A DNA stretch of 54,872 nt from Anaerolineales bacterium (GTDB taxonomy: Bacteria; Chloroflexota; Anaerolineae; Anaerolineales; Villigracilaceae), in NCBI GenBank assembly GCA_016934715.1, contig JAFGSI010000085.1, forward strand, positions 1 through 54,872, given 5' to 3'. Below the pieces are notes generated by a model. That model was not told the DNA's origin, did not search any database, and saw only the letters and a list, made by a program, of their open reading frames with translations. Below, in pieces: positions 1 through 54,872 of this stretch (the first letter of the stretch is position 1; each line of letters begins with the position of its first letter). The translations under genes were made by a program, and so were the position numbers.

Positions 1-3000
1 CACCAGGAACGTGTAGCTCACCACGTCCCCCACGCCATCATACGGATCGCCGGAGGCGATGCCCTTCACCAGCGTCAGCGCCGGGTTGACCAGCGCTACC
101 GTTACTGTATTGGAGGAAGTGTTATTGCCTTCATCAACTTCGAGAACCTGCGCATCGGGATCCACCGTGGCCGTATTCGGCAGGGGGCCGCTTGCTGTCG
201 GCGTAGCCGGAATGGTGACCACGAAACTACCGGTCACCGCGCCGATCGTCACATCCGCTCCACTGGCGACACAGGTCAGGACATCGCTGGCATCGATCGA
301 ACAACTGATGTTCGCCGAGTTGCTGATATCGGTGAAGGTGCCGGTAGTTGGCAAACCATAGGTTGCATTGGCGGGCAGGGAATCTCGAAGGATGGTCTGT
401 CCATCTGTAAAGGCTGCGCCCCAATCACCAGCATTGGTGATCGTCAAGACCCAGTTGAAGGTTGCACCAACGACGCCGGCATCGCTGGTATTGTTGCCCT
501 TCACAACTCTCAGATCGGGCAGGCGTACCGGGATCGTAACGCTGTCCTCATTCGAGTCCACGCCGCCAGTGGTGGCAAGGGCAGTATTGGTGATCGAACC
601 GGCAGTCAGGTCGCCCATGACCACGGTATAGGTTGCCGAACAAGTGATGGATTCGCCCCGATCCAGGAAATTATCACCATTCCCCGAACCAGGCGGAGCA
701 GTCTGGACCGCCGTGTTGACAGCCGGACAAAATTCGTCGACCGACAAGTCATCATCGATCGTCACCGGGCCAGCCAGTTGTGCATAGCCGCTGTTCGTCA
801 CTACATACGAATAGTGCAGGACCTGGCCGGCTGATGTGTAATAACTCTCGGCCGCGCTTTTCTCGAGTGTTAACCCGGTTGTGGCATAGGTGGCAGAGTC
901 GGATTCCGGCCCGGTCTGGTCGCTGTCCACCGTCGCCGTGTTCGTAAAGGAGTCGGCGGTTGTTACCGGGAAAGGCCCCAGCACACAGTAGGCAAGATGC
1001 TGTTCATCGGCATCAGCAGGCGGCAATGGAAACACATCCGGTAATGAAGCGCCTTGACCATCGACCCAGGAACAATCTGGCATGGTGAAGCCCGGATCGG
1101 TTACGGTAACGTTGGTCAACGTCACGTCGCCTATATTCTCAATAATGAAGCGAAAGTGCACAGTGCCGCCAAGGGGCACACCCACGAACGAGGTCCATGG
1201 ATCAGAGCCGGTGGGCGAGACCTGTTTCAGGATGGAAATGCCAGGATGGGTGGCGGTGACCGTCAGCGTGTCGGCAGCGGTATTGCCAACACCGGCGGTG
1301 GTTGCCGAGACATTGCCACTTGTATTGGCATAGGTCCCCGTGATGGCGGAGGTCGTGTCGACCGTCACGGTGCAGGATTCGCCGGCGATGATCGAACCGC
1401 CGGTCAGGGCGATCTGGTCCCGCCCGCCGACATTGGTGACCGCCACCGCACCGCCACCGCACTGCGGCGTGGTCACCGCGCCGCTGACGGTCACGCCCGC
1501 AGGCAGCAGATCGGTGAAGGCTACGCCCGAGAGAGAGTCATCCTGGTTGGGGTTGGTGATCGTGAAGGTCAGGGTCGAGATCCCGCCAGCCACGATCGGG
1601 TTGGGGCCGAAGAGCTTGTCGATCTGCGGCGGCTGGATGGCGGTCAACGAAGCGGCGGCCGTGCCGCCCGGGCCGTAGTTCGTACCGGTCTGGTCCGACG
1701 AGATGTTCCCGCTGATGTTCACATGCGGGCCGGGGGTGTTGGCCGTGACGGTGACCCCCGTCAGGGTGCAGGAGGCCCCTGCGGCGAGCGTTCCTCCGGT
1801 GAAGGTAATCATATCGGGTGCGGTGGTGTTCAGGCTTCCGCCGCAGGTCAAGGTCGGGCCGCTCGTGGTCACCGTCAGCCCGGGCGGCAGCGTGTCGTTG
1901 AAAGCGATCCCACTCAGGGCGGCATACGGATTCGGGTTGGTGATCGTGAAGGTCAGGGTTGAGGTCCCGCCGACCGCCACCGGACCGGGAGAGAACGACT
2001 TGCTGATGGTCGGATAGTCGGGAAAGCCACAGCCGGTGATGATCACATTATCCAGTACGACACGAGGAGCAGTACCGGTCGCTTTTGCGCCGAGCTCATT
2101 GAAGCGAAAGGCTGTTGTCGATGAACCGGTAGTGGCAGCGACAGCGGTATTGTTGAGATACCAGTTTGTTTTGGTAACTGGATTTAAAACCGCACCGGTT
2201 CCCGTCGCTGCACCAAAGGATCCGCCATTGGCGTTGGACCAGACGTAAATGTAGTTGTTGTTGGCGTTCGCCCAGTTGCCTTCTACATCGACATCATACG
2301 TGATCTGTACGTCCGAAAAATTAGTCGTATCGACCAAGAACTGAAAATATGGTTCTGCGCCGTAAAGTGGATAGCCTGGGGGCGGTGAAGCAGTTTCTGG
2401 CCAACTGCCGCTGATGCTCGTAAGGCTCCACCCGACCTGACCATTCTGGGTATCTGGGACTGTGCTGAGGACATTCCCGCCATAACTTGCCGTGGCAGTG
2501 GAAACCCCGGGGGATTGATAAGTGGGAAGAAGCGACGACGTAAAATCCCAGCGGGCCAGGAGGACGCCCGGGGTGCAGGGGGGCGGCGCGGGAGCGGTGT
2601 TCATCACCAGGCTTGCGCTGGCATCATCGCCGGTGTCCACCGTGCCGACGAACAGGTTGCTGGTCGCGTTGTCATAAGTACCCGTCGACGGGGCGGTCAC
2701 CTGGATGCTGAGCATGCAGGAACCGTAGGCCGCGATGGTCACGTTCGAGATCGCAACCGACGGCTGCCCGGAAGCGTAGCCCGCTCCCCCGATCGGGGCG
2801 CGCACGGTCGGCGTGCCACAACCGCTGGCCGTGTACGTCGTGCCATAGGTCACCATCGCAGCAGGGAAGGTGGGGAAGGTGTCGGTGAAATGCACGTCCT
2901 CGAGCACGGCCCCGTTGGGATTGGCCAGGGTGAAGGACAGGGTCGAGATGGTGTTGACCTGGGTCGGGCTGGGGGTAAAGGACTTGTCGATGGTCACGCT

Positions 3001-3993
3001 GGTCGGGTCGATGATCGCGGCCAGGCGGGCGCCAAAACTGAAGTCGGCATTGTAATGGTAACTGCTGCCGGAGAAGTCATAGATAAGATTGGTGAGATTC
3101 TGGACTGTGCCGCCCCCACCGATGATGGTGACATTGTAGTTTATCGTAACATTGCCACCATATTTCCCGACGCCGAGGCAGGAGCGGTAGTTGAGCGAGT
3201 CGGGATCATTCTCCCAGGTGCAACCGTCCCCATAGAGCCTGTCACTGGTGGCACCCGCGGGGGCAGTATAGCTGGTTGCAACAGAGTTGATCCGGAAGAT
3301 GGTATTGGGAAAATTGATGAAGGACTCGATCTGCTCGTAGCCGTTGGTAGCCGTCTTGCCGATCAGGGTGATGTTGTACGTGCCGCCGATCGTCAGGGCC
3401 ATCGTCCCACCCGGAGCGACGGACTGACCATCCAGCAGGACATCGGTGGTCGAGTTGCGGCTCTGCGAGATCAGGCGCTCGACATAGATCTCGCGCGGGG
3501 TAGGCGTGCTGACCGGGGCCGTCTCGTTCGAAGCGACCACAATGTGATAGCGGCGGGTCGTGTCAAACGCGGCCTGCAGCCGCGAAACAGTCACCTCGAA
3601 ATAGACGTCCTGGCAGGTGTTCCCGCCAGCCAGGGTTCCGGTTCCGACCTGGACGGGGATCGTCGTCCCATCGGCCACCCAGCCTTGCGAGTTCTCGCGC
3701 AGAGCGATGTGGGGGTTGGCGCTATCCCAGACAAGTTGGGCGGTGACGCCGGTCGCCGTTTCGCCCACGCCGCCCATATTGCAGATCTGCACCCCGATCG
3801 GGAAATTCTCCGGGCCCGAATTGAGCGGGTCATTGGAATCCAGGCCGACCACATTCCAGGTGATCGGGGTCACCGTCAGGGTCACTGCGGCCAAGACGCC
3901 TGCCTGTGGCTGAAGCAAGGCGGCGATCAAAAGCAACGTCGTTGTGACGGGAAATAGGGCTTTCTTCCGTGCATGGGTCGGCGAATGGATCAT
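1..3993 (-). CDS. Secreted DUF11-repeat surface protein, C-terminus beyond the left edge
   Basis: Reading the minus strand from the ATG at 3993 gives 1331 codons without a stop to base 1, so the gene continues outside the window. AGGAG lies 6 bases before the ATG. Residues 1 to about 36 form a signal peptide (basic MIHSPTHARKK, then a hydrophobic stretch ending near VLAA). Then come beta-rich modules with the recurrent phrases STLTFTITNPN, FTDTLP and NTATV, typical of DUF11/TIGR01451 repeats found in large cell-surface proteins, and a central segment near residues 500-650 that looks like a lectin-like sandwich. No anchor is visible because the C-terminus is missing. Likely a surface adhesin or structural protein; the role is inference. 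Long plus-strand frames here are antisense shadows. Confidence 0.85.
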   Translation of the reverse strand, partial: MIHSPTHARKKALFPVTTTLLLIAALLQPQAGVLAAVTLTVTPITWNVVGLDSNDPLNSGPENFPIGVQICNMGGVGETATGVTAQLVWDSANPHIALRENSQGWVADGTTIPVQVGTGTLAGGNTCQDVYFEVTVSRLQAAFDTTRRYHIVVASNETAPVSTPTPREIYVERLISQSRNSTTDVLLDGQSVAPGGTMALTIGGTYNITLIGKTATNGYEQIESFINFPNTIFRINSVATSYTAPAGATSDRLYGDGCTWENDPDSLNYRSCLGVGKYGGNVTINYNVTIIGGGGTVQNLTNLIYDFSGSSYHYNADFSFGARLAAIIDPTSVTIDKSFTPSPTQVNTISTLSFTLANPNGAVLEDVHFTDTFPTFPAAMVTYGTTYTASGCGTPTVRAPIGGAGYASGQPSVAISNVTIAAYGSCMLSIQVTAPSTGTYDNATSNLFVGTVDTGDDASASLVMNTAPAPPPCTPGVLLARWDFTSSLLPTYQSPGVSTATASYGGNVLSTVPDTQNGQVGWSLTSISGSWPETASPPPGYPLYGAEPYFQFLVDTTNFSDVQITYDVDVEGNWANANNNYIYVWSNANGGSFGAATGTGAVLNPVTKTNWYLNNTAVAATTGSSTTAFRFNELGAKATGTAPRVVLDNVIITGCGFPDYPTISKSFSPGPVAVGGTSTLTFTITNPNPYAALSGIAFNDTLPPGLTVTTSGPTLTCGGSLNTTAPDMITFTGGTLAAGASCTLTGVTVTANTPGPHVNISGNISSDQTGTNYGPGGTAAASLTAIQPPQIDKLFGPNPIVAGGISTLTFTITNPNQDDSLSGVAFTDLLPAGVTVSGAVTTPQCGGGAVAVTNVGGRDQIALTGGSIIAGESCTVTVDTTSAITGTYANTSGNVSATTAGVGNTAADTLTVTATHPGISILKQVSPTGSDPWTSFVGVPLGGTVHFRFIIENIGDVTLTNVTVTDPGFTMPDCSWVDGQGASLPDVFPLPPADADEQHLAYCVLGPFPVTTADSFTNTATVDSDQTGPESDSATYATTGLTLEKSAAESYYTSAGQVLHYSYVVTNSGYAQLAGPVTIDDDLSVDEFCPAVNTAVQTAPPGSGNGDNFLDRGESITCSATYTVVMGDLTAGSITNTALATTGGVDSNEDSVTIPVRLPDLRVVKGNNTSDAGVVGATFNWVLTITNAGDWGAAFTDGQTILRDSLPANATYGLPTTGTFTDISNSANISCSIDASDVLTCVASGADVTIGAVTGSFVVTIPATPTASGPLPNTATVDPDAQVLEVDEGNNTSSNTVTVALVNPALTLVKGIASGDPYDGVGDVVSYTFLV

Positions 3994-4340
3994 ACCAGGC
4001 TCCTGCAACATTAAACTGATGAAACGAAATAGGCACAATACGTATAAAAAAACAACCAGCACGGGCCTGATAAACAGGCACAGTTGACAGCCGGTTGCGC
4101 AACTCGCTCCACAACCGCGCCTTTGCGCCCAAAATTGCGGGAATACATTTTTCCCCGCTGGCGCTATTGGGTTATTTCCGGATGATTATACCCATGATCA
4201 GGGTGTTTGTGTGAAATTCCATACTATCAATGTTGTTAGGTTCCCCCAACCTACCTGAACCAGCCAGAGCGGTCCTGAAGAAGTCCCGCCCGCTTCCAGC
4301 GATGATTGACATCCCGCGATACTTCAGGTATGCTTGCAGC
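3994..4340. other. Intergenic region upstream of the surface protein and SRP RNA
   Basis: This stretch of 347 bases between the divergent surface-protein gene and the SRP RNA holds no convincing gene. It contains the SRP RNA promoter at its right end and must contain the promoter of the surface protein, for which I see only weak AT-rich candidates around 4025-4055. Confidence 0.6.
4306..4334 (+). promoter_or_regulatory. Sigma-70-type promoter of the SRP RNA
   Basis: TTGACA at 4306-4311, a spacer of exactly 17 bases, and TATGCT at 4329-4334. The predicted start, about 7 bases downstream near 4341, coincides with the first paired bases of the SRP RNA, which supports both calls. Confidence 0.85.
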
Positions 4341-4445
4341 GTCCGGGTGGGTCCGGCGCGGCGGAGCCCTGCAAACCCCGCCAGGGCCGAAAGGCAGCAA
4401 CGGTACGCGGGCCGCTCCGGGTGCCGCCGGGGTGCCTGCCCGGAC
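4341..4445 (+). ncRNA. ffs: Signal recognition particle RNA, small bacterial type
   Basis: The domain IV hallmark is at about 4380-4402: CCAGG, then GCC-GAAA-GGC closing the tetraloop, then AGCAACGG, matching the conserved Ffh-binding helix with its asymmetric and symmetric loops. The ends pair: TCCGGG at 4342-4347 with CCCGGA at 4439-4444, and further GC-rich pairing lies inside. A run of six T (4447-4452) follows directly, as in an intrinsic terminator, and a strong promoter precedes it. About 105 nt fits the short bacterial 4.5S-type RNA that works with Ffh in membrane targeting. Confidence 0.9.
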
Positions 4446-4529
4446 ATTTTTTCATCATCCGTCGCCCCCGAAACGCTCACCAAGAACTCAAATTTGTGGC
4501 ACAATACAGGGGCAAGGAACAGGTACTCC

Positions 4530-4886
4530 ATGAATCGCTGGATCAAATTCCTGCTCGCCATCCTCGTCGGTCTGACCCTCGGCCTGGTCTACGGCTGGGC
4601 GGTCAGCCCGGTCGAATATGTCGATACCTCCCCCGATACGCTGCGGGAAGACTATCGCGCCGACTATGTCCTGATGGTCGCCGAGATCCACCACCATGAC
4701 CATGACCTGGACCAGGCCGCCCGCCGCCTGGCCATGCTCGGCAGCCAGCCCCCGGTCCAGGTAGCCGCGGCAGCTCTCGACTACGGTCTGAGCGCGGGCT
4801 ACCCGCCGCTCGACATCGCCCTGCTGCAGGAACTGGCCACCGACCTGCAGGCCTGGGACCCGTCCGCCCCCGGAGGACAGCCATGA
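4530..4886 (+). CDS. Small membrane-anchored protein, unknown family, paralogue of next gene
   Basis: 118 residues from ATG 4530; an in-frame extension upstream would run through the SRP RNA and is rejected. One N-terminal transmembrane segment (about residues 6-26), then a short conserved stretch, PVEYVDTSPDTLREDYRADY, and a helical part with HHHDHD and QAARRLAMLG resembling a single TPR-like hairpin. The same layout recurs in the next gene, which overlaps by ATGA (4883-4886), so the two are translationally coupled and probably arose by duplication. I do not recognise the family. Topology suggests a short cytoplasmic N-terminus and an outer-face helical domain. Confidence 0.8.
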   Translation: MNRWIKFLLAILVGLTLGLVYGWAVSPVEYVDTSPDTLREDYRADYVLMVAEIHHHDHDLDQAARRLAMLGSQPPVQVAAAALDYGLSAGYPPLDIALLQELATDLQAWDPSAPGGQP

Positions 4887-5719
4887 GCAGCGAAAACGGG
4901 ACCTCTGACAAGCGCGGCCCCTGGTACCTGATCTTCGGCCTGGCCATCGGCATCGGCCTGGGGCTGCTGATCGCCTGGGCCTTCATCCCGGTCACCTATG
5001 TCAACACCTCCCCGCGCTCCCTGCGGGCAGACTTCAAGGACAGCTACCGGGTCCTGATCGCCTCGGCCTACACAGCCAACGGCGACCTCGGTCGGGCCCA
5101 GGCCCGCCTGGACCTGCTCGGTGACGAAGACCCCGCCGCCGCCCTGGCCGACCAGGCCCTGCTCCTGGCGGACGTCGGTGACCCCGAAGGGGCTGCCTTC
5201 TCCCTGGCCGCCCTGGCCGGGGCCCTCGGCGTGACCGTCGACCTGCAACTGCCCGGCGACGATGCGGCTGGAGATCCCGACTCGACCGGTTCCGGGCGGC
5301 CGACGGCCACCCGCCGCCCGACGGTCACCCCGACCCCGCTCTTCACCTCCACCCCGCGCCCGACCCGCACCTCCACCCCCACCCCGGGGGCAGCCTTCGC
5401 CCTGGTCTTCCAGGAGGAGATCTGCAACCTCGACCTGGCTCCCGGCCTGCTCCAGATCGAGGTCCGTGACGCGGCCTCCCAGCCGGTTGCCGGTGTCGAG
5501 ATCCTCATTACCTGGGAAGGGCATGAGGAGCGCATCTTCACCGGCCTCAAGCCCGAACTCGGCAACGGCTATGCCGACTTCGACATGGACCCCGAACTGG
5601 TCTACAGCCTGCAGTTTGCCGATGGCGGTCCCCCGACCGCCAACCTCAGCGCCTCGCTATGCACGGTCGATGGTGAGAGTTTTTGGGGAGGATTGCGGCT
5701 GGTCTTCAGCCAGCCATGA
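4883..5719 (+). CDS. Membrane-anchored protein with Pro/Thr linker and C-terminal beta domain
   Basis: 278 residues. The N-terminal 90 repeat the neighbour's plan: a transmembrane segment (about 13-35), PVTYVNTSPRSLRADFKDSY, then GDLGRAQARLDLLG. A Pro/Thr/Arg-rich linker (about 135-170) follows, then a C-terminal domain of about 100 residues beginning near FQEEICNLDLAPG that reads like a carboxypeptidase-regulatory or Ig-type beta sandwich (QPVAGVEILITWEG). The start overlaps the previous stop. Function unknown; the arrangement suggests an extracytoplasmic domain held off the membrane by a disordered linker. Confidence 0.8.
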   Translation: MSSENGTSDKRGPWYLIFGLAIGIGLGLLIAWAFIPVTYVNTSPRSLRADFKDSYRVLIASAYTANGDLGRAQARLDLLGDEDPAAALADQALLLADVGDPEGAAFSLAALAGALGVTVDLQLPGDDAAGDPDSTGSGRPTATRRPTVTPTPLFTSTPRPTRTSTPTPGAAFALVFQEEICNLDLAPGLLQIEVRDAASQPVAGVEILITWEGHEERIFTGLKPELGNGYADFDMDPELVYSLQFADGGPPTANLSASLCTVDGESFWGGLRLVFSQP

Positions 5720-5764
5720 CCTGCCTGACCTCGATGCGGCGCGCTTGATCGATCCGAGAAAATA

Positions 5765-5797
5765 AAAAACCCCACAGGTCCTGCCTGCGGGGTTTTT
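5765..5797. terminator. Bidirectional intrinsic terminator
   Basis: AAAAACCCC at 5765-5773 pairs with GGGGTTTTT at 5789-5797, giving a hairpin with a T run on either strand. It sits between two convergent genes ending at 5719 and 5811. Confidence 0.85.
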
Positions 5798-5810
5798 CTC
5801 TCTTCGTAGA

Positions 5811-7265
5811 TCAGGGAATAACCCAGTCGTTGCCGATGCCGACCACGATATCGGCCGGGGCGTTGGGATTGAAATCGAAGACCAGCGCATTGGGCCCCAG
5901 ATTCATGACTGTCATCAGGTAGCGGATGGTGTATGGCGCACCGCTATGGATGATGAGCACCGTCCCGTTAGGGAAAGGAGAGGTGTAGAAGTAGTAGTTT
6001 TCCGGATAGTCGCCTGTATTGCCAACCGCCGTCACGTTCATGCCCTGGGCGGTGAAATAATTTCCCGTGTCACCTGCCAGGTTTGCCGTGAGGGTCCCGT
6101 TGACGAAGACAACCCTGGCGCCTTCGTCCTGCATCAGCTGGGTCTGGTCTCCATTCGCCATTGTCGGGCTGAGCGCCCCACTCCCGAAGATCTCGTCCCG
6201 CAGAACACGGATGTTGTCTGGGATTGGCTGAAAGACGCTCTGCGAGACACCATCGACGACGACCGAATCCAGCAGGACCTCCTCGTACCCGATAATGCCG
6301 CGGTGAATGTCCGCCAGGTCGATCTGTTGGGCCAACACAGCCAGCCGCAGGGCATCGTCAAGGTCCAGATTCGTGTGGATCCCGGATGAGAATTGATCAT
6401 ACAACAGGGGGGCCCAGGAGATGTAGTTCGGGAAACTGGCCGGATCGAGGATCTTGTCACGGAGCGCCATGATCACCTGTTGCTGGCGTCGGGCGCGGTC
6501 GACATCACCGCCCTCCGTATTGCGCGCCCGGGCATAGGCCAGGGTCTGCGATCCATCGAAATGGTGCCAGCCGGGTTCCAGGTAGATCGTGTTTCCCGGT
6601 CCCTCGATATCGATCGACATCTCCTCTTCCACGTAAATCTCGACACCACCGATCGTGCCTACGATATCCGAAAAAGTCGAGAAGTCCACCTGGGCATAAT
6701 ACTGCACCGGAACACCGATCACGTTTTCGACCGTCCGCATGGCCAGCCCCGGCCCCCCCCCCGGCACGTTGTAGGCTTCACCCAGTGAATAGGCAGTGTT
6801 GATCTTGCCGTAACCGAACCCGGGAATAGTGACCCACAGGTCACGCGGAATGGAAAGCATGCCGGCGGTGCGGCTCAAGGGATCGATCGTCAGGACGATC
6901 ATGGTATCGGAGCGCGGCGGCCCCTGCCCTTCCAGCCAATCGCGATAATCCAGGCCAATGAAGAGCACGCTTACCCGGCTACCGCCATCCCAGGGTTCTG
7001 GAAGCACAATCGGCGCGCTGACGGTCGGCTCCGTATCGGAAGCAATCGGCGTCCCTTCGGCATTCACCTCCGGCGTTCCCTCGGCAGCCGAGGACCCATC
7101 CACCGCGCAGGAGGGCAGTGGGAGACCCGGCAGGGAAGTCAGGCGCCAGCAGGCTATCAATCCGCTCAGGAAAACGGACACAGCAATCGCCAGAACCAAC
7201 CCCACACCCCAGGCGATGATCTGGCCCGTGGTCGGGCGTTTAAAATTGAATTTCTTCAATGTCAT
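5811..7265 (-). CDS. LCP (LytR-CpsA-Psr) family wall-polymer ligase, LytR-type C-terminal domain
   Basis: 484 residues from the ATG at 7265 (MTLKKFNF); a longer frame to 7346 would overlap the upstream gene. One transmembrane helix (about 17-40), a short Pro/Ser-rich linker, then the LCP domain: FIGLDYRD near 100, PRSDTMIV near 115, LSIPRDLWV near 135 and the later LAYARARN. These Arg/Asp positions are the family's pyrophosphate-binding and catalytic residues. The last 110 residues, with VFVNGT and the glycine-rich end, look like a LytR_C domain. LCP enzymes transfer undecaprenyl-linked polymers to peptidoglycan on the outer membrane face. Confidence 0.92.
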   Translation of the reverse strand: MTLKKFNFKRPTTGQIIAWGVGLVLAIAVSVFLSGLIACWRLTSLPGLPLPSCAVDGSSAAEGTPEVNAEGTPIASDTEPTVSAPIVLPEPWDGGSRVSVLFIGLDYRDWLEGQGPPRSDTMIVLTIDPLSRTAGMLSIPRDLWVTIPGFGYGKINTAYSLGEAYNVPGGGPGLAMRTVENVIGVPVQYYAQVDFSTFSDIVGTIGGVEIYVEEEMSIDIEGPGNTIYLEPGWHHFDGSQTLAYARARNTEGGDVDRARRQQQVIMALRDKILDPASFPNYISWAPLLYDQFSSGIHTNLDLDDALRLAVLAQQIDLADIHRGIIGYEEVLLDSVVVDGVSQSVFQPIPDNIRVLRDEIFGSGALSPTMANGDQTQLMQDEGARVVFVNGTLTANLAGDTGNYFTAQGMNVTAVGNTGDYPENYYFYTSPFPNGTVLIIHSGAPYTIRYLMTVMNLGPNALVFDFNPNAPADIVVGIGNDWVIP

Positions 7266-7308
7266 CTCTGTTCGCCTATCTCGATTTCGGTTAAAAAGAC
7301 CCCGAAGT

Positions 7309-7530
7309 TTATTTGATCGCGGGTGGCGGGACCGGCAGGTCGGCACTGGCCACGTCCACCCATTTGTCGCCCTCGCTGATCAGCATGACCGGAATCTCGT
7401 CCACGACGGGGTATTTCCGGTTGCAGTCCTTGCAGATCAGCCAGGATTCTTTGTAATAGTCCAGCAGCCCGTCCTTCTCTCGGACGCAAGCCGGGCAGCG
7501 CAGGATTTCCAAAAGATCGTCAGCCAGCAT
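7309..7530 (-). CDS. Small zinc-ribbon protein, Trm112/UPF0434-like
   Basis: 73 residues beginning MLADDLLEILRCPAC. The ATG at 7530 has AGGAG 5 bases upstream, so the longer frame to 7566 is rejected; a TACAAT -10-like box lies just before that. Two CxxC pairs (CPAC and CKDC) suggest a zinc ribbon, and the PVVDEIPVML ending is typical of Trm112/YcaR-like proteins. In the family, Trm112 activates methyltransferases, but the short bacterial members are mostly uncharacterised. It is 43 bases upstream of the LCP gene and may be cotranscribed. Confidence 0.85.
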   Translation of the reverse strand: MLADDLLEILRCPACVREKDGLLDYYKESWLICKDCNRKYPVVDEIPVMLISEGDKWVDVASADLPVPPPAIK

Positions 7531-7568
7531 GTTTTCTCCTATTGTAACAATCGGCAATTGTACCACGT

Positions 7569-9464
7569 CTAGGGCTGGCAGATTCCCAGCGCATCCGCCA
7601 GGCTCGGTGGGTCATCCGTCCCGGGGCCAAACTCACAGACCGCCCGCCAGGGGGTGTAATGGGTGCGGAAAACATCCTCGAACAGCAGGCCGCCGCTGCG
7701 ATACACCCGGCGGGTCACGACGACGTCGGCCCCCTCGGCCGCCCAGTCGACCTGGCGCAGTTCATCGGCACCCAGCTCCGGGTTCATCACGAACTCCGTC
7801 TCCGGCGGGGGAACGATATTCTGCGGGCCGGTGGTATCCCATTCGACGGTCCGGCCATCGCTGGTCGAGTAGAAGTTCCAGGTGATGCTGCGCGCGCTGA
7901 CATTGACCCACACTTCCATCAGCAGCCAGTACGGCGTGTCGTTGGTGAACTCGAAATCGACCAGCGGAAAATAGACGGTCGCGTCCAGGCCGGCAAGGTT
8001 GGCATCGTACCCGTACTGGGTCTGCTCGTAGTAGTAGACCCGGTAAGCATGGGCATAACGCTCATGGATCGGGTAACCACCGAAAAAGGCCGTACGGAAC
8101 AGGGTGGTGCTGACCTGGCACACGCCTCCGCCGACGCCCAAGATCGTCTGGCCGTTGTAGATGATCATCGCCTCGGCGTAGCCGTTGTCCAGGCTGATAT
8201 CCCCCAGGACCTCGGCCATCGAGAAAGTCGCCCCAGGCGGGATCAACAGTCCGTGGAACTGGGCAGAGGCGGTCTGGATGTTCTGGATGCGTGCCAGGCC
8301 CGAGCCGCGAAAATAGCTGATCTGCTGCGAGACACGTTCGGTGATGCCCAACGATTCGGCCGTGGCGTCGTTGCGGACCTGCGGCTGGGTCAGAACCACG
8401 CTGAGCGGAATGGTATGTTCGCCCTCCAGCAGACCGTTCAGGATGGCGCCCTGGGAGGCCTCGGCGTCCAGGTTGCGGCCGATCACCGCTGGCTGGACCA
8501 GCTCCAACTGGCGCGTGTTATCATCAAATATGAAACGGGCATTTTCGGTGCCGCGATCGATCTCGGCGGCGATCGCATCCAGGAACGGCTGCAAGGCTGA
8601 CAGATTCAAGACCATCTGGTACTCCAGGCCGGTTTCGCCAACCGGGACGCGCTCCGGGCGCAGGATCGTCGCCAGGGTCGTCGCATCCAGGGTCCAGGGA
8701 CCGGGATCACCTTCGGCGGCCTCCGGGATCATCAGGGTCAGCGGTTGGCTAAGGCTGGTCCGCAGCGCCTCGGCCGTGGCCGAGGCATCCACGATCTGCG
8801 GCGCCTGTTCGTGAACCACCATGGTCACTTCGCCATCCCGGAAAGACTGCAGCTGGATGGTCAAGAAGGTCATGGTCGTATCGACATCGAAAACCCGCCC
8901 GACCTGTCCGGGATGATACAGGACCTCGGTCCCGTTCAACTGCAGCTCAGCCTCAAGCATCGGCTGGTTGATCGCCAGGACGATCTGCTCCAGATAGGCA
9001 TGGGCCACGCGCTCATCGATCATCACCACCGGCTGGATGTCCACCCCGCCCTGGCGGGCGTTGAGCTGCCCGGCCAGGTCGGAGAACATCCCACCGCTGC
9101 GGCCGATGTCATACGCCGCCTGGATCGTCCGGCCGACGTCAAAGACCATACCCAGTTCGGCCGGGGTCGCCGTCCAGACCCGATCCCCGTCGACGAACAA
9201 GACCTGCCCGCTGTAGGGATAGGTGAGCGTCTGGCTGAGCCTGACCGCCGCCTCTTCGACCGTCAAGCCGGAGAGATCCACGCCGGCGACCGAGACTCCC
9301 GGCACCATCCGCCCGGCGTAAGCCAGCTGGTAGCCGCTGCTGACCAGAAAGATCCCGACCAGGAACAAGGCCATTCCGCCGATCAAGGCGGCGGCGATCT
9401 GGGAAATGAGCGCGCTTTTCCCAGACCTCTTGAGGCGTGTGGGTTGGGTCACGAAGGTGGTCAT
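7569..9464 (-). CDS. VanW family protein with peptidoglycan-binding repeats
   Basis: 631 residues from ATG 9464. An N-terminal transmembrane segment (about 20-45) is followed by two YoaR/PG_binding_4-like modules (VPGVSVAGVDLSGLTVEEAA near the start) and the VanW domain with its signature GVGGGVCQVSTTLFR around residues 440-455. VanW proteins are common surface proteins; their biochemical role is unsettled, with wall binding or remodelling assumed. There is no Shine-Dalgarno sequence, but TATAAT (minus strand, 9476-9471) ends 6 bases before the ATG, so the mRNA may be leaderless. Confidence 0.9.
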   Translation of the reverse strand: MTTFVTQPTRLKRSGKSALISQIAAALIGGMALFLVGIFLVSSGYQLAYAGRMVPGVSVAGVDLSGLTVEEAAVRLSQTLTYPYSGQVLFVDGDRVWTATPAELGMVFDVGRTIQAAYDIGRSGGMFSDLAGQLNARQGGVDIQPVVMIDERVAHAYLEQIVLAINQPMLEAELQLNGTEVLYHPGQVGRVFDVDTTMTFLTIQLQSFRDGEVTMVVHEQAPQIVDASATAEALRTSLSQPLTLMIPEAAEGDPGPWTLDATTLATILRPERVPVGETGLEYQMVLNLSALQPFLDAIAAEIDRGTENARFIFDDNTRQLELVQPAVIGRNLDAEASQGAILNGLLEGEHTIPLSVVLTQPQVRNDATAESLGITERVSQQISYFRGSGLARIQNIQTASAQFHGLLIPPGATFSMAEVLGDISLDNGYAEAMIIYNGQTILGVGGGVCQVSTTLFRTAFFGGYPIHERYAHAYRVYYYEQTQYGYDANLAGLDATVYFPLVDFEFTNDTPYWLLMEVWVNVSARSITWNFYSTSDGRTVEWDTTGPQNIVPPPETEFVMNPELGADELRQVDWAAEGADVVVTRRVYRSGGLLFEDVFRTHYTPWRAVCEFGPGTDDPPSLADALGICQP

Positions 9465-9520
9465 AGGAGAATTATACCCTTTCGCTGTTCGACTTTCATT
9501 TCCAGAGCAAAAGGGTCTGC

Positions 9521-10132
9521 TTATCCAGACGCTCCAGGACGCCTTTTGTTCCACTTCAGGAAGGGGATCAGCATTGGAGTGACAGTGGAATAATCGGTGT
9601 ACGCCTGGCCGAACTCTCCGAGCAGCTTGCGTTCCTCAAGATAGGCCCCAACGACGATGTAAATTGTCAGCGCAACGTTGACCGCCAGGACGTTGGCCGT
9701 CATGATCGGCATCAGCCAGATGAAGGCCAGGCCAGCGGTATAGAGCGGGTGACGTACGTGGCGGTACAAGCCGGTGACGATCAACTCCCCGCCACGCACC
9801 GAAAGCGAGCCCGCCACCTGCCGCAGGCCGAGGAACTCCCAGGGGTCGGACTGCAGGAAGCCGGCCACCATCGCCGCGACCGCCAGCAACATCCCGAAGG
9901 CCATCAGCCCTGACCAGGGCAGCGGGACGAGGTACAGCTGCCGGTCGGGGGTCAGGGCGGTCAGGGCCAGGACCGGCAGGAAACTGAACCCGGCAAAAAG
10001 GTTGTAGGCCAGACGGTAGAAGCGCATAAAGCCAGCGCCCAGCCGTCGACGGAAGAAGTCCTTGGCCGGCAGGGAGGCCAGCAGGGAATGGAGAAAGCCC
10101 CATCCCAGTACCGTGAGAAGGATCCAGAACAT
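9521..10132 (-). CDS. Membrane methyltransferase-like protein, ICMT/PEMT (NnrU-like) family
   Basis: 203 residues with about five transmembrane helices. The C-terminal half has GLYRHVRHPLYTAGL and a downstream EERKLLGEFGQAYTDY, the conserved core by which isoprenylcysteine carboxyl methyltransferase and phospholipid methyltransferase families bind S-adenosylmethionine. The substrate cannot be told from sequence. An AGGA precedes the ATG by 5 bases. It lies upstream of the VanW gene on the same strand with a 56-base gap. Confidence 0.8.
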   Translation of the reverse strand: MFWILLTVLGWGFLHSLLASLPAKDFFRRRLGAGFMRFYRLAYNLFAGFSFLPVLALTALTPDRQLYLVPLPWSGLMAFGMLLAVAAMVAGFLQSDPWEFLGLRQVAGSLSVRGGELIVTGLYRHVRHPLYTAGLAFIWLMPIMTANVLAVNVALTIYIVVGAYLEERKLLGEFGQAYTDYSTVTPMLIPFLKWNKRRPGASG

Positions 10133-10176
10133 GGTTTTCCTGAATGGTTCCGACGGGATCTATGCGCTCCCCAGCC

Positions 10177-12699
10177 TTAACCTCTGTAGGCCGGCACCTC
10201 GATCGTCTTCGCGCCAGCTTCGGCCAGGTAGTAGGGCATCCAGGCCAAGCCAAAACGGTCAAGGAAGATGTCGGCCTTTTTGGGCGTGACCGAGACCTCA
10301 GTGATGTCATTGACCACATCACCCCACCTGTCGCCGAGCTCGTCCAGGGCCCGCTGGCGGGCCTGCTCCAGGTCGCCCAACTGCTGGTCATACTGCTCAA
10401 GAGCCTCGACGGATTCCTCGACATCGGCTTTGGCCTGCTCGGTCATCCGGCGCTTGGTCAGCGAGGTGGACAGGCGCCTGGAACGCCGACCGCCGCCGAA
10501 GACACCCAGGACATTCTCGGCATGGGTGGCGATCTCCTCGCCCTTGCGCTGGCTGAGTTCGGACTCATCCATCTTCAACTCGCGCTCTTCGCGGGCGATG
10601 CGGTTTTCAATGGTCTGGATCTGTTTATCAAACGAGGCGGTGACCCTGGCCATCTCGGCATCGCGTGCCTGGCGAGCCGCATCGGAGCAGGCCTTCATGA
10701 ACTCAGCCTGCGAGACATCGGGGGTGGCGTACAGGCCAAGAGCCTCGTTAACCCGCACGGTGATCTTGCTGGTCCGGTAGATCCAATCGCGATAATCTTT
10801 CTCCAGGGCGGCCATCAGCCGCGCTTCTGTGAAAGGAGCGTCCAGGCCCGCAAAACGCGCCTCGGGAGCCGGACCGGGGTCCATCTCAGCGGGCAGCGGC
10901 AGGGAGCTGTCAACCTCGTCCCAGCGTACGACGCCGCGCCGGTCGGGGTCCACCACCAGCGCCGATCTGATCGCCTCGCTGTCGAGGCCATATTTGCGAT
11001 CCTGGAAGCGCACCTGGGCAGCCGCCAGGATCGCCGGGCGGTAAAGCACCCCGCCCAGCTGCAGTCCTTCGACCGGTTCACCCGCCGCAGCCAGGGCCCT
11101 GGTGAAGGACAGGTTCATCGGCAGGAAGAACTCCTCCATGCCAGCCGGGACGGGAGGACGGGTGAGGGAGAAGAGGCGATCGGCAGGGGGGGGCGAGGCA
11201 GGGGTCCCCGTTGAAGCGGGCCTGGCGATTGGTGTGAATCCTTCCGGCGCTTCACTCGCGCCAGCCCCAGCGCCAGGCGGTTCCGCCAGGAACGCCTGGA
11301 GGGTATCCGCCCCGACCAGTTTATTGAGGGCCGGGATCTGGGCCCGGGTCAGCGGGCCGGCCAGGAAGTTCATCGCCCAGCGGGTCTGGAAGACTGTCGG
11401 CTGCTTCGCATGAACATTGTGCATCAGGAACATGCGTTTGCCGAGCGCGGAGATCAACTTATCATAACTGCTCCGGTCCAGGCCACTCGGCACCGCACCC
11501 TGCAGGCCATCCAGAAGGCGCTGCTTGTCCTGCTCGGTTTGCAGCTTGCCGATGAACCACGTCCCGGCATTGGACAGGCCCTTGTAGTCCACATCGACCG
11601 GGTTCTGGGTGGCCAGGATCAGCCCCAGGCCAAAGGCGCGCGCCTGTTTAAGCATGCGCAGCAGCGGCTGCTTGGAAGACGGATTCCGCAACGGTGGCAT
11701 GTATCCGTATATCTCATCCATGTACAGCAGCGCCCGCAGGTTGGTCGCCCCGGTCTGGGTGCGCATCCAGGTCTCGACCGCCGAGAGCAGCAAGGTGACG
11801 AAGAACATGCGGTCCGGATCCGACAGGTGTGACAGAGTGAAGACCGAGTGACGCGGCCGCCCATCGGGAGTCCACAGCAGGGCGCCAATCTCGAGCGGCT
11901 GGCCAACCTTCCAGAGTTCGAAGGATGGAGAGGCCAGGATGTTGTTCAACTGCAGGGCCAGCGCCATGCGCTGCTTGGCCGGGAAGAAGGTGTCCACCGG
12001 GAAGGCGCCCAGCTTTTCGAAGGGCGGGTTCTGGATCTGCAGGATCAGCTCGGTCAGGTCGAGCGAGCGGTTCTGGCTCCAGGCGAACTGGAAGATGTTG
12101 GCCAGTAGAATATGCTCGCGCGATTGGATCGGGTCGACGTCATTCAAACCGGCCAGGCCGAGCAGGGCCGTCACCGTACTGGCAATCCGCTCGGTCAGGA
12201 CCTCGCGGTTCCCGGCCCAGTCCAGGCCGGGGGCAGCCAGCGAGGTCAGCACGCTGACCGGTATGCCGGCGTCTGAGCCGGGAGTATAAACGCCAAACTG
12301 GACAGCATTCTTGAGCGCCATCAGGCGCTGGCGGTCGATGCCCCATTCGCCGAGGCCCTGCTTCCAGGCCCCGGCGGTATCAACGGCCACCTGTTCGAGC
12401 GATTTGCCCGCCCGGCGTGCCATCTCAGGGTCCAGCCAGGGTTGGAAATCCTGGGGAGCCAGGTCGGGGAAGTGCAGCAGCAGGTTGGTCAGGTCGCCCT
12501 TGGGGTCGATCAGCAAGGCCGGGACGCCCTGGAGAGCGGCCTCCTCCAGAATGGCGATGCACAGGCCGGTCTTTCCCGAACCGGTCATCCCGGTGACCAC
12601 GGCGTGGGTGGTCAGGTCGGCAGGATCGTAGAGCAGGGGTCTGTCAAGGGGTTGACCTTGTGCGTCGTACTGACGGCCAAGATAGAATTTATCGGTCAT
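10177..12699 (-). CDS. HerA/VirB4-like P-loop ATPase (DUF87-type)
   Basis: 840 residues. Walker A GMTGSGKT is at residues 37-44, in the context LLYDPADLTTHAVVTGMTGS typical of HerA-like ATPases; the Walker B segment LLYMDEIYGYMP is near 325, followed by ARAFGLGLILATQNPVDVDYK, the sensor region. The C-terminal third is not ATPase: it is rich in Arg/Glu with a predicted coiled coil (about 690-800, ENRIAREERELKMDESEL). HerA-like proteins are hexameric DNA translocases or couplers; no NurA nuclease gene is adjacent, so the partner is unknown. AGGAG lies 7 bases before the ATG. Confidence 0.88.
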   Translation of the reverse strand: MTDKFYLGRQYDAQGQPLDRPLLYDPADLTTHAVVTGMTGSGKTGLCIAILEEAALQGVPALLIDPKGDLTNLLLHFPDLAPQDFQPWLDPEMARRAGKSLEQVAVDTAGAWKQGLGEWGIDRQRLMALKNAVQFGVYTPGSDAGIPVSVLTSLAAPGLDWAGNREVLTERIASTVTALLGLAGLNDVDPIQSREHILLANIFQFAWSQNRSLDLTELILQIQNPPFEKLGAFPVDTFFPAKQRMALALQLNNILASPSFELWKVGQPLEIGALLWTPDGRPRHSVFTLSHLSDPDRMFFVTLLLSAVETWMRTQTGATNLRALLYMDEIYGYMPPLRNPSSKQPLLRMLKQARAFGLGLILATQNPVDVDYKGLSNAGTWFIGKLQTEQDKQRLLDGLQGAVPSGLDRSSYDKLISALGKRMFLMHNVHAKQPTVFQTRWAMNFLAGPLTRAQIPALNKLVGADTLQAFLAEPPGAGAGASEAPEGFTPIARPASTGTPASPPPADRLFSLTRPPVPAGMEEFFLPMNLSFTRALAAAGEPVEGLQLGGVLYRPAILAAAQVRFQDRKYGLDSEAIRSALVVDPDRRGVVRWDEVDSSLPLPAEMDPGPAPEARFAGLDAPFTEARLMAALEKDYRDWIYRTSKITVRVNEALGLYATPDVSQAEFMKACSDAARQARDAEMARVTASFDKQIQTIENRIAREERELKMDESELSQRKGEEIATHAENVLGVFGGGRRSRRLSTSLTKRRMTEQAKADVEESVEALEQYDQQLGDLEQARQRALDELGDRWGDVVNDITEVSVTPKKADIFLDRFGLAWMPYYLAEAGAKTIEVPAYRG

Positions 12700-12761
12700 T
12701 GGGAGTCTCCTGCAGATTCTCTACGCGTAACTTTACCCCGACTCGAGTAAAAACGCAACAC

Positions 12762-13871
12762 TTAGGGTTGGGCTTGACCATAGACACGCCAGAACTCGCT
12801 CAGAAATTGAGCAGCGACATCGGCATTGAAAATAACCACCACATTCTCGTCGTTGCGCTCCTCGGCGCTGCGGGAGAAATTGTAAGACCCGGTGATGACG
12901 ATCCGCTCGTCAATGATGATGACCTTGTGGTGCATCAGACCGGGGTTGCCGTCCAGGCGCACGTCGACCAGGGCCTGGCGCAGCAGCTCGTATTCGGTAC
13001 CCTCATTGGTTGCCGCCTGCTCTTCCTCCATCACGCCAGCCACAGGGATGAACAGGGACCGTTCGCGCAGTGCTGCGCCGATCTCATCCGAGGTGAACGA
13101 AAAGGCCAGGAAATAGACACTCGCTTCGGCCGATCCGATCAGCTCAACGATCCGGGTGGCGACACCGTCGTCAGGGGAGAAATAGACCTCCACGTCTGTT
13201 CCAGCGACCTGCACCACGGGATAGGGTGTATCGGCCAGGGAAAAATCCCCAAAGCGATCCTCGACGAACATCTCTTCAAATTCGACCGTGTAATCCCATG
13301 CCACCTCGGACGAGAGAATGTGGACCAGGTTGTTGTGATCGCGGTATGTCCCGCCGACCGACAGGTTCAGCGAGCCTGTCCAGACCTGGCTGCGGTCGAT
13401 GACCACGAACTTGTGATGCATCAACCCCTCCCGCCGGTCGCCCACCACCGGGATACCGGAAGCGATCAGGTCCTGGATCTCAGCATTGTCCAGGTTATCG
13501 CTCTCGGTAACCACCCGCACCACCACCCCACGACGGTGGGCCCGCAGCAGAGCATCGCGCACGCTCCACAGGGTCAGGTTGTAGACGGCCACATCGACCG
13601 AGAGCCGCGCCGAGTCGATCGCCGCAGCCAGGACCTCGTCCGGGCCGCCCTCGTAGAACTGCGCCCCTGGCGCCCGGGGGTCTGTGAAGTAGACCGCGAT
13701 CCGATCCGTAACCGGTTGAGGGCTGGGAGTCAAGCCGTCAACTTCCAATTCGAGTTCAGGCGGCGCAATAAGCGGCCGGGGGGTCGGGCTGGAGAAGGGG
13801 GTGCAGGCAGATAGGAGAAAAACAAGAAACAGAAAGAGCAATGAATGTCTATGCGCAGTCTGGTTGTTCAC
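12762..13871 (-). CDS. Phospholipase D-like lipoprotein with two HKD motifs
   Basis: 369 residues from a GTG at 13871 with AGGAGG 7 bases upstream. The lipobox LLSAC puts the lipid-modified cysteine at residue 23. Two PLD half-sites are present: LMHHKFVVIDRSQVWTGSLN near 152 and LMHHKVIIIDERIVITGSYN near 310, each with the downstream Asn-rich strand, so both catalytic histidines are intact. Such proteins act as phosphodiesterases or nucleases; export as a lipoprotein argues for an extracellular substrate, such as DNA or phospholipid. It is 62 bases downstream of the HerA-like stop-to-start boundary on the same strand but has its own promoter. Confidence 0.9.
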   Translation of the reverse strand: MNNQTAHRHSLLFLFLVFLLSACTPFSSPTPRPLIAPPELELEVDGLTPSPQPVTDRIAVYFTDPRAPGAQFYEGGPDEVLAAAIDSARLSVDVAVYNLTLWSVRDALLRAHRRGVVVRVVTESDNLDNAEIQDLIASGIPVVGDRREGLMHHKFVVIDRSQVWTGSLNLSVGGTYRDHNNLVHILSSEVAWDYTVEFEEMFVEDRFGDFSLADTPYPVVQVAGTDVEVYFSPDDGVATRIVELIGSAEASVYFLAFSFTSDEIGAALRERSLFIPVAGVMEEEQAATNEGTEYELLRQALVDVRLDGNPGLMHHKVIIIDERIVITGSYNFSRSAEERNDENVVVIFNADVAAQFLSEFWRVYGQAQP

Positions 13872-13899
13872 GGTCGAACCTCCTGGGCAGGTTTCCGAA

Positions 13900-13908
13900 A
13901 TTATAGCA
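13900..13908 (-). promoter_or_regulatory. Extended -10 promoter of the PLD lipoprotein
   Basis: On the minus strand TGCTATAAT reads from 13908 to 13900, an extended -10 element about 29 bases upstream of the GTG start, leaving room for the AGGAGG. No good -35 is seen, which is usual for extended -10 promoters. Confidence 0.65.
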
Positions 13909-13943
13909 CATCAGTTCGGATCTTCCGTCGTAACCATCTGTTG

Positions 13944-13949
13944 TATAAT
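13944..13949 (+). promoter_or_regulatory. -10 box upstream of the 275-residue membrane protein
   Basis: TATAAT on the plus strand, 32 bases before the ATG at 13982; the -35 is poor. It is back to back with the PLD promoter. Confidence 0.5.
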
Positions 13950-13981
13950 CAACCCCAGACCCCCACCTTCGGGACACGCAG

Positions 13982-14809
13982 ATGTTCCAGCAAAGCCAGA
14001 ACCTGCAAATCGTCGCCCAATCAAAACGCCATGTTGGCGGCCTGCTGGGAATGATCCTCGTATTCGTCCTGTGGGGATTCGGATTCGAAGCCCTGCAGAC
14101 GGCCGGGATCTGGGAAAGGGCACGCATCTGGTCAACATACATCATCCTGCTCCTCGAATTCCAGGCACTGCGGACATCCCTCCAGCTCGCCCGCCTGGGC
14201 CGCCGTCCCAGCCCGCTGCTGATGTGGACCGGCTTCCTGGTGATCGTCGGTGGGATCTGGTTTGATGTCCTGGCGACGATCGCCGTCTCGCCGGGACTGG
14301 AGATGGAAGCCAACCCGATCATCGCAACCTTTCGGGACGCCCGCTACCCAGACTGGCTACTCTATTTCATTGGCGCAGCGGCCCAGGTCATGCTGACGCT
14401 GCTCTCCTGCGTCCTGTGGGCTGCTTTTCTACGTCACGCGCCGGTCTACCTTAACCTGCTCTGGGCCCTGGATCCCCACAACCTGTTCCAGTTCGTTCTC
14501 ACCAGCCTGGGACTGAACCCGCACCGGCCCTTTGTCAAACAGCGGCCCGACCTGTTTCCTCGCACCTACCGCATCTTCTGGCCCATCGTCCTGGTGTTGA
14601 TCGCACCCTTCAACCGCCTGCTGCTCGGCCTGAGCTGGATGATCATACGCAAAGGCCTGGCCGGGGAAGCGCTCACCGCTCTGGAAACCGGCATCCGCGA
14701 CTTCACCTCTACGGTTTTCATGGATTGGATGCAGCTGATACTGGTCGGCGCCGCCTTCCTGCTCTGGTTGCTCATCGCTTATGCAAGCGGCCGGCATTGG
14801 CAGGGTTAG
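13982..14809 (+). CDS. Multi-pass membrane protein, unknown function
   Basis: 275 residues with about six hydrophobic segments (near 22-38, 82-100, 118-145, 150-162, 200-220 and 250-270). No motif that I recognise; the charged loop VKQRPDLFPRTYRIFW is cytoplasmic or external depending on topology. The start lacks a clear Shine-Dalgarno sequence. It lies divergent to the PLD lipoprotein and 161 bases before murJ; this gap shows only a weak inverted repeat (CGGGAG/CTCCCG near 14928-14948) and the murJ -10 box. Confidence 0.75.
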   Translation: MFQQSQNLQIVAQSKRHVGGLLGMILVFVLWGFGFEALQTAGIWERARIWSTYIILLLEFQALRTSLQLARLGRRPSPLLMWTGFLVIVGGIWFDVLATIAVSPGLEMEANPIIATFRDARYPDWLLYFIGAAAQVMLTLLSCVLWAAFLRHAPVYLNLLWALDPHNLFQFVLTSLGLNPHRPFVKQRPDLFPRTYRIFWPIVLVLIAPFNRLLLGLSWMIIRKGLAGEALTALETGIRDFTSTVFMDWMQLILVGAAFLLWLLIAYASGRHWQG

Positions 14810-14956
14810 CAGCCCAGCCTCGGCAGCCTGACCCGGCCAAGATCCTGCCCTGGAGTGCGTGGCTCCAACAGAGTATCCAACGCTGCTTTCCGGGACAGGA
14901 TGCCTCAAAGCCAAATGTTCCTCTAGCGGGAGCGAGAGGAGCCTCCCGTTCTAATG

Positions 14957-14962
14957 TATAAT
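14957..14962 (+). promoter_or_regulatory. -10 box of murJ, consistent with a leaderless start
   Basis: TATAAT ends 8 bases before the GTG start at 14971, so transcription would begin at or within a base or two of the start codon. No -35 of quality is seen. Confidence 0.55.
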
Positions 14963-14970
14963 CCTTCCCC

Positions 14971-16545
14971 GTGAGCGACTCCCCCTCCTCCGCCAACCGC
15001 CAGATCGCCCGCGCCACCGGGACGGTGATGCTGGCCCTGCTCGTCAGCCAGCTGGCCAGCCTGGCCTATTCGATCCTGGCGGCCAGTGCTTTCGACGCCA
15101 CCACTGAACTGGACCCCTTCCTGGCTGCCAACCGTCCGGCTGAGACGCTCTTCGTGCTGATCGCCGGGGGCGCCCTCGGCTCGGCCTTCATCCCGACATT
15201 CACCGCCCTGCTGGTCAAGGGCGACCGCAGGTCCGCCTGGCGGCTGGCCTCGGCAATCGGCAACCTGCTGATCCTGATCAGCAGTGCCCTGGCCGCACTG
15301 GCGGCCATCTTCGCCCCGCAGGTTGTGCGGGTTGCCCTGGCCCCGGCCTTCGCCGCCGACCCGGTCAAGTTCGCCCTGACCGTCGACCTGCTGCGCATCC
15401 AGATGATCTCGGCGGTCCTGTTCGGCCTGGGCGGGCTGCTGGTCGGGATCCTCAACTCGCACCAGGTCTTCCTCTTCTCGGCCCTGGCTCCGGCCCTGTA
15501 TCGTCTGGGATTGATCTTCGGCATCCTGGTCCTGGCGCCCTCGATGGGAATTTACGGCCTGGCCTGGGGGGTGGTCATCGGAGCAGCCCTGTACCTGCTG
15601 ATCCAGGTCCCGGCGCTGCTCCGGCAGAAAGGCAGCTACAGCCCGACGCTCGGGATCGGCGATCCGGCCGTCGGCGAGGTCTTCCGCCTGATGGGACCGC
15701 GCCTGCTGGGGGTGGCCGTGGTCCAGTTGAACTTCTGGGTCAACACCTGGCTTGGCTCGCGCTGGGAGGGTGCCGTGACCGGTCTCTCGATCGGTTACAC
15801 CATGTTCCTGATGGCCCAGGCGGTCATCGCCCAGTCGGCGGCCACAGCTGCCATGCCGACCTTCGCTGCCCAGTATGCCATGGGGAAATTGGACGAGATC
15901 CGCTCGGGGCTTGCTGCCACGCTGCGCAGCGTGCTGCTGCTGGCCGTGCCGGCAAGCCTGGGGCTGATCCTGCTGCGCAGGCCGATCGTCACCCTCATAT
16001 ACCAGCGCGGGGCCTTCACTGCCGAAACCGCCGAACTGGTCTCCTGGGCCCTGTTATGGTACGCCGCCGGGCTGATCGGGCATTCGGTCTATGAAATTCT
16101 GGCGCGTACCTTCTACGCCCTGCACGACACCCGGACACCCGTCCTGGTCGGAGTAGCGGCAATGAGCCTCAACGTGGGGCTCAGCTTCGGGTTCTCGGCG
16201 TTGTTCGAGCGGGTTGGCTGGCTGCCGCACGGTGGGTTGGCCCTGGCCAATTCGCTGGCGACTGCCCTCGAGGCACTGACCCTCATCTTACTGATCCGCC
16301 GCCGCCTGAACGGGATCGAGGGTTCCCATGTGACCAGAGGCCTGGGGGCGGCTGCCCTCGGGACCCTGGGCATGGCGGCCGGACTGTGGGCCTGGCTGCA
16401 GGTCCGCGGGTCCGGATCGACCGCTGTCACCACCCTGGGCGGAGTCGCTCTCGGAGGCGCGGTTTATGGCCTGATCCTGGTGCTGCTGCGCGTCCAGGAG
16501 GTCAAAAACCTGTTCCATGCTGCCCGTCGGCGCCTGCACAGATAG
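14971..16545 (+). CDS. murJ: Lipid II flippase MurJ (MviN family)
   Basis: 524 residues from a GTG start, the usual length for MurJ, with about 14 transmembrane segments. The MviN hallmarks are present: an N-terminal QIARATGTVMLALLVSQLAS segment, DPFLAANRPAETLFVLIAGGALGSAFIP in pieces near residue 45-75, and LIYQRGAFTAETAELVSWALL near 345. MurJ flips undecaprenyl-linked lipid II to the outside for peptidoglycan synthesis. The gene ends in a convergent arrangement with the beta-helix lipoprotein, with a shared hairpin between. Confidence 0.92.
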   Translation: MSDSPSSANRQIARATGTVMLALLVSQLASLAYSILAASAFDATTELDPFLAANRPAETLFVLIAGGALGSAFIPTFTALLVKGDRRSAWRLASAIGNLLILISSALAALAAIFAPQVVRVALAPAFAADPVKFALTVDLLRIQMISAVLFGLGGLLVGILNSHQVFLFSALAPALYRLGLIFGILVLAPSMGIYGLAWGVVIGAALYLLIQVPALLRQKGSYSPTLGIGDPAVGEVFRLMGPRLLGVAVVQLNFWVNTWLGSRWEGAVTGLSIGYTMFLMAQAVIAQSAATAAMPTFAAQYAMGKLDEIRSGLAATLRSVLLLAVPASLGLILLRRPIVTLIYQRGAFTAETAELVSWALLWYAAGLIGHSVYEILARTFYALHDTRTPVLVGVAAMSLNVGLSFGFSALFERVGWLPHGGLALANSLATALEALTLILLIRRRLNGIEGSHVTRGLGAAALGTLGMAAGLWAWLQVRGSGSTAVTTLGGVALGGAVYGLILVLLRVQEVKNLFHAARRRLHR

Positions 16546-16550
16546 GCGAG

Positions 16551-16572
16551 CCCCCCCGCAAGAGCGGGGGGG
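16551..16572. terminator. GC hairpin between convergent genes
   Basis: CCCCCCCGC (16551-16559) pairs with GCGGGGGGG (16564-16572) around an AAGA loop, between stops at 16545 (+) and 16583 (-). There is no T run, so termination by this hairpin alone is uncertain. Confidence 0.6.
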
Positions 16573-16582
16573 GGGTGTTCGT

Positions 16583-18613
16583 CTAGGGGTTGTGGCAGCC
16601 ACCATCCAGCCAGCGGCAGCCGTTGCCCTCACACGTCGCGAGGCTGGTGTACAGGTGACAGGCCAGCTGCGGAGCAGGGGTGTCGGTCGGCCCGGGCAGG
16701 ACCGGGGTCGGCGTGGGCGGCGCCGCCTCGAGCACCAGCCAGGCCGGATCCCCTTCCAGGCGGCCGAGATTGGCCCGCACCCAGCACAGCGTTTCCCCAT
16801 GCACTCGAACCTGGAACCAGATCATGTCTTCGTCGCGCCCGACGGCCGGAAGACTCTCTCCGGCTGCGGCTGAGGCCAGCACCGGATAGACCACCCCCGG
16901 GCCACTGCGGCAGTTGAGGCCTTCCCGGGGGGTGAAAACCAGCGTCGAGAAACCTGGGGAGATCGCCGGAGCGGTCGTCTCAGCGCTCGCCACCACGTAG
17001 GCATATTCAAATGCACCGATATCGACCCGCAGCAGCCCGTCCATATCGCCATCGACCGGACGGTCCACGCCGCGCTGATCGATGGGCGGCGCCAGCCACT
17101 CGGTCCCGGCGTCAATCGCCGGGCTGTCTGGACGGAGGGCGTGGGTCAGGGTTGTCCCACCGTTGTTCGCCAGGGGCTCAAGCAGCGGATCCGTGCTCTG
17201 CAGGTTGCCGTATCCGTCGAAGAGACAGGAGGCATCGCTGGACAGGTTGAGACCGCTGGCCACAAAGCCCCATCCACCACAGTTGGTCGTCTGATTGCCC
17301 GCCAGGAGCACGTTGACAAACATGACCGTCCCACCGAGATGATGGATCCCGCTACCGCCATTGGAGTCATGAGAAAACAGGTTCTGAGCGCTGTTGTAGG
17401 CGATCGTCACATTGAAGGCAAACAGGGTGGCATCCGCCCCGCCGTTGCCGATCCCCCCGGCCAGGTCACCCGCAACGTTACCGCTGACAGTGACGTTGGA
17501 CAGGTTCATGGTCGCATCATTGGAGTTCATCACGCCTCCCCCCGAATACTGGACGGTATTATTGTCAACCGTCACACCGCTCAGGGTGGCCTGCCCGCCG
17601 TTGTTGGCGATCCCGCCGCCGAAGGTGGCCGTATTGGAGGATAGCGTGCTCTCGCTCAACGCCAGCTGGCCGGGTTCCAGGTTGGCGATCGCCCCACCGT
17701 CTCCGCTGGCCGTATTGGCATATGCCTCCAGGCCGGTGATCTCGGCTGTCCCCGTGTTGGAGATCGCGCCGCCATCACCATTCTGGGTGGCCTGGTTCCC
17801 CTGGAAGATGCAGGAAGCGATGGTCAGAGTCCCGGCATTGAAGAGGGCGCCTCCTCCAGCCTGGCCGCGGGTCTGGTTGTCAGCGAAGGTGACCGCCGTC
17901 AGCGTGGCAGTACCCTGGTTGTTGAGTCCGCCGCCCCGGTCATGGGCCTGGTTGCCGCTCACCGAAACGCTGGTCATGACCAGGGTGCCCAGGTTGTAAA
18001 TCCCGGCGCCGCCGGAATACGCATCGACGCCAAGGGCCTCGTTCTCTTCGATGGACGAGTCTTCCACCGTCAGGGTGGCACCCTGCTGGACGACCATACC
18101 GCCCCCGGCCTGGCTGGCCCGATTGGCGCGCACCGAGACGCCCCGCAGGGTGACGTCAGCGCTGCCGATCGTCAGCCCACCGCCCGTATTGGCACTGCCA
18201 TTCTGGATCGTCAGGTGAGCCAGGGTCACATCGACCGTGCAGCCCCAGCAGTTGATATTGACCACCGACTGGTTGAGGCCGCTGCCGTCGATGATCACGG
18301 GAGAGGCGGCCAATTCGCCGGTGATCGTCACGCTCCTGGTCACGTAGACCGCCTCGTTGTAGGTCCCTTCGGCCAGGTAGATCGTATCGCCATCCACGGC
18401 CCGGCCGAGAGCTTCGCTGACACTTCGGCAGGGGGCCAGGGGCGTACGGCAATCGTTGTTATCATCCCCCAGGGGAGAGACGAACCACTGGTCCTGCAGC
18501 GGTGTGGCGGTCGTCGAAGGCGGGCTGCAACCGGGCAGGAAAAACAGCAGGCCAATGATAAGCAAGGTCAGGGTGATCCGTCTGACCGAAGATGAACACA
18601 CGACGAAAACCAT
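16583..18613 (-). CDS. Right-handed beta-helix lipoprotein with SH3-like domain
   Basis: 676 residues from ATG 18613, which has GGAGGAGG 5 bases upstream; a longer frame to 18670 is rejected. The lipobox LPGC gives Cys29. DDNNDCRTPLAPCRSVSEAL and DGDTIYLAEGTYNEAV mark the start of a pectate-lyase-like solenoid; about 15 rungs with NxGTLT, GGGI and SGN motifs follow to about residue 480, then DSPAIDAG and GVDRP, the end seen in choice-of-anchor-Q proteins. Then comes a bacterial SH3-like domain (LNCRSGPGVVYPVL, about 570-630), a Thr/Pro linker and a small Cys-rich end (CEGNGCRWLDGGC). Probably surface carbohydrate or wall binding. Confidence 0.87.
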   Translation of the reverse strand: MVFVVCSSSVRRITLTLLIIGLLFFLPGCSPPSTTATPLQDQWFVSPLGDDNNDCRTPLAPCRSVSEALGRAVDGDTIYLAEGTYNEAVYVTRSVTITGELAASPVIIDGSGLNQSVVNINCWGCTVDVTLAHLTIQNGSANTGGGLTIGSADVTLRGVSVRANRASQAGGGMVVQQGATLTVEDSSIEENEALGVDAYSGGAGIYNLGTLVMTSVSVSGNQAHDRGGGLNNQGTATLTAVTFADNQTRGQAGGGALFNAGTLTIASCIFQGNQATQNGDGGAISNTGTAEITGLEAYANTASGDGGAIANLEPGQLALSESTLSSNTATFGGGIANNGGQATLSGVTVDNNTVQYSGGGVMNSNDATMNLSNVTVSGNVAGDLAGGIGNGGADATLFAFNVTIAYNSAQNLFSHDSNGGSGIHHLGGTVMFVNVLLAGNQTTNCGGWGFVASGLNLSSDASCLFDGYGNLQSTDPLLEPLANNGGTTLTHALRPDSPAIDAGTEWLAPPIDQRGVDRPVDGDMDGLLRVDIGAFEYAYVVASAETTAPAISPGFSTLVFTPREGLNCRSGPGVVYPVLASAAAGESLPAVGRDEDMIWFQVRVHGETLCWVRANLGRLEGDPAWLVLEAAPPTPTPVLPGPTDTPAPQLACHLYTSLATCEGNGCRWLDGGCHNP

Positions 18614-18924
18614 GGGGCCTCCTCCCAGGCAAACCGCATTTCTGCTGGATCGGCACAGGACCATTTGCAAAGCACTGCTTAACTATCCGAACCGAGATCG
18701 CTGCCACCACCTGCTTTGACGGCAACTTCCGTTCCACTCTTTCTGCAAGAAGGAGCTGACCTGGATCGGGGGCCGCGTTCCCGGGGAGCCCCTGTCTGCC
18801 CCCAACCGGAAAACCGGCTCGCCCTTCGAGGATTTCACAAACCTACTATAACACACCCCCAAAACCAGGATATCCCCCAAAAGAAACGACCCGCATCCGC
18901 CGGGCCGCGGGTCGTTTTAGAAAA
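18614..18924. other. Gene-free interval with terminator
   Basis: About 311 bases between the beta-helix gene start and the end of the PAP2-like gene. It contains the terminator at 18883-18916 and, by position, the beta-helix gene's promoter, for which no clear hexamers were seen. No ORF with coding character was found. Confidence 0.6.
18883..18916 (-). terminator. Intrinsic terminator of the xseA-xseB-PAP2 operon
   Basis: AAACGACCCGC (18883-18893) pairs with GCGGGTCGTTT (18906-18916), 11 base pairs. Read on the minus strand the hairpin is followed by TTTCTTTT. It lies 9 bases after the PAP2-like stop. Confidence 0.85.
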
Positions 18925-19377
18925 TCATCGCCACAGGAACCACAGCGCCTGGGCCACGGTCAGGCCGAGCAGCACGCCGCCCAGGGCCTCGATCGGGGTG
19001 TGCCCGAGCACCTCGCGCAGTTGCAGCTGGGAAATGGGGTGGCCCTTGAGCAATTCGGTCACGAGGATGTTGATCTTCTCGGCCTGCATCCCGGCCTGGC
19101 GACGTACCCCGGTGGCGTCGTAGACCACGATCATGGCAATCGCCACCGACAGAGCGAACAAAGGCGAATCGAAGCCAATATACAGGCCGATGGCATGGGT
19201 GCACGAGACGACCAGTGCCGAATGCGAACTGGGCATCCCGCCGGCACTGATGAACAGGCTCCAGTTCCACCTGCGGGTCAGGAAATAGTCGATCGGGATC
19301 TTGAGAATCTGCGCCAGGAACCACCCGCTCAACGCAGTCCACAGAACACGATTCTCCAGGATGGCGGCGACATTCAC
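18925..19377 (-). CDS. Divergent PAP2 family membrane protein (DUF212)
   Basis: 150 residues from a GTG at 19377 that overlaps the xseB stop (GTGA), so it is translationally coupled. The family signature SAGGMPSSHSALV is at residues 44-56, with four or five transmembrane helices and HTPIEALGGVLLG near the end. DUF212 proteins resemble type 2 phosphatidic acid phosphatases, but their substrate is not established. The longer frame with ATG at 19461 runs through xseB and is rejected. Confidence 0.85.
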   Translation of the reverse strand: MNVAAILENRVLWTALSGWFLAQILKIPIDYFLTRRWNWSLFISAGGMPSSHSALVVSCTHAIGLYIGFDSPLFALSVAIAMIVVYDATGVRRQAGMQAEKINILVTELLKGHPISQLQLREVLGHTPIEALGGVLLGLTVAQALWFLWR

Positions 19378-19613
19378 GGTTGGAGGTCCGGGGCATCGAT
19401 CAATTCGTCGCCGCTGAGCTGCCGGACCTTGAGATCGGCCTGCTCGAGCAGGACGACGCAATGTCTCACCAGGGCCTGGCCGCGCTCGAACAAAGCCAGC
19501 GACTCATCCAGCGGCCGGCCTTCGGACTCGAGCCCGGTCACGACGGTCTCGAGTTCGGCGACGGCCTCTTCGTAGGTCAGATCTTCAATGGGTTTAGGTT
19601 CAGGTTTCGGCAT
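19374..19613 (-). CDS. xseB: Exodeoxyribonuclease VII small subunit
   Basis: 79 residues from ATG 19613, which lies inside the end of xseA (14-base overlap), the usual coupling of the two subunits. The typical XseB core is present: LTYEEAVAELETVV, then LESEGRPLDESLALFERG and LLEQADLKVRQL, a two-helix coiled coil that binds XseA. Several copies bind each XseA; the complex degrades single-stranded DNA to oligonucleotides. Confidence 0.95.
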   Translation of the reverse strand: MPKPEPKPIEDLTYEEAVAELETVVTGLESEGRPLDESLALFERGQALVRHCVVLLEQADLKVRQLSGDELIDAPDLQP

Positions 19614-20847
19614 GTTTATCCTTGTCGCTTTCCATGACGCGGGCCTCGATCTCGCCGTCACGCAGGCGCAGACGCAGGTCGGTTCCTGGCCCGGCCTGTG
19701 CCACGCCGGTCACGAGGGCGCCATCGACCTTGCGCATGATGAGGGCAAAGCCACGCTGCAGCACCCCGAGCGGACTCAGCGCCAGCAGGCGTGCCTCCAG
19801 CCCCTTGAGGCGTTCGGCCTCGATGCGCAGACGATATCCCTGGGCCGCGTTCCCCCGGCGGCTCAACTCGTCCAGGCGCTGACGCTCGGTCTGCAAACGA
19901 CGGGCGGGAGAGAAGAGACGCACTTGCGCCCGCAGGTCGTCCAGAACATCGCACCGCCGCTCCAGCTGGACCCGGATCAAGCCGGCGAGCAGCGTCCGGG
20001 TCTCGATGAGGGTGGTCTGCAGGTCCAGCAAGGTTACTGGAGTGGCCAGTTCGGCGGCGGCAGTCGGGGTGGGTGCCCGCAGGTCGGCGGCGAAATCAGC
20101 CAGGGTGAAGTCGGTCTCGTGGCCCACGCCGCTGATCACCGGTGCCTCAGACCCGGCCACAGCCCGCACCACCCGTTCGTCGTTGAAGGCCCACAGATCT
20201 TCTATCGAACCGCCGCCGCGGGCCAACAGGATCACATCAGGTCTCGCCACCCGGTTCAGGGACTCGAGGGCGGCGACCAACGCCGGGGGGGCCTCATCAC
20301 CCTGGACCGGGGCCGGGGCCAGGATCACCTCGGGCAACGGATTTCGCCGCCGGAGCGTATTGAGCATGTCGCCCAGGGCCGCCCCCGTGGGCGAGGTGAC
20401 AATGCCGATGCGCCCCGGCCGCTCGGGGAGCTCACGTTTGCGCTGGAGATCGAACAGACCTTCGGCCTCCAGCAGGGCTTTCAGGCGCAGGAACTCCCGG
20501 TAGAGAGCCCCCTCGCCCACCGGGTGCAGCAGGTCGGCGTAGAGCTGGTACTGCCCCCCGGCCTCGTAAACGCTGATCCGCCCGTGGACCTCGACTGCCA
20601 TGCCATCCTGGGGAGCGAAGCGCAGCCGGGCAACGTCGCTGCGCCACATGACGCAGCGCAGCTGGGCCCCGGCGTCCTTGAGGCTAAAATAGACATGCCC
20701 GGACGAGGGCCGCGAGAAATTGGAGACCTCCCCCTCGACCCAGATCCCCTGCAGGGCCCCGTCTGCCTCAAGCAGTTGGCGCAAGTAGCGGTTCAGGTCG
20801 CTGACGGTCCAGCGCGTCGAAGCATCGAAGAGTGGCATCTGCTTCAT
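19600..20847 (-). CDS. xseA: Exodeoxyribonuclease VII large subunit
   Basis: 415 residues. An N-terminal OB-fold (WTVSDLNRYLRQLL, then GIWVEGEVSNFSRPSSGHVYFSLKD) is followed by the catalytic Exonuc_VII_L domain with RIGIVTSPTGAALGDML near 145, ILLARGGGSIEDLWAFNDE near 205 and ISGVGHETDFTLADFAADLRAPTPTAAAE near 240 in pieces; this is the conserved active-site region. The coiled-coil C-terminus is shorter than some family members but within range. First gene of a three-gene operon with xseB and the PAP2-like gene. Confidence 0.96.
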   Translation of the reverse strand: MKQMPLFDASTRWTVSDLNRYLRQLLEADGALQGIWVEGEVSNFSRPSSGHVYFSLKDAGAQLRCVMWRSDVARLRFAPQDGMAVEVHGRISVYEAGGQYQLYADLLHPVGEGALYREFLRLKALLEAEGLFDLQRKRELPERPGRIGIVTSPTGAALGDMLNTLRRRNPLPEVILAPAPVQGDEAPPALVAALESLNRVARPDVILLARGGGSIEDLWAFNDERVVRAVAGSEAPVISGVGHETDFTLADFAADLRAPTPTAAAELATPVTLLDLQTTLIETRTLLAGLIRVQLERRCDVLDDLRAQVRLFSPARRLQTERQRLDELSRRGNAAQGYRLRIEAERLKGLEARLLALSPLGVLQRGFALIMRKVDGALVTGVAQAGPGTDLRLRLRDGEIEARVMESDKDKHAET

Positions 20848-20981
20848 ACCAATTCCAGAATACTATCGTTCCAGAGGGCTGTCAACAGTTTCTGTTAAGA
20901 GATTCCAAAGCAGTTCTCATTTGCGGGTACTTTTTTTTTGCTACAATAGGGGTACAGAACCAATCCTATGAGCAGATCGCA

Positions 20982-21458
20982 ATGAAACGGATATCAGCCC
21001 CCTGGCGGATGAAATTCCTGGAGGACCACCCCGAGGGTTGTCCCTTCTGCCGCGTGCAGGCGATGGAAGACGGACCCGAAAACCTGATCGTCCGGCGCGG
21101 CCGGCAGGCCTTCGTGATCCTCAACCGCTACCCCTATACCGGCGGTCATCTTCTGGTCGTGGCCAAACTTCACAAACCCACCCTCGAAGACCTGCCGGCC
21201 GATACCCGCGCCGAAATGATGGAACTGGCAACCCATTGCATGCAGGTTTTACGACAGATATATCAGCCGCACGGATTCAATTTGGGGGCCAATATCGGTG
21301 AAGCCGCAGGGGCTGGCGTCGCCGGGCACGTTCATCTGCATGTCGTGCCGCGCTGGACCGGCGACGCCAGTTTCATGTTGACCCTGGCCGAAACCAAGGT
21401 CCTGCCCGAGACCCTGGAAGAAACGTACCGGCGCGTCCGCCAGGCCTGGGGCGAATAG
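20982..21458 (+). CDS. HIT family nucleotide hydrolase or transferase
   Basis: 158 residues from ATG 20982; the in-frame upstream extension to 20832 overlaps the xseA start and is rejected. CPFC at 20-23 and the histidine triad HVHLHVVPRW at residues 116-125 place it with the HIT proteins (Fhit/AP4A-phosphorylase-like branch), which cleave or transfer nucleotidyl groups from dinucleotide polyphosphates or AMP conjugates. A TACAAT -10-like box at 20942-20947 lies just after an unusual nine-T run. Transcribed divergently from xseA. Confidence 0.9.
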   Translation: MKRISAPWRMKFLEDHPEGCPFCRVQAMEDGPENLIVRRGRQAFVILNRYPYTGGHLLVVAKLHKPTLEDLPADTRAEMMELATHCMQVLRQIYQPHGFNLGANIGEAAGAGVAGHVHLHVVPRWTGDASFMLTLAETKVLPETLEETYRRVRQAWGE

Positions 21459-21485
21459 TCGTTGCTTGAGGACGAGAGGAGAAAA

Positions 21486-23666
21486 ATGAGATCGAAAACC
21501 CTATTCCTATCCTTGATGACCCTGTTCTTCCTGGTCATCAGCGCTTGCGGGGGAAGTGTCACCAATCCCGTCACCGCCCCCCCCACCGAACCACCCCAGA
21601 CAGAAGCGCCCACCGCTGTGCGGACCGTCATCATCGTCAACCTCGAAAACGACGTTCAGGTGCGCGCCGCGGCGGAGGCGGATTTCGCCCCCGCCAGCGT
21701 CGGCCAGGTCCTGCAGGCCGGAGCCGAGGTCCAGACCGGCGAGCTGGGGCGGGCCGCGCTCGAATTCCAACCAGACGGCACGATGGTCTATGTTGGACCG
21801 CATTCTTTTTTTGCCTTCGCGGTCGTTGAAGGGGAAGGCGATTCGGCCTTCACCCGCCTGCGGCAGGACCTCGGCCAGTTGTGGATCGTGCTGACCAAGG
21901 GGCAATTAGAGGTCGAAACTCCCTCCGGCGTGGCTTCGGTGCGCGGCAGTTTCATGGGCACCAACCTCGGGCCCAACGGGTTCACACTTACCTGCCTGGA
22001 AGGACATTGCAGCTACAGTGGCGGCGGTGGATCGAACGACATGACCAACGGCCAGGCCTGCGATGTCGACCCGGACGATCAGACCTGTGAACCGCGCGGC
22101 ATGAACAACCAGGAATACCAGGGCTGGAACGGCATCCCCGGTGCCGGTGATTACATACCGCCCGAACCGACCCCGCAGCCGACCCAGCAGCCCGGCGCCT
22201 TCGGCCCGGACGAGGGGGATTTTCCTCCAGGGATCAACCCCCTGACCGGCCTGCCGGTGAGCGACCCGTCCATGCTCCAACTGCCGGCCGTCCTGATCTC
22301 GATCACCCACTTCCCGCCCTCAGCCCGCCCCCAGGCCGGTCCGTCCTTCGCTCCCTGGGTGTATGAGATCTACATCAGCGAAGGGACAACCCGCTTCCTG
22401 GTGGTCTTCTACGGTGAAGAACCGCAGGTCCAGATCCCGCGCCACGGCTCCTGCGAAGAGCCGGCCGAGCCCTTCGTGGCCGCGGAGACCGTCCTGGGAA
22501 ATTATGCCTGGTTCGATGTCAACCTCAACGGCATCCAGGACCAGGACGAATACGGCATCCGCGGCATTTGCGTGACCCTTTATGACCCGGACCGCAATCC
22601 GCTGCAAACCACGGCCACCGACGCGAACGGCTATTATGGATTCAACGTCGAGGCCGGCGAATCCTACATGCTCGGCTTCGAGAGGCCCAACGGCCTGGAC
22701 TACACCATCCCCGACGTCGCCTACGAAGAGACCGACAGTGATGCCGACCCGTTGCATGGTCTGACCCCGGTCTTCACTGCCGCCGGGACGAACATGAACT
22801 GGGACGTGGGGTACATCCCGGTCGAGGAGGAAGAGGAGCCCCCCACCCCGACACCCGGCGGTGGCGGGGGCGGGGGTGGAGGGGGCGGCGGCGGGGAATC
22901 GCCCCCGCCCGAGATCGGCCCGATCCGCTCGGGGCGCCTGCCCTACGCCCACATCCGCAACTACTTCCCCGGCTCGTGCCTGATCTACGCCGGCGCCTAT
23001 GCGGCCGTCCAGCAGCAGCTGCCCGGCTGCGTGATGCAGTACGGCAATGACGCCGACGATGTCAACAGCGCCATGCTCGGCATCACCGACATTCAAGAAC
23101 TGGCCCTGGCCAATCAGAATCCCAACCTGCCGGTCAACTACTCGGGGAACATCTTCGACCCGACCCCGCCGTCCGGAGGCACGACTGCCAACCAGGTCCT
23201 GGTGGATTGGTCGTACCTCAACCGGACACAGTGGATCTACAATCCGCTGGCCGGCGCCTACGAGCGCTACGTCAACCATCCCGATTTTCCCAACGAGTTC
23301 GACCCCATCGGCGACCGCCTGACCGGCCGGACATTGCTGTTCCAGAATCTGATCTTCGCCTTTGCCGAACACGTCGTTCAGTCGCCGACCATGATCGACG
23401 TCAATATGGGGGCCGGATACAACGGCTACGCCTACCTGTTCCGGAATGGACAGATGTACCGTCTGCGCTGGACCACGCTCAACGGCGAGTACGAGCGGAC
23501 GACCGGCATGACCCGTCCGATGCGCTTTGTCGACGAGAACGGCAACCCCTTCCCGCTGGCCCCCGGCCATTCCTGGGTCCACGTCTTCACCCCCGGCTCA
23601 ACAGTGTATGAGAACGCCCCGGGGAATTTCATCGCTGATTTTGAAGCCCCGGCCGGCACGCGCTAA
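21486..23666 (+). CDS. FecR-domain lipoprotein with DUF3048 (YerB-like) split by an Sdr/Cna-B-like domain
   Basis: 726 residues; ATG 21486 follows GAGAGGAG by 4 bases. The lipobox ends at Cys21 (VISAC). Domain order: Pro/Thr linker; FecR-like domain (about 56-170); first part of DUF3048 (NPLTGLPVSD near 250 to TRFLVVFYGEEP near 316); an Sdr/SpaA-type beta domain (LGNYAWFDVNLNGIQDQDEYG near 336 through about 446); a glycine run (about 458-470); then the rest of DUF3048 from IGPIRSGRLPYAHIRNYFPG (near 477), with DVNMGAGYNGYAYLF and PGHSWVHVF toward the end. Its function is unknown; presumably an extracytoplasmic binding protein. The domain nesting is discussed as a finding. Confidence 0.88.
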   Translation: MRSKTLFLSLMTLFFLVISACGGSVTNPVTAPPTEPPQTEAPTAVRTVIIVNLENDVQVRAAAEADFAPASVGQVLQAGAEVQTGELGRAALEFQPDGTMVYVGPHSFFAFAVVEGEGDSAFTRLRQDLGQLWIVLTKGQLEVETPSGVASVRGSFMGTNLGPNGFTLTCLEGHCSYSGGGGSNDMTNGQACDVDPDDQTCEPRGMNNQEYQGWNGIPGAGDYIPPEPTPQPTQQPGAFGPDEGDFPPGINPLTGLPVSDPSMLQLPAVLISITHFPPSARPQAGPSFAPWVYEIYISEGTTRFLVVFYGEEPQVQIPRHGSCEEPAEPFVAAETVLGNYAWFDVNLNGIQDQDEYGIRGICVTLYDPDRNPLQTTATDANGYYGFNVEAGESYMLGFERPNGLDYTIPDVAYEETDSDADPLHGLTPVFTAAGTNMNWDVGYIPVEEEEEPPTPTPGGGGGGGGGGGGGESPPPEIGPIRSGRLPYAHIRNYFPGSCLIYAGAYAAVQQQLPGCVMQYGNDADDVNSAMLGITDIQELALANQNPNLPVNYSGNIFDPTPPSGGTTANQVLVDWSYLNRTQWIYNPLAGAYERYVNHPDFPNEFDPIGDRLTGRTLLFQNLIFAFAEHVVQSPTMIDVNMGAGYNGYAYLFRNGQMYRLRWTTLNGEYERTTGMTRPMRFVDENGNPFPLAPGHSWVHVFTPGSTVYENAPGNFIADFEAPAGTR

Positions 23667-23692
23667 GCAGTTCCTGAATTCCACAATCATCG

Positions 23693-23731
23693 CCTCCCTC
23701 TCCAGAACTTCGGAGAGGGAGGGGTGTTTTT
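23693..23731 (+). terminator. Intrinsic terminator after the FecR/DUF3048 gene
   Basis: CCTCCCTCTCC (23693-23703) pairs with GGAGAGGGAGG (23712-23722), 11 base pairs, followed by GGTGTTTTT. Confidence 0.85.
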
Positions 23732-23764
23732 ATGCTCAAGAATGCCTGACACAGGAAAAAACGC

Positions 23765-25363
23765 GTGAACCCTCAAACTTACGACTACGTCATCATCGGC
23801 TCCGGCTTCGGCGGCTCAGTCTCGGCCATGCGCCTGCGCGAAAAAGGCTATTCCGTCCTGGTCCTGGAAAAAGGCAAGCGCTTCGGCGACCAGGATTTCG
23901 CCCGCAGCAACTGGCAGTTCTGGAAATACCTGTGGGCTCCGGCGGCGCGTGCCTTTGGCATCCTGCAGATCAGCCTCCTGAAGGGTGTCATGGTCCTGCA
24001 CGGGGCCGGGGTAGGCGGGGGCAGCCTGGGCTACGCCAACGTGCTCGAGATCCCTTCCGCCGCCACGTTCGCCACCCCGGCCTGGAACGAACCGCTTCCC
24101 TGGGGCGAGATCCTGCGTCCCCATTACGAGACCGCCCGGCGAATGCTCGGGGCAACCAGCAACCCGAAACTATGGCCCGCCGACGAAGTCCTGCGCCAGA
24201 TCGCCGCCGCGCGCGGCATGCAAACCACCTTCCGCACCACCGAGGTGGGGGTCTACTTCGGCGAGCATGGCCAGACCGTTCCCGACCCGTACTTCGACGG
24301 CGCCGGCCCTGAGCGCACCGGCTGCCAGCACTGCGGCGGCTGCATGGTCGGCTGCCGGTTCAACGCCAAGAACACTCTGCCCAAGAATTATCTTTACTTC
24401 GCGGAATTGAACGGAGCCGAAGTCCTTGCGGAGGCTGAGGTGGTGGATGTCAGGCCCTGGACCAGGCGGGATGGGCCGCAGCACCCGAGATATGAAGTCG
24501 TCACCCGTTCCTCCACCAGGCTGTTCCAGCCCCGCAAATCCGTGCTGGCCAGGAATGTGATCTTCTCGGCCGGCGTGATGGGAACGCTGAACCTGCTCCT
24601 GCGCCTGCGCGACCAGACCGGTTCCCTGGAGCGCCTCTCGCCGCGCATAGGCGAGCGTGTTCGCACCAACTCGGAGGCCCTGCTCGGCTCGGTCGCCCGC
24701 CGCAGTGACGTCAATTACTCCGAGGGTCTGGCGATCACCTCGATCTTCAACGCGGACGAGATGACCCGTCTCGAGCCGGTGCGCTACCCGGACGGCTCCA
24801 GCCTGATGCGTTTCATCTCCGCCCCGCTGGTCGACTTGGACGACGGCATCTTCCGCCGCATGCTCAAGTCGGCCTGGTGGGCCCTGACCCATCCGCGCGA
24901 CTATCTCAAGGCCATGGTCCTGCCCGGCTGGGCCCACAACGTGACCATCCTGCTGGTCATGCAGCACGCCGACAACCGCATGAAGTTCCGCCTCGGACGC
25001 AGCCTCTTTACCCTCTTTCGCAGGGGGTTGGTGGCCGTGGAGGAGCCCGGCCACGCCATCAACGCCCGGGTCGAGCACTCCCACGAACTGACCCGGGCCT
25101 TCGCCGCTCTGACCGACGGCATCCCGATGGGCTCACTGGGCGAGAACCTGTTGAACCTGCCGACCACTGCCCACATCCTGGGCGGGGCCCCGATGGGCTG
25201 CGATGCCGAGGCAGGTGTGATCGACACGAACTTCCAGGTCCACAACTACCCCGGGCTGTATATCATCGACGGCTCGATCGTCCCGGCCAACCCGGGGGTG
25301 AACCCCAGCCTGACCATCACCGCCTTGGCGGAATACGCCATGAGCAAGATCCCGGCCCGCTGA
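23765..25363 (+). CDS. GMC-type FAD-dependent oxidoreductase (cholesterol-oxidase-like)
   Basis: 532 residues from a GTG at 23765. The N-terminal FAD-binding Rossmann motif VIIGSGFGGS is followed by a glutamate that ends beta-2 (LVLEKG). A cysteine cluster CQHCGGCMVGC sits near residue 186, as in the cholesterol oxidase-like and bacterial sugar-oxidase branches. The C-terminal GMC domain has HILGGAPMG, then VIDTNFQVHNYPGLYIIDGS and NPSLTITALAEYA. These enzymes oxidise an alcohol or sterol-like substrate; which one is not clear here. It is preceded by a terminator and starts its own transcript. Confidence 0.88.
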   Translation: MNPQTYDYVIIGSGFGGSVSAMRLREKGYSVLVLEKGKRFGDQDFARSNWQFWKYLWAPAARAFGILQISLLKGVMVLHGAGVGGGSLGYANVLEIPSAATFATPAWNEPLPWGEILRPHYETARRMLGATSNPKLWPADEVLRQIAAARGMQTTFRTTEVGVYFGEHGQTVPDPYFDGAGPERTGCQHCGGCMVGCRFNAKNTLPKNYLYFAELNGAEVLAEAEVVDVRPWTRRDGPQHPRYEVVTRSSTRLFQPRKSVLARNVIFSAGVMGTLNLLLRLRDQTGSLERLSPRIGERVRTNSEALLGSVARRSDVNYSEGLAITSIFNADEMTRLEPVRYPDGSSLMRFISAPLVDLDDGIFRRMLKSAWWALTHPRDYLKAMVLPGWAHNVTILLVMQHADNRMKFRLGRSLFTLFRRGLVAVEEPGHAINARVEHSHELTRAFAALTDGIPMGSLGENLLNLPTTAHILGGAPMGCDAEAGVIDTNFQVHNYPGLYIIDGSIVPANPGVNPSLTITALAEYAMSKIPAR

Positions 25364-25384
25364 GACAGCGCCGCGCCAGTCAGG

Positions 25385-25414
25385 TTGCGAAGAATCGCCC
25401 TTTGCTTCTATAAT
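25385..25414 (+). promoter_or_regulatory. Promoter of the small membrane protein and kynureninase
   Basis: TTGCGA at 25385-25390, an 18-base spacer, and TATAAT at 25409-25414. The predicted start near 25421 leaves a leader of about 33 bases containing AGAGGAG. Confidence 0.7.
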
Positions 25415-25453
25415 ACAGGGGGTGGCCCAACTTTCCCAAGAGAGGAGCGATTC

Positions 25454-25939
25454 ATGAACCAACCTGCGCCTGCTTCCCCTGCCGCAGGGGACGATCCCTT
25501 CGCTCGCCAGCCCAGCCTCATTCTGGGATTCATCGGCGGCGGGTTGGGCATGGTCCTCGGCGCCACCGCCTGGGGGTTCATCTCCTACTTCACCGATTAC
25601 CAGATCAGCTGGATGGCGATCGGGGTCGGATTCCTGGTCGGCCTGGGCGTCAGGCTGCTGGGCAGGGGCAATTCGGTCCTCTTCGGCCTGGTTGCAGCCG
25701 CCCTGTCGCTCGGCGGCTGCCTGCTGGGCAATTTCATCTTTTACGGCAGCGTCCTCGCCCGGGAATACGGGCTGCACTTCTTCGAGGTGATCAGCATCAT
25801 CGCCGCTGACCCCGGGATCATCGTCGAACTATTTCGCTTCGCCTTCAACCCGATGGACCTGTTCTTCTACGCGATCGCCATCTTTGTGGGCTTCCAGACC
25901 GCCTGCAGCGCGCCGAAGAGAACCGCTCCCCAGCGCTAA
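25454..25939 (+). CDS. Small multi-pass membrane protein, unknown function
   Basis: 161 residues from ATG 25454 with AGAGGAG 6 bases upstream. Four hydrophobic segments (about 23-45, 50-66, 72-95 and 130-150) with a short Pro/Ala-rich N-terminus. No family recognised. It is 10 bases upstream of the kynureninase start, so the two are almost certainly cotranscribed; a role in moving a tryptophan metabolite is possible but only from position. Confidence 0.8.
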   Translation: MNQPAPASPAAGDDPFARQPSLILGFIGGGLGMVLGATAWGFISYFTDYQISWMAIGVGFLVGLGVRLLGRGNSVLFGLVAAALSLGGCLLGNFIFYGSVLAREYGLHFFEVISIIAADPGIIVELFRFAFNPMDLFFYAIAIFVGFQTACSAPKRTAPQR

Positions 25940-25949
25940 GGCCAGGCCG

Positions 25950-27245
25950 GTGGACTTCTCTCCCGCTTCCGACTTCGCCAGCCGGCTCGACGCCCGTGAT
26001 CCCCTGGCCGGCTACCGTTCCCGCTTCGCCATCCCCGACCCCGACCTGGTCTACCTGGACGGCAACTCGCTCGGCCGTCTGACTCTGGCCGCGGCCGAAC
26101 GCCTGCGCCAGGCCGTGGAGGACCAGTGGGGCCGCGAGTTGATCCGCGGCTACAACCAGGACTGGTGGCAGGCCCCCGGCCGGATCGGCGAAAAGATCGC
26201 CCCCCTGATCGGTGCCGCCCCCGGGCAGGTGATCGCCTCCGACACGGTCTCGATCAACCTGTTCAAGCTGGCCGCTGCGGCGCTCGAGCTGCGCCCCGGG
26301 CGGACGAAGATCATCACCGACACGCTCAACTTCCCCTCCGATCTGTACATCCTGCAGGGCCTGGTGCGCCTGCTCTCCCGCTCGCAGGGGGAAGGTCGGG
26401 GAGGGCAGCATGCCATTCTCCGGATCGGCTCGCGCGACGGCGACGTGACCCCCGACCTGGACGCCCTGGCAGCTGCCCTCGACGCGCAGACCGCCCTGGT
26501 AACACTCTCTCACGTGACCTTCAAATCCGGCTACCTGTACGACATGGCCGCCATCACCGAACTCGCCCACCGCTCTGGGGCGCTGGTTATCTGGGATCTG
26601 AGCCACGCCGTCGGAGCAGTGACGATCGAACTGGACACCTGCAACGCAGACTTCGCCGTCGGTTGCACCTACAAGTACCTGAACGGCGGCCCGGGCGCCC
26701 CGGCTTTCCTCTACGTTCGTGAGGCTCTGCAGGAACAGGTCGTCTCGCCGATCTGGGGATGGTGGGGGCAGCAAAAGCCCTTCGCTTTTGGCCTGGACTA
26801 TGTCCCCGCCCCTGGCGTGACCCGTTTCCTGAGCGGCTCACAGCCGATCATGTCGCTGCTGGCCATGGAAACCGCCCTCGCCCCCTTGCTGGAGGCCGGC
26901 ATGCCGGCCTTGCGGACCAAGTCGCTGATGCTCAGCGAATACCTGATCTCCCTGGCCGATACGCTCCTGGCCCCGCTCGGCTTCAGCCTCGGCTCGCCGC
27001 GCGACCCCGCCCGGCGCGGCTCGCATGTCAGCCTGCGCCATCCGGAAGGCTACCGCATCAACCGGGCCCTGATCGAGGAGCTGAACCTGATCCCCGATTT
27101 CCGTGAACCCGACAACCTGCGCCTCGGCCTGACCCCGCTCTACACCTCCTTCAGCGAGGTCTGGGAGGGCATCGACCGCATCCGCAGGGCCGTGGAAGAG
27201 AAACGTTACGAGAAATATTCCCCGGATAAACTGACCGTGACCTGA
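25950..27245 (+). CDS. kynU: Kynureninase
   Basis: 431 residues from GTG 25950, 10 bases after the previous stop; a start further upstream would overlap the preceding gene. It shows the kynureninase pattern: YLDGNSLGRL near 30, the aldolase-type PLP-binding segment CTYKYLNGGPGAPAF with the Schiff-base lysine near 241, and IWGWWGQQKPFAFG downstream. It hydrolyses L-kynurenine (or hydroxykynurenine) to anthranilate and alanine. No tryptophan 2,3-dioxygenase or kynurenine formamidase lies in the window, so the source of kynurenine is unknown. Family length is about 415. Confidence 0.92.
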   Translation: MDFSPASDFASRLDARDPLAGYRSRFAIPDPDLVYLDGNSLGRLTLAAAERLRQAVEDQWGRELIRGYNQDWWQAPGRIGEKIAPLIGAAPGQVIASDTVSINLFKLAAAALELRPGRTKIITDTLNFPSDLYILQGLVRLLSRSQGEGRGGQHAILRIGSRDGDVTPDLDALAAALDAQTALVTLSHVTFKSGYLYDMAAITELAHRSGALVIWDLSHAVGAVTIELDTCNADFAVGCTYKYLNGGPGAPAFLYVREALQEQVVSPIWGWWGQQKPFAFGLDYVPAPGVTRFLSGSQPIMSLLAMETALAPLLEAGMPALRTKSLMLSEYLISLADTLLAPLGFSLGSPRDPARRGSHVSLRHPEGYRINRALIEELNLIPDFREPDNLRLGLTPLYTSFSEVWEGIDRIRRAVEEKRYEKYSPDKLTVT

Positions 27246-27252
27246 AGCCGCC

Positions 27253-28215
27253 ATGTCCAGGAACAGGATCCACACCCGCATCCTGCACGCCCCCCTTGCC
27301 GCCTGCCTGCAAGGGGCCCGGCTGGATTCGTATACCGAAGGACAGGAAAGCCTGATCCTGGAACTTCAAGCCTTCGCGGCCAGTGGCCCGGCGGAGCTGT
27401 TCGAGCGGGAGGGAACGATCTTCGAGCACCTGCGAGGGCATTTCAGCCCGGCCCGGATCACGTTTGCGGGAGTAGCCGAACTCAACGGAAATTCGTTCTA
27501 CAGAGACATGTCCCGCCTGCCGGCCGACAGCCCTTCCCGGACGATCGTCGATCTGCTCAGCTGGCGCCCACCGGGCCGGGATGAAGCTTTTTTTCTGCTC
27601 TACCTGTTGGCCCAGGAGGCGGACGATCTCCAATTCTTCGCCCGGCTCCTGACCTTCGAACGGCTTCCCGGCGATCCCCAGCCGGTAGGCCTCCAGCGTG
27701 ACTGGTCGTCACCGCCTCCGATGCCCGATCGGCTTGTCCCCCGACCACGGGCCGTCCATCACCGCTTCGGCGGCGACCCGGTCCGGGTCACGCTGGGCGG
27801 GCGCGCCTTCCAGCACCGGCTGTTCATCGGGGGGCTGGACAGCCAGACCCTCCGCAGGCCGGAGGTGGACGCCGTCCTCAATCTGGGAGAGGAAGCCAGC
27901 CGCTGGACCGATCTCGAAGGGCCCCATCCGGCCGACCGCTGGTCCCACAAGGGTGAAGGCCAGGCCGGGATGAGCCTGGACGAGATCCGCCAGGAGGCCG
28001 GCTGGGTCGTCGAACGCCTGCTGGCCGGCCAGCGCCTGCTGGTCCACTGCGTGGCTGGCCTGAACCGCTCGGTCACCATCTGCTGCGCAGCCCTGATCTT
28101 GCTCGAAGGCCTCCGCGCCAAAGAGGCCCTGGAACGGGTGCGCGTCCATCATCCCTGGGCCCGGCCTGACAGCCATCACTGGCTGAAATTGCGCTGGCTG
28201 GCGCACCAAGCGTAG
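27253..28215 (+). CDS. Protein with C-terminal dual-specificity/tyrosine phosphatase domain
   Basis: 320 residues, starting 8 bases after the kynU stop, so cotranscribed. The C-terminal half carries the phosphatase loop HCVAGLNRS with catalytic Cys266 and Arg272 (C-x5-R), preceded by DAVLNLGEEA and followed by ALERVRVHHPWARP, as in DSP-type phosphatases. The N-terminal 150 residues do not match anything I recognise and contain ELNGNSFYRDMSRL. The substrate is unknown: protein phosphotyrosine, phosphoinositide or a small molecule are all possible. Confidence 0.82.
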   Translation: MSRNRIHTRILHAPLAACLQGARLDSYTEGQESLILELQAFAASGPAELFEREGTIFEHLRGHFSPARITFAGVAELNGNSFYRDMSRLPADSPSRTIVDLLSWRPPGRDEAFFLLYLLAQEADDLQFFARLLTFERLPGDPQPVGLQRDWSSPPPMPDRLVPRPRAVHHRFGGDPVRVTLGGRAFQHRLFIGGLDSQTLRRPEVDAVLNLGEEASRWTDLEGPHPADRWSHKGEGQAGMSLDEIRQEAGWVVERLLAGQRLLVHCVAGLNRSVTICCAALILLEGLRAKEALERVRVHHPWARPDSHHWLKLRWLAHQA

Positions 28216-28236
28216 TGGCGGCCTTCCGGCCGCCAC
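28215..28236. terminator. Hairpin between convergent genes
   Basis: GTGGCGGCC (28215-28223) pairs perfectly with GGCCGCCAC (28228-28236). It begins at the stop codon of the phosphatase gene and lies 5 bases from the MerR-gene stop. A T-rich stretch follows on the plus strand. Confidence 0.75.
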
Positions 28237-28241
28237 GTATT

Positions 28242-28988
28242 CTATTTCTTCCTCTCCACATAGATCGTTACCGCGGCGCGCATGAATTCCGCCAGGCGGG
28301 GGTCGACCTTGTCGAAGTTTGCCTTGAAGCGCGGGTCGTTGTTGTAGAGCTCGGCCAGGCCAAGCAGCTGTTCCAGGCCGGGAGTCCAGAAGGAGTCCAT
28401 GTGCCGGCGCCAGCGTTCCACCCCGGCCTGCGCCTCCGGGCTGGATGGCCCCAACGGGATGGCGGCGACGATGGCCTGGTAAGCTGCGTTGCCCTCGTCC
28501 CCGATCCGCTGCTTGTCTGCGGCCGTGTAGGATTTCCATTTCTTCTGCGAGGCGCGCACGATCTCGGGATCATACATCTGCTCGGCCTCTTTCGCATACT
28601 GTTCCTGCTGTTCCTCCGAAAAGGCTTCGAAGAGCTGTTTCCTGTCCATTTCTTTTCGTCCTTTCAAATGCAAAATTGTGTCATCCACGGTCCGGAGGAG
28701 ACGCCCCAACCGTTCAACCTGGCCCTGCAGTGCCTGGCGGTGGGACTCGAGCGCCGACAAGGCGTCGAAGTCCGGGCGAGTGACGATGGCCTTGATCTGC
28801 CCCAGGGATAGGCCCAATTCACGGTAGAAGCGGATCTGCTGGAGTTTCAACAACGACTCGTCAGCATACTCGCGGTAGCCGTTGGGGCGGACGGATTCGG
28901 GCTTCAACAGCCCGATCTCATCGTAGTAGTGCAGCGTCCGGATGCTGACCCCGGCCAAGGTGGCAAGCCGCTTTACAGTGTACGCCAT
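28242..28988 (-). CDS. MerR family regulator with TipAS antibiotic-binding domain
   Basis: 248 residues from ATG 28988 (MAYTVKRLATLAGVS). The N-terminal winged helix has the MerR pattern TLHYYDEIGLLKP and NGYREYADESLLKLQQI, then a dimerisation helix (about 75-115). The C-terminal TipAS domain (about 125-235) has YDPEIVRASQKKWKSY and SFWTPGLEQLLGLAELY. TipAL-type proteins bind hydrophobic peptides or drugs and then twist a promoter with an over-long spacer. Its own promoter has such a 19-base spacer with an operator, suggesting autoregulation. It diverges from the carotenoid genes. Confidence 0.92.
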   Translation of the reverse strand: MAYTVKRLATLAGVSIRTLHYYDEIGLLKPESVRPNGYREYADESLLKLQQIRFYRELGLSLGQIKAIVTRPDFDALSALESHRQALQGQVERLGRLLRTVDDTILHLKGRKEMDRKQLFEAFSEEQQEQYAKEAEQMYDPEIVRASQKKWKSYTAADKQRIGDEGNAAYQAIVAAIPLGPSSPEAQAGVERWRRHMDSFWTPGLEQLLGLAELYNNDPRFKANFDKVDPRLAEFMRAAVTIYVERKK

Positions 28989-28994
28989 GCGGCC

Positions 28995-29025
28995 ATCATA
29001 AACCATAACGTAACGTTAATGTCAA
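28995..29025 (-). promoter_or_regulatory. MerR-type promoter with 19-base spacer and palindromic operator
   Basis: On the minus strand TTGACA (29025-29020), a spacer of 19 bases (29019-29001) and TATGAT (29000-28995). Inside the spacer is the perfect inverted repeat TAACGT-T-ACGTTA (29018-29006). Over-long spacers with a dyad between the hexamers are the hallmark of MerR-controlled promoters. Confidence 0.85.
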
Positions 29026-29191
29026 GAAAAAAGGGGGGGATTTTCTCCGATTTCGGGATCACTGCGAGCCCTGCCGGCGTTTTTTCCTGCATCCAAAACC
29101 AACCCTCCTGCGTATATCTACACATTCGTCCCCCTGCTCACGCGAGAGCCGCTTGGGCAGGAGCATGCCAATCGCTGAGAGGTGCAGGACC

Positions 29192-30688
29192 ATGAATGAA
29201 AGCAATGGGAAACCGAGGGCCCTGGTGGTCGGGGCCGGCATCGCCGGGATTGCCACGGCCGCCCGCCTGGCGCGTCGCGGCTGGCAGGTCAAGGTCGTCG
29301 AAAAGAACGAGAAGTCCGGTGGACGCTGCGGCCAGATGGTCATCGACGGCTACCGCTTCGACACCGGCGCGACCCTGTTCTTGATGCCCGAGCTGTACGC
29401 CGAGACCTCCGCCGCCCTGGGCGAGCGCATGGAGGATCACCTCGACCTGCACCGCATCGACCCCACCTACCAGTTGGTTTTTCAAGATGACACCCAGTTC
29501 CACCTGACCTCCAACATGCACGCCCTGATGGCCCAGGTGGAGGCGGTCGAGCCCGGGGCCTTCGAGCGCCTGCTGCACTACCTGGGCGAGGGTCGTCGCC
29601 ACTACGAACTCGCCCTGCCCAACCTGATCAACCGCGGCTTCTACTCCCTGCCGGAGTTCATCAACCCGCGCATGCTCGCCCTTTTCCTGCGCTTGAAAGC
29701 CACGACCCTCCACAGCGCTTACGCCGGTCGCTTTTTCAGGACCAGGAAGCTGCAGATGGCCTTCACCTTCCAGGACATGTACATGGGCCTCAGCCCCTAC
29801 CAGGCCCCGGCGGTCTACTCGCTGATGCAGGCCACCGAACTGACCGACGGGCTGTACTACCCAGCCGGCGGCATGTACACCATCGCCGAGCGCCTGACCG
29901 GGATCGCCGAAAACCTGGGCGTCGAGTTCGTCTACAATGCCCCCGTCGAGCAGATCCAGGTCGAGGGCAAGCGCGCCAGCGGCGTCCTCCTGGCCGACGG
30001 GCGAGCCCTGTCCGCCGAGGTGGTCGTCGCCAACGCCGACCTGGGCTACGTCTACCGCCACCTGCTGCCAGACGACGGGACCGCCGACCGGATCGACCGC
30101 AAGGAGTACGGCTGCGCCACGGTCATGTTCTACTGGGGCCTGGACAGGCAATACCCGCAGTTGGCCCCGCACAACCTGCTCTTCGCGGGCGACTACCGCC
30201 GGAGTTTCGAGGATGTCTTCGGCAAAGCGACCATGCCCACCGAGCCGAATTTCTACATGCATGCTCCGGCCCGTCTCGACCCGACCGCCGCTCCGCCCGG
30301 GTGCGATTCGCTCTACCTCGCTGTCCCGGTCGGGCACATGAACGAAGACGCCCCCCAGGACTGGCCGGCGATCCAGGCACGCGCCCGGCAGTACATCCTG
30401 CGCCGTCTGGCCGGGCTGGGAATGGCGGATCTCGAATCCCACATCAAGGTCGAGGTCGGCCTCGTCCCACCGGACTGGAAGCGCCGCTACAACCTGACCC
30501 GCGGCTCGGCCCACGGCCTGAGCCACCGGCTGACCCAGATGGCCTACTTCCGCCCGGCCAACCGCCACAGGTGCTACCACAACCTGTACTTCGTCGGTGC
30601 CAGCACCCACCCCGGCACAGGGGTCCCGACCGTGCTCGTCTCCGCCCGCCTGGCCAGCGAGCGCATCCTGGCAGAGACCGGCGCCTGA
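29192..30688 (+). CDS. crtI: Phytoene desaturase family protein
   Basis: 498 residues from ATG 29192 (MNESNGK) with AGG boxes just upstream. The N-terminal dinucleotide-binding motif VVGAGIAGIATAARLARRGW is followed by EKSGGRCGQ; the C-terminal signature FVGASTHPGTGVPTVLVSA closes the FAD site. CrtI-type enzymes introduce double bases into phytoene at the membrane to give lycopene or related carotenes. crtB follows 61 bases downstream, confirming the pathway. Which desaturation steps it performs cannot be told. Confidence 0.9.
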   Translation: MNESNGKPRALVVGAGIAGIATAARLARRGWQVKVVEKNEKSGGRCGQMVIDGYRFDTGATLFLMPELYAETSAALGERMEDHLDLHRIDPTYQLVFQDDTQFHLTSNMHALMAQVEAVEPGAFERLLHYLGEGRRHYELALPNLINRGFYSLPEFINPRMLALFLRLKATTLHSAYAGRFFRTRKLQMAFTFQDMYMGLSPYQAPAVYSLMQATELTDGLYYPAGGMYTIAERLTGIAENLGVEFVYNAPVEQIQVEGKRASGVLLADGRALSAEVVVANADLGYVYRHLLPDDGTADRIDRKEYGCATVMFYWGLDRQYPQLAPHNLLFAGDYRRSFEDVFGKATMPTEPNFYMHAPARLDPTAAPPGCDSLYLAVPVGHMNEDAPQDWPAIQARARQYILRRLAGLGMADLESHIKVEVGLVPPDWKRRYNLTRGSAHGLSHRLTQMAYFRPANRHRCYHNLYFVGASTHPGTGVPTVLVSARLASERILAETGA

Positions 30689-30749
30689 CCACCAAAATCA
30701 CGCCCCACGGAGGGGAGCCACCCGGCTCCGGGGCAGGAGGAGACTCTCC

Positions 30750-31712
30750 ATGAACACCACCGCCGCCCTGGCCCGTTCGATCACCTGGGCCAGCAGCAAG
30801 CAATCCTATCTGACCGCCCGGCTCCTGGCCGACCGTGACCTGGCCGACGACTGCCTGCGCGCGTACGCCTACTTCCGTTGGGCCGACGACAGGATCGACC
30901 TGGCCGGCCTCCCGGAAGGCGAAGCGCAGGCCTTTCTCTCCCGCCAGCAGGACCTGGTCGAACGGCTATACCGCGGCGAGCGTCCCACCGACCTGGGCCC
31001 CGAGGAAGCCCTGCTCGCCGATTTGATCGCCCATGACCGTGCACCCGAAAGCGGGCTGCGCTCGTTCATCCACAACTTCATGGCCGTGATCACCTTCGAC
31101 GCCGGTCGCCGCGGGCAGCCCATCAGCCGGGGAGAAATGGACGCCTATACGAAGTGCCTGGCGACCGCCGTGATGGACGGACTGCTGTACTTTATCGCCA
31201 ACGGCCATCCCTTCCCGCGCACTGCCCCCCGCACCCTGGCAGTCGTCGGGGCACACATCACCCATATGCTGCGCGACACGCTCGAAGATCTGGCCCATGG
31301 CTACATCAACGTCCCCCTGGAAGACCTGGACGAGCGCGGCCTGGACCCGATCGATCCCGGGAGCGACTCCTTCCAGGACTGGGTGCGTGCCCGGGTGATC
31401 GAGGCCCGGCGCTGCTTTCGGGTCGGCCGCGGCTACATCGACACCCTGCCCGTCCTGCGCGCCCGCCTGGCCGGGGTCTGGTACTGCGCCCGCTTCGAGC
31501 GCATCCTGACAGCCATCGAACGCGACGGCTACCGGCTGCGCGCCGCGTACCCCGAGCGCCGCAGCATGTCCGCCTGGCTGGAGATGGCCTGGCTGGGGCT
31601 GGTCGTCACGCTCCAGCACTGCAGCGGAAATATCTGGACGGTCTTCTGCCGGCACGCCTGCGGGATCCGCAGCCTCCTCCCGCGCACGACCCATCTCCGG
31701 CCAATGGCCTGA
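30750..31712 (+). CDS. crtB: Phytoene/squalene synthase family protein
   Basis: 320 residues from ATG 30750 with GGAGGAG 8 bases upstream; the longer frame from 30597 overlaps crtI and is rejected. Both aspartate-rich motifs that bind the diphosphate through magnesium are present: RWADDRID with Asp46/47/50 and DTLED at 176-180, with a following HGYINVPLEDL. With crtI next door, condensation of two geranylgeranyl diphosphates to phytoene is most likely. The remaining carotenoid genes are not in the window. Confidence 0.88.
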   Translation: MNTTAALARSITWASSKQSYLTARLLADRDLADDCLRAYAYFRWADDRIDLAGLPEGEAQAFLSRQQDLVERLYRGERPTDLGPEEALLADLIAHDRAPESGLRSFIHNFMAVITFDAGRRGQPISRGEMDAYTKCLATAVMDGLLYFIANGHPFPRTAPRTLAVVGAHITHMLRDTLEDLAHGYINVPLEDLDERGLDPIDPGSDSFQDWVRARVIEARRCFRVGRGYIDTLPVLRARLAGVWYCARFERILTAIERDGYRLRAAYPERRSMSAWLEMAWLGLVVTLQHCSGNIWTVFCRHACGIRSLLPRTTHLRPMA

Positions 31713-31719
31713 TCCGGGT

Positions 31720-31725
31720 TACAAT
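31720..31725 (+). promoter_or_regulatory. -10 box directly before the RluA-family gene
   Basis: TACAAT ends 6 bases before the ATG at 31732 and no Shine-Dalgarno sequence is present, so a leaderless message is plausible. It lies in the 19-base gap after crtB. Confidence 0.5.
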
Positions 31726-31731
31726 CAGGGC

Positions 31732-32385
31732 ATGTCTGTCAACCTCCTGTTCGAAAACGCCCACCTGCTGGCCGTGGACAAGCCGGCCGGCCTGGCGACC
31801 ATTCCCGAGGGCTGGGAACGCCAAGCCCCGCACCTGCGCGGCCTGCTGGAGACCGAATACGGCAAAGTCTGGATCGTCCACCGGCTGGACAAGGTCACCA
31901 GCGGTGTCATCGTCTTTGCCCGCGACGCAGAGACCCACCGGGTTCTGAGCCTGTTGTTCGAGAGCCGGGCCGTGCACAAGGTCTACCACGCCCTGGTCAC
32001 CAACACCCCCAACTGGGAAGAGCGCACTGCCCGCCACCGCCTGCGCCCAGGCGTCGGACGCCCGCAGCGGACGGTCGTCGACCACGCCCGCGGCCAATCC
32101 GCCGAAACCGGCTTCCGGGTCGGCGAGCGCTTCGCCAGCGCGGCCCTGCTGGAGGCAATTCCGGCCAGCGGCCGCACCCACCAGATCCGGGCCCACGCCG
32201 CGGCGCTTGGCCTGCCTCTCCTGGGCGACTCGCTCTACGGCGCGCCGCCAACAGAAATCATAAACCGTCCGGCTCTGCATGCCTACAGGTTGGCATTCGA
32301 GTTCGACGGCCAGCCGCTCGCCTTCAGCGCCCCCTACCCGAAAGATTTCGAAACTGCCCTGAAGAAATTGAAAGCCGGTCGCTAG
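31732..32385 (+). CDS. RluA family RNA pseudouridine synthase
   Basis: 217 residues. LLAVDKPAGL at the N-terminus and the catalytic motif HRLDKVTSGVIVFA near residue 50, with the nucleophilic Asp at about 53, identify the RluA/RluD family; ASGRTHQIRAHAAALGLPLLGDSLYG near 145 completes it. There is no S4 domain, so it resembles the short RluA type that modifies tRNA or rRNA uridines. The target cannot be assigned. The stop codon lies in the loop of a terminator hairpin. Confidence 0.92.
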   Translation: MSVNLLFENAHLLAVDKPAGLATIPEGWERQAPHLRGLLETEYGKVWIVHRLDKVTSGVIVFARDAETHRVLSLLFESRAVHKVYHALVTNTPNWEERTARHRLRPGVGRPQRTVVDHARGQSAETGFRVGERFASAALLEAIPASGRTHQIRAHAAALGLPLLGDSLYGAPPTEIINRPALHAYRLAFEFDGQPLAFSAPYPKDFETALKKLKAGR

Positions 32386-32393
32386 GACCGGCT
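32373..32393 (+). terminator. Terminator hairpin overlapping the RluA-family stop
   Basis: AGCCGGTC (32373-32380) pairs with GACCGGCT (32386-32393) around GCTAG, which contains the stop codon; CTTTG follows. Confidence 0.65.
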
Positions 32394-32438
32394 CTTTGTC
32401 TGGCCAAGCTTCCCGGGGAGCTGCCGCGGCGCGGATCC

Positions 32439-33758
32439 TCAGATAATCTTCCGCGCTTCCATATAAAATCTTTTTTCTTGCGCCTCACCCATCGAGAAGG
32501 TCTTGCGCGGCAGGGCCCCGTCGAGGATGACGGTCTTGAAAAGATCCGCCTTGTGCATTCCGGGAACATAGAAGCCGAGGTTGCCCTCCTGAGCGCCCAG
32601 TTCGCAGATCACCTCGCTGCCGTGGACGTAGTCGATCTTCTCGGCTCCACCGTCCCTCAGGAACGAATCCAGGCAGGCCTGCAGCGTCCCAACCGGCAGG
32701 TTGGACCCCGGACGGACGATCTCGACCACCCCATAGTTCCGGCCGCTGCCACCCCCGATCATCCCGACCAGCTGCGCCGGGCCGCGCTGCTCGTCCACCC
32801 GCCGCACCATCATCCCGGCGCTCGGCACCGGGATATAGTTGACCGGCCCGCAGGACGCCTCCAGGGCGGCCAGAATATCCTTCCGCAGACCGAACAGGAT
32901 CCGGTGGATCGGCTCGAATTCCAGCCCCTCGTCGTGGACATTCTCGATCTCCACCAGAGCATAGCGGGCCGGGTGATCCATGCCGACGGTGGGCTTGAGT
33001 TCCTCCCAGACCGCCTTGGCGGTGGCCAGCGAATGGTTGCCATCCCCCATGGCGAACAGCAGCACCGGTGTGTCGCTGGGGACCCCGTACTTGCTGGCAA
33101 AGGCCTCCGGCCGGGCCAGGCCGCGCAAGCCGGCAACCACCCCGGCCTCCAGAGCCTTGCTCACGGCATAGCCGCACAGGTGTCCGCTGCCCTGCATCAG
33201 GTCAAAAGCGTACAGCGGTTCGAGGCGGTCCCTGGCCACGGCCAGCTGCTCGACGACCGTACAGGAGGGGTCATCGATCAAGACCAGGATGTGGGGGAGT
33301 TCCAGCGCCGCCCCGCGGCGGATCTTCATGCGTGGAGGCAGGCGCTCAACGATCGTCCCCTCGCTGGCCCGGATCAAGCTGGTCGAGCCGCGGGTGTAGT
33401 CGTAATGCTCCAGGTCGAGGCACAGCATGATCCCGCGCCGGGTGCGTCCTTCGAAGGTGCGCTCCACATAGATCAACCCGTCGCGCGGCTGCAGGATGGT
33501 CTCGTCCAGGTACTGCTGCATCGTCGCCTGGATGCGCCTGATGCGTTCGGCCTCCCCGGGCTGCTCGAGATAGACCTCCGGCAGGACCAGGTGCAGGGTC
33601 GAGGGCGCCGGGCCGACGATCTGTTCGACCGCCTGCCAGTATTCCGGCTGGGAGGTGAACTGGTCGCAGGCGATGACCGCCCACTTGTTGAGGTCCACGC
33701 CGGCCCTGGGCAGGAGGACCTGGGGGACCTGAACACCGACGTCATGGATGATCTTCAT
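32439..33758 (-). CDS. DUF1015 family protein
   Basis: 439 residues from ATG 33758; an alternative ATG at 33773 adds five residues, and neither has a strong ribosome site. The N-terminal segment NKWAVIACDQFTSQPEYW and LYAFDLMQGSG, then FAMGDGNHSLATAKAVWEE near 220 and PVGTLQACLDSFL toward the end, are typical of DUF1015 proteins. Their biochemical function is not established; they often lie next to serA/serC, as here, and have been suggested to act in serine-linked metabolism, which is only positional. A hairpin separates it from serA upstream. Confidence 0.85.
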   Translation of the reverse strand: MKIIHDVGVQVPQVLLPRAGVDLNKWAVIACDQFTSQPEYWQAVEQIVGPAPSTLHLVLPEVYLEQPGEAERIRRIQATMQQYLDETILQPRDGLIYVERTFEGRTRRGIMLCLDLEHYDYTRGSTSLIRASEGTIVERLPPRMKIRRGAALELPHILVLIDDPSCTVVEQLAVARDRLEPLYAFDLMQGSGHLCGYAVSKALEAGVVAGLRGLARPEAFASKYGVPSDTPVLLFAMGDGNHSLATAKAVWEELKPTVGMDHPARYALVEIENVHDEGLEFEPIHRILFGLRKDILAALEASCGPVNYIPVPSAGMMVRRVDEQRGPAQLVGMIGGGSGRNYGVVEIVRPGSNLPVGTLQACLDSFLRDGGAEKIDYVHGSEVICELGAQEGNLGFYVPGMHKADLFKTVILDGALPRKTFSMGEAQEKRFYMEARKII

Positions 33759-33783
33759 ATGAGTATTCCGCATGAAAAGGGTT

Positions 33784-33805
33784 GGGGCGACCCGGCGGTC
33801 GCCCC
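33784..33805 (-). terminator. Hairpin between serA and the DUF1015 gene
   Basis: GGGGCGACC (33784-33792) pairs with GGTCGCCCC (33797-33805). On the minus strand it is followed by AACCCTTTTC, so it can end or attenuate serA transcription just before the DUF1015 start. Confidence 0.7.
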
Positions 33806-33814
33806 AGTATCCTG

Positions 33815-34717
33815 TCAGTGTGTCTTGGCGAATTCGATCAGCTTCTCGGCCACTTCGTCGCCGACGCGACTCTGGGCCTCCGTGGTCGCCGCGCCGATGT
33901 GGGGTGAACCGATGACGTTGTCAAGCTTGAGCAGCTTATAGTCACTGGGCGGCTCCTCGGCGAAGACGTCCAATGCAGCCCCGGCGACCTTGCCGCCGGT
34001 CAGGGCAGCATAGAGGGCTTCCTCGTCCACGACCCCACCCCGGGCGCAGTTGATGATCCGCACGCCGTCCTTCATCTTGGCGAACTGCTCGGTGCTGAGC
34101 ATATTGGCCGATTCGCTGGTCCTGGGCAGATGCAGGGTGATGTAATCGGACTGGACCAGCAATTCGTCGAGTGTGACCAGGGTCACGTGGGCAGCGTCCT
34201 TGATGTAGGGATCATACCCGACCACGCTCATCCCCAGGGCATTGGCCCGCCGGGCCACCTCGCGGCCAATGTTGCCAAGGCCGAGGATGCCCAGGGTCTT
34301 GCCGCCCAGTTCGGAACCCACGAAAGCCTTCTTCTCCCATTTCTCAGCCTTCATCGAGGCGGTCGTCTGGCAGATCGAGCGCGCCAGGGCGAACATGAAG
34401 CCGATCGCCAGTTCGGCCACCGAGGCCGAACTGGCCTGGGGTGTATTGAGCACCGCGATGCCTTTCGACTTGGCGTAATCGGCATCGATGTTGTCCAGGC
34501 CGACGCCGCCGCGCACGATGACCTTCAGGTTCGGGCAGACATCGATCAGCGGCTGGCGGATCTTGGTCCGGCTGCGGACCACGCATCCAGTGTAAGCCGG
34601 CAGGACGCCGGGCAATTCCTCGGGAGTGATGTCGTCGCGGACGTCCACTTCCAGGCCAGCCGCGCGCATCCGCTCGACGGCCTCTTTTTCAGTCTTGTCA
34701 CAGATCAGGATCTTCAT
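33815..34717 (-). CDS. serA: D-3-phosphoglycerate dehydrogenase, short form without ACT domain
   Basis: 300 residues from ATG 34717, with GAGGAGG 5 bases upstream. The D-2-hydroxyacid dehydrogenase plan is complete: catalytic-domain start MKILICDKTEKEA, VIVRGGVGLDNID, NAD motif LGILGLGNIGREVA, then NCARGGVVDEEALY and SPHIGAATTEAQ with the catalytic histidine near 280. It stops where the NAD-binding domain ends, lacking the intervening and ACT domains, so serine feedback through ACT is absent. It oxidises 3-phosphoglycerate to 3-phosphohydroxypyruvate, the first step of serine synthesis; serC diverges upstream. Confidence 0.93.
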   Translation of the reverse strand: MKILICDKTEKEAVERMRAAGLEVDVRDDITPEELPGVLPAYTGCVVRSRTKIRQPLIDVCPNLKVIVRGGVGLDNIDADYAKSKGIAVLNTPQASSASVAELAIGFMFALARSICQTTASMKAEKWEKKAFVGSELGGKTLGILGLGNIGREVARRANALGMSVVGYDPYIKDAAHVTLVTLDELLVQSDYITLHLPRTSESANMLSTEQFAKMKDGVRIINCARGGVVDEEALYAALTGGKVAGAALDVFAEEPPSDYKLLKLDNVIGSPHIGAATTEAQSRVGDEVAEKLIEFAKTH

Positions 34718-34820
34718 GGGTTCCTCCTCAGGAGACATCAAATAGACACGATGAACACAAGCTCATCGAACAGTTTCGCCCACCCCGGGATTCGGGATTG
34801 CGCAAAATTGCACGTGGGCG

Positions 34821-34849
34821 ATTGTATCAATGCGACCGAAGATTGTCAA
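34821..34849 (-). promoter_or_regulatory. serA promoter
   Basis: On the minus strand TTGACA (34849-34844), 17-base spacer, TACAAT (34826-34821). The leader to the ATG at 34717 would be about 95 bases. Confidence 0.8.
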
Positions 34850-34994
34850 TCAATATTTCCAGACGTATCCACAATTGCGTCGAAAAAAACCTTCCGGCAG
34901 AATATCCGAACGGGTGCGCCCCACAACAGAATACAAACCAAGATCTGGATGCAGACATTTTCGCAGTACTCTGTAGTTTCAATCCACTTGGGGA

Positions 34995-35000
34995 TATAAT
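34995..35000 (+). promoter_or_regulatory. Probable serC -10 box
   Basis: TATAAT 45 bases before the serC start; the -35 region (TGTAGT at 34972-34977) is poor. Confidence 0.5.
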
Positions 35001-35045
35001 CAGGGACGCATTCGCTCGGAAATTCACATATTCAGGAGAGAACTC

Positions 35046-36140
35046 ATGTCTGCGAAACGTGCATTCAACTTCAATGCTGGTCCGGCAGCCCTGCCGCTGG
35101 AGGTCCTGCAGCAAGCCCAGGCCGAACTGCTCGATTATAAAGGTACCGGCATGTCTGTAATGGAGATCAGCCATCGCTCGAAGGAATTCGAGGCCATCCT
35201 CCAGGAGGCCGAGGCCGACCTGCGCGACCTGCTGCAGATCCCGGCCAATTACAAGGTCCTGTTCCTGCAGGGTGGCGCCACCCTGCAGTTTGCGATGATC
35301 CCGATGAACCTGCGCCCGGCGGGCGGATCGGCAGACTACATTGTCACCGGCGCATGGGGCAAGAAGGCTTTCAAGGAAGCCCGGCTGACCGGAACCGCTC
35401 GGGCAGCTGCCACCACCGAGGCAGATCATTTCAACCGCCTCCCGGCCCAGACCGAGCTCGACCTGGACCCCCAGGCTGCCTACCTGCACTTCACCGCCAA
35501 CGAAACCATTCACGGCGTCGAGTTCTCCGCCCAGCCGGAGCCCCCGGCCGGGGTCCCGCTGGTGTGCGATGTCTCGTCTGATTTCATCAGCCGCCCGCTG
35601 GATGTCTCCCCATACGGCCTGCTCTACGCCGGCGCCCAGAAGAATGCCGGCCCGGCAGGGGTGGTCGTGACCATGATCCGCGAGGACCTGCTCGAGCGCG
35701 TTCCCGAGAACCTGCCCAGCCTGCTCAATTACAAGGCCCTGGCTGCCGAAGGCTCGCTGCTCAACACGCCGCCCTGCTGGAGCATCTACATCGTCGGTCT
35801 GGTCTTCAAGTGGGTCAAGGGGTTGGGCGGGCTGCAGGCCATGGAAAAACGCAACCGCGCCAAGGCCGACCGGATCTACAAGGCCATCGACGAATCCGGC
35901 GGTTTTTACAGAGGCCACGCCGCCCCCGAAGCCCGTTCGCTGATGAACGTGACCTTCCGCCTGCCCAGCGAGGAACTGGAAGCCGCCTTCGTCGCCGAGG
36001 CCAAAAAGCAGGCCATGATCGGCGTCAAGGGCCACCGCTCGGTCGGAGGGATGCGCGCCTCGATCTACAACGCGGTCGACCTGCCGGCCGTCGAGGCCCT
36101 GGTCGCCTTCATGAAGGACTTCCAGTCCAAGAACGGCTGA
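35046..36140 (+). CDS. serC: Phosphoserine aminotransferase
   Basis: 364 residues, the normal length, with CAGGAGAG before the ATG. FNFNAGPAALPLEVLQQAQ at the N-terminus, MSVMEISHRSKEFE, and the PLP lysine segment YAGAQKNAGPAGVVVTMI near 200, with a C-terminal GHRSVGGMRASIYNA, identify SerC. It transaminates 3-phosphohydroxypyruvate with glutamate to O-phosphoserine, the step after SerA, which diverges from the same control region. No serB is in the window. Confidence 0.97.
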   Translation: MSAKRAFNFNAGPAALPLEVLQQAQAELLDYKGTGMSVMEISHRSKEFEAILQEAEADLRDLLQIPANYKVLFLQGGATLQFAMIPMNLRPAGGSADYIVTGAWGKKAFKEARLTGTARAAATTEADHFNRLPAQTELDLDPQAAYLHFTANETIHGVEFSAQPEPPAGVPLVCDVSSDFISRPLDVSPYGLLYAGAQKNAGPAGVVVTMIREDLLERVPENLPSLLNYKALAAEGSLLNTPPCWSIYIVGLVFKWVKGLGGLQAMEKRNRAKADRIYKAIDESGGFYRGHAAPEARSLMNVTFRLPSEELEAAFVAEAKKQAMIGVKGHRSVGGMRASIYNAVDLPAVEALVAFMKDFQSKNG

Positions 36141-36155
36141 GCCCTGCCCATCCAT

Positions 36156-36198
36156 CCCAAACGGCCCGATCTCCAATTTGGGGATCGGGCCGTTTGGG
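36156..36198. terminator. Long hairpin after serC
   Basis: CCCAAACGGCCCGATC (36156-36171) pairs perfectly over 16 bases with GATCGGGCCGTTTGGG (36183-36198). A long T run is lacking, but position and stability fit termination. Confidence 0.75.
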
Positions 36199-36249
36199 GT
36201 TCGTCCCTAACGGCCCGGTTCCATGCTCAAAAAACAAGTGTTTATTGGT

Positions 36250-36255
36250 TATAAT
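36250..36255 (+). promoter_or_regulatory. -10 box of the M23/PD40 gene cluster, leaderless type
   Basis: TATAAT ends 7 bases before the ATG at 36263 with no ribosome site between, so transcription would start at the ATG. Confidence 0.6.
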
Positions 36256-36262
36256 TCCGGCC

Positions 36263-36616
36263 ATGGAGTTCTTTCTGGATCCCGACATCGAGCGCCTGCC
36301 CCCGGCCAGGACCCGCCTGCTGGACCTGCGGGCTGAGCCATCTTCCGACGGCCAGCGGCTGCGCCTGCACCTGGAACTGACCCCCTTCGAACAGCGCCCC
36401 GACCTGGAACTGACCCTGACCGATCCCGATGGGTCGCCCTGCGGCTCAGCAAGCATCGTCGGGCCGGTGAGTTGGGTCCTCGAACTGACCTTCCACGTCC
36501 GCAAACCGGTCGAGGTTCCAGGCATCTATACGCTGACCGCCGTGCTCTCGTACGTCGAGCACGGCGAGGTGGACCGCCGGGCAATCACCTTCGCGCTCTC
36601 GCCCGCCAGCCCATGA
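36263..36616 (+). CDS. Small protein of unknown function heading the M23 cluster
   Basis: 117 residues from ATG 36263; the longer frame from 35810 lies inside serC and is rejected. It alternates short hydrophobic strands and polar turns (LRLHLELTPFEQRPDLELTL, VSWVLELTFHVRKP, GIYTLTAVLSY), the look of a single Ig-like beta sandwich, without signal peptide or transmembrane segment. Its stop overlaps the next start by ATGA, so it is coupled to the M23 peptidase gene. No family recognised. Confidence 0.78.
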   Translation: MEFFLDPDIERLPPARTRLLDLRAEPSSDGQRLRLHLELTPFEQRPDLELTLTDPDGSPCGSASIVGPVSWVLELTFHVRKPVEVPGIYTLTAVLSYVEHGEVDRRAITFALSPASP

Positions 36617-37389
36617 AAATCCCGGCCCCTCCCTGGACCCCCTTCGCCTGTCTGCTGAGCCTCGTCCTGCTCATGGCCTGCCGGGCGACTCCCACCCCCC
36701 TGCCTGTCCCAACCGCCACCCCGACCGGCACACGCATCCCGTCAGCGACCCGCACGCCCGCCCCCAGCCCGACCGCGGTCACGACCGCGACCTCCATCCC
36801 GGCCAGCTCGATCTGTTCGCCGCTGACCCGCCATCCGCTGGAGCAGCTGCCCCTGCTGATCTCCTGGGAATTCAACCCCTTTCCCCCCGACAACCATTTC
36901 GGCGTCGACTTCGGTCACTGGTCGCTGGGGGAGGAAGAATCATCCCTGTACGATCCCGTCCAGGCGCTGATGGACGGCCGGGTGGCCGGCTTCGTCATCG
37001 ATCGCCCACCTCACGGGACCATGATCACCCTTGAGACGCCCCATACACGGCTGCCCCCGGCCCTGATCGAGGCCCTGGGGATCCCGCCGGGGAACTCGGT
37101 CTACCACCAGTACGCCCACCTGGCCGACCCGTCCGATCTGCAGATCGGACAGCCGGTCGCCTGCGGGGACCTCCTCAACCGGGTCGGCCTGACCGGCTGG
37201 ACGGTCGCCCCGCACCTGCACCTCGAGACCCGCTGGGGGCCACCGGGATTCACCTTCACCGAGATGGCCTACTACAGCGCCGACGCCACCCCCGCCGAAA
37301 TGGCCAGTTACGAAACCTGGTTCGTCAGCGGCCAGTACCAGCCCTTTGATCCGATGATCCTCTTCAGCCTGCCACAACCCGGCCCATGA
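36613..37389 (+). CDS. M23 (LytM-type) peptidase lipoprotein
   Basis: 258 residues. The lipobox LMAC gives Cys23; a Pro/Thr linker reaches about residue 65. The M23 zinc ligands are visible: HFGVD with His95 and Asp99, and HLHLE with His201 and His203, so the enzyme is predicted active on peptidoglycan cross-links or, less likely, other peptides. It has ATGA overlaps with both the gene before and the gene after, marking a tight operon. Confidence 0.87.
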   Translation: MKIPAPPWTPFACLLSLVLLMACRATPTPLPVPTATPTGTRIPSATRTPAPSPTAVTTATSIPASSICSPLTRHPLEQLPLLISWEFNPFPPDNHFGVDFGHWSLGEEESSLYDPVQALMDGRVAGFVIDRPPHGTMITLETPHTRLPPALIEALGIPPGNSVYHQYAHLADPSDLQIGQPVACGDLLNRVGLTGWTVAPHLHLETRWGPPGFTFTEMAYYSADATPAEMASYETWFVSGQYQPFDPMILFSLPQPGP

Positions 37390-39206
37390 ACAAACCCGCC
37401 CTTTATCCACGAATCGTTCTCCTCCTGACCGGCCTGAGCCTGCTGGTTGCCGGCGCGACCGGCTGCGAGGCGACTCCCACAGCGGCCGTCAGCACCGAGG
37501 TCCCGGCCGAACTGCCCTTACCGACCGGCATGCCTTCGGCCACGCCCCTGGCGCCCGTAAGCCCGGCCATCCCCGTCGAGATCCCTGGACTGGTGCTGAT
37601 GTCTCTCAGCGAGGGCGGTCACTACCACCTGTTCGCTTACTCGCCCCAGGGCCTGCCGCTGACCCGCCTGACCGCCGACCCGTGGGACGACATCACCCCG
37701 GCTCTCAGCCCGGACGGCAAATGGATCGCCTATGCCTCGCGCCGCAACGGCTATTGGGACCTGTATGCCCTCAGCCTGGAGACTGGCCAGGTGGTCCGCC
37801 TGACCGACACGCCCGAGTACGAGGCCGCGCCCTCCTGGTCGCCGGACAGCCAGTGGATCGTCTACGCGACGTACCTCAACGACAACATGGAGATCTATGT
37901 CCGCTCGGTGACCGACCTGGCCTCCCCGCCCCTGCCTGTGACCGCTGACCCGGCCGCCGACTATGCCCCGGTCTGGTCGCCCCTCGGGAGGCATGTCGCC
38001 TTCATCTCCAATCGCAGCGGGGAGCCGGAAGTATGGATTGCCGATCTCAACCAGGTCGGAGCGGAACGTTTTTCCAATGTCAGCCGCAGCCCGGAGACGA
38101 TCGAGTCCCATCCGGCCTGGTCCCCTGACGGGTCCTTTCTGGCCTGGGGGGCCGCCTCGTTCGATAGCGGGCTGACCGGCGTTTACATCTGGGACAGCAC
38201 CCAGCCGCAGATCGCCGCCCGCTGGCTCGGCACCGGCGACTGGCCCATATGGCAGGGGCAGAACTTGATCGTCACCCGCCTGCCAACTCCCAACCAGACC
38301 TACCTGACCGCATACGCCGTCGCCAGCGGGGAACTGCGCCTGCCGCCGACACTGGTTCCCGGCCTGCTGCATGGCCTGGTCGCCCTGCCGGCCCTGCCCC
38401 TGCCCTTACCGGGCCCGCTGGCCAGCGCGGCCCTGGCCGCCCCGCCCGCGCTCTTCCAGACCGGGATCACCCCTCCCCCTGATGTACCCGGCGGCCGCGC
38501 CAACCTGGTGCCCCTGCAGGACGTGGAAGCACCCAACCCGCAATTGCACGACATGGTGGACGAGGCCTTCCAGGCCCTGCGGCTGCGGGTCGCCTCGGAG
38601 GTCGGCTGGGATGTCCTCGGCAGCCTGGAGAACGCCTATGTTCCGCTGACCACCGTCCTGGAACCGGGCCTGGGCGAGGACTGGCTCTACACCGGCCGGG
38701 CCTTCAGCCTCAGCCCGGTGCTGGTCAACGCGGGCTGGATCGCAGTGGTGCGCGAAGATTTCGGGGCCCAGACCTACTGGCGAGTCTACCTGCGCGCCCG
38801 GACCCGCGACGGCTCGCAAGGCGAACCTCTCACCCAGGTCCCCTGGGATTTGAGCACCCGCTACTCGGGCGACCCTTCGGCCTACGAAGAGGGCGGAACC
38901 CTGATGACGAGCGTCCCGCCGGGTTATTGGCTGGACCTGACCGCCCTGGCCGCCCAGTACGGCTGGGAACGCCTGCCGTCCCTGGCCAACTGGCGTTCCT
39001 ATTTTAACGGCATCCGCTTCAACGAATTCGCCATGACCCAGGGCCTGGACTGGCGCTCGGCGATGCTCGAACTCTATCCGCCCGAGGCGTTGATCACCCC
39101 CACGTTGGTCATTCCTCCCACCCGCACCCCTACCCGTACGCCGCGCGGGTACCAGACTCCCACCACGACCCGCACCCCCACCCCGCGCCCGACCTTCACC
39201 CCCTGA
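37386..39206 (+). CDS. PD40/TolB-like beta-propeller lipoprotein
   Basis: 606 residues. A lipobox-like end, GATGC, gives Cys27. Residues about 60-330 hold PD40-type blades (ITPALSPDGKWIAYASRRNG, APSWSPDSQWIVYATY, HPAWSPDGSFLAWG). The second half (about 360-580) is less familiar, with YWRVYLRART and WRSYFNGIRFNEFAMTQGLD; the last 30 residues are Pro/Thr/Arg repeats. Its start overlaps the upstream M23 gene by ATGA. Probably an extracytoplasmic scaffold or sensor associated with the flanking peptidases. Confidence 0.85.
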   Translation: MNKPALYPRIVLLLTGLSLLVAGATGCEATPTAAVSTEVPAELPLPTGMPSATPLAPVSPAIPVEIPGLVLMSLSEGGHYHLFAYSPQGLPLTRLTADPWDDITPALSPDGKWIAYASRRNGYWDLYALSLETGQVVRLTDTPEYEAAPSWSPDSQWIVYATYLNDNMEIYVRSVTDLASPPLPVTADPAADYAPVWSPLGRHVAFISNRSGEPEVWIADLNQVGAERFSNVSRSPETIESHPAWSPDGSFLAWGAASFDSGLTGVYIWDSTQPQIAARWLGTGDWPIWQGQNLIVTRLPTPNQTYLTAYAVASGELRLPPTLVPGLLHGLVALPALPLPLPGPLASAALAAPPALFQTGITPPPDVPGGRANLVPLQDVEAPNPQLHDMVDEAFQALRLRVASEVGWDVLGSLENAYVPLTTVLEPGLGEDWLYTGRAFSLSPVLVNAGWIAVVREDFGAQTYWRVYLRARTRDGSQGEPLTQVPWDLSTRYSGDPSAYEEGGTLMTSVPPGYWLDLTALAAQYGWERLPSLANWRSYFNGIRFNEFAMTQGLDWRSAMLELYPPEALITPTLVIPPTRTPTRTPRGYQTPTTTRTPTPRPTFTP

Positions 39207-39243
39207 GGCCGCAACCGCTTGCGCGCTGCCAGACAAGACCGCC

Positions 39244-40368
39244 ATGAAAAACACCGGGCCGAACACCTTCACAGTACCCACCCTGCTCCTGCTGCTCGTG
39301 CTGGCCGCCTGTGGCCCGGCAGCTGCCGGCGAGACGCTTCCCACCCTGGCAGTCTTCGCCACCTCTACCGCGACCCCGCACGATCCAGCCGAGCTCCAGC
39401 CGCCATTCTCCTCCAGTTCGCAGGCCGAGGGCACGGCGGTGATCAACCTGGGAACCCCGGCGGCCACTCCCACCCCGGGAACGGTGCGCTTCGATGTCCC
39501 GCCAGCCATCGCGCTGGTTTCGGCCTGGCGCCCGCCGCTCTACCCGGTCCCGTGGGCTCCAGGGCCATACGATCACTTCTATTTCTCGCGTCCCATCGCC
39601 GCCGATGAGGTCAACTGGCCGCTGCCCAGCTACCGCTACGGCGGCGTGTTCTTCAACAATGGACAGGTCCACACCGGCGTGGATATCTCGGCCGAATACG
39701 GCAGCGATGTCATCGCCGCCGGCCCGGGAACGGTCATCTGGGCTGACTGGGGATTGTTCATCCACGATCCCGGATCCCCGTATGGCCGGGCCGTCGTCCT
39801 GCGCCACGATTTCGGCTACCAGGGCCAACCGCTCTTCACCGTCTATGCCCACCTCTCCGAGATCGACGTGATCGCCGGCCAGTGGCTGGACACCGGCGGC
39901 GTGCTGGGCAACGTCGGCGACACGGGCCATGCCACCGGCCCGCATCTGCATTTCGAGGTTCGGGTTGGCAGCGACCAGTTCTTTGCAACCTATAACCCCG
40001 AGCTCTGGATGGCCCCCCCCCAGGGCTGGGGCGTGCTCGTCGGACGGGTGATGGACACCCGCAACTCTCGGCTGGCCAGCTATGAGGTCTTCGTCGACTC
40101 CAACGAGACCGGGCAGCGCTGGACGGTGCGCACCTATGGATCCGAGGCGATCAACCCCGATCCCTACTACAACGAAAACCTGGTCCTGAGCGACCTGCCG
40201 GCCGGCATTTACACGATTCATATTTACTACGGCGCCTTCGACAGACAGGCCGAGGTCCAGATCATCCCCGGTCGGGTGACCTTCTTCACCTTCCGAGGCC
40301 ACACGGGATACGATGCCGAACTCCCGCCGACACCCAACCCGGCCGGCCTGATCACTCCAATACCCTGA
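39244..40368 (+). CDS. M23 (LytM-type) peptidase lipoprotein, second copy
   Basis: 374 residues; lipobox LAAC with Cys23. Zinc ligands HTGVD (His143, Asp147) and GPHLHFE (His234, His236) are intact, with GHATGPHLHFEV in the classical M23 context. A C-terminal beta domain (about 255-360, VGRVMDTRNSRLASYEVFV) resembles a carboxypeptidase-regulatory fold. It is 37 bases after the PD40 gene and ends the cluster. Likely a wall endopeptidase; the two M23 copies are quite different, so they may act on different bonds. Confidence 0.9.
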   Translation: MKNTGPNTFTVPTLLLLLVLAACGPAAAGETLPTLAVFATSTATPHDPAELQPPFSSSSQAEGTAVINLGTPAATPTPGTVRFDVPPAIALVSAWRPPLYPVPWAPGPYDHFYFSRPIAADEVNWPLPSYRYGGVFFNNGQVHTGVDISAEYGSDVIAAGPGTVIWADWGLFIHDPGSPYGRAVVLRHDFGYQGQPLFTVYAHLSEIDVIAGQWLDTGGVLGNVGDTGHATGPHLHFEVRVGSDQFFATYNPELWMAPPQGWGVLVGRVMDTRNSRLASYEVFVDSNETGQRWTVRTYGSEAINPDPYYNENLVLSDLPAGIYTIHIYYGAFDRQAEVQIIPGRVTFFTFRGHTGYDAELPPTPNPAGLITPIP

Positions 40369-40788
40369 GGAATTGTGGACCAAGGCAGCGAGAACAACCG
40401 TTCCACTTTTGGAAAATAGCACTCCTTTGGGATGGGCGCCGATAACTGCTTCTTGCAGAAAGCGCTGAACTGAAGCTGCCGTAAAGCAGGTGGAAGCGAT
40501 GGAGCCGCCCCAATGGGGATGTTGTTGCCGATTACGAGGATCATGGCGCCCTTCGAAAAAAGTGCGGGGTGCGAGAGGCCCTTAAAAACAAGCCCCGCCG
40601 GACCGACACCCGAGATGACCAAACGAGTTGCTCATGCAGCTTTTCCCAAACAGCGTGCGCCCGACTGGTGGGAGCCGCCGCGTTTTCAAGCAGTTGCGTT
40701 GGTGAAAAGTTGGTTCCGTCAAAATGGCGCTGCCTCGTCCCGCCCACCAGAGGAGAACGGACACCATTGGACCGTAGAATAGGGGATC
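40369..40788. other. Gene-free left border of the island
   Basis: 420 bases between the M23 gene and the first island gene. Some frames remain open (for example 40518-40805 on the plus strand) but their residue use is not protein-like. It holds the 15-base word GGATGTTGTTGCCGA (40517-40531), found again at the other border. No promoter of quality was seen; AGGGGATC precedes the next start. Confidence 0.55.
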
Positions 40789-41478
40789 GTGAAAAACATG
40801 GATGATGACCTGCAACTTCTTGTTCATTTCTTCAATGACAAAGAAACCCTTTTCAAGACGATCACGATGGCAGGAATTTCCCAGGTAGCTGAAATTTGCG
40901 ATAAGATCGCATCCCAAAAAGGGTGGTATTGGCCAAGATTCGCCGAAAGCGAACGGCATGATTATTTGAAGAGAAGACGATTCGTCGAAAAAGAACTGTA
41001 TGAGGACTACACACATGAATACGGGAGCTTGAAGGAAAAAATCCCTGTATACTTTTATCTTTATCCCAACATGACAAAGCAGAAGGCCATCGAATTGGGA
41101 CAGCAAAGAATGAACCATGGTGAAATAGAACCTCATGTACTGGTGATAAAGATACAGGATATCAAAGACATCAGAAACATCACATTTACCCTGAACGACA
41201 GTCACAGCGCATATTGGAAAAGGGCAATGGAATCAGGAATACCGTGCCGAGGAGATGGGAATGGTCATGTTGTTTTAGAAGACCATAACAAGGTCTTCCC
41301 ATTTTCGATGATTGAACAAATCCATCAGAAGTATAAAGCGCAGCATATCAACTACGAAATCCAGATCTGGGATTATCAGTTGCTTGAGACGATGCGTTAT
41401 ACGCTTTTGGGCAAAGAAGAAACGTCAACACAGCCCGGTGCCGGCTCCAGCGGGCGGTCGCTCCGCTCCCGCCGATGA
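40789..41478 (+). CDS. Unknown cytoplasmic protein in low-GC island
   Basis: 229 residues from GTG 40789 (a second start, ATG 40798, is possible). Codon and base use are clearly AT-richer than in the core genome. It is soluble, rich in Lys/Glu/His/Tyr, with EKIPVYFYLYPNM near 85, then EPHVLVIKIQDIKDIRNITF and YEIQIWDYQLLETM. I recognise no family. The last 17 residues (from STQPGAG) are encoded partly by the short repeat at 41440-41486, so the ancestral C-terminus was probably nearer residue 212. The next gene follows 53 bases on. Confidence 0.7.
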   Translation: MKNMDDDLQLLVHFFNDKETLFKTITMAGISQVAEICDKIASQKGWYWPRFAESERHDYLKRRRFVEKELYEDYTHEYGSLKEKIPVYFYLYPNMTKQKAIELGQQRMNHGEIEPHVLVIKIQDIKDIRNITFTLNDSHSAYWKRAMESGIPCRGDGNGHVVLEDHNKVFPFSMIEQIHQKYKAQHINYEIQIWDYQLLETMRYTLLGKEETSTQPGAGSSGRSLRSRR

Positions 41479-41486
41479 GACAGGCC
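41440..41486 (+). repeat. Short dispersed repeat, copy 1
   Basis: 47 bases starting GCCGGCTCCAG and ending ATGAGACAGGCC, matching 42095-42139 at most positions by eye, with the shared core CGGTCGCT. It covers the end of the unknown gene and sits before the RDD gene. Confidence 0.6.
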
Positions 41487-41531
41487 TTCGGCCCGTTCGA
41501 TGAGAGAAACCCAACAGAAAGAGACAATACC

Positions 41532-42080
41532 ATGCCTATCCTCGAAAGGACATCTCCCAGCATCGGACGGCGTATTGCTGCCTATCTTTTGGATTACTTT
41601 CTTCTGTCGGTGGTGCTCATCTCTTTACAGGGGGTCATTTTTCTGGTGGGTCAGGGCTTCCCCTACAACCTTCTGCATACTGGCCCACAGATTGAGCTAT
41701 GGGTGGTCTTGAGTATCTCTTTGCCCGTTTGGCTGTATTTCGCGCTTGGTGAATGTTCATCCCATAAAGCAACTCCAGGGAAACGACTGTTCAGGCTGCA
41801 GGTAACGAATCTCAGGGGTGCTAGAATCGGCTTTGGGAGGGCCATCATCCGCACCGTGATCAAGTTGATCCCCTGGGAATTGACACATCTGACACTCATG
41901 CTGCCTGTTCCGTTGTGGTGGGATTCCTCGCCTGGTCTGCGTTCAGGCATCCTGATTGTGTATGTTCTGATCGGAATCTATATCCTAACAATGTTCTTGA
42001 ACAAACGGCGGCAGAGTGTCCACGATCTGATCGCACAAACGATAGTAGTCGATACGCGCAAGCAAGAGAAGGCCCGATAG
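41532..42080 (+). CDS. RDD family membrane protein
   Basis: 182 residues from ATG 41532 (MPILERTS); longer frames run back over the upstream repeat. The RDD signature is present: IGRRIAAYLLDY with Arg13/14 and Asp21, three or four transmembrane helices, then GKRLFRLQVTN, typical of the family's second conserved region, and RRQSVHDLIAQTIVV. RDD proteins are poorly defined; some are sodium/proton antiporters. It lies in the AT-rich island, followed by the second repeat. Confidence 0.85.
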   Translation: MPILERTSPSIGRRIAAYLLDYFLLSVVLISLQGVIFLVGQGFPYNLLHTGPQIELWVVLSISLPVWLYFALGECSSHKATPGKRLFRLQVTNLRGARIGFGRAIIRTVIKLIPWELTHLTLMLPVPLWWDSSPGLRSGILIVYVLIGIYILTMFLNKRRQSVHDLIAQTIVVDTRKQEKAR

Positions 42081-42094
42081 AAGCGACGGAGAAC

Positions 42095-42139
42095 ACCGGT
42101 TCCAGGGGACGGTCGCTACGCTCGCCGGTGAGCCAGGCC
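42095..42139 (+). repeat. Short dispersed repeat, copy 2
   Basis: 45 bases starting ACCGGTTCCAG and ending GTGAGCCAGGCC, closely similar to 41440-41486. It begins 15 bases after the RDD stop, so each copy follows the 3' end of a small gene. Confidence 0.6.
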
Positions 42140-42204
42140 GTTGGTGCGCTTTTGCGATGCCCACAGGTAACAGCCGTATGACCTGAGGGAAAACACGACG
42201 ACGA

Positions 42205-42522
42205 AGCGCGGAATGCTTTTCTTGTTCCTCATTTTTGGCGTTTTTCGCCATGGCAGGAATTCTATTCTTTGGGTTGTGAAAACGGGGGGCCGGGGAATGG
42301 GCATTCTCAGCAAGGATCGTCTGGATAATCGCAGGTACAGCAGCCTTCCTGTAGGCGTTGGCGCAACCTGAGGATAGAAAGGCAAAGACTTCGAATCGGA
42401 GAATCGCGTTCCTGCTTTACTCTGGCTTGTTCTGGCAGCCGCGGCAGCTCAGTTCTACGGACTAGTGGGGCGATTGGCATGGGTATCGCCATTGCCGAGG
42501 TGTATACCGAAGCCCATCTGTG
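42205..42522 (+). pseudogene. Degraded membrane-protein gene (several frameshifts)
   Basis: Pieces of apparently coding sequence lie in different frames: MLFLFLIFGVF near 42210, FAMAGILFFGL near 42245, ARIVWIIAGTAAFL near 42308, ALAQPEDRKAKTSNRRIAFLL near 42358 and GAIGMGIAIAEVYTEAHL ending in TGA at 42522. Read with frameshifts, they look like a small protein with three hydrophobic segments. This is pattern reading on my part; the interval may simply be noncoding. Confidence 0.35.
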
Positions 42523-42611
42523 ACCCTATACAGGCTAAGATCAGGAAAAATCGCCATGGGTAGGGTTAATTTTGATGAGTAAGAATGGCAGCAATCGTGT
42601 CAACCGACCCA

Positions 42612-42953
42612 CTAGCTTTCTTTTTTCTTCTCAGGCATCTTCCACTTCAAAGTCACTTCGTAATTGACATTCACACCGAGCTTACCAATCGCCAGGTTGC
42701 CCACTTCGCCAACCGTATTGATCCCGAACTTGATCTCTGCCTCGCTGACCTTCAGGCTATCTAATTCAGCGATCAGTATCTTCGCTTGGCTCTTGACAGC
42801 CTTGAAGGCATCTGGGAAACTCTTCTTCGCTTTTACCACAGCCGCTTCTCCCGGCTTGCGGGATGCCCGGACGATCCCCCCGGTTTCTTCTTCGGTTGCT
42901 TCGATCATGACGGTCGTGCCATCACCCATATCGTATTCGACGTAAGTAGGCAT
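42612..42953 (-). CDS. Trypco1-type (trypsin-co-occurring) domain protein
   Basis: 113 residues from ATG 42953 (MPTYVEYDMGDGTTVMIEA); AGGA lies 8 bases upstream, better than the ATG at 42959. It matches the whole-length pattern of the CU044_2847/Trypco1 family: an N-terminal beta hairpin, a central helix (ALIKSQAK-like segment FPDAFKAVKSQAKILIAEL) and the ending SEAEIKFGINTVGEVG then NYEVTLKW. Families of this kind were named because they co-occur with trypsin-like and STAND NTPase proteins in predicted conflict systems. It is 24 bases downstream of the membrane-protein gene and divergent from a trypsin-NB-ARC-WD40 gene, exactly that context. Biochemical role unknown. Confidence 0.82.
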   Translation of the reverse strand: MPTYVEYDMGDGTTVMIEATEEETGGIVRASRKPGEAAVVKAKKSFPDAFKAVKSQAKILIAELDSLKVSEAEIKFGINTVGEVGNLAIGKLGVNVNYEVTLKWKMPEKKKES

Positions 42954-42977
42954 TTTCATGTTCCTTTTCTTATAGAC

Positions 42978-44132
42978 CTACGGCAAGTAAACAGGCCGTT
43001 CAACTTTCTCCACGCCACGTGAAGCCTTGACGATCCCGGAGGGCTCTGCGGCCTCCTGCAGTTCTTCGGGCGTCTTAGCAGAAAGCGAGGTCTGGATAAT
43101 CTTCTCCCAGGCATAAAACAGCCCGAGCAGACCGATCAGGAGGAACATCACCTGGGAGACCTGGGTCACGGCACCTGAGATGTAATCCCCATTGAACAAC
43201 TCCTGGAACAGAACAATCAGGGTGAGCAGCTCTCCTACAACAGCCCAAGTAACGACCGCGCTGCCTATAACAAACGGCAGAACCAACAATGGCGTCTTTC
43301 CATCCTCTTCCAGGATCAGTTTTCCGTTCTTCTTGGGTTCCTTGGCAATGGCGTTCAACGCTGATAAGAGGAATGGCGCCAGCACAATAAGGATTGGGAA
43401 CAGCGTGTTGAGGGCTTGAAAACCATGTTCGCCGAGAATGACCGGCTTCTCGGGAATGATCTTGGAGGAAGCTACCACATTCAGCAGACCTCCTACCGCT
43501 ACAAAGGTCGACGCCCAGTTTTCTTCGAACTTCCACTTGAGACCCTTCATACGGCAAGCGAGAGTCTGCCTGACACCCAGTTTCTTCTCTCGCTTGAACT
43601 TTACAAAAATACCTGAGAGGCTGGCAACGAAGAGAAGCACAAACCCGACGATGAAGCTCCATACAAGGATCCAGTTTATGTCCGGGACAAGAACTCCCAG
43701 AATCCGATCCGGTGGAAGGTCGGGCAATGGTTTCAGAGTAAGTGAGGCAAATGCCGGTTCGATCCCGGCCGCCTCAACGACCAAGTAACCGGATGTTTCT
43801 TCGGAAACCAGATCGGGAAATTCAAGGATGAACTGCGCGATGGCAAAGGCGCCTATGCTCGTCGTTCCACCCTGGACATACACGACGATGCTTCCTCCCT
43901 CGTTGCTTACCGCCCGGAAGGCAAGCGCATCGATGGCCTCGCCGTTATTCCGGACAGTGACAACTGTCAACATGGAGGTGGAGACCGCGTCCTCCGGTTC
44001 CGCCATGATAGATTCGCCCAGAATTTCCAGACGAGGGGCTGCCATCGCTGGAGACACCCGCAAGAAAAATAGGAGCGTACAACCAATCACTGCCAGGATC
44101 ATCCACTGCTTATTGTTTGTTCGTTGGCTCAT
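42978..44132 (-). CDS. Secretory multi-pass membrane protein, probable partner in the conflict module
   Basis: 384 residues from ATG 44132, which has GGAGGAAG about 10 bases upstream; a longer frame to 44177 would begin upstream of the promoter. An N-terminal signal or transmembrane segment (about 10-32, ending SPAMA) precedes a beta-rich outer domain of about 120 residues (TVVTVRNNGEAIDALAF), like a CARDB or Ig module. Then come about five membrane segments between 150 and 355 with basic, cytoplasmic-looking loops (FKREKKLGVRQ, KEPKKNGKLILEEDGK). The tail is polar. No family recognised. First gene of an operon with the Trypco1 gene. Confidence 0.8.
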   Translation of the reverse strand: MSQRTNNKQWMILAVIGCTLLFFLRVSPAMAAPRLEILGESIMAEPEDAVSTSMLTVVTVRNNGEAIDALAFRAVSNEGGSIVVYVQGGTTSIGAFAIAQFILEFPDLVSEETSGYLVVEAAGIEPAFASLTLKPLPDLPPDRILGVLVPDINWILVWSFIVGFVLLFVASLSGIFVKFKREKKLGVRQTLACRMKGLKWKFEENWASTFVAVGGLLNVVASSKIIPEKPVILGEHGFQALNTLFPILIVLAPFLLSALNAIAKEPKKNGKLILEEDGKTPLLVLPFVIGSAVVTWAVVGELLTLIVLFQELFNGDYISGAVTQVSQVMFLLIGLLGLFYAWEKIIQTSLSAKTPEELQEAAEPSGIVKASRGVEKVERPVYLP

Positions 44133-44165
44133 TTTGACTGAACTTCCTCCAACAGGTTTCTTATA

Positions 44166-44194
44166 ACTATAAGTCAAATTTACCCAACGGACAA
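44166..44194 (-). promoter_or_regulatory. Promoter of the membrane-protein/Trypco1 operon
   Basis: On the minus strand TTGTCC (44194-44189), a 17-base spacer, and TATAGT (44171-44166). Transcription near 44159 would exclude the upstream ATG at 44177 and supports the start at 44132. Confidence 0.65.
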
Positions 44195-44269
44195 TAGACT
44201 TATGAAACTTGTCGCCTGCTTCGCCGTTTTGATGTACACTATTTCTAACTCATCCTGCGATGCACAGAT

Positions 44270-47200
44270 ATGTCCAAACTGCCTGAAAGTGCCATCCTTC
44301 GCATCTTCGATCAAGAGCGCAACCCCGTCGGCGCAGGATTCTTGGTCGCGAATCGACTGGCCGTAACTTGTGCACACGTAATTGCCACTGCACTCGGGCT
44401 TGAGGAAGACCATCCCAAAAAACCAAAGGCTCTGATTCATTTTGACCTTCCCCTCGTCGAGCCTGGAAAAACAATTACTGCCAAGATCATCTTCTGGGAT
44501 ATGGAGCAAGATGTCGCTGGGCTGAAGATCGATGGTGGCATTCCCGAGGATGCAAGCCCTGCCCCGCTCAAGCGAGCTGGCAGTCTGTGGGGAAATACCG
44601 TCCGAGCATATGGATTTCCACCGGCTGAAGATTACGAGATGGGTGTCTGGGCAAAAGGAGTCTTACGCTCGGACAATGACAAGGGCTGGTTGCAGATCGA
44701 TAAAACCGAACGCGGAGGGTACGCCATTCAGCCAGGTTTCAGCGGCGGGCCGATTTGGAACGACAAGTTGCAGGGGGTGGTAGGGATGGCCATCGCGGCA
44801 GACACGGCTGAAGGAGGACGTGCCGCCTTCATGATCCCTGTGAGTGTGATCAAATCTGTTTGGGAAGACCTCCCCACCCCACTTGCTCCTGCCTATGGCA
44901 TTCCTGACCTACCCCCACATTACATCCCCCGCACCACTGCGATCAATTACCTGAAATCCCGTTTGTTCGCGCAAGGGAAGATAGGCATCTCAGGCAAGGG
45001 GGGGCGGCTCGGCCTGCAGGGCATGGGCGGAATCGGAAAATCGGTCTTGGCAACTGCGCTGGCACACGATCCAGAAATTCACGAGCAATTCCCGAATGGA
45101 ATCTTCTGGATCACAGTCGGGCAGACCCCAGATCGTAAAACCTTGCAGGTGAGATTGGCCAAGTTTGCTGGTGCAGAAGAGACGGGCTATACAGATGAAC
45201 TACTTGCAAAGGACAGCCTGCGTAGTCTGTTTGAGAACTGGACCTGCCTGCTAGTATTGGATGATGTTTGGAACGTGGAAGACGCCAGTGCTTTAGATGT
45301 GCTCGGAGAGCAGGGGTGCCTTTTAATAACTACTCGGAATGCGGACGTGGTAAAGGGTTTGAGCGCAGAGGAATACAGTCTGGATTTCCTCACTGATGCT
45401 CAGGCTTTGATCCTGCTGGCTGATTGGGCAGGGCAGAAAGTGTCAGACTTGCCCCTGGATGCCCATTCGGTAGTCCAAGAATGCGGAAATCTGCCACTAG
45501 CCCTTTCAATGGTTGGTGCCTTTGTGCAGCACAACCCCGAAAACTGGGAGCGCGTCCTATATCGTCTCCGCAACGCAGACTTGGGGCGCATCACGCAGAT
45601 TTTCCCGGATTATCCTCACCGGGACTTGCTGCGCGCCTTACAGGTCAGCGTGGATGCTCTGCCGGAAGCATGGCAACCATACTACCTTGAACTGGCAGTA
45701 TTTCCAGAAGATACGCCCATCCCTGTCTCAGTAATGGAAACTTTCTGGGCACTAGAGGGACTGAATAAGTATGATGTCAGGGACATCGTCGATGCACTGG
45801 TCGACCGATCTCTCGCGCGCATTGACAAGGATGGCAATCTAACCCTGCATGACCTGCAGTACGACTACATTCGAAAACAAGCTCGGGATCTGAAGCCTCT
45901 TCATCAACGCCTGCTGGAAGCCTATTGGAAGAAGTGCCCCAATGGCTGGCATAGCGGTCCCAATGATGGCTATTTCTTTGATCATCTCAGTTATCACTTG
46001 CATACAGTTGGGCGAGACCATGAGCTTGAGCAATTGCTGTTGCAATTCTCGTGGATGACAGCCAGATTGGAAACGAGTGGCATAACGGCATTGCTCAATG
46101 ATTATGAAAATATCCCGTACGGTGAAGAATCCGAACTTGGTATAGTGCTCAGCGGGCTTCGAATGGCTGCGCCCGTCATCCGAAAACCCGTAGACCTGGC
46201 TGGCCAATTATTCGGACACTTGCTGACGCGACATTCTCAGGGCATCCAGAATTTTCTTGCCGGTATTTCGCCCGGGGATCCCTGGTTGCGCCCATTGAAT
46301 CTTGCTTTACGACAAGCTGGAGACCCATTCCTGGGTATTTACCGCCCACACTCGGGACAAATTACGGCCGTTACTTTGCTTCCGGATGGTTCACGAGTAG
46401 TGGCCGCATCTCTCCAAAAGACAATAACGCTCTTCGATTTGGAAAGTGGTAACGAGATTCGCGAGTTCCAAGATCCTAGAAAACCAACTGAGGTTGGAGA
46501 GGATGCCCATCCAAAAGCCGATTCTCGCAGTAGTGATGAGGGGCCTATTGGCAGCAGATCCCTACCTTCCGTCTTCGTAACACCTAACGGCCGTTTCATC
46601 GTTTGCACGTTTGGGGATGGTACTTCCTGTGGTTGGAATTTGGAGAACTCCGAAGTTACTTACGCCCTTGACAACATAAAGGCAGTGATGCCATCAGTGG
46701 ATGGCAATTCCTTGATCACTGTTGAAAACAATCATCTGAAGATTCGAGATTGGGCCAGTGGTGAAATATTACAATCCCTTGAGGACGTAGGCGAAAACAT
46801 TCAATCAATCGCAACAATGGCGGATGTCGACCGGGTCATTGTCGTAACAAACGAAAACTATCAGCATGATCTAAAGATCTGCAATATCAAAACTGGGAAA
46901 GTAGAGCAGGTTCTTCCTTGTGGATATCACGATGAGAAACAATGGATTTCCTGGAGCAGTTACGATACTTACTACGACGCTGGTGGCCGTTACGAAATTA
47001 TCCGCGATCGTACGATCAACGCCGTCGCACTGACATCAGATGACAGGTATATTGTCTCCGCATCACGAGATGGCTCATTGAAGGTTTGGGATTTGCAGAA
47101 AGAAGAGATTATCCAGACCCTTAGAGGCCATTCGGGCAGTGTCAATGCAGTTGCTCTTATCCCCGGTACCCTGTATGCGGTTTCTGGATCATCCGATAAA

Positions 47201-49279
47201 ACTCTCAAACTGTGGAATATTGAAAGTGGGAAAAACGTCCGCACCTTTACAGGTCATTCTAGCGAAATATGGTCTATCTCTGTAACACCTGATGGCAAAC
47301 GAGCAGTTTCTGCTGATAGAGATTCGTTGATCGTCTGGGATCTTTGCAGCGCCGAAGAAGATCATACGTTTGTCGGTTTCCAGCGAGAAATATTAAGACA
47401 TTTGAAAGCGATCCAGTTGAGGCGTCAGGACCGGAGCCCTTATTCAAGAGAGGTCGTGCCTGACGAGATCAGATTAGTTGCCCTGCATCCAAATGGCAAA
47501 CAACTCATTCTCGTCGACAAATTCAAGAGAAACGATGATGGAAGCGTGGGACCTTTATATCCATCGGATAAGGTGGATGAATCGAATCAACTAATGATAT
47601 GTGAGTTGGCTAGTGGCGCTATTAATCCTATTGCAACTGGGTTTCGTGGTACCGTAAATGCGATTACGCTGACTCCAGATGGGCAATATGTGATTGCGGC
47701 AGCCGCAGATAAAACTTTATATGCATCAAAGATTGATGTGGAAAATGAGGCTTCCATCCTCGATAGTCAATCTGGTGATATCACTGCCATTGCTTTAGCG
47801 CCTGATGGCAGTTTTGTTGTTTTTGGTTCTTCTGATGGAAAATTAAAGGCATTGGGTTTTGATCGCCGGATGAAGGTTCCCGTTCTGCAAGGTGAAATGG
47901 GTTCTGTAAGTGCAGTGGCGATAACACCAGATGGCAGGTATGTAATTGCCGCATCAGCACAGGGGATTTTGAAATTATGGGACTTGAGCAGTGGCAATGA
48001 ATTGCATACCTTCAGAGGCCATTCGGGTTACGTGCACAGTATCTGTATTACACCAGACAGCAAATATATTATCTCTGCTTCTGTCGATACAACGCTAAAG
48101 GTTTGGAATATAGAAAAGAGGGAGGAACTTGTCACTCTCCATGGCCACAGCGGTTCTGTGAATGCAGTTGGTGTTACACCAGATGGAGGACTTGTCGTTT
48201 CTGCCAGCGACGATGAAACCATCAAGGTGTGGGATATCCAACGTCATGAGGTTCTTCAAACTCTAAAAGGGCATTTGGGCGCCATAAATGCCGTCATCGT
48301 GACTCAGGATGGGAAACATATCATTTCTAACGGCCCTGTTCTGGAGGGTAGCTTTGTTTTAGCATGGAATATTGAACGCGGCAACCAGACAAATAACCTT
48401 ATGTGGCACTTTGGTGCAGTAAGAGCCATAACATTATCGAGAGATGGTAAACACGCGGTGTCGGCGTCCGAAGATGGAACACTAAAGGTGTGGGATCTAA
48501 ACCAGGGGACTGTCGTTCATGTACTTAAGGGACATCGTAGCAAGGTGTTTGGCGCTGCGATTACCCCAGATGGACGATTTGTCGTATCAGGTTCAGGTGG
48601 ACATGGGGATAACTCCATTAAGCTATGGGACCTGAATGATGGAAGTTTGGTCAGGAACCTACCAGGGCATTCTGGTCTCTTCTCCTCCGTAAACGCAGTG
48701 GCGATAACGCCTGATGGTAGGCATGTTATTTCAGCCTCAGGGGATAACACCCTGAAAGTCTGGGAAATGGATGGTGGACAGGAAGTTCTTACTCTCGAGG
48801 GACACTCAGGTCCCATAAATGCAGCGGCTGTAACGCCAGGTGGCAAACGCATTGTTTCTGCGTCTGCTGATAAGACCTTGAAGGTTTGGGATCTGGAAAG
48901 CGGGAAAGAGATTCATACCCTCAGCGGACATTCAAGCTATGTAAACGCAGTGGCCGTAATACCGGATGGCAAATACATCGTCTCTGCATCCGCAGACAAA
49001 ACCCTGAAAGTATGGGACTTGGAAAGTGGGGAAGAAGTTCATACCCTCAGCGGACATTCAAGCTATGTAAACGCAGTGGCCGTAATGCCGGATGGCAAAC
49101 ACATCGTTTCTGCATCCGCAGACAAAACCCTGAAAGTATGGAGTGTGGATAGTGCAGAGGAGATTATTAGTTTTGCAGCAGAAGCAGGCTTACTTTGCTG
49201 TGCTACAGTAGAAGGAGAAAAGATAATGGCTGGTGATGAAGAAGGGTGGTTATATGTTTTCCAATTGATAAAGGAGTAA
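44270..49279 (+). CDS. Trypsin-like peptidase / NB-ARC STAND NTPase / WD40 fusion (NLR-like)
   Basis: 1669 residues. Residues 1-200: trypsin-like peptidase with a complete triad, His36 (VTCAHV), Asp81 (EQDVAGLKI) and Ser158 (PGFSGGPIW). Residues about 245-560: NB-ARC ATPase with P-loop GMGGIGKS (Lys257), Walker B LLVLDDVW (Asp331/332), LLITTRN, the GLPL-like GNLPLALS and LHDLQYDYI in the winged-helix region. Residues about 690-1669: WD40 blades of about 42 residues with GHSGSVNAVAV and DKTLKVWD, enough for two or three propellers. This is a signalling or defence ATPase layout: sensor propeller, switch and protease output. AT-richer than the core genome. No ribosome site; a weak -10 lies at 44235-44240. 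Confidence 0.93.
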   Translation: MSKLPESAILRIFDQERNPVGAGFLVANRLAVTCAHVIATALGLEEDHPKKPKALIHFDLPLVEPGKTITAKIIFWDMEQDVAGLKIDGGIPEDASPAPLKRAGSLWGNTVRAYGFPPAEDYEMGVWAKGVLRSDNDKGWLQIDKTERGGYAIQPGFSGGPIWNDKLQGVVGMAIAADTAEGGRAAFMIPVSVIKSVWEDLPTPLAPAYGIPDLPPHYIPRTTAINYLKSRLFAQGKIGISGKGGRLGLQGMGGIGKSVLATALAHDPEIHEQFPNGIFWITVGQTPDRKTLQVRLAKFAGAEETGYTDELLAKDSLRSLFENWTCLLVLDDVWNVEDASALDVLGEQGCLLITTRNADVVKGLSAEEYSLDFLTDAQALILLADWAGQKVSDLPLDAHSVVQECGNLPLALSMVGAFVQHNPENWERVLYRLRNADLGRITQIFPDYPHRDLLRALQVSVDALPEAWQPYYLELAVFPEDTPIPVSVMETFWALEGLNKYDVRDIVDALVDRSLARIDKDGNLTLHDLQYDYIRKQARDLKPLHQRLLEAYWKKCPNGWHSGPNDGYFFDHLSYHLHTVGRDHELEQLLLQFSWMTARLETSGITALLNDYENIPYGEESELGIVLSGLRMAAPVIRKPVDLAGQLFGHLLTRHSQGIQNFLAGISPGDPWLRPLNLALRQAGDPFLGIYRPHSGQITAVTLLPDGSRVVAASLQKTITLFDLESGNEIREFQDPRKPTEVGEDAHPKADSRSSDEGPIGSRSLPSVFVTPNGRFIVCTFGDGTSCGWNLENSEVTYALDNIKAVMPSVDGNSLITVENNHLKIRDWASGEILQSLEDVGENIQSIATMADVDRVIVVTNENYQHDLKICNIKTGKVEQVLPCGYHDEKQWISWSSYDTYYDAGGRYEIIRDRTINAVALTSDDRYIVSASRDGSLKVWDLQKEEIIQTLRGHSGSVNAVALIPGTLYAVSGSSDKTLKLWNIESGKNVRTFTGHSSEIWSISVTPDGKRAVSADRDSLIVWDLCSAEEDHTFVGFQREILRHLKAIQLRRQDRSPYSREVVPDEIRLVALHPNGKQLILVDKFKRNDDGSVGPLYPSDKVDESNQLMICELASGAINPIATGFRGTVNAITLTPDGQYVIAAAADKTLYASKIDVENEASILDSQSGDITAIALAPDGSFVVFGSSDGKLKALGFDRRMKVPVLQGEMGSVSAVAITPDGRYVIAASAQGILKLWDLSSGNELHTFRGHSGYVHSICITPDSKYIISASVDTTLKVWNIEKREELVTLHGHSGSVNAVGVTPDGGLVVSASDDETIKVWDIQRHEVLQTLKGHLGAINAVIVTQDGKHIISNGPVLEGSFVLAWNIERGNQTNNLMWHFGAVRAITLSRDGKHAVSASEDGTLKVWDLNQGTVVHVLKGHRSKVFGAAITPDGRFVVSGSGGHGDNSIKLWDLNDGSLVRNLPGHSGLFSSVNAVAITPDGRHVISASGDNTLKVWEMDGGQEVLTLEGHSGPINAAAVTPGGKRIVSASADKTLKVWDLESGKEIHTLSGHSSYVNAVAVIPDGKYIVSASADKTLKVWDLESGEEVHTLSGHSSYVNAVAVMPDGKHIVSASADKTLKVWSVDSAEEIISFAAEAGLLCCATVEGEKIMAGDEEGWLYVFQLIKE
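48767..49144 (+). repeat. Three tandem 126-base WD40-coding units
   Basis: Units at 48767-48892, 48893-49018 and 49019-49144, each one 42-residue blade. The last two differ at about 11 of 126 positions by eye, clearly more alike than other blades of the propeller, indicating recent tandem duplication or conversion within the gene. Confidence 0.8.
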
Positions 49280-49400
49280 GCTAAAAATCCACTGACTATC
49301 TATACTGTGACTTGCTCCTACTTATGAAGAAAGGGTGTACGCGTTTCACCCAATCAGTCCTAACCACTTGCTATGTGGGGGCTACTGAAGTTGACCCGAT

Positions 49401-49613
49401 TTGGATGTTGTTGCCGAATTCGATTACACAGGGGCAAGAGCTGCAAAGCTGGACGTTCGGGTGGTAACACAGGGAATGCCCATTTCACAAATCAATCAAG
49501 AGAATCCCTTCTTTCAACCCCTGTTTGGTTTTGCCCTTCCGGTATTCATTTTCAATGTAGCTGTGTTGACACTACTCGGAATGTGGTGGAAATATGCAAG
49601 TGCCCACCGGTGA
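49401..49613 (+). pseudogene. C-terminal fragment of a membrane protein
   Basis: 70 residues from a TTG; an in-frame stop lies just upstream (49392-49394). The reading DVVAEFDYTGARAAKLDVRV and a hydrophobic C-terminal helix FGFALPVFIFNVAVLTLLGM look like the end of a real membrane protein whose 5' part is missing. It could also be a short intact gene. No ribosome site. No family recognised. Confidence 0.4.
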
Positions 49614-49750
49614 TTGCCCGCATCTCAGGCAGCCAGGAAAAGGTGGCGTGGGAAAGGCTGGATGACCATCCAGGAAAGAGGAACGCCCGTTTCCCATCAT
49701 GGAGCACGCAGGCCACGGAGCAGGAGGGACCGGGCTGGCCCGGTCGGTTT

Positions 49751-49825
49751 TCAGGCCGAGCGTGCGCCCGGCGTGAGGGAAGCGAGATATTCGTTCACTG
49801 CTCGGTCCGGTTCTTCCACCGGCAT
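49751..49825 (-). pseudogene. Possible N-terminal scrap of a tyrosine integrase
   Basis: 24 codons from ATG 49825 to [23 protein letters not shown] then ARSA. The phrase A[12 protein letters not shown] resembles the N-terminal core-binding domain of phage-type tyrosine recombinases, which would continue with a helix absent here. The evidence is thin and rests only on this short match by memory. Confidence 0.25.
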
Positions 49826-49962
49826 CTTGGCAAAGATGTCCGTTAGCGGTATATTCCACCTGGCCCTGCCTCCCGGGGATGGTTGGTGCGCCAACCAATT
49901 TGTGTCACCGCTGGCAGCGTTTTTACCGGAACAAACCTGCTGGGTATCACAGACGGGAGCCC

Positions 49963-49990
49963 TTGACGCATCGAACATCTGTGCTATACT
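49963..49990 (+). promoter_or_regulatory. recA promoter with SOS-like box in the spacer
   Basis: TTGACG (49963-49968), a 16-base spacer, TATACT (49985-49990). The spacer holds CGAACATCTGTGCT (49972-49985), which matches most positions of the CGAAC-N4-GTTCG LexA box of Gram-positive-type SOS systems. Location between the hexamers would let a repressor block polymerase. The leader to the ATG is about 145 bases. Confidence 0.65.
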
Positions 49991-50141
49991 TGCCGGGTAC
50001 ACTGCTTCGCGTGTAAAAAACAGTTTGAATCGGGCGGGACCTGCCCGTTGGGGCGAAAGCGCAATTCGTGGGCGAAGGCTGCCCCAGGAAGCCCCGCCAC
50101 CGAGTGGCCGGGGAGTGTCACAATCGACCAGAGAGGTAAAA

Positions 50142-51233
50142 ATGGCCCGTAAATCTTCATCTGATTCCAGCGTCGACGAAGCCCGTCGCGCCATGCTCGA
50201 AAAAGCCGTCGGCGACATCGTCAAACGTTATGGTGACGGCTCGATCATGCGTCTGGGGGAAGCCACCAGCATGGTCGTGGACGTGATCCCCACCGGCTCC
50301 CTGTCCCTCGACCTGGCCCTGGGAATCGGCGGCATCCCGCGCGGACGCATCACCGAGATCTACGGCCCGGAATCATCGGGCAAGACCACCATCAGCCAGC
50401 ACATCGTCGCCGAGGTCCAGAAACTGGGCGGCACCGCCGCCTTCGTGGATATGGAACACGCCCTCGACCCGTCCTACGCCGCCAAGTGCGGGGTCGACAT
50501 CGAAAACCTGCTCGTTTCCCAGCCCGACACCGGCGAACAGGCCCTCGAGATCACCGAGACCCTGGTCCGCTCGGGGGCAGTCGACCTGGTGGTGATCGAC
50601 TCGGTCGCCGCCCTGGTGCCGCGTTCCGAGATCGAAGGCGACATGGGCGACGCCACCATGGGCGCCATGGCCCGCCTGATGTCCCAGGCCCTGCGCAAGC
50701 TCTCCGGGGCCATCAACCAGACCAAGACCTCCGTCCTCTTCACCAACCAGCTGCGCCAGAAGATCGGCGTCATGTTCGGCAATCCCGAGACGACCACCGG
50801 CGGCAACGCCCTCAAGTTCTATGCCTCCGTGCGCCTGGACGTGCGCCGCATCCAGTCGATCAAGATCGGAGCCGAGATCGTTGGCAACCGCACGCGCGTG
50901 CGGGTGGTCAAGAACAAGGTTGCCCCGCCCTTCCGAACCGCCGAATTCGACATCATGTACAACGAGGGCATTTCCAAGGTCGGCGACCTGGTCGATCTGG
51001 CCACCGAACTCGGCATCCTCGACAAGCGCGGCGCTTTCTATTCCTACGGCGAAGTGCGCATCGGCCAGGGTCGTGAGAATTCCAAGGAATTCCTGCGCCA
51101 GAACACCGACTTGGCCGATGAGATCGAACTGGCCATTCGCCAGCAGGCTGCCGGCGGCACGTTGGCCGTGCCGCTCGACGCAGAAGCTGCAGATGACGGC
51201 GACAGCAGCGAGGACCTCGGCGACGAGGCCTAA
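50142..51233 (+). CDS. recA: RecA recombinase
   Basis: 363 residues from ATG 50142 with GAGAGG 6 bases upstream; the much longer in-frame extension to 49614 crosses the promoter and is rejected. It has all RecA landmarks: MRLGEA, the P-loop GPESSGKT at 75-82, [25 protein letters not shown], the L2 region with [17 protein letters not shown], and an acidic C-terminus (about 335-363). It forms filaments on single-stranded DNA for recombination and SOS induction. A lipoprotein gene follows 19 bases later. Confidence 0.98.
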
Positions 51234-51252
51234 GGCCTGGAAAGAGACCCCG

Positions 51253-51840
51253 ATGAACACAGGTGCGCCCCGCAGACGCTTGCCCGCGAGCCGGCCTGTG
51301 TTCCTCTTTTTAATCGCCGCCCTCTGGATCCTGAGCCTGCTGGCCGCCTGCGGCCAGACCGCCCCCGCCTACCTGCCCCCTACCGCGCTGCCCTCCCCGA
51401 CCTTCACCCTTACCCTGACCCCGACCAGGACCGCCACCCCCCCGCCAACCGCGACCCTTACCGCCACTCCCGAGCCAAGCGCCACCCCGACCCCACCCTG
51501 CAGCTTCAACCTGGACTTCCTCGCCGACCTGACCGTCCCGGACGGCACGGTCTTTGCCCCCGGAAGCCCGATCGACAAGCAGTGGCTGGTCCTCAATAAC
51601 AGCACCTGCGACTGGACAAGCGCCTTCCGCCTGCGCCTGGTGGCCGGCGACCCGCTGGGCGCCCCGCCCGAGCAGGCCCTCTACCCGGCCCGCGCCGGGG
51701 CCCAGGCCGTGATCCGCATCGCCTTCAGCGCCCCCCTTGAACCGGGCGAGTACACCTCCGGCTGGCAGGCCTTCGCCCCCGACGGGACCGCCTTTGGCGA
51801 CCGCTTCTATGTAACCATCGTCGTTTCCCAGGCTCCGTAA
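51253..51840 (+). CDS. NBR1-Ig-like domain lipoprotein
   Basis: 195 residues from ATG 51253; the frame inside recA is a shadow. The lipobox LAAC gives Cys33, a Pro/Thr linker runs to about 78, then an Ig-like domain with FAPGSPIDKQWLVLNNSTCDW and GEYTSGWQAFAPDG, the hallmark of the NBR1-type Ig domains that bacteria append to surface proteins. It closely follows recA and may be cotranscribed, with no obvious functional link. Confidence 0.88.
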   Translation: MNTGAPRRRLPASRPVFLFLIAALWILSLLAACGQTAPAYLPPTALPSPTFTLTLTPTRTATPPPTATLTATPEPSATPTPPCSFNLDFLADLTVPDGTVFAPGSPIDKQWLVLNNSTCDWTSAFRLRLVAGDPLGAPPEQALYPARAGAQAVIRIAFSAPLEPGEYTSGWQAFAPDGTAFGDRFYVTIVVSQAP

Positions 51841-51950
51841 ATCCGCCTGCCAACAAGCCTGCTTCGTCTGAAACGTCAGATGAAATCGAATGGAGACTCG
51901 AGGTTTCAAAATCGAGCTTCTTTTGTATACTTATGCTAAAGGAGAATCCC

Positions 51951-52454
51951 ATGCCCACTCAACCGAAATCCGCCTCTGCCCGCCCACCCGCCTCGCGTGT
52001 CCCTTCGACCAGGGCTGCGACTGGAAAATACGTTCATTTTTCCGACAAGATGACCGAATCGCTGATGAACATCAACCGGGTCATCCAGGACAACAAGAGC
52101 ACCCTCGACTCGATCCAGGACATGGCGATTGAGTTGACCCGCGCCATCCGCTCACTGCAAGCCGTCGTCATGAAGTATGTCAGCATGGCCGATAACATCC
52201 TGGAGACCATCGTCCCGATCATGGAAAACCTGCCGATCGTTCCCAAAAAGATCAAGGAGTTCGCCGCGGATGCCCGGGACCTGGCCAAGAAGATCAACAC
52301 CGCCAGCGCACTGGCCGAAAAGGTCCTGCCAGGCGTGGAAGCCGGCCTGACCAGCGCCGACATGAGCAAGTTGCAGGCCTCGACCGGCGAGGTCTCCCGC
52401 CTGACCAGCGCACTGCAGGCCATGGTCCCGGCCGCGACCGGCGCCAGGAAATAA
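51951..52454 (+). CDS. Helical protein of unknown function
   Basis: 167 residues from ATG 51951 with AAAGGAG 6 bases upstream. After a Ser/Pro/Arg-rich N-terminus (about 1-28) it is all helical, with MNINRVIQDNKSTLDSIQDM and many heptad-like positions, so coiled-coil oligomerisation is plausible. No signal peptide. A TATACT -10-like box lies at about 51924. Its stop overlaps the next start (TAATG), giving coupling. Family not recognised. Confidence 0.8.
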   Translation: MPTQPKSASARPPASRVPSTRAATGKYVHFSDKMTESLMNINRVIQDNKSTLDSIQDMAIELTRAIRSLQAVVMKYVSMADNILETIVPIMENLPIVPKKIKEFAADARDLAKKINTASALAEKVLPGVEAGLTSADMSKLQASTGEVSRLTSALQAMVPAATGARK

Positions 52455-52936
52455 TGCCTGGTTTCGGCCTGCGCCCCCTGACCCCCAACGACCGCGACCT
52501 GGTCCGCCAGAAGACCATCGCATCCTGGGGCTCCGCGATCGTCGTCGCCCGCGGTGAGGTCCTGCGCCCGGCCGAACTGCCCGGCTTTCTGGCCGAGTCC
52601 GAGGGTGAGCCCATCGGCCTGCTGACCTACGTCGTGCGCGCCCAATCCTGCGAGATCGTCACCCTCGACTCCTGGCGCGAAGGATCGGGGATTGGCAGCG
52701 CGCTGGTCCAGGCGGCGAAACAGGCCGCCATCCAGGCCGGCTGCAGGCGGCTGTGGCTGGTGACCACCAACAACAACACCTCCGCCCTGCACTTTTACCA
52801 GAAGCGCGGCTTCGTCTTGTGCGCACTGCGGGTGGAGGCGATCGCGGCCAGCCGGCGCCTCAAGCCAGAGATTCCCCTGACCGACGCGGAAGGCATCCCG
52901 ATCCGGGACGAGATCGAACTGGAGATGCTGCTGTAG
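52454..52936 (+). CDS. GNAT family N-acetyltransferase
   Basis: 160 residues. The acetyl-CoA-binding motif is clear: EIVTLDSWREGSGIGSALV followed by AAKQAAIQAGCRRLWL, and the closing NTSALHFYQKRGF. It probably acetylates a small amine or a protein N-terminus; the acceptor cannot be inferred. Translationally coupled to the helical protein upstream. Confidence 0.9.
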   Translation: MPGFGLRPLTPNDRDLVRQKTIASWGSAIVVARGEVLRPAELPGFLAESEGEPIGLLTYVVRAQSCEIVTLDSWREGSGIGSALVQAAKQAAIQAGCRRLWLVTTNNNTSALHFYQKRGFVLCALRVEAIAASRRLKPEIPLTDAEGIPIRDEIELEMLL

Positions 52937-53012
52937 GTGCGGCGCGGGAGCGTATTCCGATACTCTTGGTCTGCCGACCATCGGGTGCAAGAAAGGAGGA
53001 AGCGGGCTTCCT

Positions 53013-53032
53013 CTGCCGCCGGAAGGCGGCAG
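53013..53032. terminator. Hairpin in the gap before the reductase gene
   Basis: CTGCCGCC (53013-53020) pairs with GGCGGCAG (53025-53032) in a 115-base gap between the acetyltransferase and reductase genes; no T run, so its role is uncertain. Confidence 0.5.
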
Positions 53033-53051
53033 TCCCTGCCCGCTATTTCTT

Positions 53052-53819
53052 ATGGAAAATCCCACCATCGACCTGATCCACCGCCACGCCTCGGTGCGGC
53101 GCTATAAACCCGACCCTCTGCCGGCCGCCCTGGTCGAGACGATCGTCGCCGCTGCCCAGCGCAGCTCGACCTCATCCAACCTGCAGGCCTACTCGGTGGT
53201 CGCCGTGATTCGGGCAGAAACGCGCCAGCGCCTGGCCGTGTTGTGCGGCGACCAGCGCCACGTTGCCGAGGCACCGGTCTTCCTGGCCTGGTGCGCCGAT
53301 CTGGCCCGCCTCGAGCGGGCCTGCGAGCTGCGCGGCTACATCCAGGAGACCGGCTTCGTGGAGAACTTCCTGATCGCCGCCGTGGACGCCGCCCTCGCCG
53401 CCCAGACAGCCGCCCTGGCAGCCGAGTCGCTCGGGCTGGGGATCTGCTACATCGGCGCCATCCGCAACCGCCCACAGGAGGTCATCGACCTGCTCGGCCT
53501 GCCGCGCCTGACCTTCCCGATCAGCGGCATGACCGTCGGCTGGCCAGCCCGCGAGCACGCCCTGCGCCCACGGCTGGACATGTCCACCATCCTGCACCGG
53601 GAACAGTACGACCGGACACATGAGGACGAGGCGCTGCACACCTACGACCAGGCAATGATCGGCACCGGCATCTACAAGGGACGCCAGGTCCCGACCCCGG
53701 GCAAGCCGGAAGAAGTGGAAGACTACGGCTGGACCGAGCATACTGCCCGGCGCGTTTCGCAGGCCGTTCGCACCGGGCTGCGGGCGGTGATCGAGGAACA
53801 GGGCTTCGGGTTGAAATAG
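53052..53819 (+). CDS. NfsA-type NADPH-dependent flavin nitroreductase
   Basis: 255 residues, the usual length of NfsA/Frp reductases. HRHASVRRYKPDPLP at the N-terminus, STSSNLQAYSVV at the FMN site, AAESLGLGICYIGAIRNRP and the C-terminal WTEHTARRVSQ match the family. It reduces nitro compounds or flavins with NADPH through FMN; the physiological substrate is not known. Confidence 0.92.
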   Translation: MENPTIDLIHRHASVRRYKPDPLPAALVETIVAAAQRSSTSSNLQAYSVVAVIRAETRQRLAVLCGDQRHVAEAPVFLAWCADLARLERACELRGYIQETGFVENFLIAAVDAALAAQTAALAAESLGLGICYIGAIRNRPQEVIDLLGLPRLTFPISGMTVGWPAREHALRPRLDMSTILHREQYDRTHEDEALHTYDQAMIGTGIYKGRQVPTPGKPEEVEDYGWTEHTARRVSQAVRTGLRAVIEEQGFGLK

Positions 53820-53837
53820 CGCATTCGAAAAAAAACC

Positions 53838-53866
53838 TTACGGCTCTTCCCAGGGGATGGTACAAT
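53838..53866 (+). promoter_or_regulatory. Pirin promoter
   Basis: TTACGG (53838-53843), 17-base spacer, TACAAT (53861-53866), followed by TTAGGAG and the ATG at 53891. Confidence 0.7.
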
Positions 53867-53890
53867 AATCACCATTAGGAGTATATTAGT

Positions 53891-54736
53891 ATGAATAAAA
53901 ACCGCACCCTGAGAGAGAACATCGAGCCCCAGTTCGTCATCGAAGGCGCCGGTGTGCTCTTGCGGCGCTCGTTCGGGCCGCAGGTCTCCAACCGTTTTGA
54001 CCCGTTCCTGCTCTTCGACCATTTCGCCTTCAATGACCCGGTCGAGGGCCCGATCGTTGGCTTTCCGATGCACCCCCACCGCGGCATCGAGACGGTCACC
54101 TACATGCTGGAGGGTTCCGTCAGCCACCGGGACAGTCTGGGCAATGCCGGCCTGATCGGCCCCGGCGACGTGCAGTGGATGACCGCCGGGGGCGGGATCC
54201 TGCACGAAGAACTGCCCCGCCGCGGCCCCACAGGGAGCATCTACGGATTCCAGTTGTGGGTCAACCTGCCCGCCGCCGATAAAATGACCTCCCCACGCTA
54301 TCAGGAGATCCTGGCCGACTCGATCCCGGTGGTCGAACGAGATGGGACCCGGGTGCGGGTGGTGGCCGGGGAGGTCGACGGGGTGCGCGGCCCGGTGAGC
54401 GGGATCGCTGCTGATCCGCTCTACCTGGAGGTGGCCCTCGCGCCGGGAACCTGCTTCCTTCAGGAGGTTCCGGCAGGACACCTTGCCGTGGCCTACGTCT
54501 TTGAGGGCCGGGCAGCTATCGAGGGCCGGGAGGTCGAAGCCGTCCGGCTGGCCGTCTTCGACGACGGTGACCGGATCGATATCCGGACCGGCGATTCATC
54601 TGTCCGCTTCATGTTGATGGCCGGGGCTCCCTTCGGTGAGCCGATCGCCCCCTACGGCCCATTCGTGATGAACACGCGCGCTGAGATCCAGCAGGCCCTG
54701 GAAGACCTGCGCAATGGAACTTTTGTGATGCGCTAG
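53891..54736 (+). CDS. Pirin family protein
   Basis: 281 residues, the typical length. The N-terminal cupin carries the iron-binding set HPHRGIETVTYMLEG (His61, His63) and GGGILHEE (His105, Glu107); the C-terminal cupin is present (about 150-280) with FMLMAGAPFGEPI, also conserved. Pirins include quercetinase-like dioxygenases and regulators; which applies is unknown. It has its own promoter after the reductase gene. Confidence 0.94.
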   Translation: MNKNRTLRENIEPQFVIEGAGVLLRRSFGPQVSNRFDPFLLFDHFAFNDPVEGPIVGFPMHPHRGIETVTYMLEGSVSHRDSLGNAGLIGPGDVQWMTAGGGILHEELPRRGPTGSIYGFQLWVNLPAADKMTSPRYQEILADSIPVVERDGTRVRVVAGEVDGVRGPVSGIAADPLYLEVALAPGTCFLQEVPAGHLAVAYVFEGRAAIEGREVEAVRLAVFDDGDRIDIRTGDSSVRFMLMAGAPFGEPIAPYGPFVMNTRAEIQQALEDLRNGTFVMR

Positions 54737-54872
54737 AAGCGGCTCAGCCAGGGACCGCATGAAGAATCACGGGAGGGATCTCACCTAGGGCAATCGCATT
54801 TGGGCTGGTTTTTTAGGCAGAGTGGGACGGTCTCTACTAATTCGCCCGGATTTCACAGGCCTCCGCCCAATA
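54737..54872. other. Right end, no gene seen
   Basis: 136 bases after the pirin stop. A T6 run (54812-54817) follows a GC segment but no convincing hairpin or ORF was found. Confidence 0.5.

What the first reader, a model, noticed from the sequence alone, without database searches (positions are those of the whole stretch)
42612..49279. Divergent trypsin-NB-ARC-WD40 / membrane protein / Trypco1 module: candidate NLR-like conflict system
Seen: an intact His36-Asp81-Ser158 peptidase fused to an NB-ARC ATPase (Lys257, Asp331/332) and a long WD40 array, divergent from an operon of a multi-pass membrane protein and a Trypco1-type protein. Known: Trypco1 domains take their name from co-occurrence with trypsin-like and STAND proteins in predicted conflict systems, and NB-ARC/WD40 proteins are classic threat sensors. 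Inference: WD40 blades sense an invader, nucleotide exchange oligomerises the protein, the protease is unleashed, and the membrane protein is its target or executes cell death.
Basis: partly seen in the sequence, partly recalled or inferred. Interest (0 to 1): 0.85.

Follow-up and report, generated by a model that had tools for sequence, protein, structure and literature searches.

The report
Apaf-1-like bacterial sensor with built-in protease
A bacterium of the phylum Chloroflexota carries, on an inserted piece of DNA, a protein built like the animal cell-death switch Apaf-1 but with a protein-cutting enzyme in place of Apaf-1's usual front end, close to a small gene (Trypco1) that often sits beside this kind of protease, which makes it a likely single-protein immune or suicide device.

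Summary
The 1669-aa protein (44270-49279, +) has an intact His36/Asp81/Ser158 trypsin-like domain, an NB-ARC ATPase with Lys257 and Asp331/332, an Apaf-1-type winged helix and helical domain, and at least 17 WD40 units. Residues 209-612 match Apaf-1 at E 2.5e-47, so the order is Apaf-1's with the protease in place of CARD. A divergent gene pair encodes a membrane protein and a Trypco1 protein. These genes, an orphan ORF and an RDD protein form a low-GC insertion between an M23-peptidase gene and recA; in 10 of 12 relatives read those two genes are neighbours. Trypsin with Trypco1 is a real unit: trypsin lies within 2.8 kb of 24 of 38 other Trypco1 genes, the triad is kept in 23 of 24, and the parts fused to it vary (NB-ARC, nSTAND1, NACHT, TIR, SAVED, kinase). 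Conversely the same Apaf-like core carries other front ends (TIR, PNP). The three-gene module is not conserved: 0 of 6 other loci of the membrane family hold Trypco1 or trypsin. Best reading: an NLR-like conflict protein that clusters and switches on its own protease; Trypco1 is regulator or substrate; the membrane protein is optional. Nothing was tested at the bench.

The parts
44270..44884 (+). Trypsin-like peptidase domain (residues 1-205), triad H36/D81/S158, no evident signal peptide, GFSGGP around the serine
   Evidence: Pfam Trypsin_2 4.4e-14; residues read; alignment with 24 Trypco1-linked trypsins
44942..45655 (+). NB-ARC ATPase domain, P-loop GMGGIGKS with K257, Walker B LLVLDD with D331/D332
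   Evidence: Pfam 8.6e-31; whole-genome search gives the same coordinates; residues
45674..45868 (+). APAF-1-like winged-helix domain (residues about 469-533)
   Evidence: Pfam PF21296 1.1e-7
45890..46114 (+). APAF-1 helical domain, APAF1_C (residues about 541-615)
   Evidence: Pfam PF17908 1.9e-12; Apaf-1 chains matched over 209-612 at 2.5e-47
46328..49276 (+). WD40 beta-propeller array, at least 17 units; the last two full units 90% identical in DNA (looks like a recent duplication)
   Evidence: Pfam WD40 5.5e-132; unit scan; tandem array 48816-49141
42978..44132 (-). Membrane protein: signal peptide, outside segment, four or five membrane spans; member of an uncharacterised family; first gene of the divergent pair (TTG alternative start at 44177)
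   Evidence: hydropathy and charge; relatives L072, L076, L079, L080, L086, L087
42612..42959 (-). Trypco1 protein, 115 aa, second gene of the divergent pair, 18 bp after the membrane gene
   Evidence: Pfam PF19493 1.9e-16; NCBIfam CU044_2847 family 3.7e-10
44133..44269 (.). Divergent intergenic region; one promoter-like match on the minus strand, no more than chance
40369..50192 (.). Inserted block, GC 0.42-0.60 in 250-base steps from 40501, against 0.62-0.72 in most steps outside, between the M23-peptidase gene and recA
40789..41478 (+). Orphan ORF of the same insertion, 229 aa, no family over its cut-off; link to the system unproven
41475..42080 (+). RDD-family membrane protein overlapping the orphan ORF, same insertion; link to the system unproven
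   Evidence: Pfam PF06271 1.1e-26; part of PADLOC PD-T4-6 6.8e-8

Best explanation
It is an NLR-like (STAND) conflict or immune protein that carries its own protease. Shown by sequence: a trypsin-like domain with intact triad, an Apaf-1-type nucleotide switch (NB-ARC, winged helix, helical arm) and a long WD40 array in one chain without an evident signal peptide; a Trypco1 gene 1.3 kb away; the whole on an insertion. Inferred: in the resting ADP state the WD40 array and arm hold the switch closed; a ligand of the WD40 array (phage product or host damage signal) opens it; ATP-bound subunits assemble into an Apaf-1-like wheel; the clustered protease domains become active and cut target proteins, stopping growth or killing the cell. 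Trypco1 is the protease's partner, most likely its substrate or a regulator that restrains or positions it. The membrane protein is a local accessory or possible target, not a fixed part.
For: (1) Domain make-up and residues. (2) A trypsin profile hit lies within 2.8 kb of Trypco1 in 24 of 38 other loci and none lies further out in the stretches held (up to 10 kb each side; 14 of the 38 have under 9 kb on at least one side); Trypco1 is upstream and co-directional in 19 of these 24. On plasmids, the 5 Trypco1 places read have a trypsin gene beside them, and the 2 trypsin places read (one of them the same locus) have Trypco1. (3) Triad kept in 23 of 24. (4) Of 21 trypsin proteins scanned, the fused parts include NB-ARC, nSTAND1, NACHT, nSTAND3, TIR, SAVED and kinase: a constant protease on varied switches. 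(5) The same core is fused to TIR (L098), PNP_UDP_1 (L099) or other N-termini in relatives: a constant switch with varied front ends. (6) Trypco1 and trypsin distances correlate, r 0.70 over 20 pairs, 0 of 9,999 permutations as high. (7) The M23-recA junction is closed in 10 of 12 relatives read. (8) The protease part matches the protease part of PADLOC's candidate RT-Protease_XI, 4.5e-12. [quoted passage not shown]
Against: No experiment. No match to a complete known defence system: PADLOC matches cover single domains only. Fourteen of 38 Trypco1 loci have no trypsin hit in the stretch held. The Trypco1-trypsin correlation may partly reflect shared ancestry of the hosts, and the window itself breaks it: its Trypco1 is closest to L058 (distance 0.32) while its trypsin is closest to L035 (0.53; L058 0.70), so the two may have been reassorted. 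The divergent layout is rare (1 of 24, L050). Trypco1's structure and role are unresolved. WD40 as sensor and a wheel-shaped assembly rest on homology to Apaf-1.
Confidence: 0.66

Rival explanations
1. A regulated protease switch for normal cell physiology or development (stress response, programmed lysis in the life cycle), not defence against invaders.
For: STAND proteins also work as ordinary regulators (MalT, AfsR; general knowledge); the NB-ARC part matches AfsR and FxSxx TPR models, far below their cut-offs. Conflict systems of this class are reported enriched in multicellular bacteria (PMC7159879, passages), which fits both readings.
Against: Patchy presence: 10 of 400 genomes of the phylum match residues 1-621 at E 1e-40, 9 of them through the core, the window's own included; the insertion is missing from both same-genus genomes read; Trypco1-trypsin pairs lie on plasmids beside integrase or relaxase genes; trypsin is fused to TIR and SAVED in related loci.
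Confidence: 0.2
2. The three genes are one dedicated three-part module, with the membrane protein as the protease's executioner target.
For: Membrane gene and Trypco1 are 18 bp apart, divergent from the protease gene, and lie in the same insertion. One relative of the membrane protein, L072, lies directly upstream of a gene for a TIR_2-STAND-TPR protein (TIR_2 1e-9, AAA_22 4.8e-10, NB-ARC just below its cut-off). A cytosolic protease could reach loop 174-207 and the C-terminal tail.
Against: 0 of 38 other Trypco1 loci hold the membrane family; 0 of 6 other members of the family sit with Trypco1 or trypsin. Four of the 6 (L079, L080, L086, L087) have neighbours that read as ordinary or unclear (my reading of translations). 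L086 and L087 have the same signal-peptide plus multi-span layout outside such systems.
Confidence: 0.15
3. The trypsin domain is not the effector but a peptide sensor or an autoprocessing switch that frees the NB-ARC-WD40 part, which acts otherwise.
For: In the MoxR-vWA ternary systems trypsin domains in the vWA effector position are reported to be nearly all inactive and thought to regulate or bind peptides (PMC7159879, passages). The residue six before the serine is Ala here and varies among relatives, so cleavage specificity is probably not that of digestive trypsin (position recalled from chymotrypsin numbering).
Against: Triad kept in 23 of 24 relatives; the N-terminal position is where NLRs carry effectors, and TIR or PNP occupy the same place on a related core.
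Confidence: 0.12

Closest known systems
Apaf-1 (animal apoptosome; AP-ATPase/NB-ARC family)
   Same: NB-ARC, winged helix, APAF1_C helical domain and WD40 propellers in the same order; 209-612 aligns to Apaf-1 structures at 2.5e-47
   Different: CARD replaced by a protease in the same chain, so no separate caspase need be recruited; at least 17 WD40 units (human Apaf-1 has two propellers, recalled)
Trypco1/Trypco2-trypsin conflict systems (VMAP ternary systems, Kaur et al. 2020, PMC7159879; passages read)
   Same: Trypco1 gene neighbouring a trypsin-like peptidase fused to a larger regulatory protein
   Different: No MoxR or vWA domain seen in the five genes of the insertion; the switch is an Apaf-like NB-ARC in the protease chain itself
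Trypsin-fused Hachiman, AVAST and Lamassu with upstream MBL-fold pro-nuclease (PMC12799240; passages read)
   Same: Trypsin-like domain fused N-terminally to a defence protein, constant partner gene typically just upstream, protease and partner co-evolve
   Different: Here the usual partner is Trypco1, about 110 aa with no enzyme match; no MBL-fold gene seen in the insertion
Bacterial CARD-NLR systems with trypsin-like peptidase (LypABC, Lysobacter gasdermin system; PMC13236601, passages read)
   Same: NLR-like ATPase plus trypsin-like protease linked to cell lysis
   Different: There the protease and the NLR-like protein are separate proteins and a CARD is involved; here one chain, WD40 instead of TPR-like repeats, no CARD or gasdermin found by Pfam
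nSTAND1-WD40 trypsin proteins beside Trypco1 in the same phylum (L036, L049, L058, L066)
   Same: Trypsin, STAND ATPase, WD40 array, Trypco1 next door
   Different: nSTAND1 instead of NB-ARC plus Apaf arm; Trypco1 co-directional upstream

Membership tests
Apaf-1-type NB-ARC (AP-ATPase) proteins | NB-ARC with P-loop and Walker B, followed by Apaf-type winged helix and helical domain | tested here: met
Apaf-1-type NB-ARC (AP-ATPase) proteins | C-terminal WD40 propellers | tested here: met
Apaf-1-type NB-ARC (AP-ATPase) proteins | N-terminal CARD (Apaf-1 itself) | tested here: not met
   N-terminus is Trypsin_2; so it belongs with the AP-ATPases but is not an Apaf-1
Apaf-1-type NB-ARC (AP-ATPase) proteins | Nucleotide-driven wheel assembly | not testable with these tools
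   needs purified protein
Trypco1-trypsin conflict gene pairs | Trypco1 domain over the family cut-off near a trypsin-like peptidase gene | tested here: met
   distance about 1.3 kb, with the membrane gene between
Trypco1-trypsin conflict gene pairs | Catalytically intact peptidase (residues) | tested here: met
   relatives 23 of 24; activity itself untested
VMAP / MoxR-vWA ternary systems | MoxR, vWA and VMAP genes in the locus | tested here: not met
   none listed for the five insertion genes (one search showed the best 25 of 67 families for the large protein, its first 707 residues were rescanned); three bpMoxR matches in the genome lie on other contigs and the model also rings in 12 of 14 control genomes
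Protease-nuclease AVAST/Hachiman type | MBL-fold nuclease gene beside the protease | tested here: not met
   none listed among the five insertion genes at E 0.01; AVAST Avs1b model 9.9 bits against a cut-off of 1500
CARD-NLR / gasdermin systems | CARD-like domain and gasdermin | tested here: inconclusive
   no Pfam match, but these folds are often missed by sequence
Anti-phage defence system | Demonstrated protection | not testable with these tools
   bench test needed

The most novel reading that the evidence does not exclude
Trypsin plus Trypco1 is a portable protease cassette of bacterial immunity, in which Trypco1 is the protease's dedicated substrate or safety catch. It has been plugged into NB-ARC, nSTAND1, NACHT, TIR, SAVED and kinase proteins, and here into a full Apaf-1-type chassis, giving an apoptosome that is its own protease.
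Probability: 0.35. Interest if true: 0.75.

Novelty: new variant of a known kind. Interest (0 to 1): 0.5.

Why it matters
Animal apoptosis splits switch (Apaf-1) and protease (caspase) into two chains. A bacterial chain with the Apaf-1 chassis and a fused protease would be a simple system in which to watch an Apaf-1-like switch turn a protease on. The Trypco1-trypsin pair, named from gene neighbourhoods in 2020, appears here with many unrelated sensor or switch domains, which makes the open question of what Trypco1 does directly testable in one protein pair.

Tried and rejected
Three-gene module: rejected as a conserved unit. Membrane protein relatives in genome contigs with the window sequence alone: none; with a three-row alignment four loci, two of them already known. 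One hit (G354, L073) lies in a frame without membrane spans and was dropped as chance. Membrane protein on plasmids: no match. AlphaFold of the membrane protein: mean pLDDT 44.7, not used for a fold search. AlphaFold of Trypco1: mean pLDDT 62.5, two strands, long helix, two strands; best Foldseek E 0.77, best VIA-align Z 3.4; profile against PDB sequences: best a designed helical bundle at 3e-4 over the helix, the rest at 0.099 or worse. No fold assigned. Orphan ORF 40789: no relative in 339 other genomes of the phylum; only weak matches below cut-off. Trypco2 in the own genome: none. Other NB-ARC in the own genome: one weak match over the cut-off and one below it, on other contigs, not followed up. 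Promoter and terminator scan: at chance level. First count of WD40 units gave none because the seed profile failed; repeated, where the shuffle control is not independent of the seeds.

Rows dropped before counts: from the Mantel test L041, L042, L044 (near-copies of L040), L056 and L066 (damaged Trypco1). The 24 of 38 count keeps near-copies (L040-L042, L044). Three of the 24 trypsin proteins (L041, L042, L044) were not given to Pfam. In L039 Pfam listed no trypsin at E 0.001, and for L049 and L066 trypsin is not among the 25 families shown; there it rests on the session's own profile. L067's trypsin and L071's NACHT are below the Pfam cut-off. Of 38 Trypco1 loci 14 have under 9 kb on at least one side. 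Plasmid records H2-H7, H10 and H15 were not opened; L150 (H1), chosen for NB-ARC, shows NB-ARC and TIR genes and no annotated Trypco1 and was not in the test.
Full report
What is there. The window is the whole contig C30 of a 4.09-Mb genome. The phylum is Chloroflexota: its phylum-mate G331 holds an 85,881-base contig that is public as 'Chloroflexi bacterium 13_1_40CM_65_17'. The three reported genes are present as described. The 1669-aa protein carries Trypsin_2 (4.4e-14), NB-ARC (8.6e-31), APAF-1-like winged helix (1.1e-7) and APAF1_C (1.9e-12), then WD40 units. Residues 209-612 align with Apaf-1 chains of the PDB at E 2.5e-47; the best plant NLR is at 6.3e-20 and AfsR at 2.5e-10. The residue before the catalytic serine is Phe in 14 of 25 aligned domains, the window's included, and Asp in none. 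In chymotrypsin this Asp takes part in zymogen activation (recalled), so control by assembly rather than by N-terminal cleavage is plausible; this is inference.

An insertion. GC is 0.42-0.60 in 250-base steps from 40501 to 50250, against mostly 0.62-0.72 outside. In the host family the M23-peptidase gene was found in 39 of 41 genomes, the own included. I fetched its surroundings in 12 of the other 38. In 10 of 12 recA follows after 143-328 bp, measured between alignment ends; in one (L142) after 2,130 bp; in one (L138) recA was not found in the stretch fetched. None of the 12 matched any of the five inserted genes by tblastn at 1e-4. In the window the gap is 9,824 bp. Both same-genus genomes read (G072, G781) have the short form. 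A 29-nt imperfect direct repeat (83%) lies near the two ends; its score exceeds those of 54 random pairs of stretches. So the five genes came in as a block, or in steps at one site.

Trypsin with Trypco1. Trypco1 occurs in 32 of 400 genomes of the phylum. Of the 38 Trypco1 loci outside the window, a trypsin profile hit lies in 24, within 2.8 kb in each case and none further out in the stretch held; Trypco1 is upstream and co-directional in 19, downstream in 2, convergent in 2, divergent in 1. The other 14 have none; in L061 the neighbour is an AAA_5 gene with a bpMoxR match below its cut-off. On plasmids the window's Trypco1 finds 6 records; 5 places were read (the sixth, H15, is in the same species as one of them) and all 5 have a trypsin gene directly downstream; the Streptantibioticus place found through the trypsin part also holds a Trypco1 hit, overlapping the end of the trypsin frame. 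The triad is complete in 23 of 24 aligned domains; the 24th (L049) lacks its N-terminus in my gene call. Pfam on 21 of the 24 trypsin proteins: NB-ARC with WD40 (L034), nSTAND1 (L036, L039, L049, L050, L056, L058, L066; WD40 in L036, L049, L058, L066), NACHT (L064, L069; L071 below cut-off), nSTAND3 (L055), TIR (L059, L063), SAVED (L065), kinase (L040), TPR (L046), AAA (L035), nothing else (L037, L060, L067). Trypsin and Trypco1 distances correlate with r 0.70 over 20 pairs, above all of 9,999 permutations. This cannot exclude host ancestry as part of the cause, and the window is an exception: its Trypco1 is nearest L058, its trypsin nearest L035.

The Apaf-like core with other front ends. Residues 1-621 as query find 10 of 400 genomes at E 1e-40, the own included. 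Six share the core at 44-46% identity. Of these only L034 (G192) has a trypsin hit; the other five (L093-L097) have other N-termini; in L095 the N-terminus gives sub-threshold matches to EAD10 and NNH2. Two more distant ones (34-35%) carry TIR_2 (L098, 4.5e-13) and PNP_UDP_1 (L099, 1.5e-8). G208 matched through its trypsin part. So front end and switch vary independently, as expected if the N-terminal domain is the effector.

The membrane protein. Its last 200 residues belong to an uncharacterised multi-span family, rare in the samples: 3 of 400 genomes in the phylum (the own, G331 and one chance frame), 2 of 110 in the class of G331 (G331 itself and G437), 4 of 299 in the class of L080's genome (two of them the starting genomes). 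Six other loci were read. L086 and L087 have the same layout with a signal-peptide-like start and an outside segment; by my reading of translations their neighbours are transporter, P450, glutamyl-tRNA synthetase and transposase-like genes. L080 and L079 have ordinary or unclear neighbours. L076 lies at a contig end; a gene 3 kb away reads like dndB (my reading, no search). L072 lies directly upstream of a TIR_2-STAND-TPR gene. None of the six has a Trypco1 or trypsin hit, and none of the 38 Trypco1 loci has the family. It is therefore not a fixed part of trypsin-Trypco1 systems; whether it works with this one is open.

Mechanism. [quoted passage not shown] LypABC and related CARD-NLR systems couple an NLR-like ATPase and trypsin-like proteases to lysis (PMC13236601, passages). 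Trypco1 was named by Kaur et al. 2020 for its neighbourhood with trypsin-like peptidases in predicted conflict systems (PMC7159879, passages), and was seen again beside such systems in PMC10907252 (passages). PMC8195603 (passages) describes trypsin among effector domains swapped at the N-termini of other bacterial NTPase systems. From these and the anatomy I take the window protein to be a one-chain protease-NLR: WD40 senses, NB-ARC switches and assembles, trypsin cuts. Shown: parts, residues, pairing, swapping, insertion. Inferred: trigger, assembly, substrate, outcome.

Known or new. Trypsin-STAND fusions and Trypco1 were predicted before. Searches for a trypsin-NB-ARC-WD40 protein or a Trypco1 function listed no paper that I recognise as describing this architecture. 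I read passages of five papers; the rest were seen as listings only, among them PMC3501461 on prokaryotic caspase homologues, which holds the words Chloroflexi, NB-ARC and WD40 and was not opened. I file it as a new variant: Apaf-1 chassis, protease in place of CARD, Trypco1 in a divergent pair with a membrane gene.

Noticed in passing
window 40789-42080: An orphan 229-aa ORF overlaps an RDD-family membrane gene inside the same insertion; no relative of the ORF in 339 other genomes of the phylum.
   Followed up: partly
window 40509-40537 and 49395-49423: Imperfect 29-nt direct repeat (83%) near the two ends of the insertion, scoring above 54 random pairs; possible trace of the insertion event.
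   Followed up: partly
L065 8348-10206: Trypco1 directly upstream of a trypsin-SAVED fusion, linking the pair to a sensor domain known from CBASS (recalled).
   Followed up: no
L149 (Nostoc plasmid pNsp_e) 5682-12574: Trypco1, then a trypsin-TIR-AAA_35 protein, then a 1442-aa AAA_35-WD40-Amidase_3 protein, in a row beside recombinase genes: a possible cell-wall-cutting partner.
   Followed up: partly
L086 9234-10397 and L087 9298-10440: Uncharacterised membrane family with signal-peptide-like start, outside segment and several membrane spans in Actinobacteria and Chloroflexota; no Pfam model over its cut-off.
   Followed up: partly
L142 between 1939 and 4069: Another relative has about 2 kb between the M23 gene and recA, which may mean a recurrent insertion site.
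   Followed up: no
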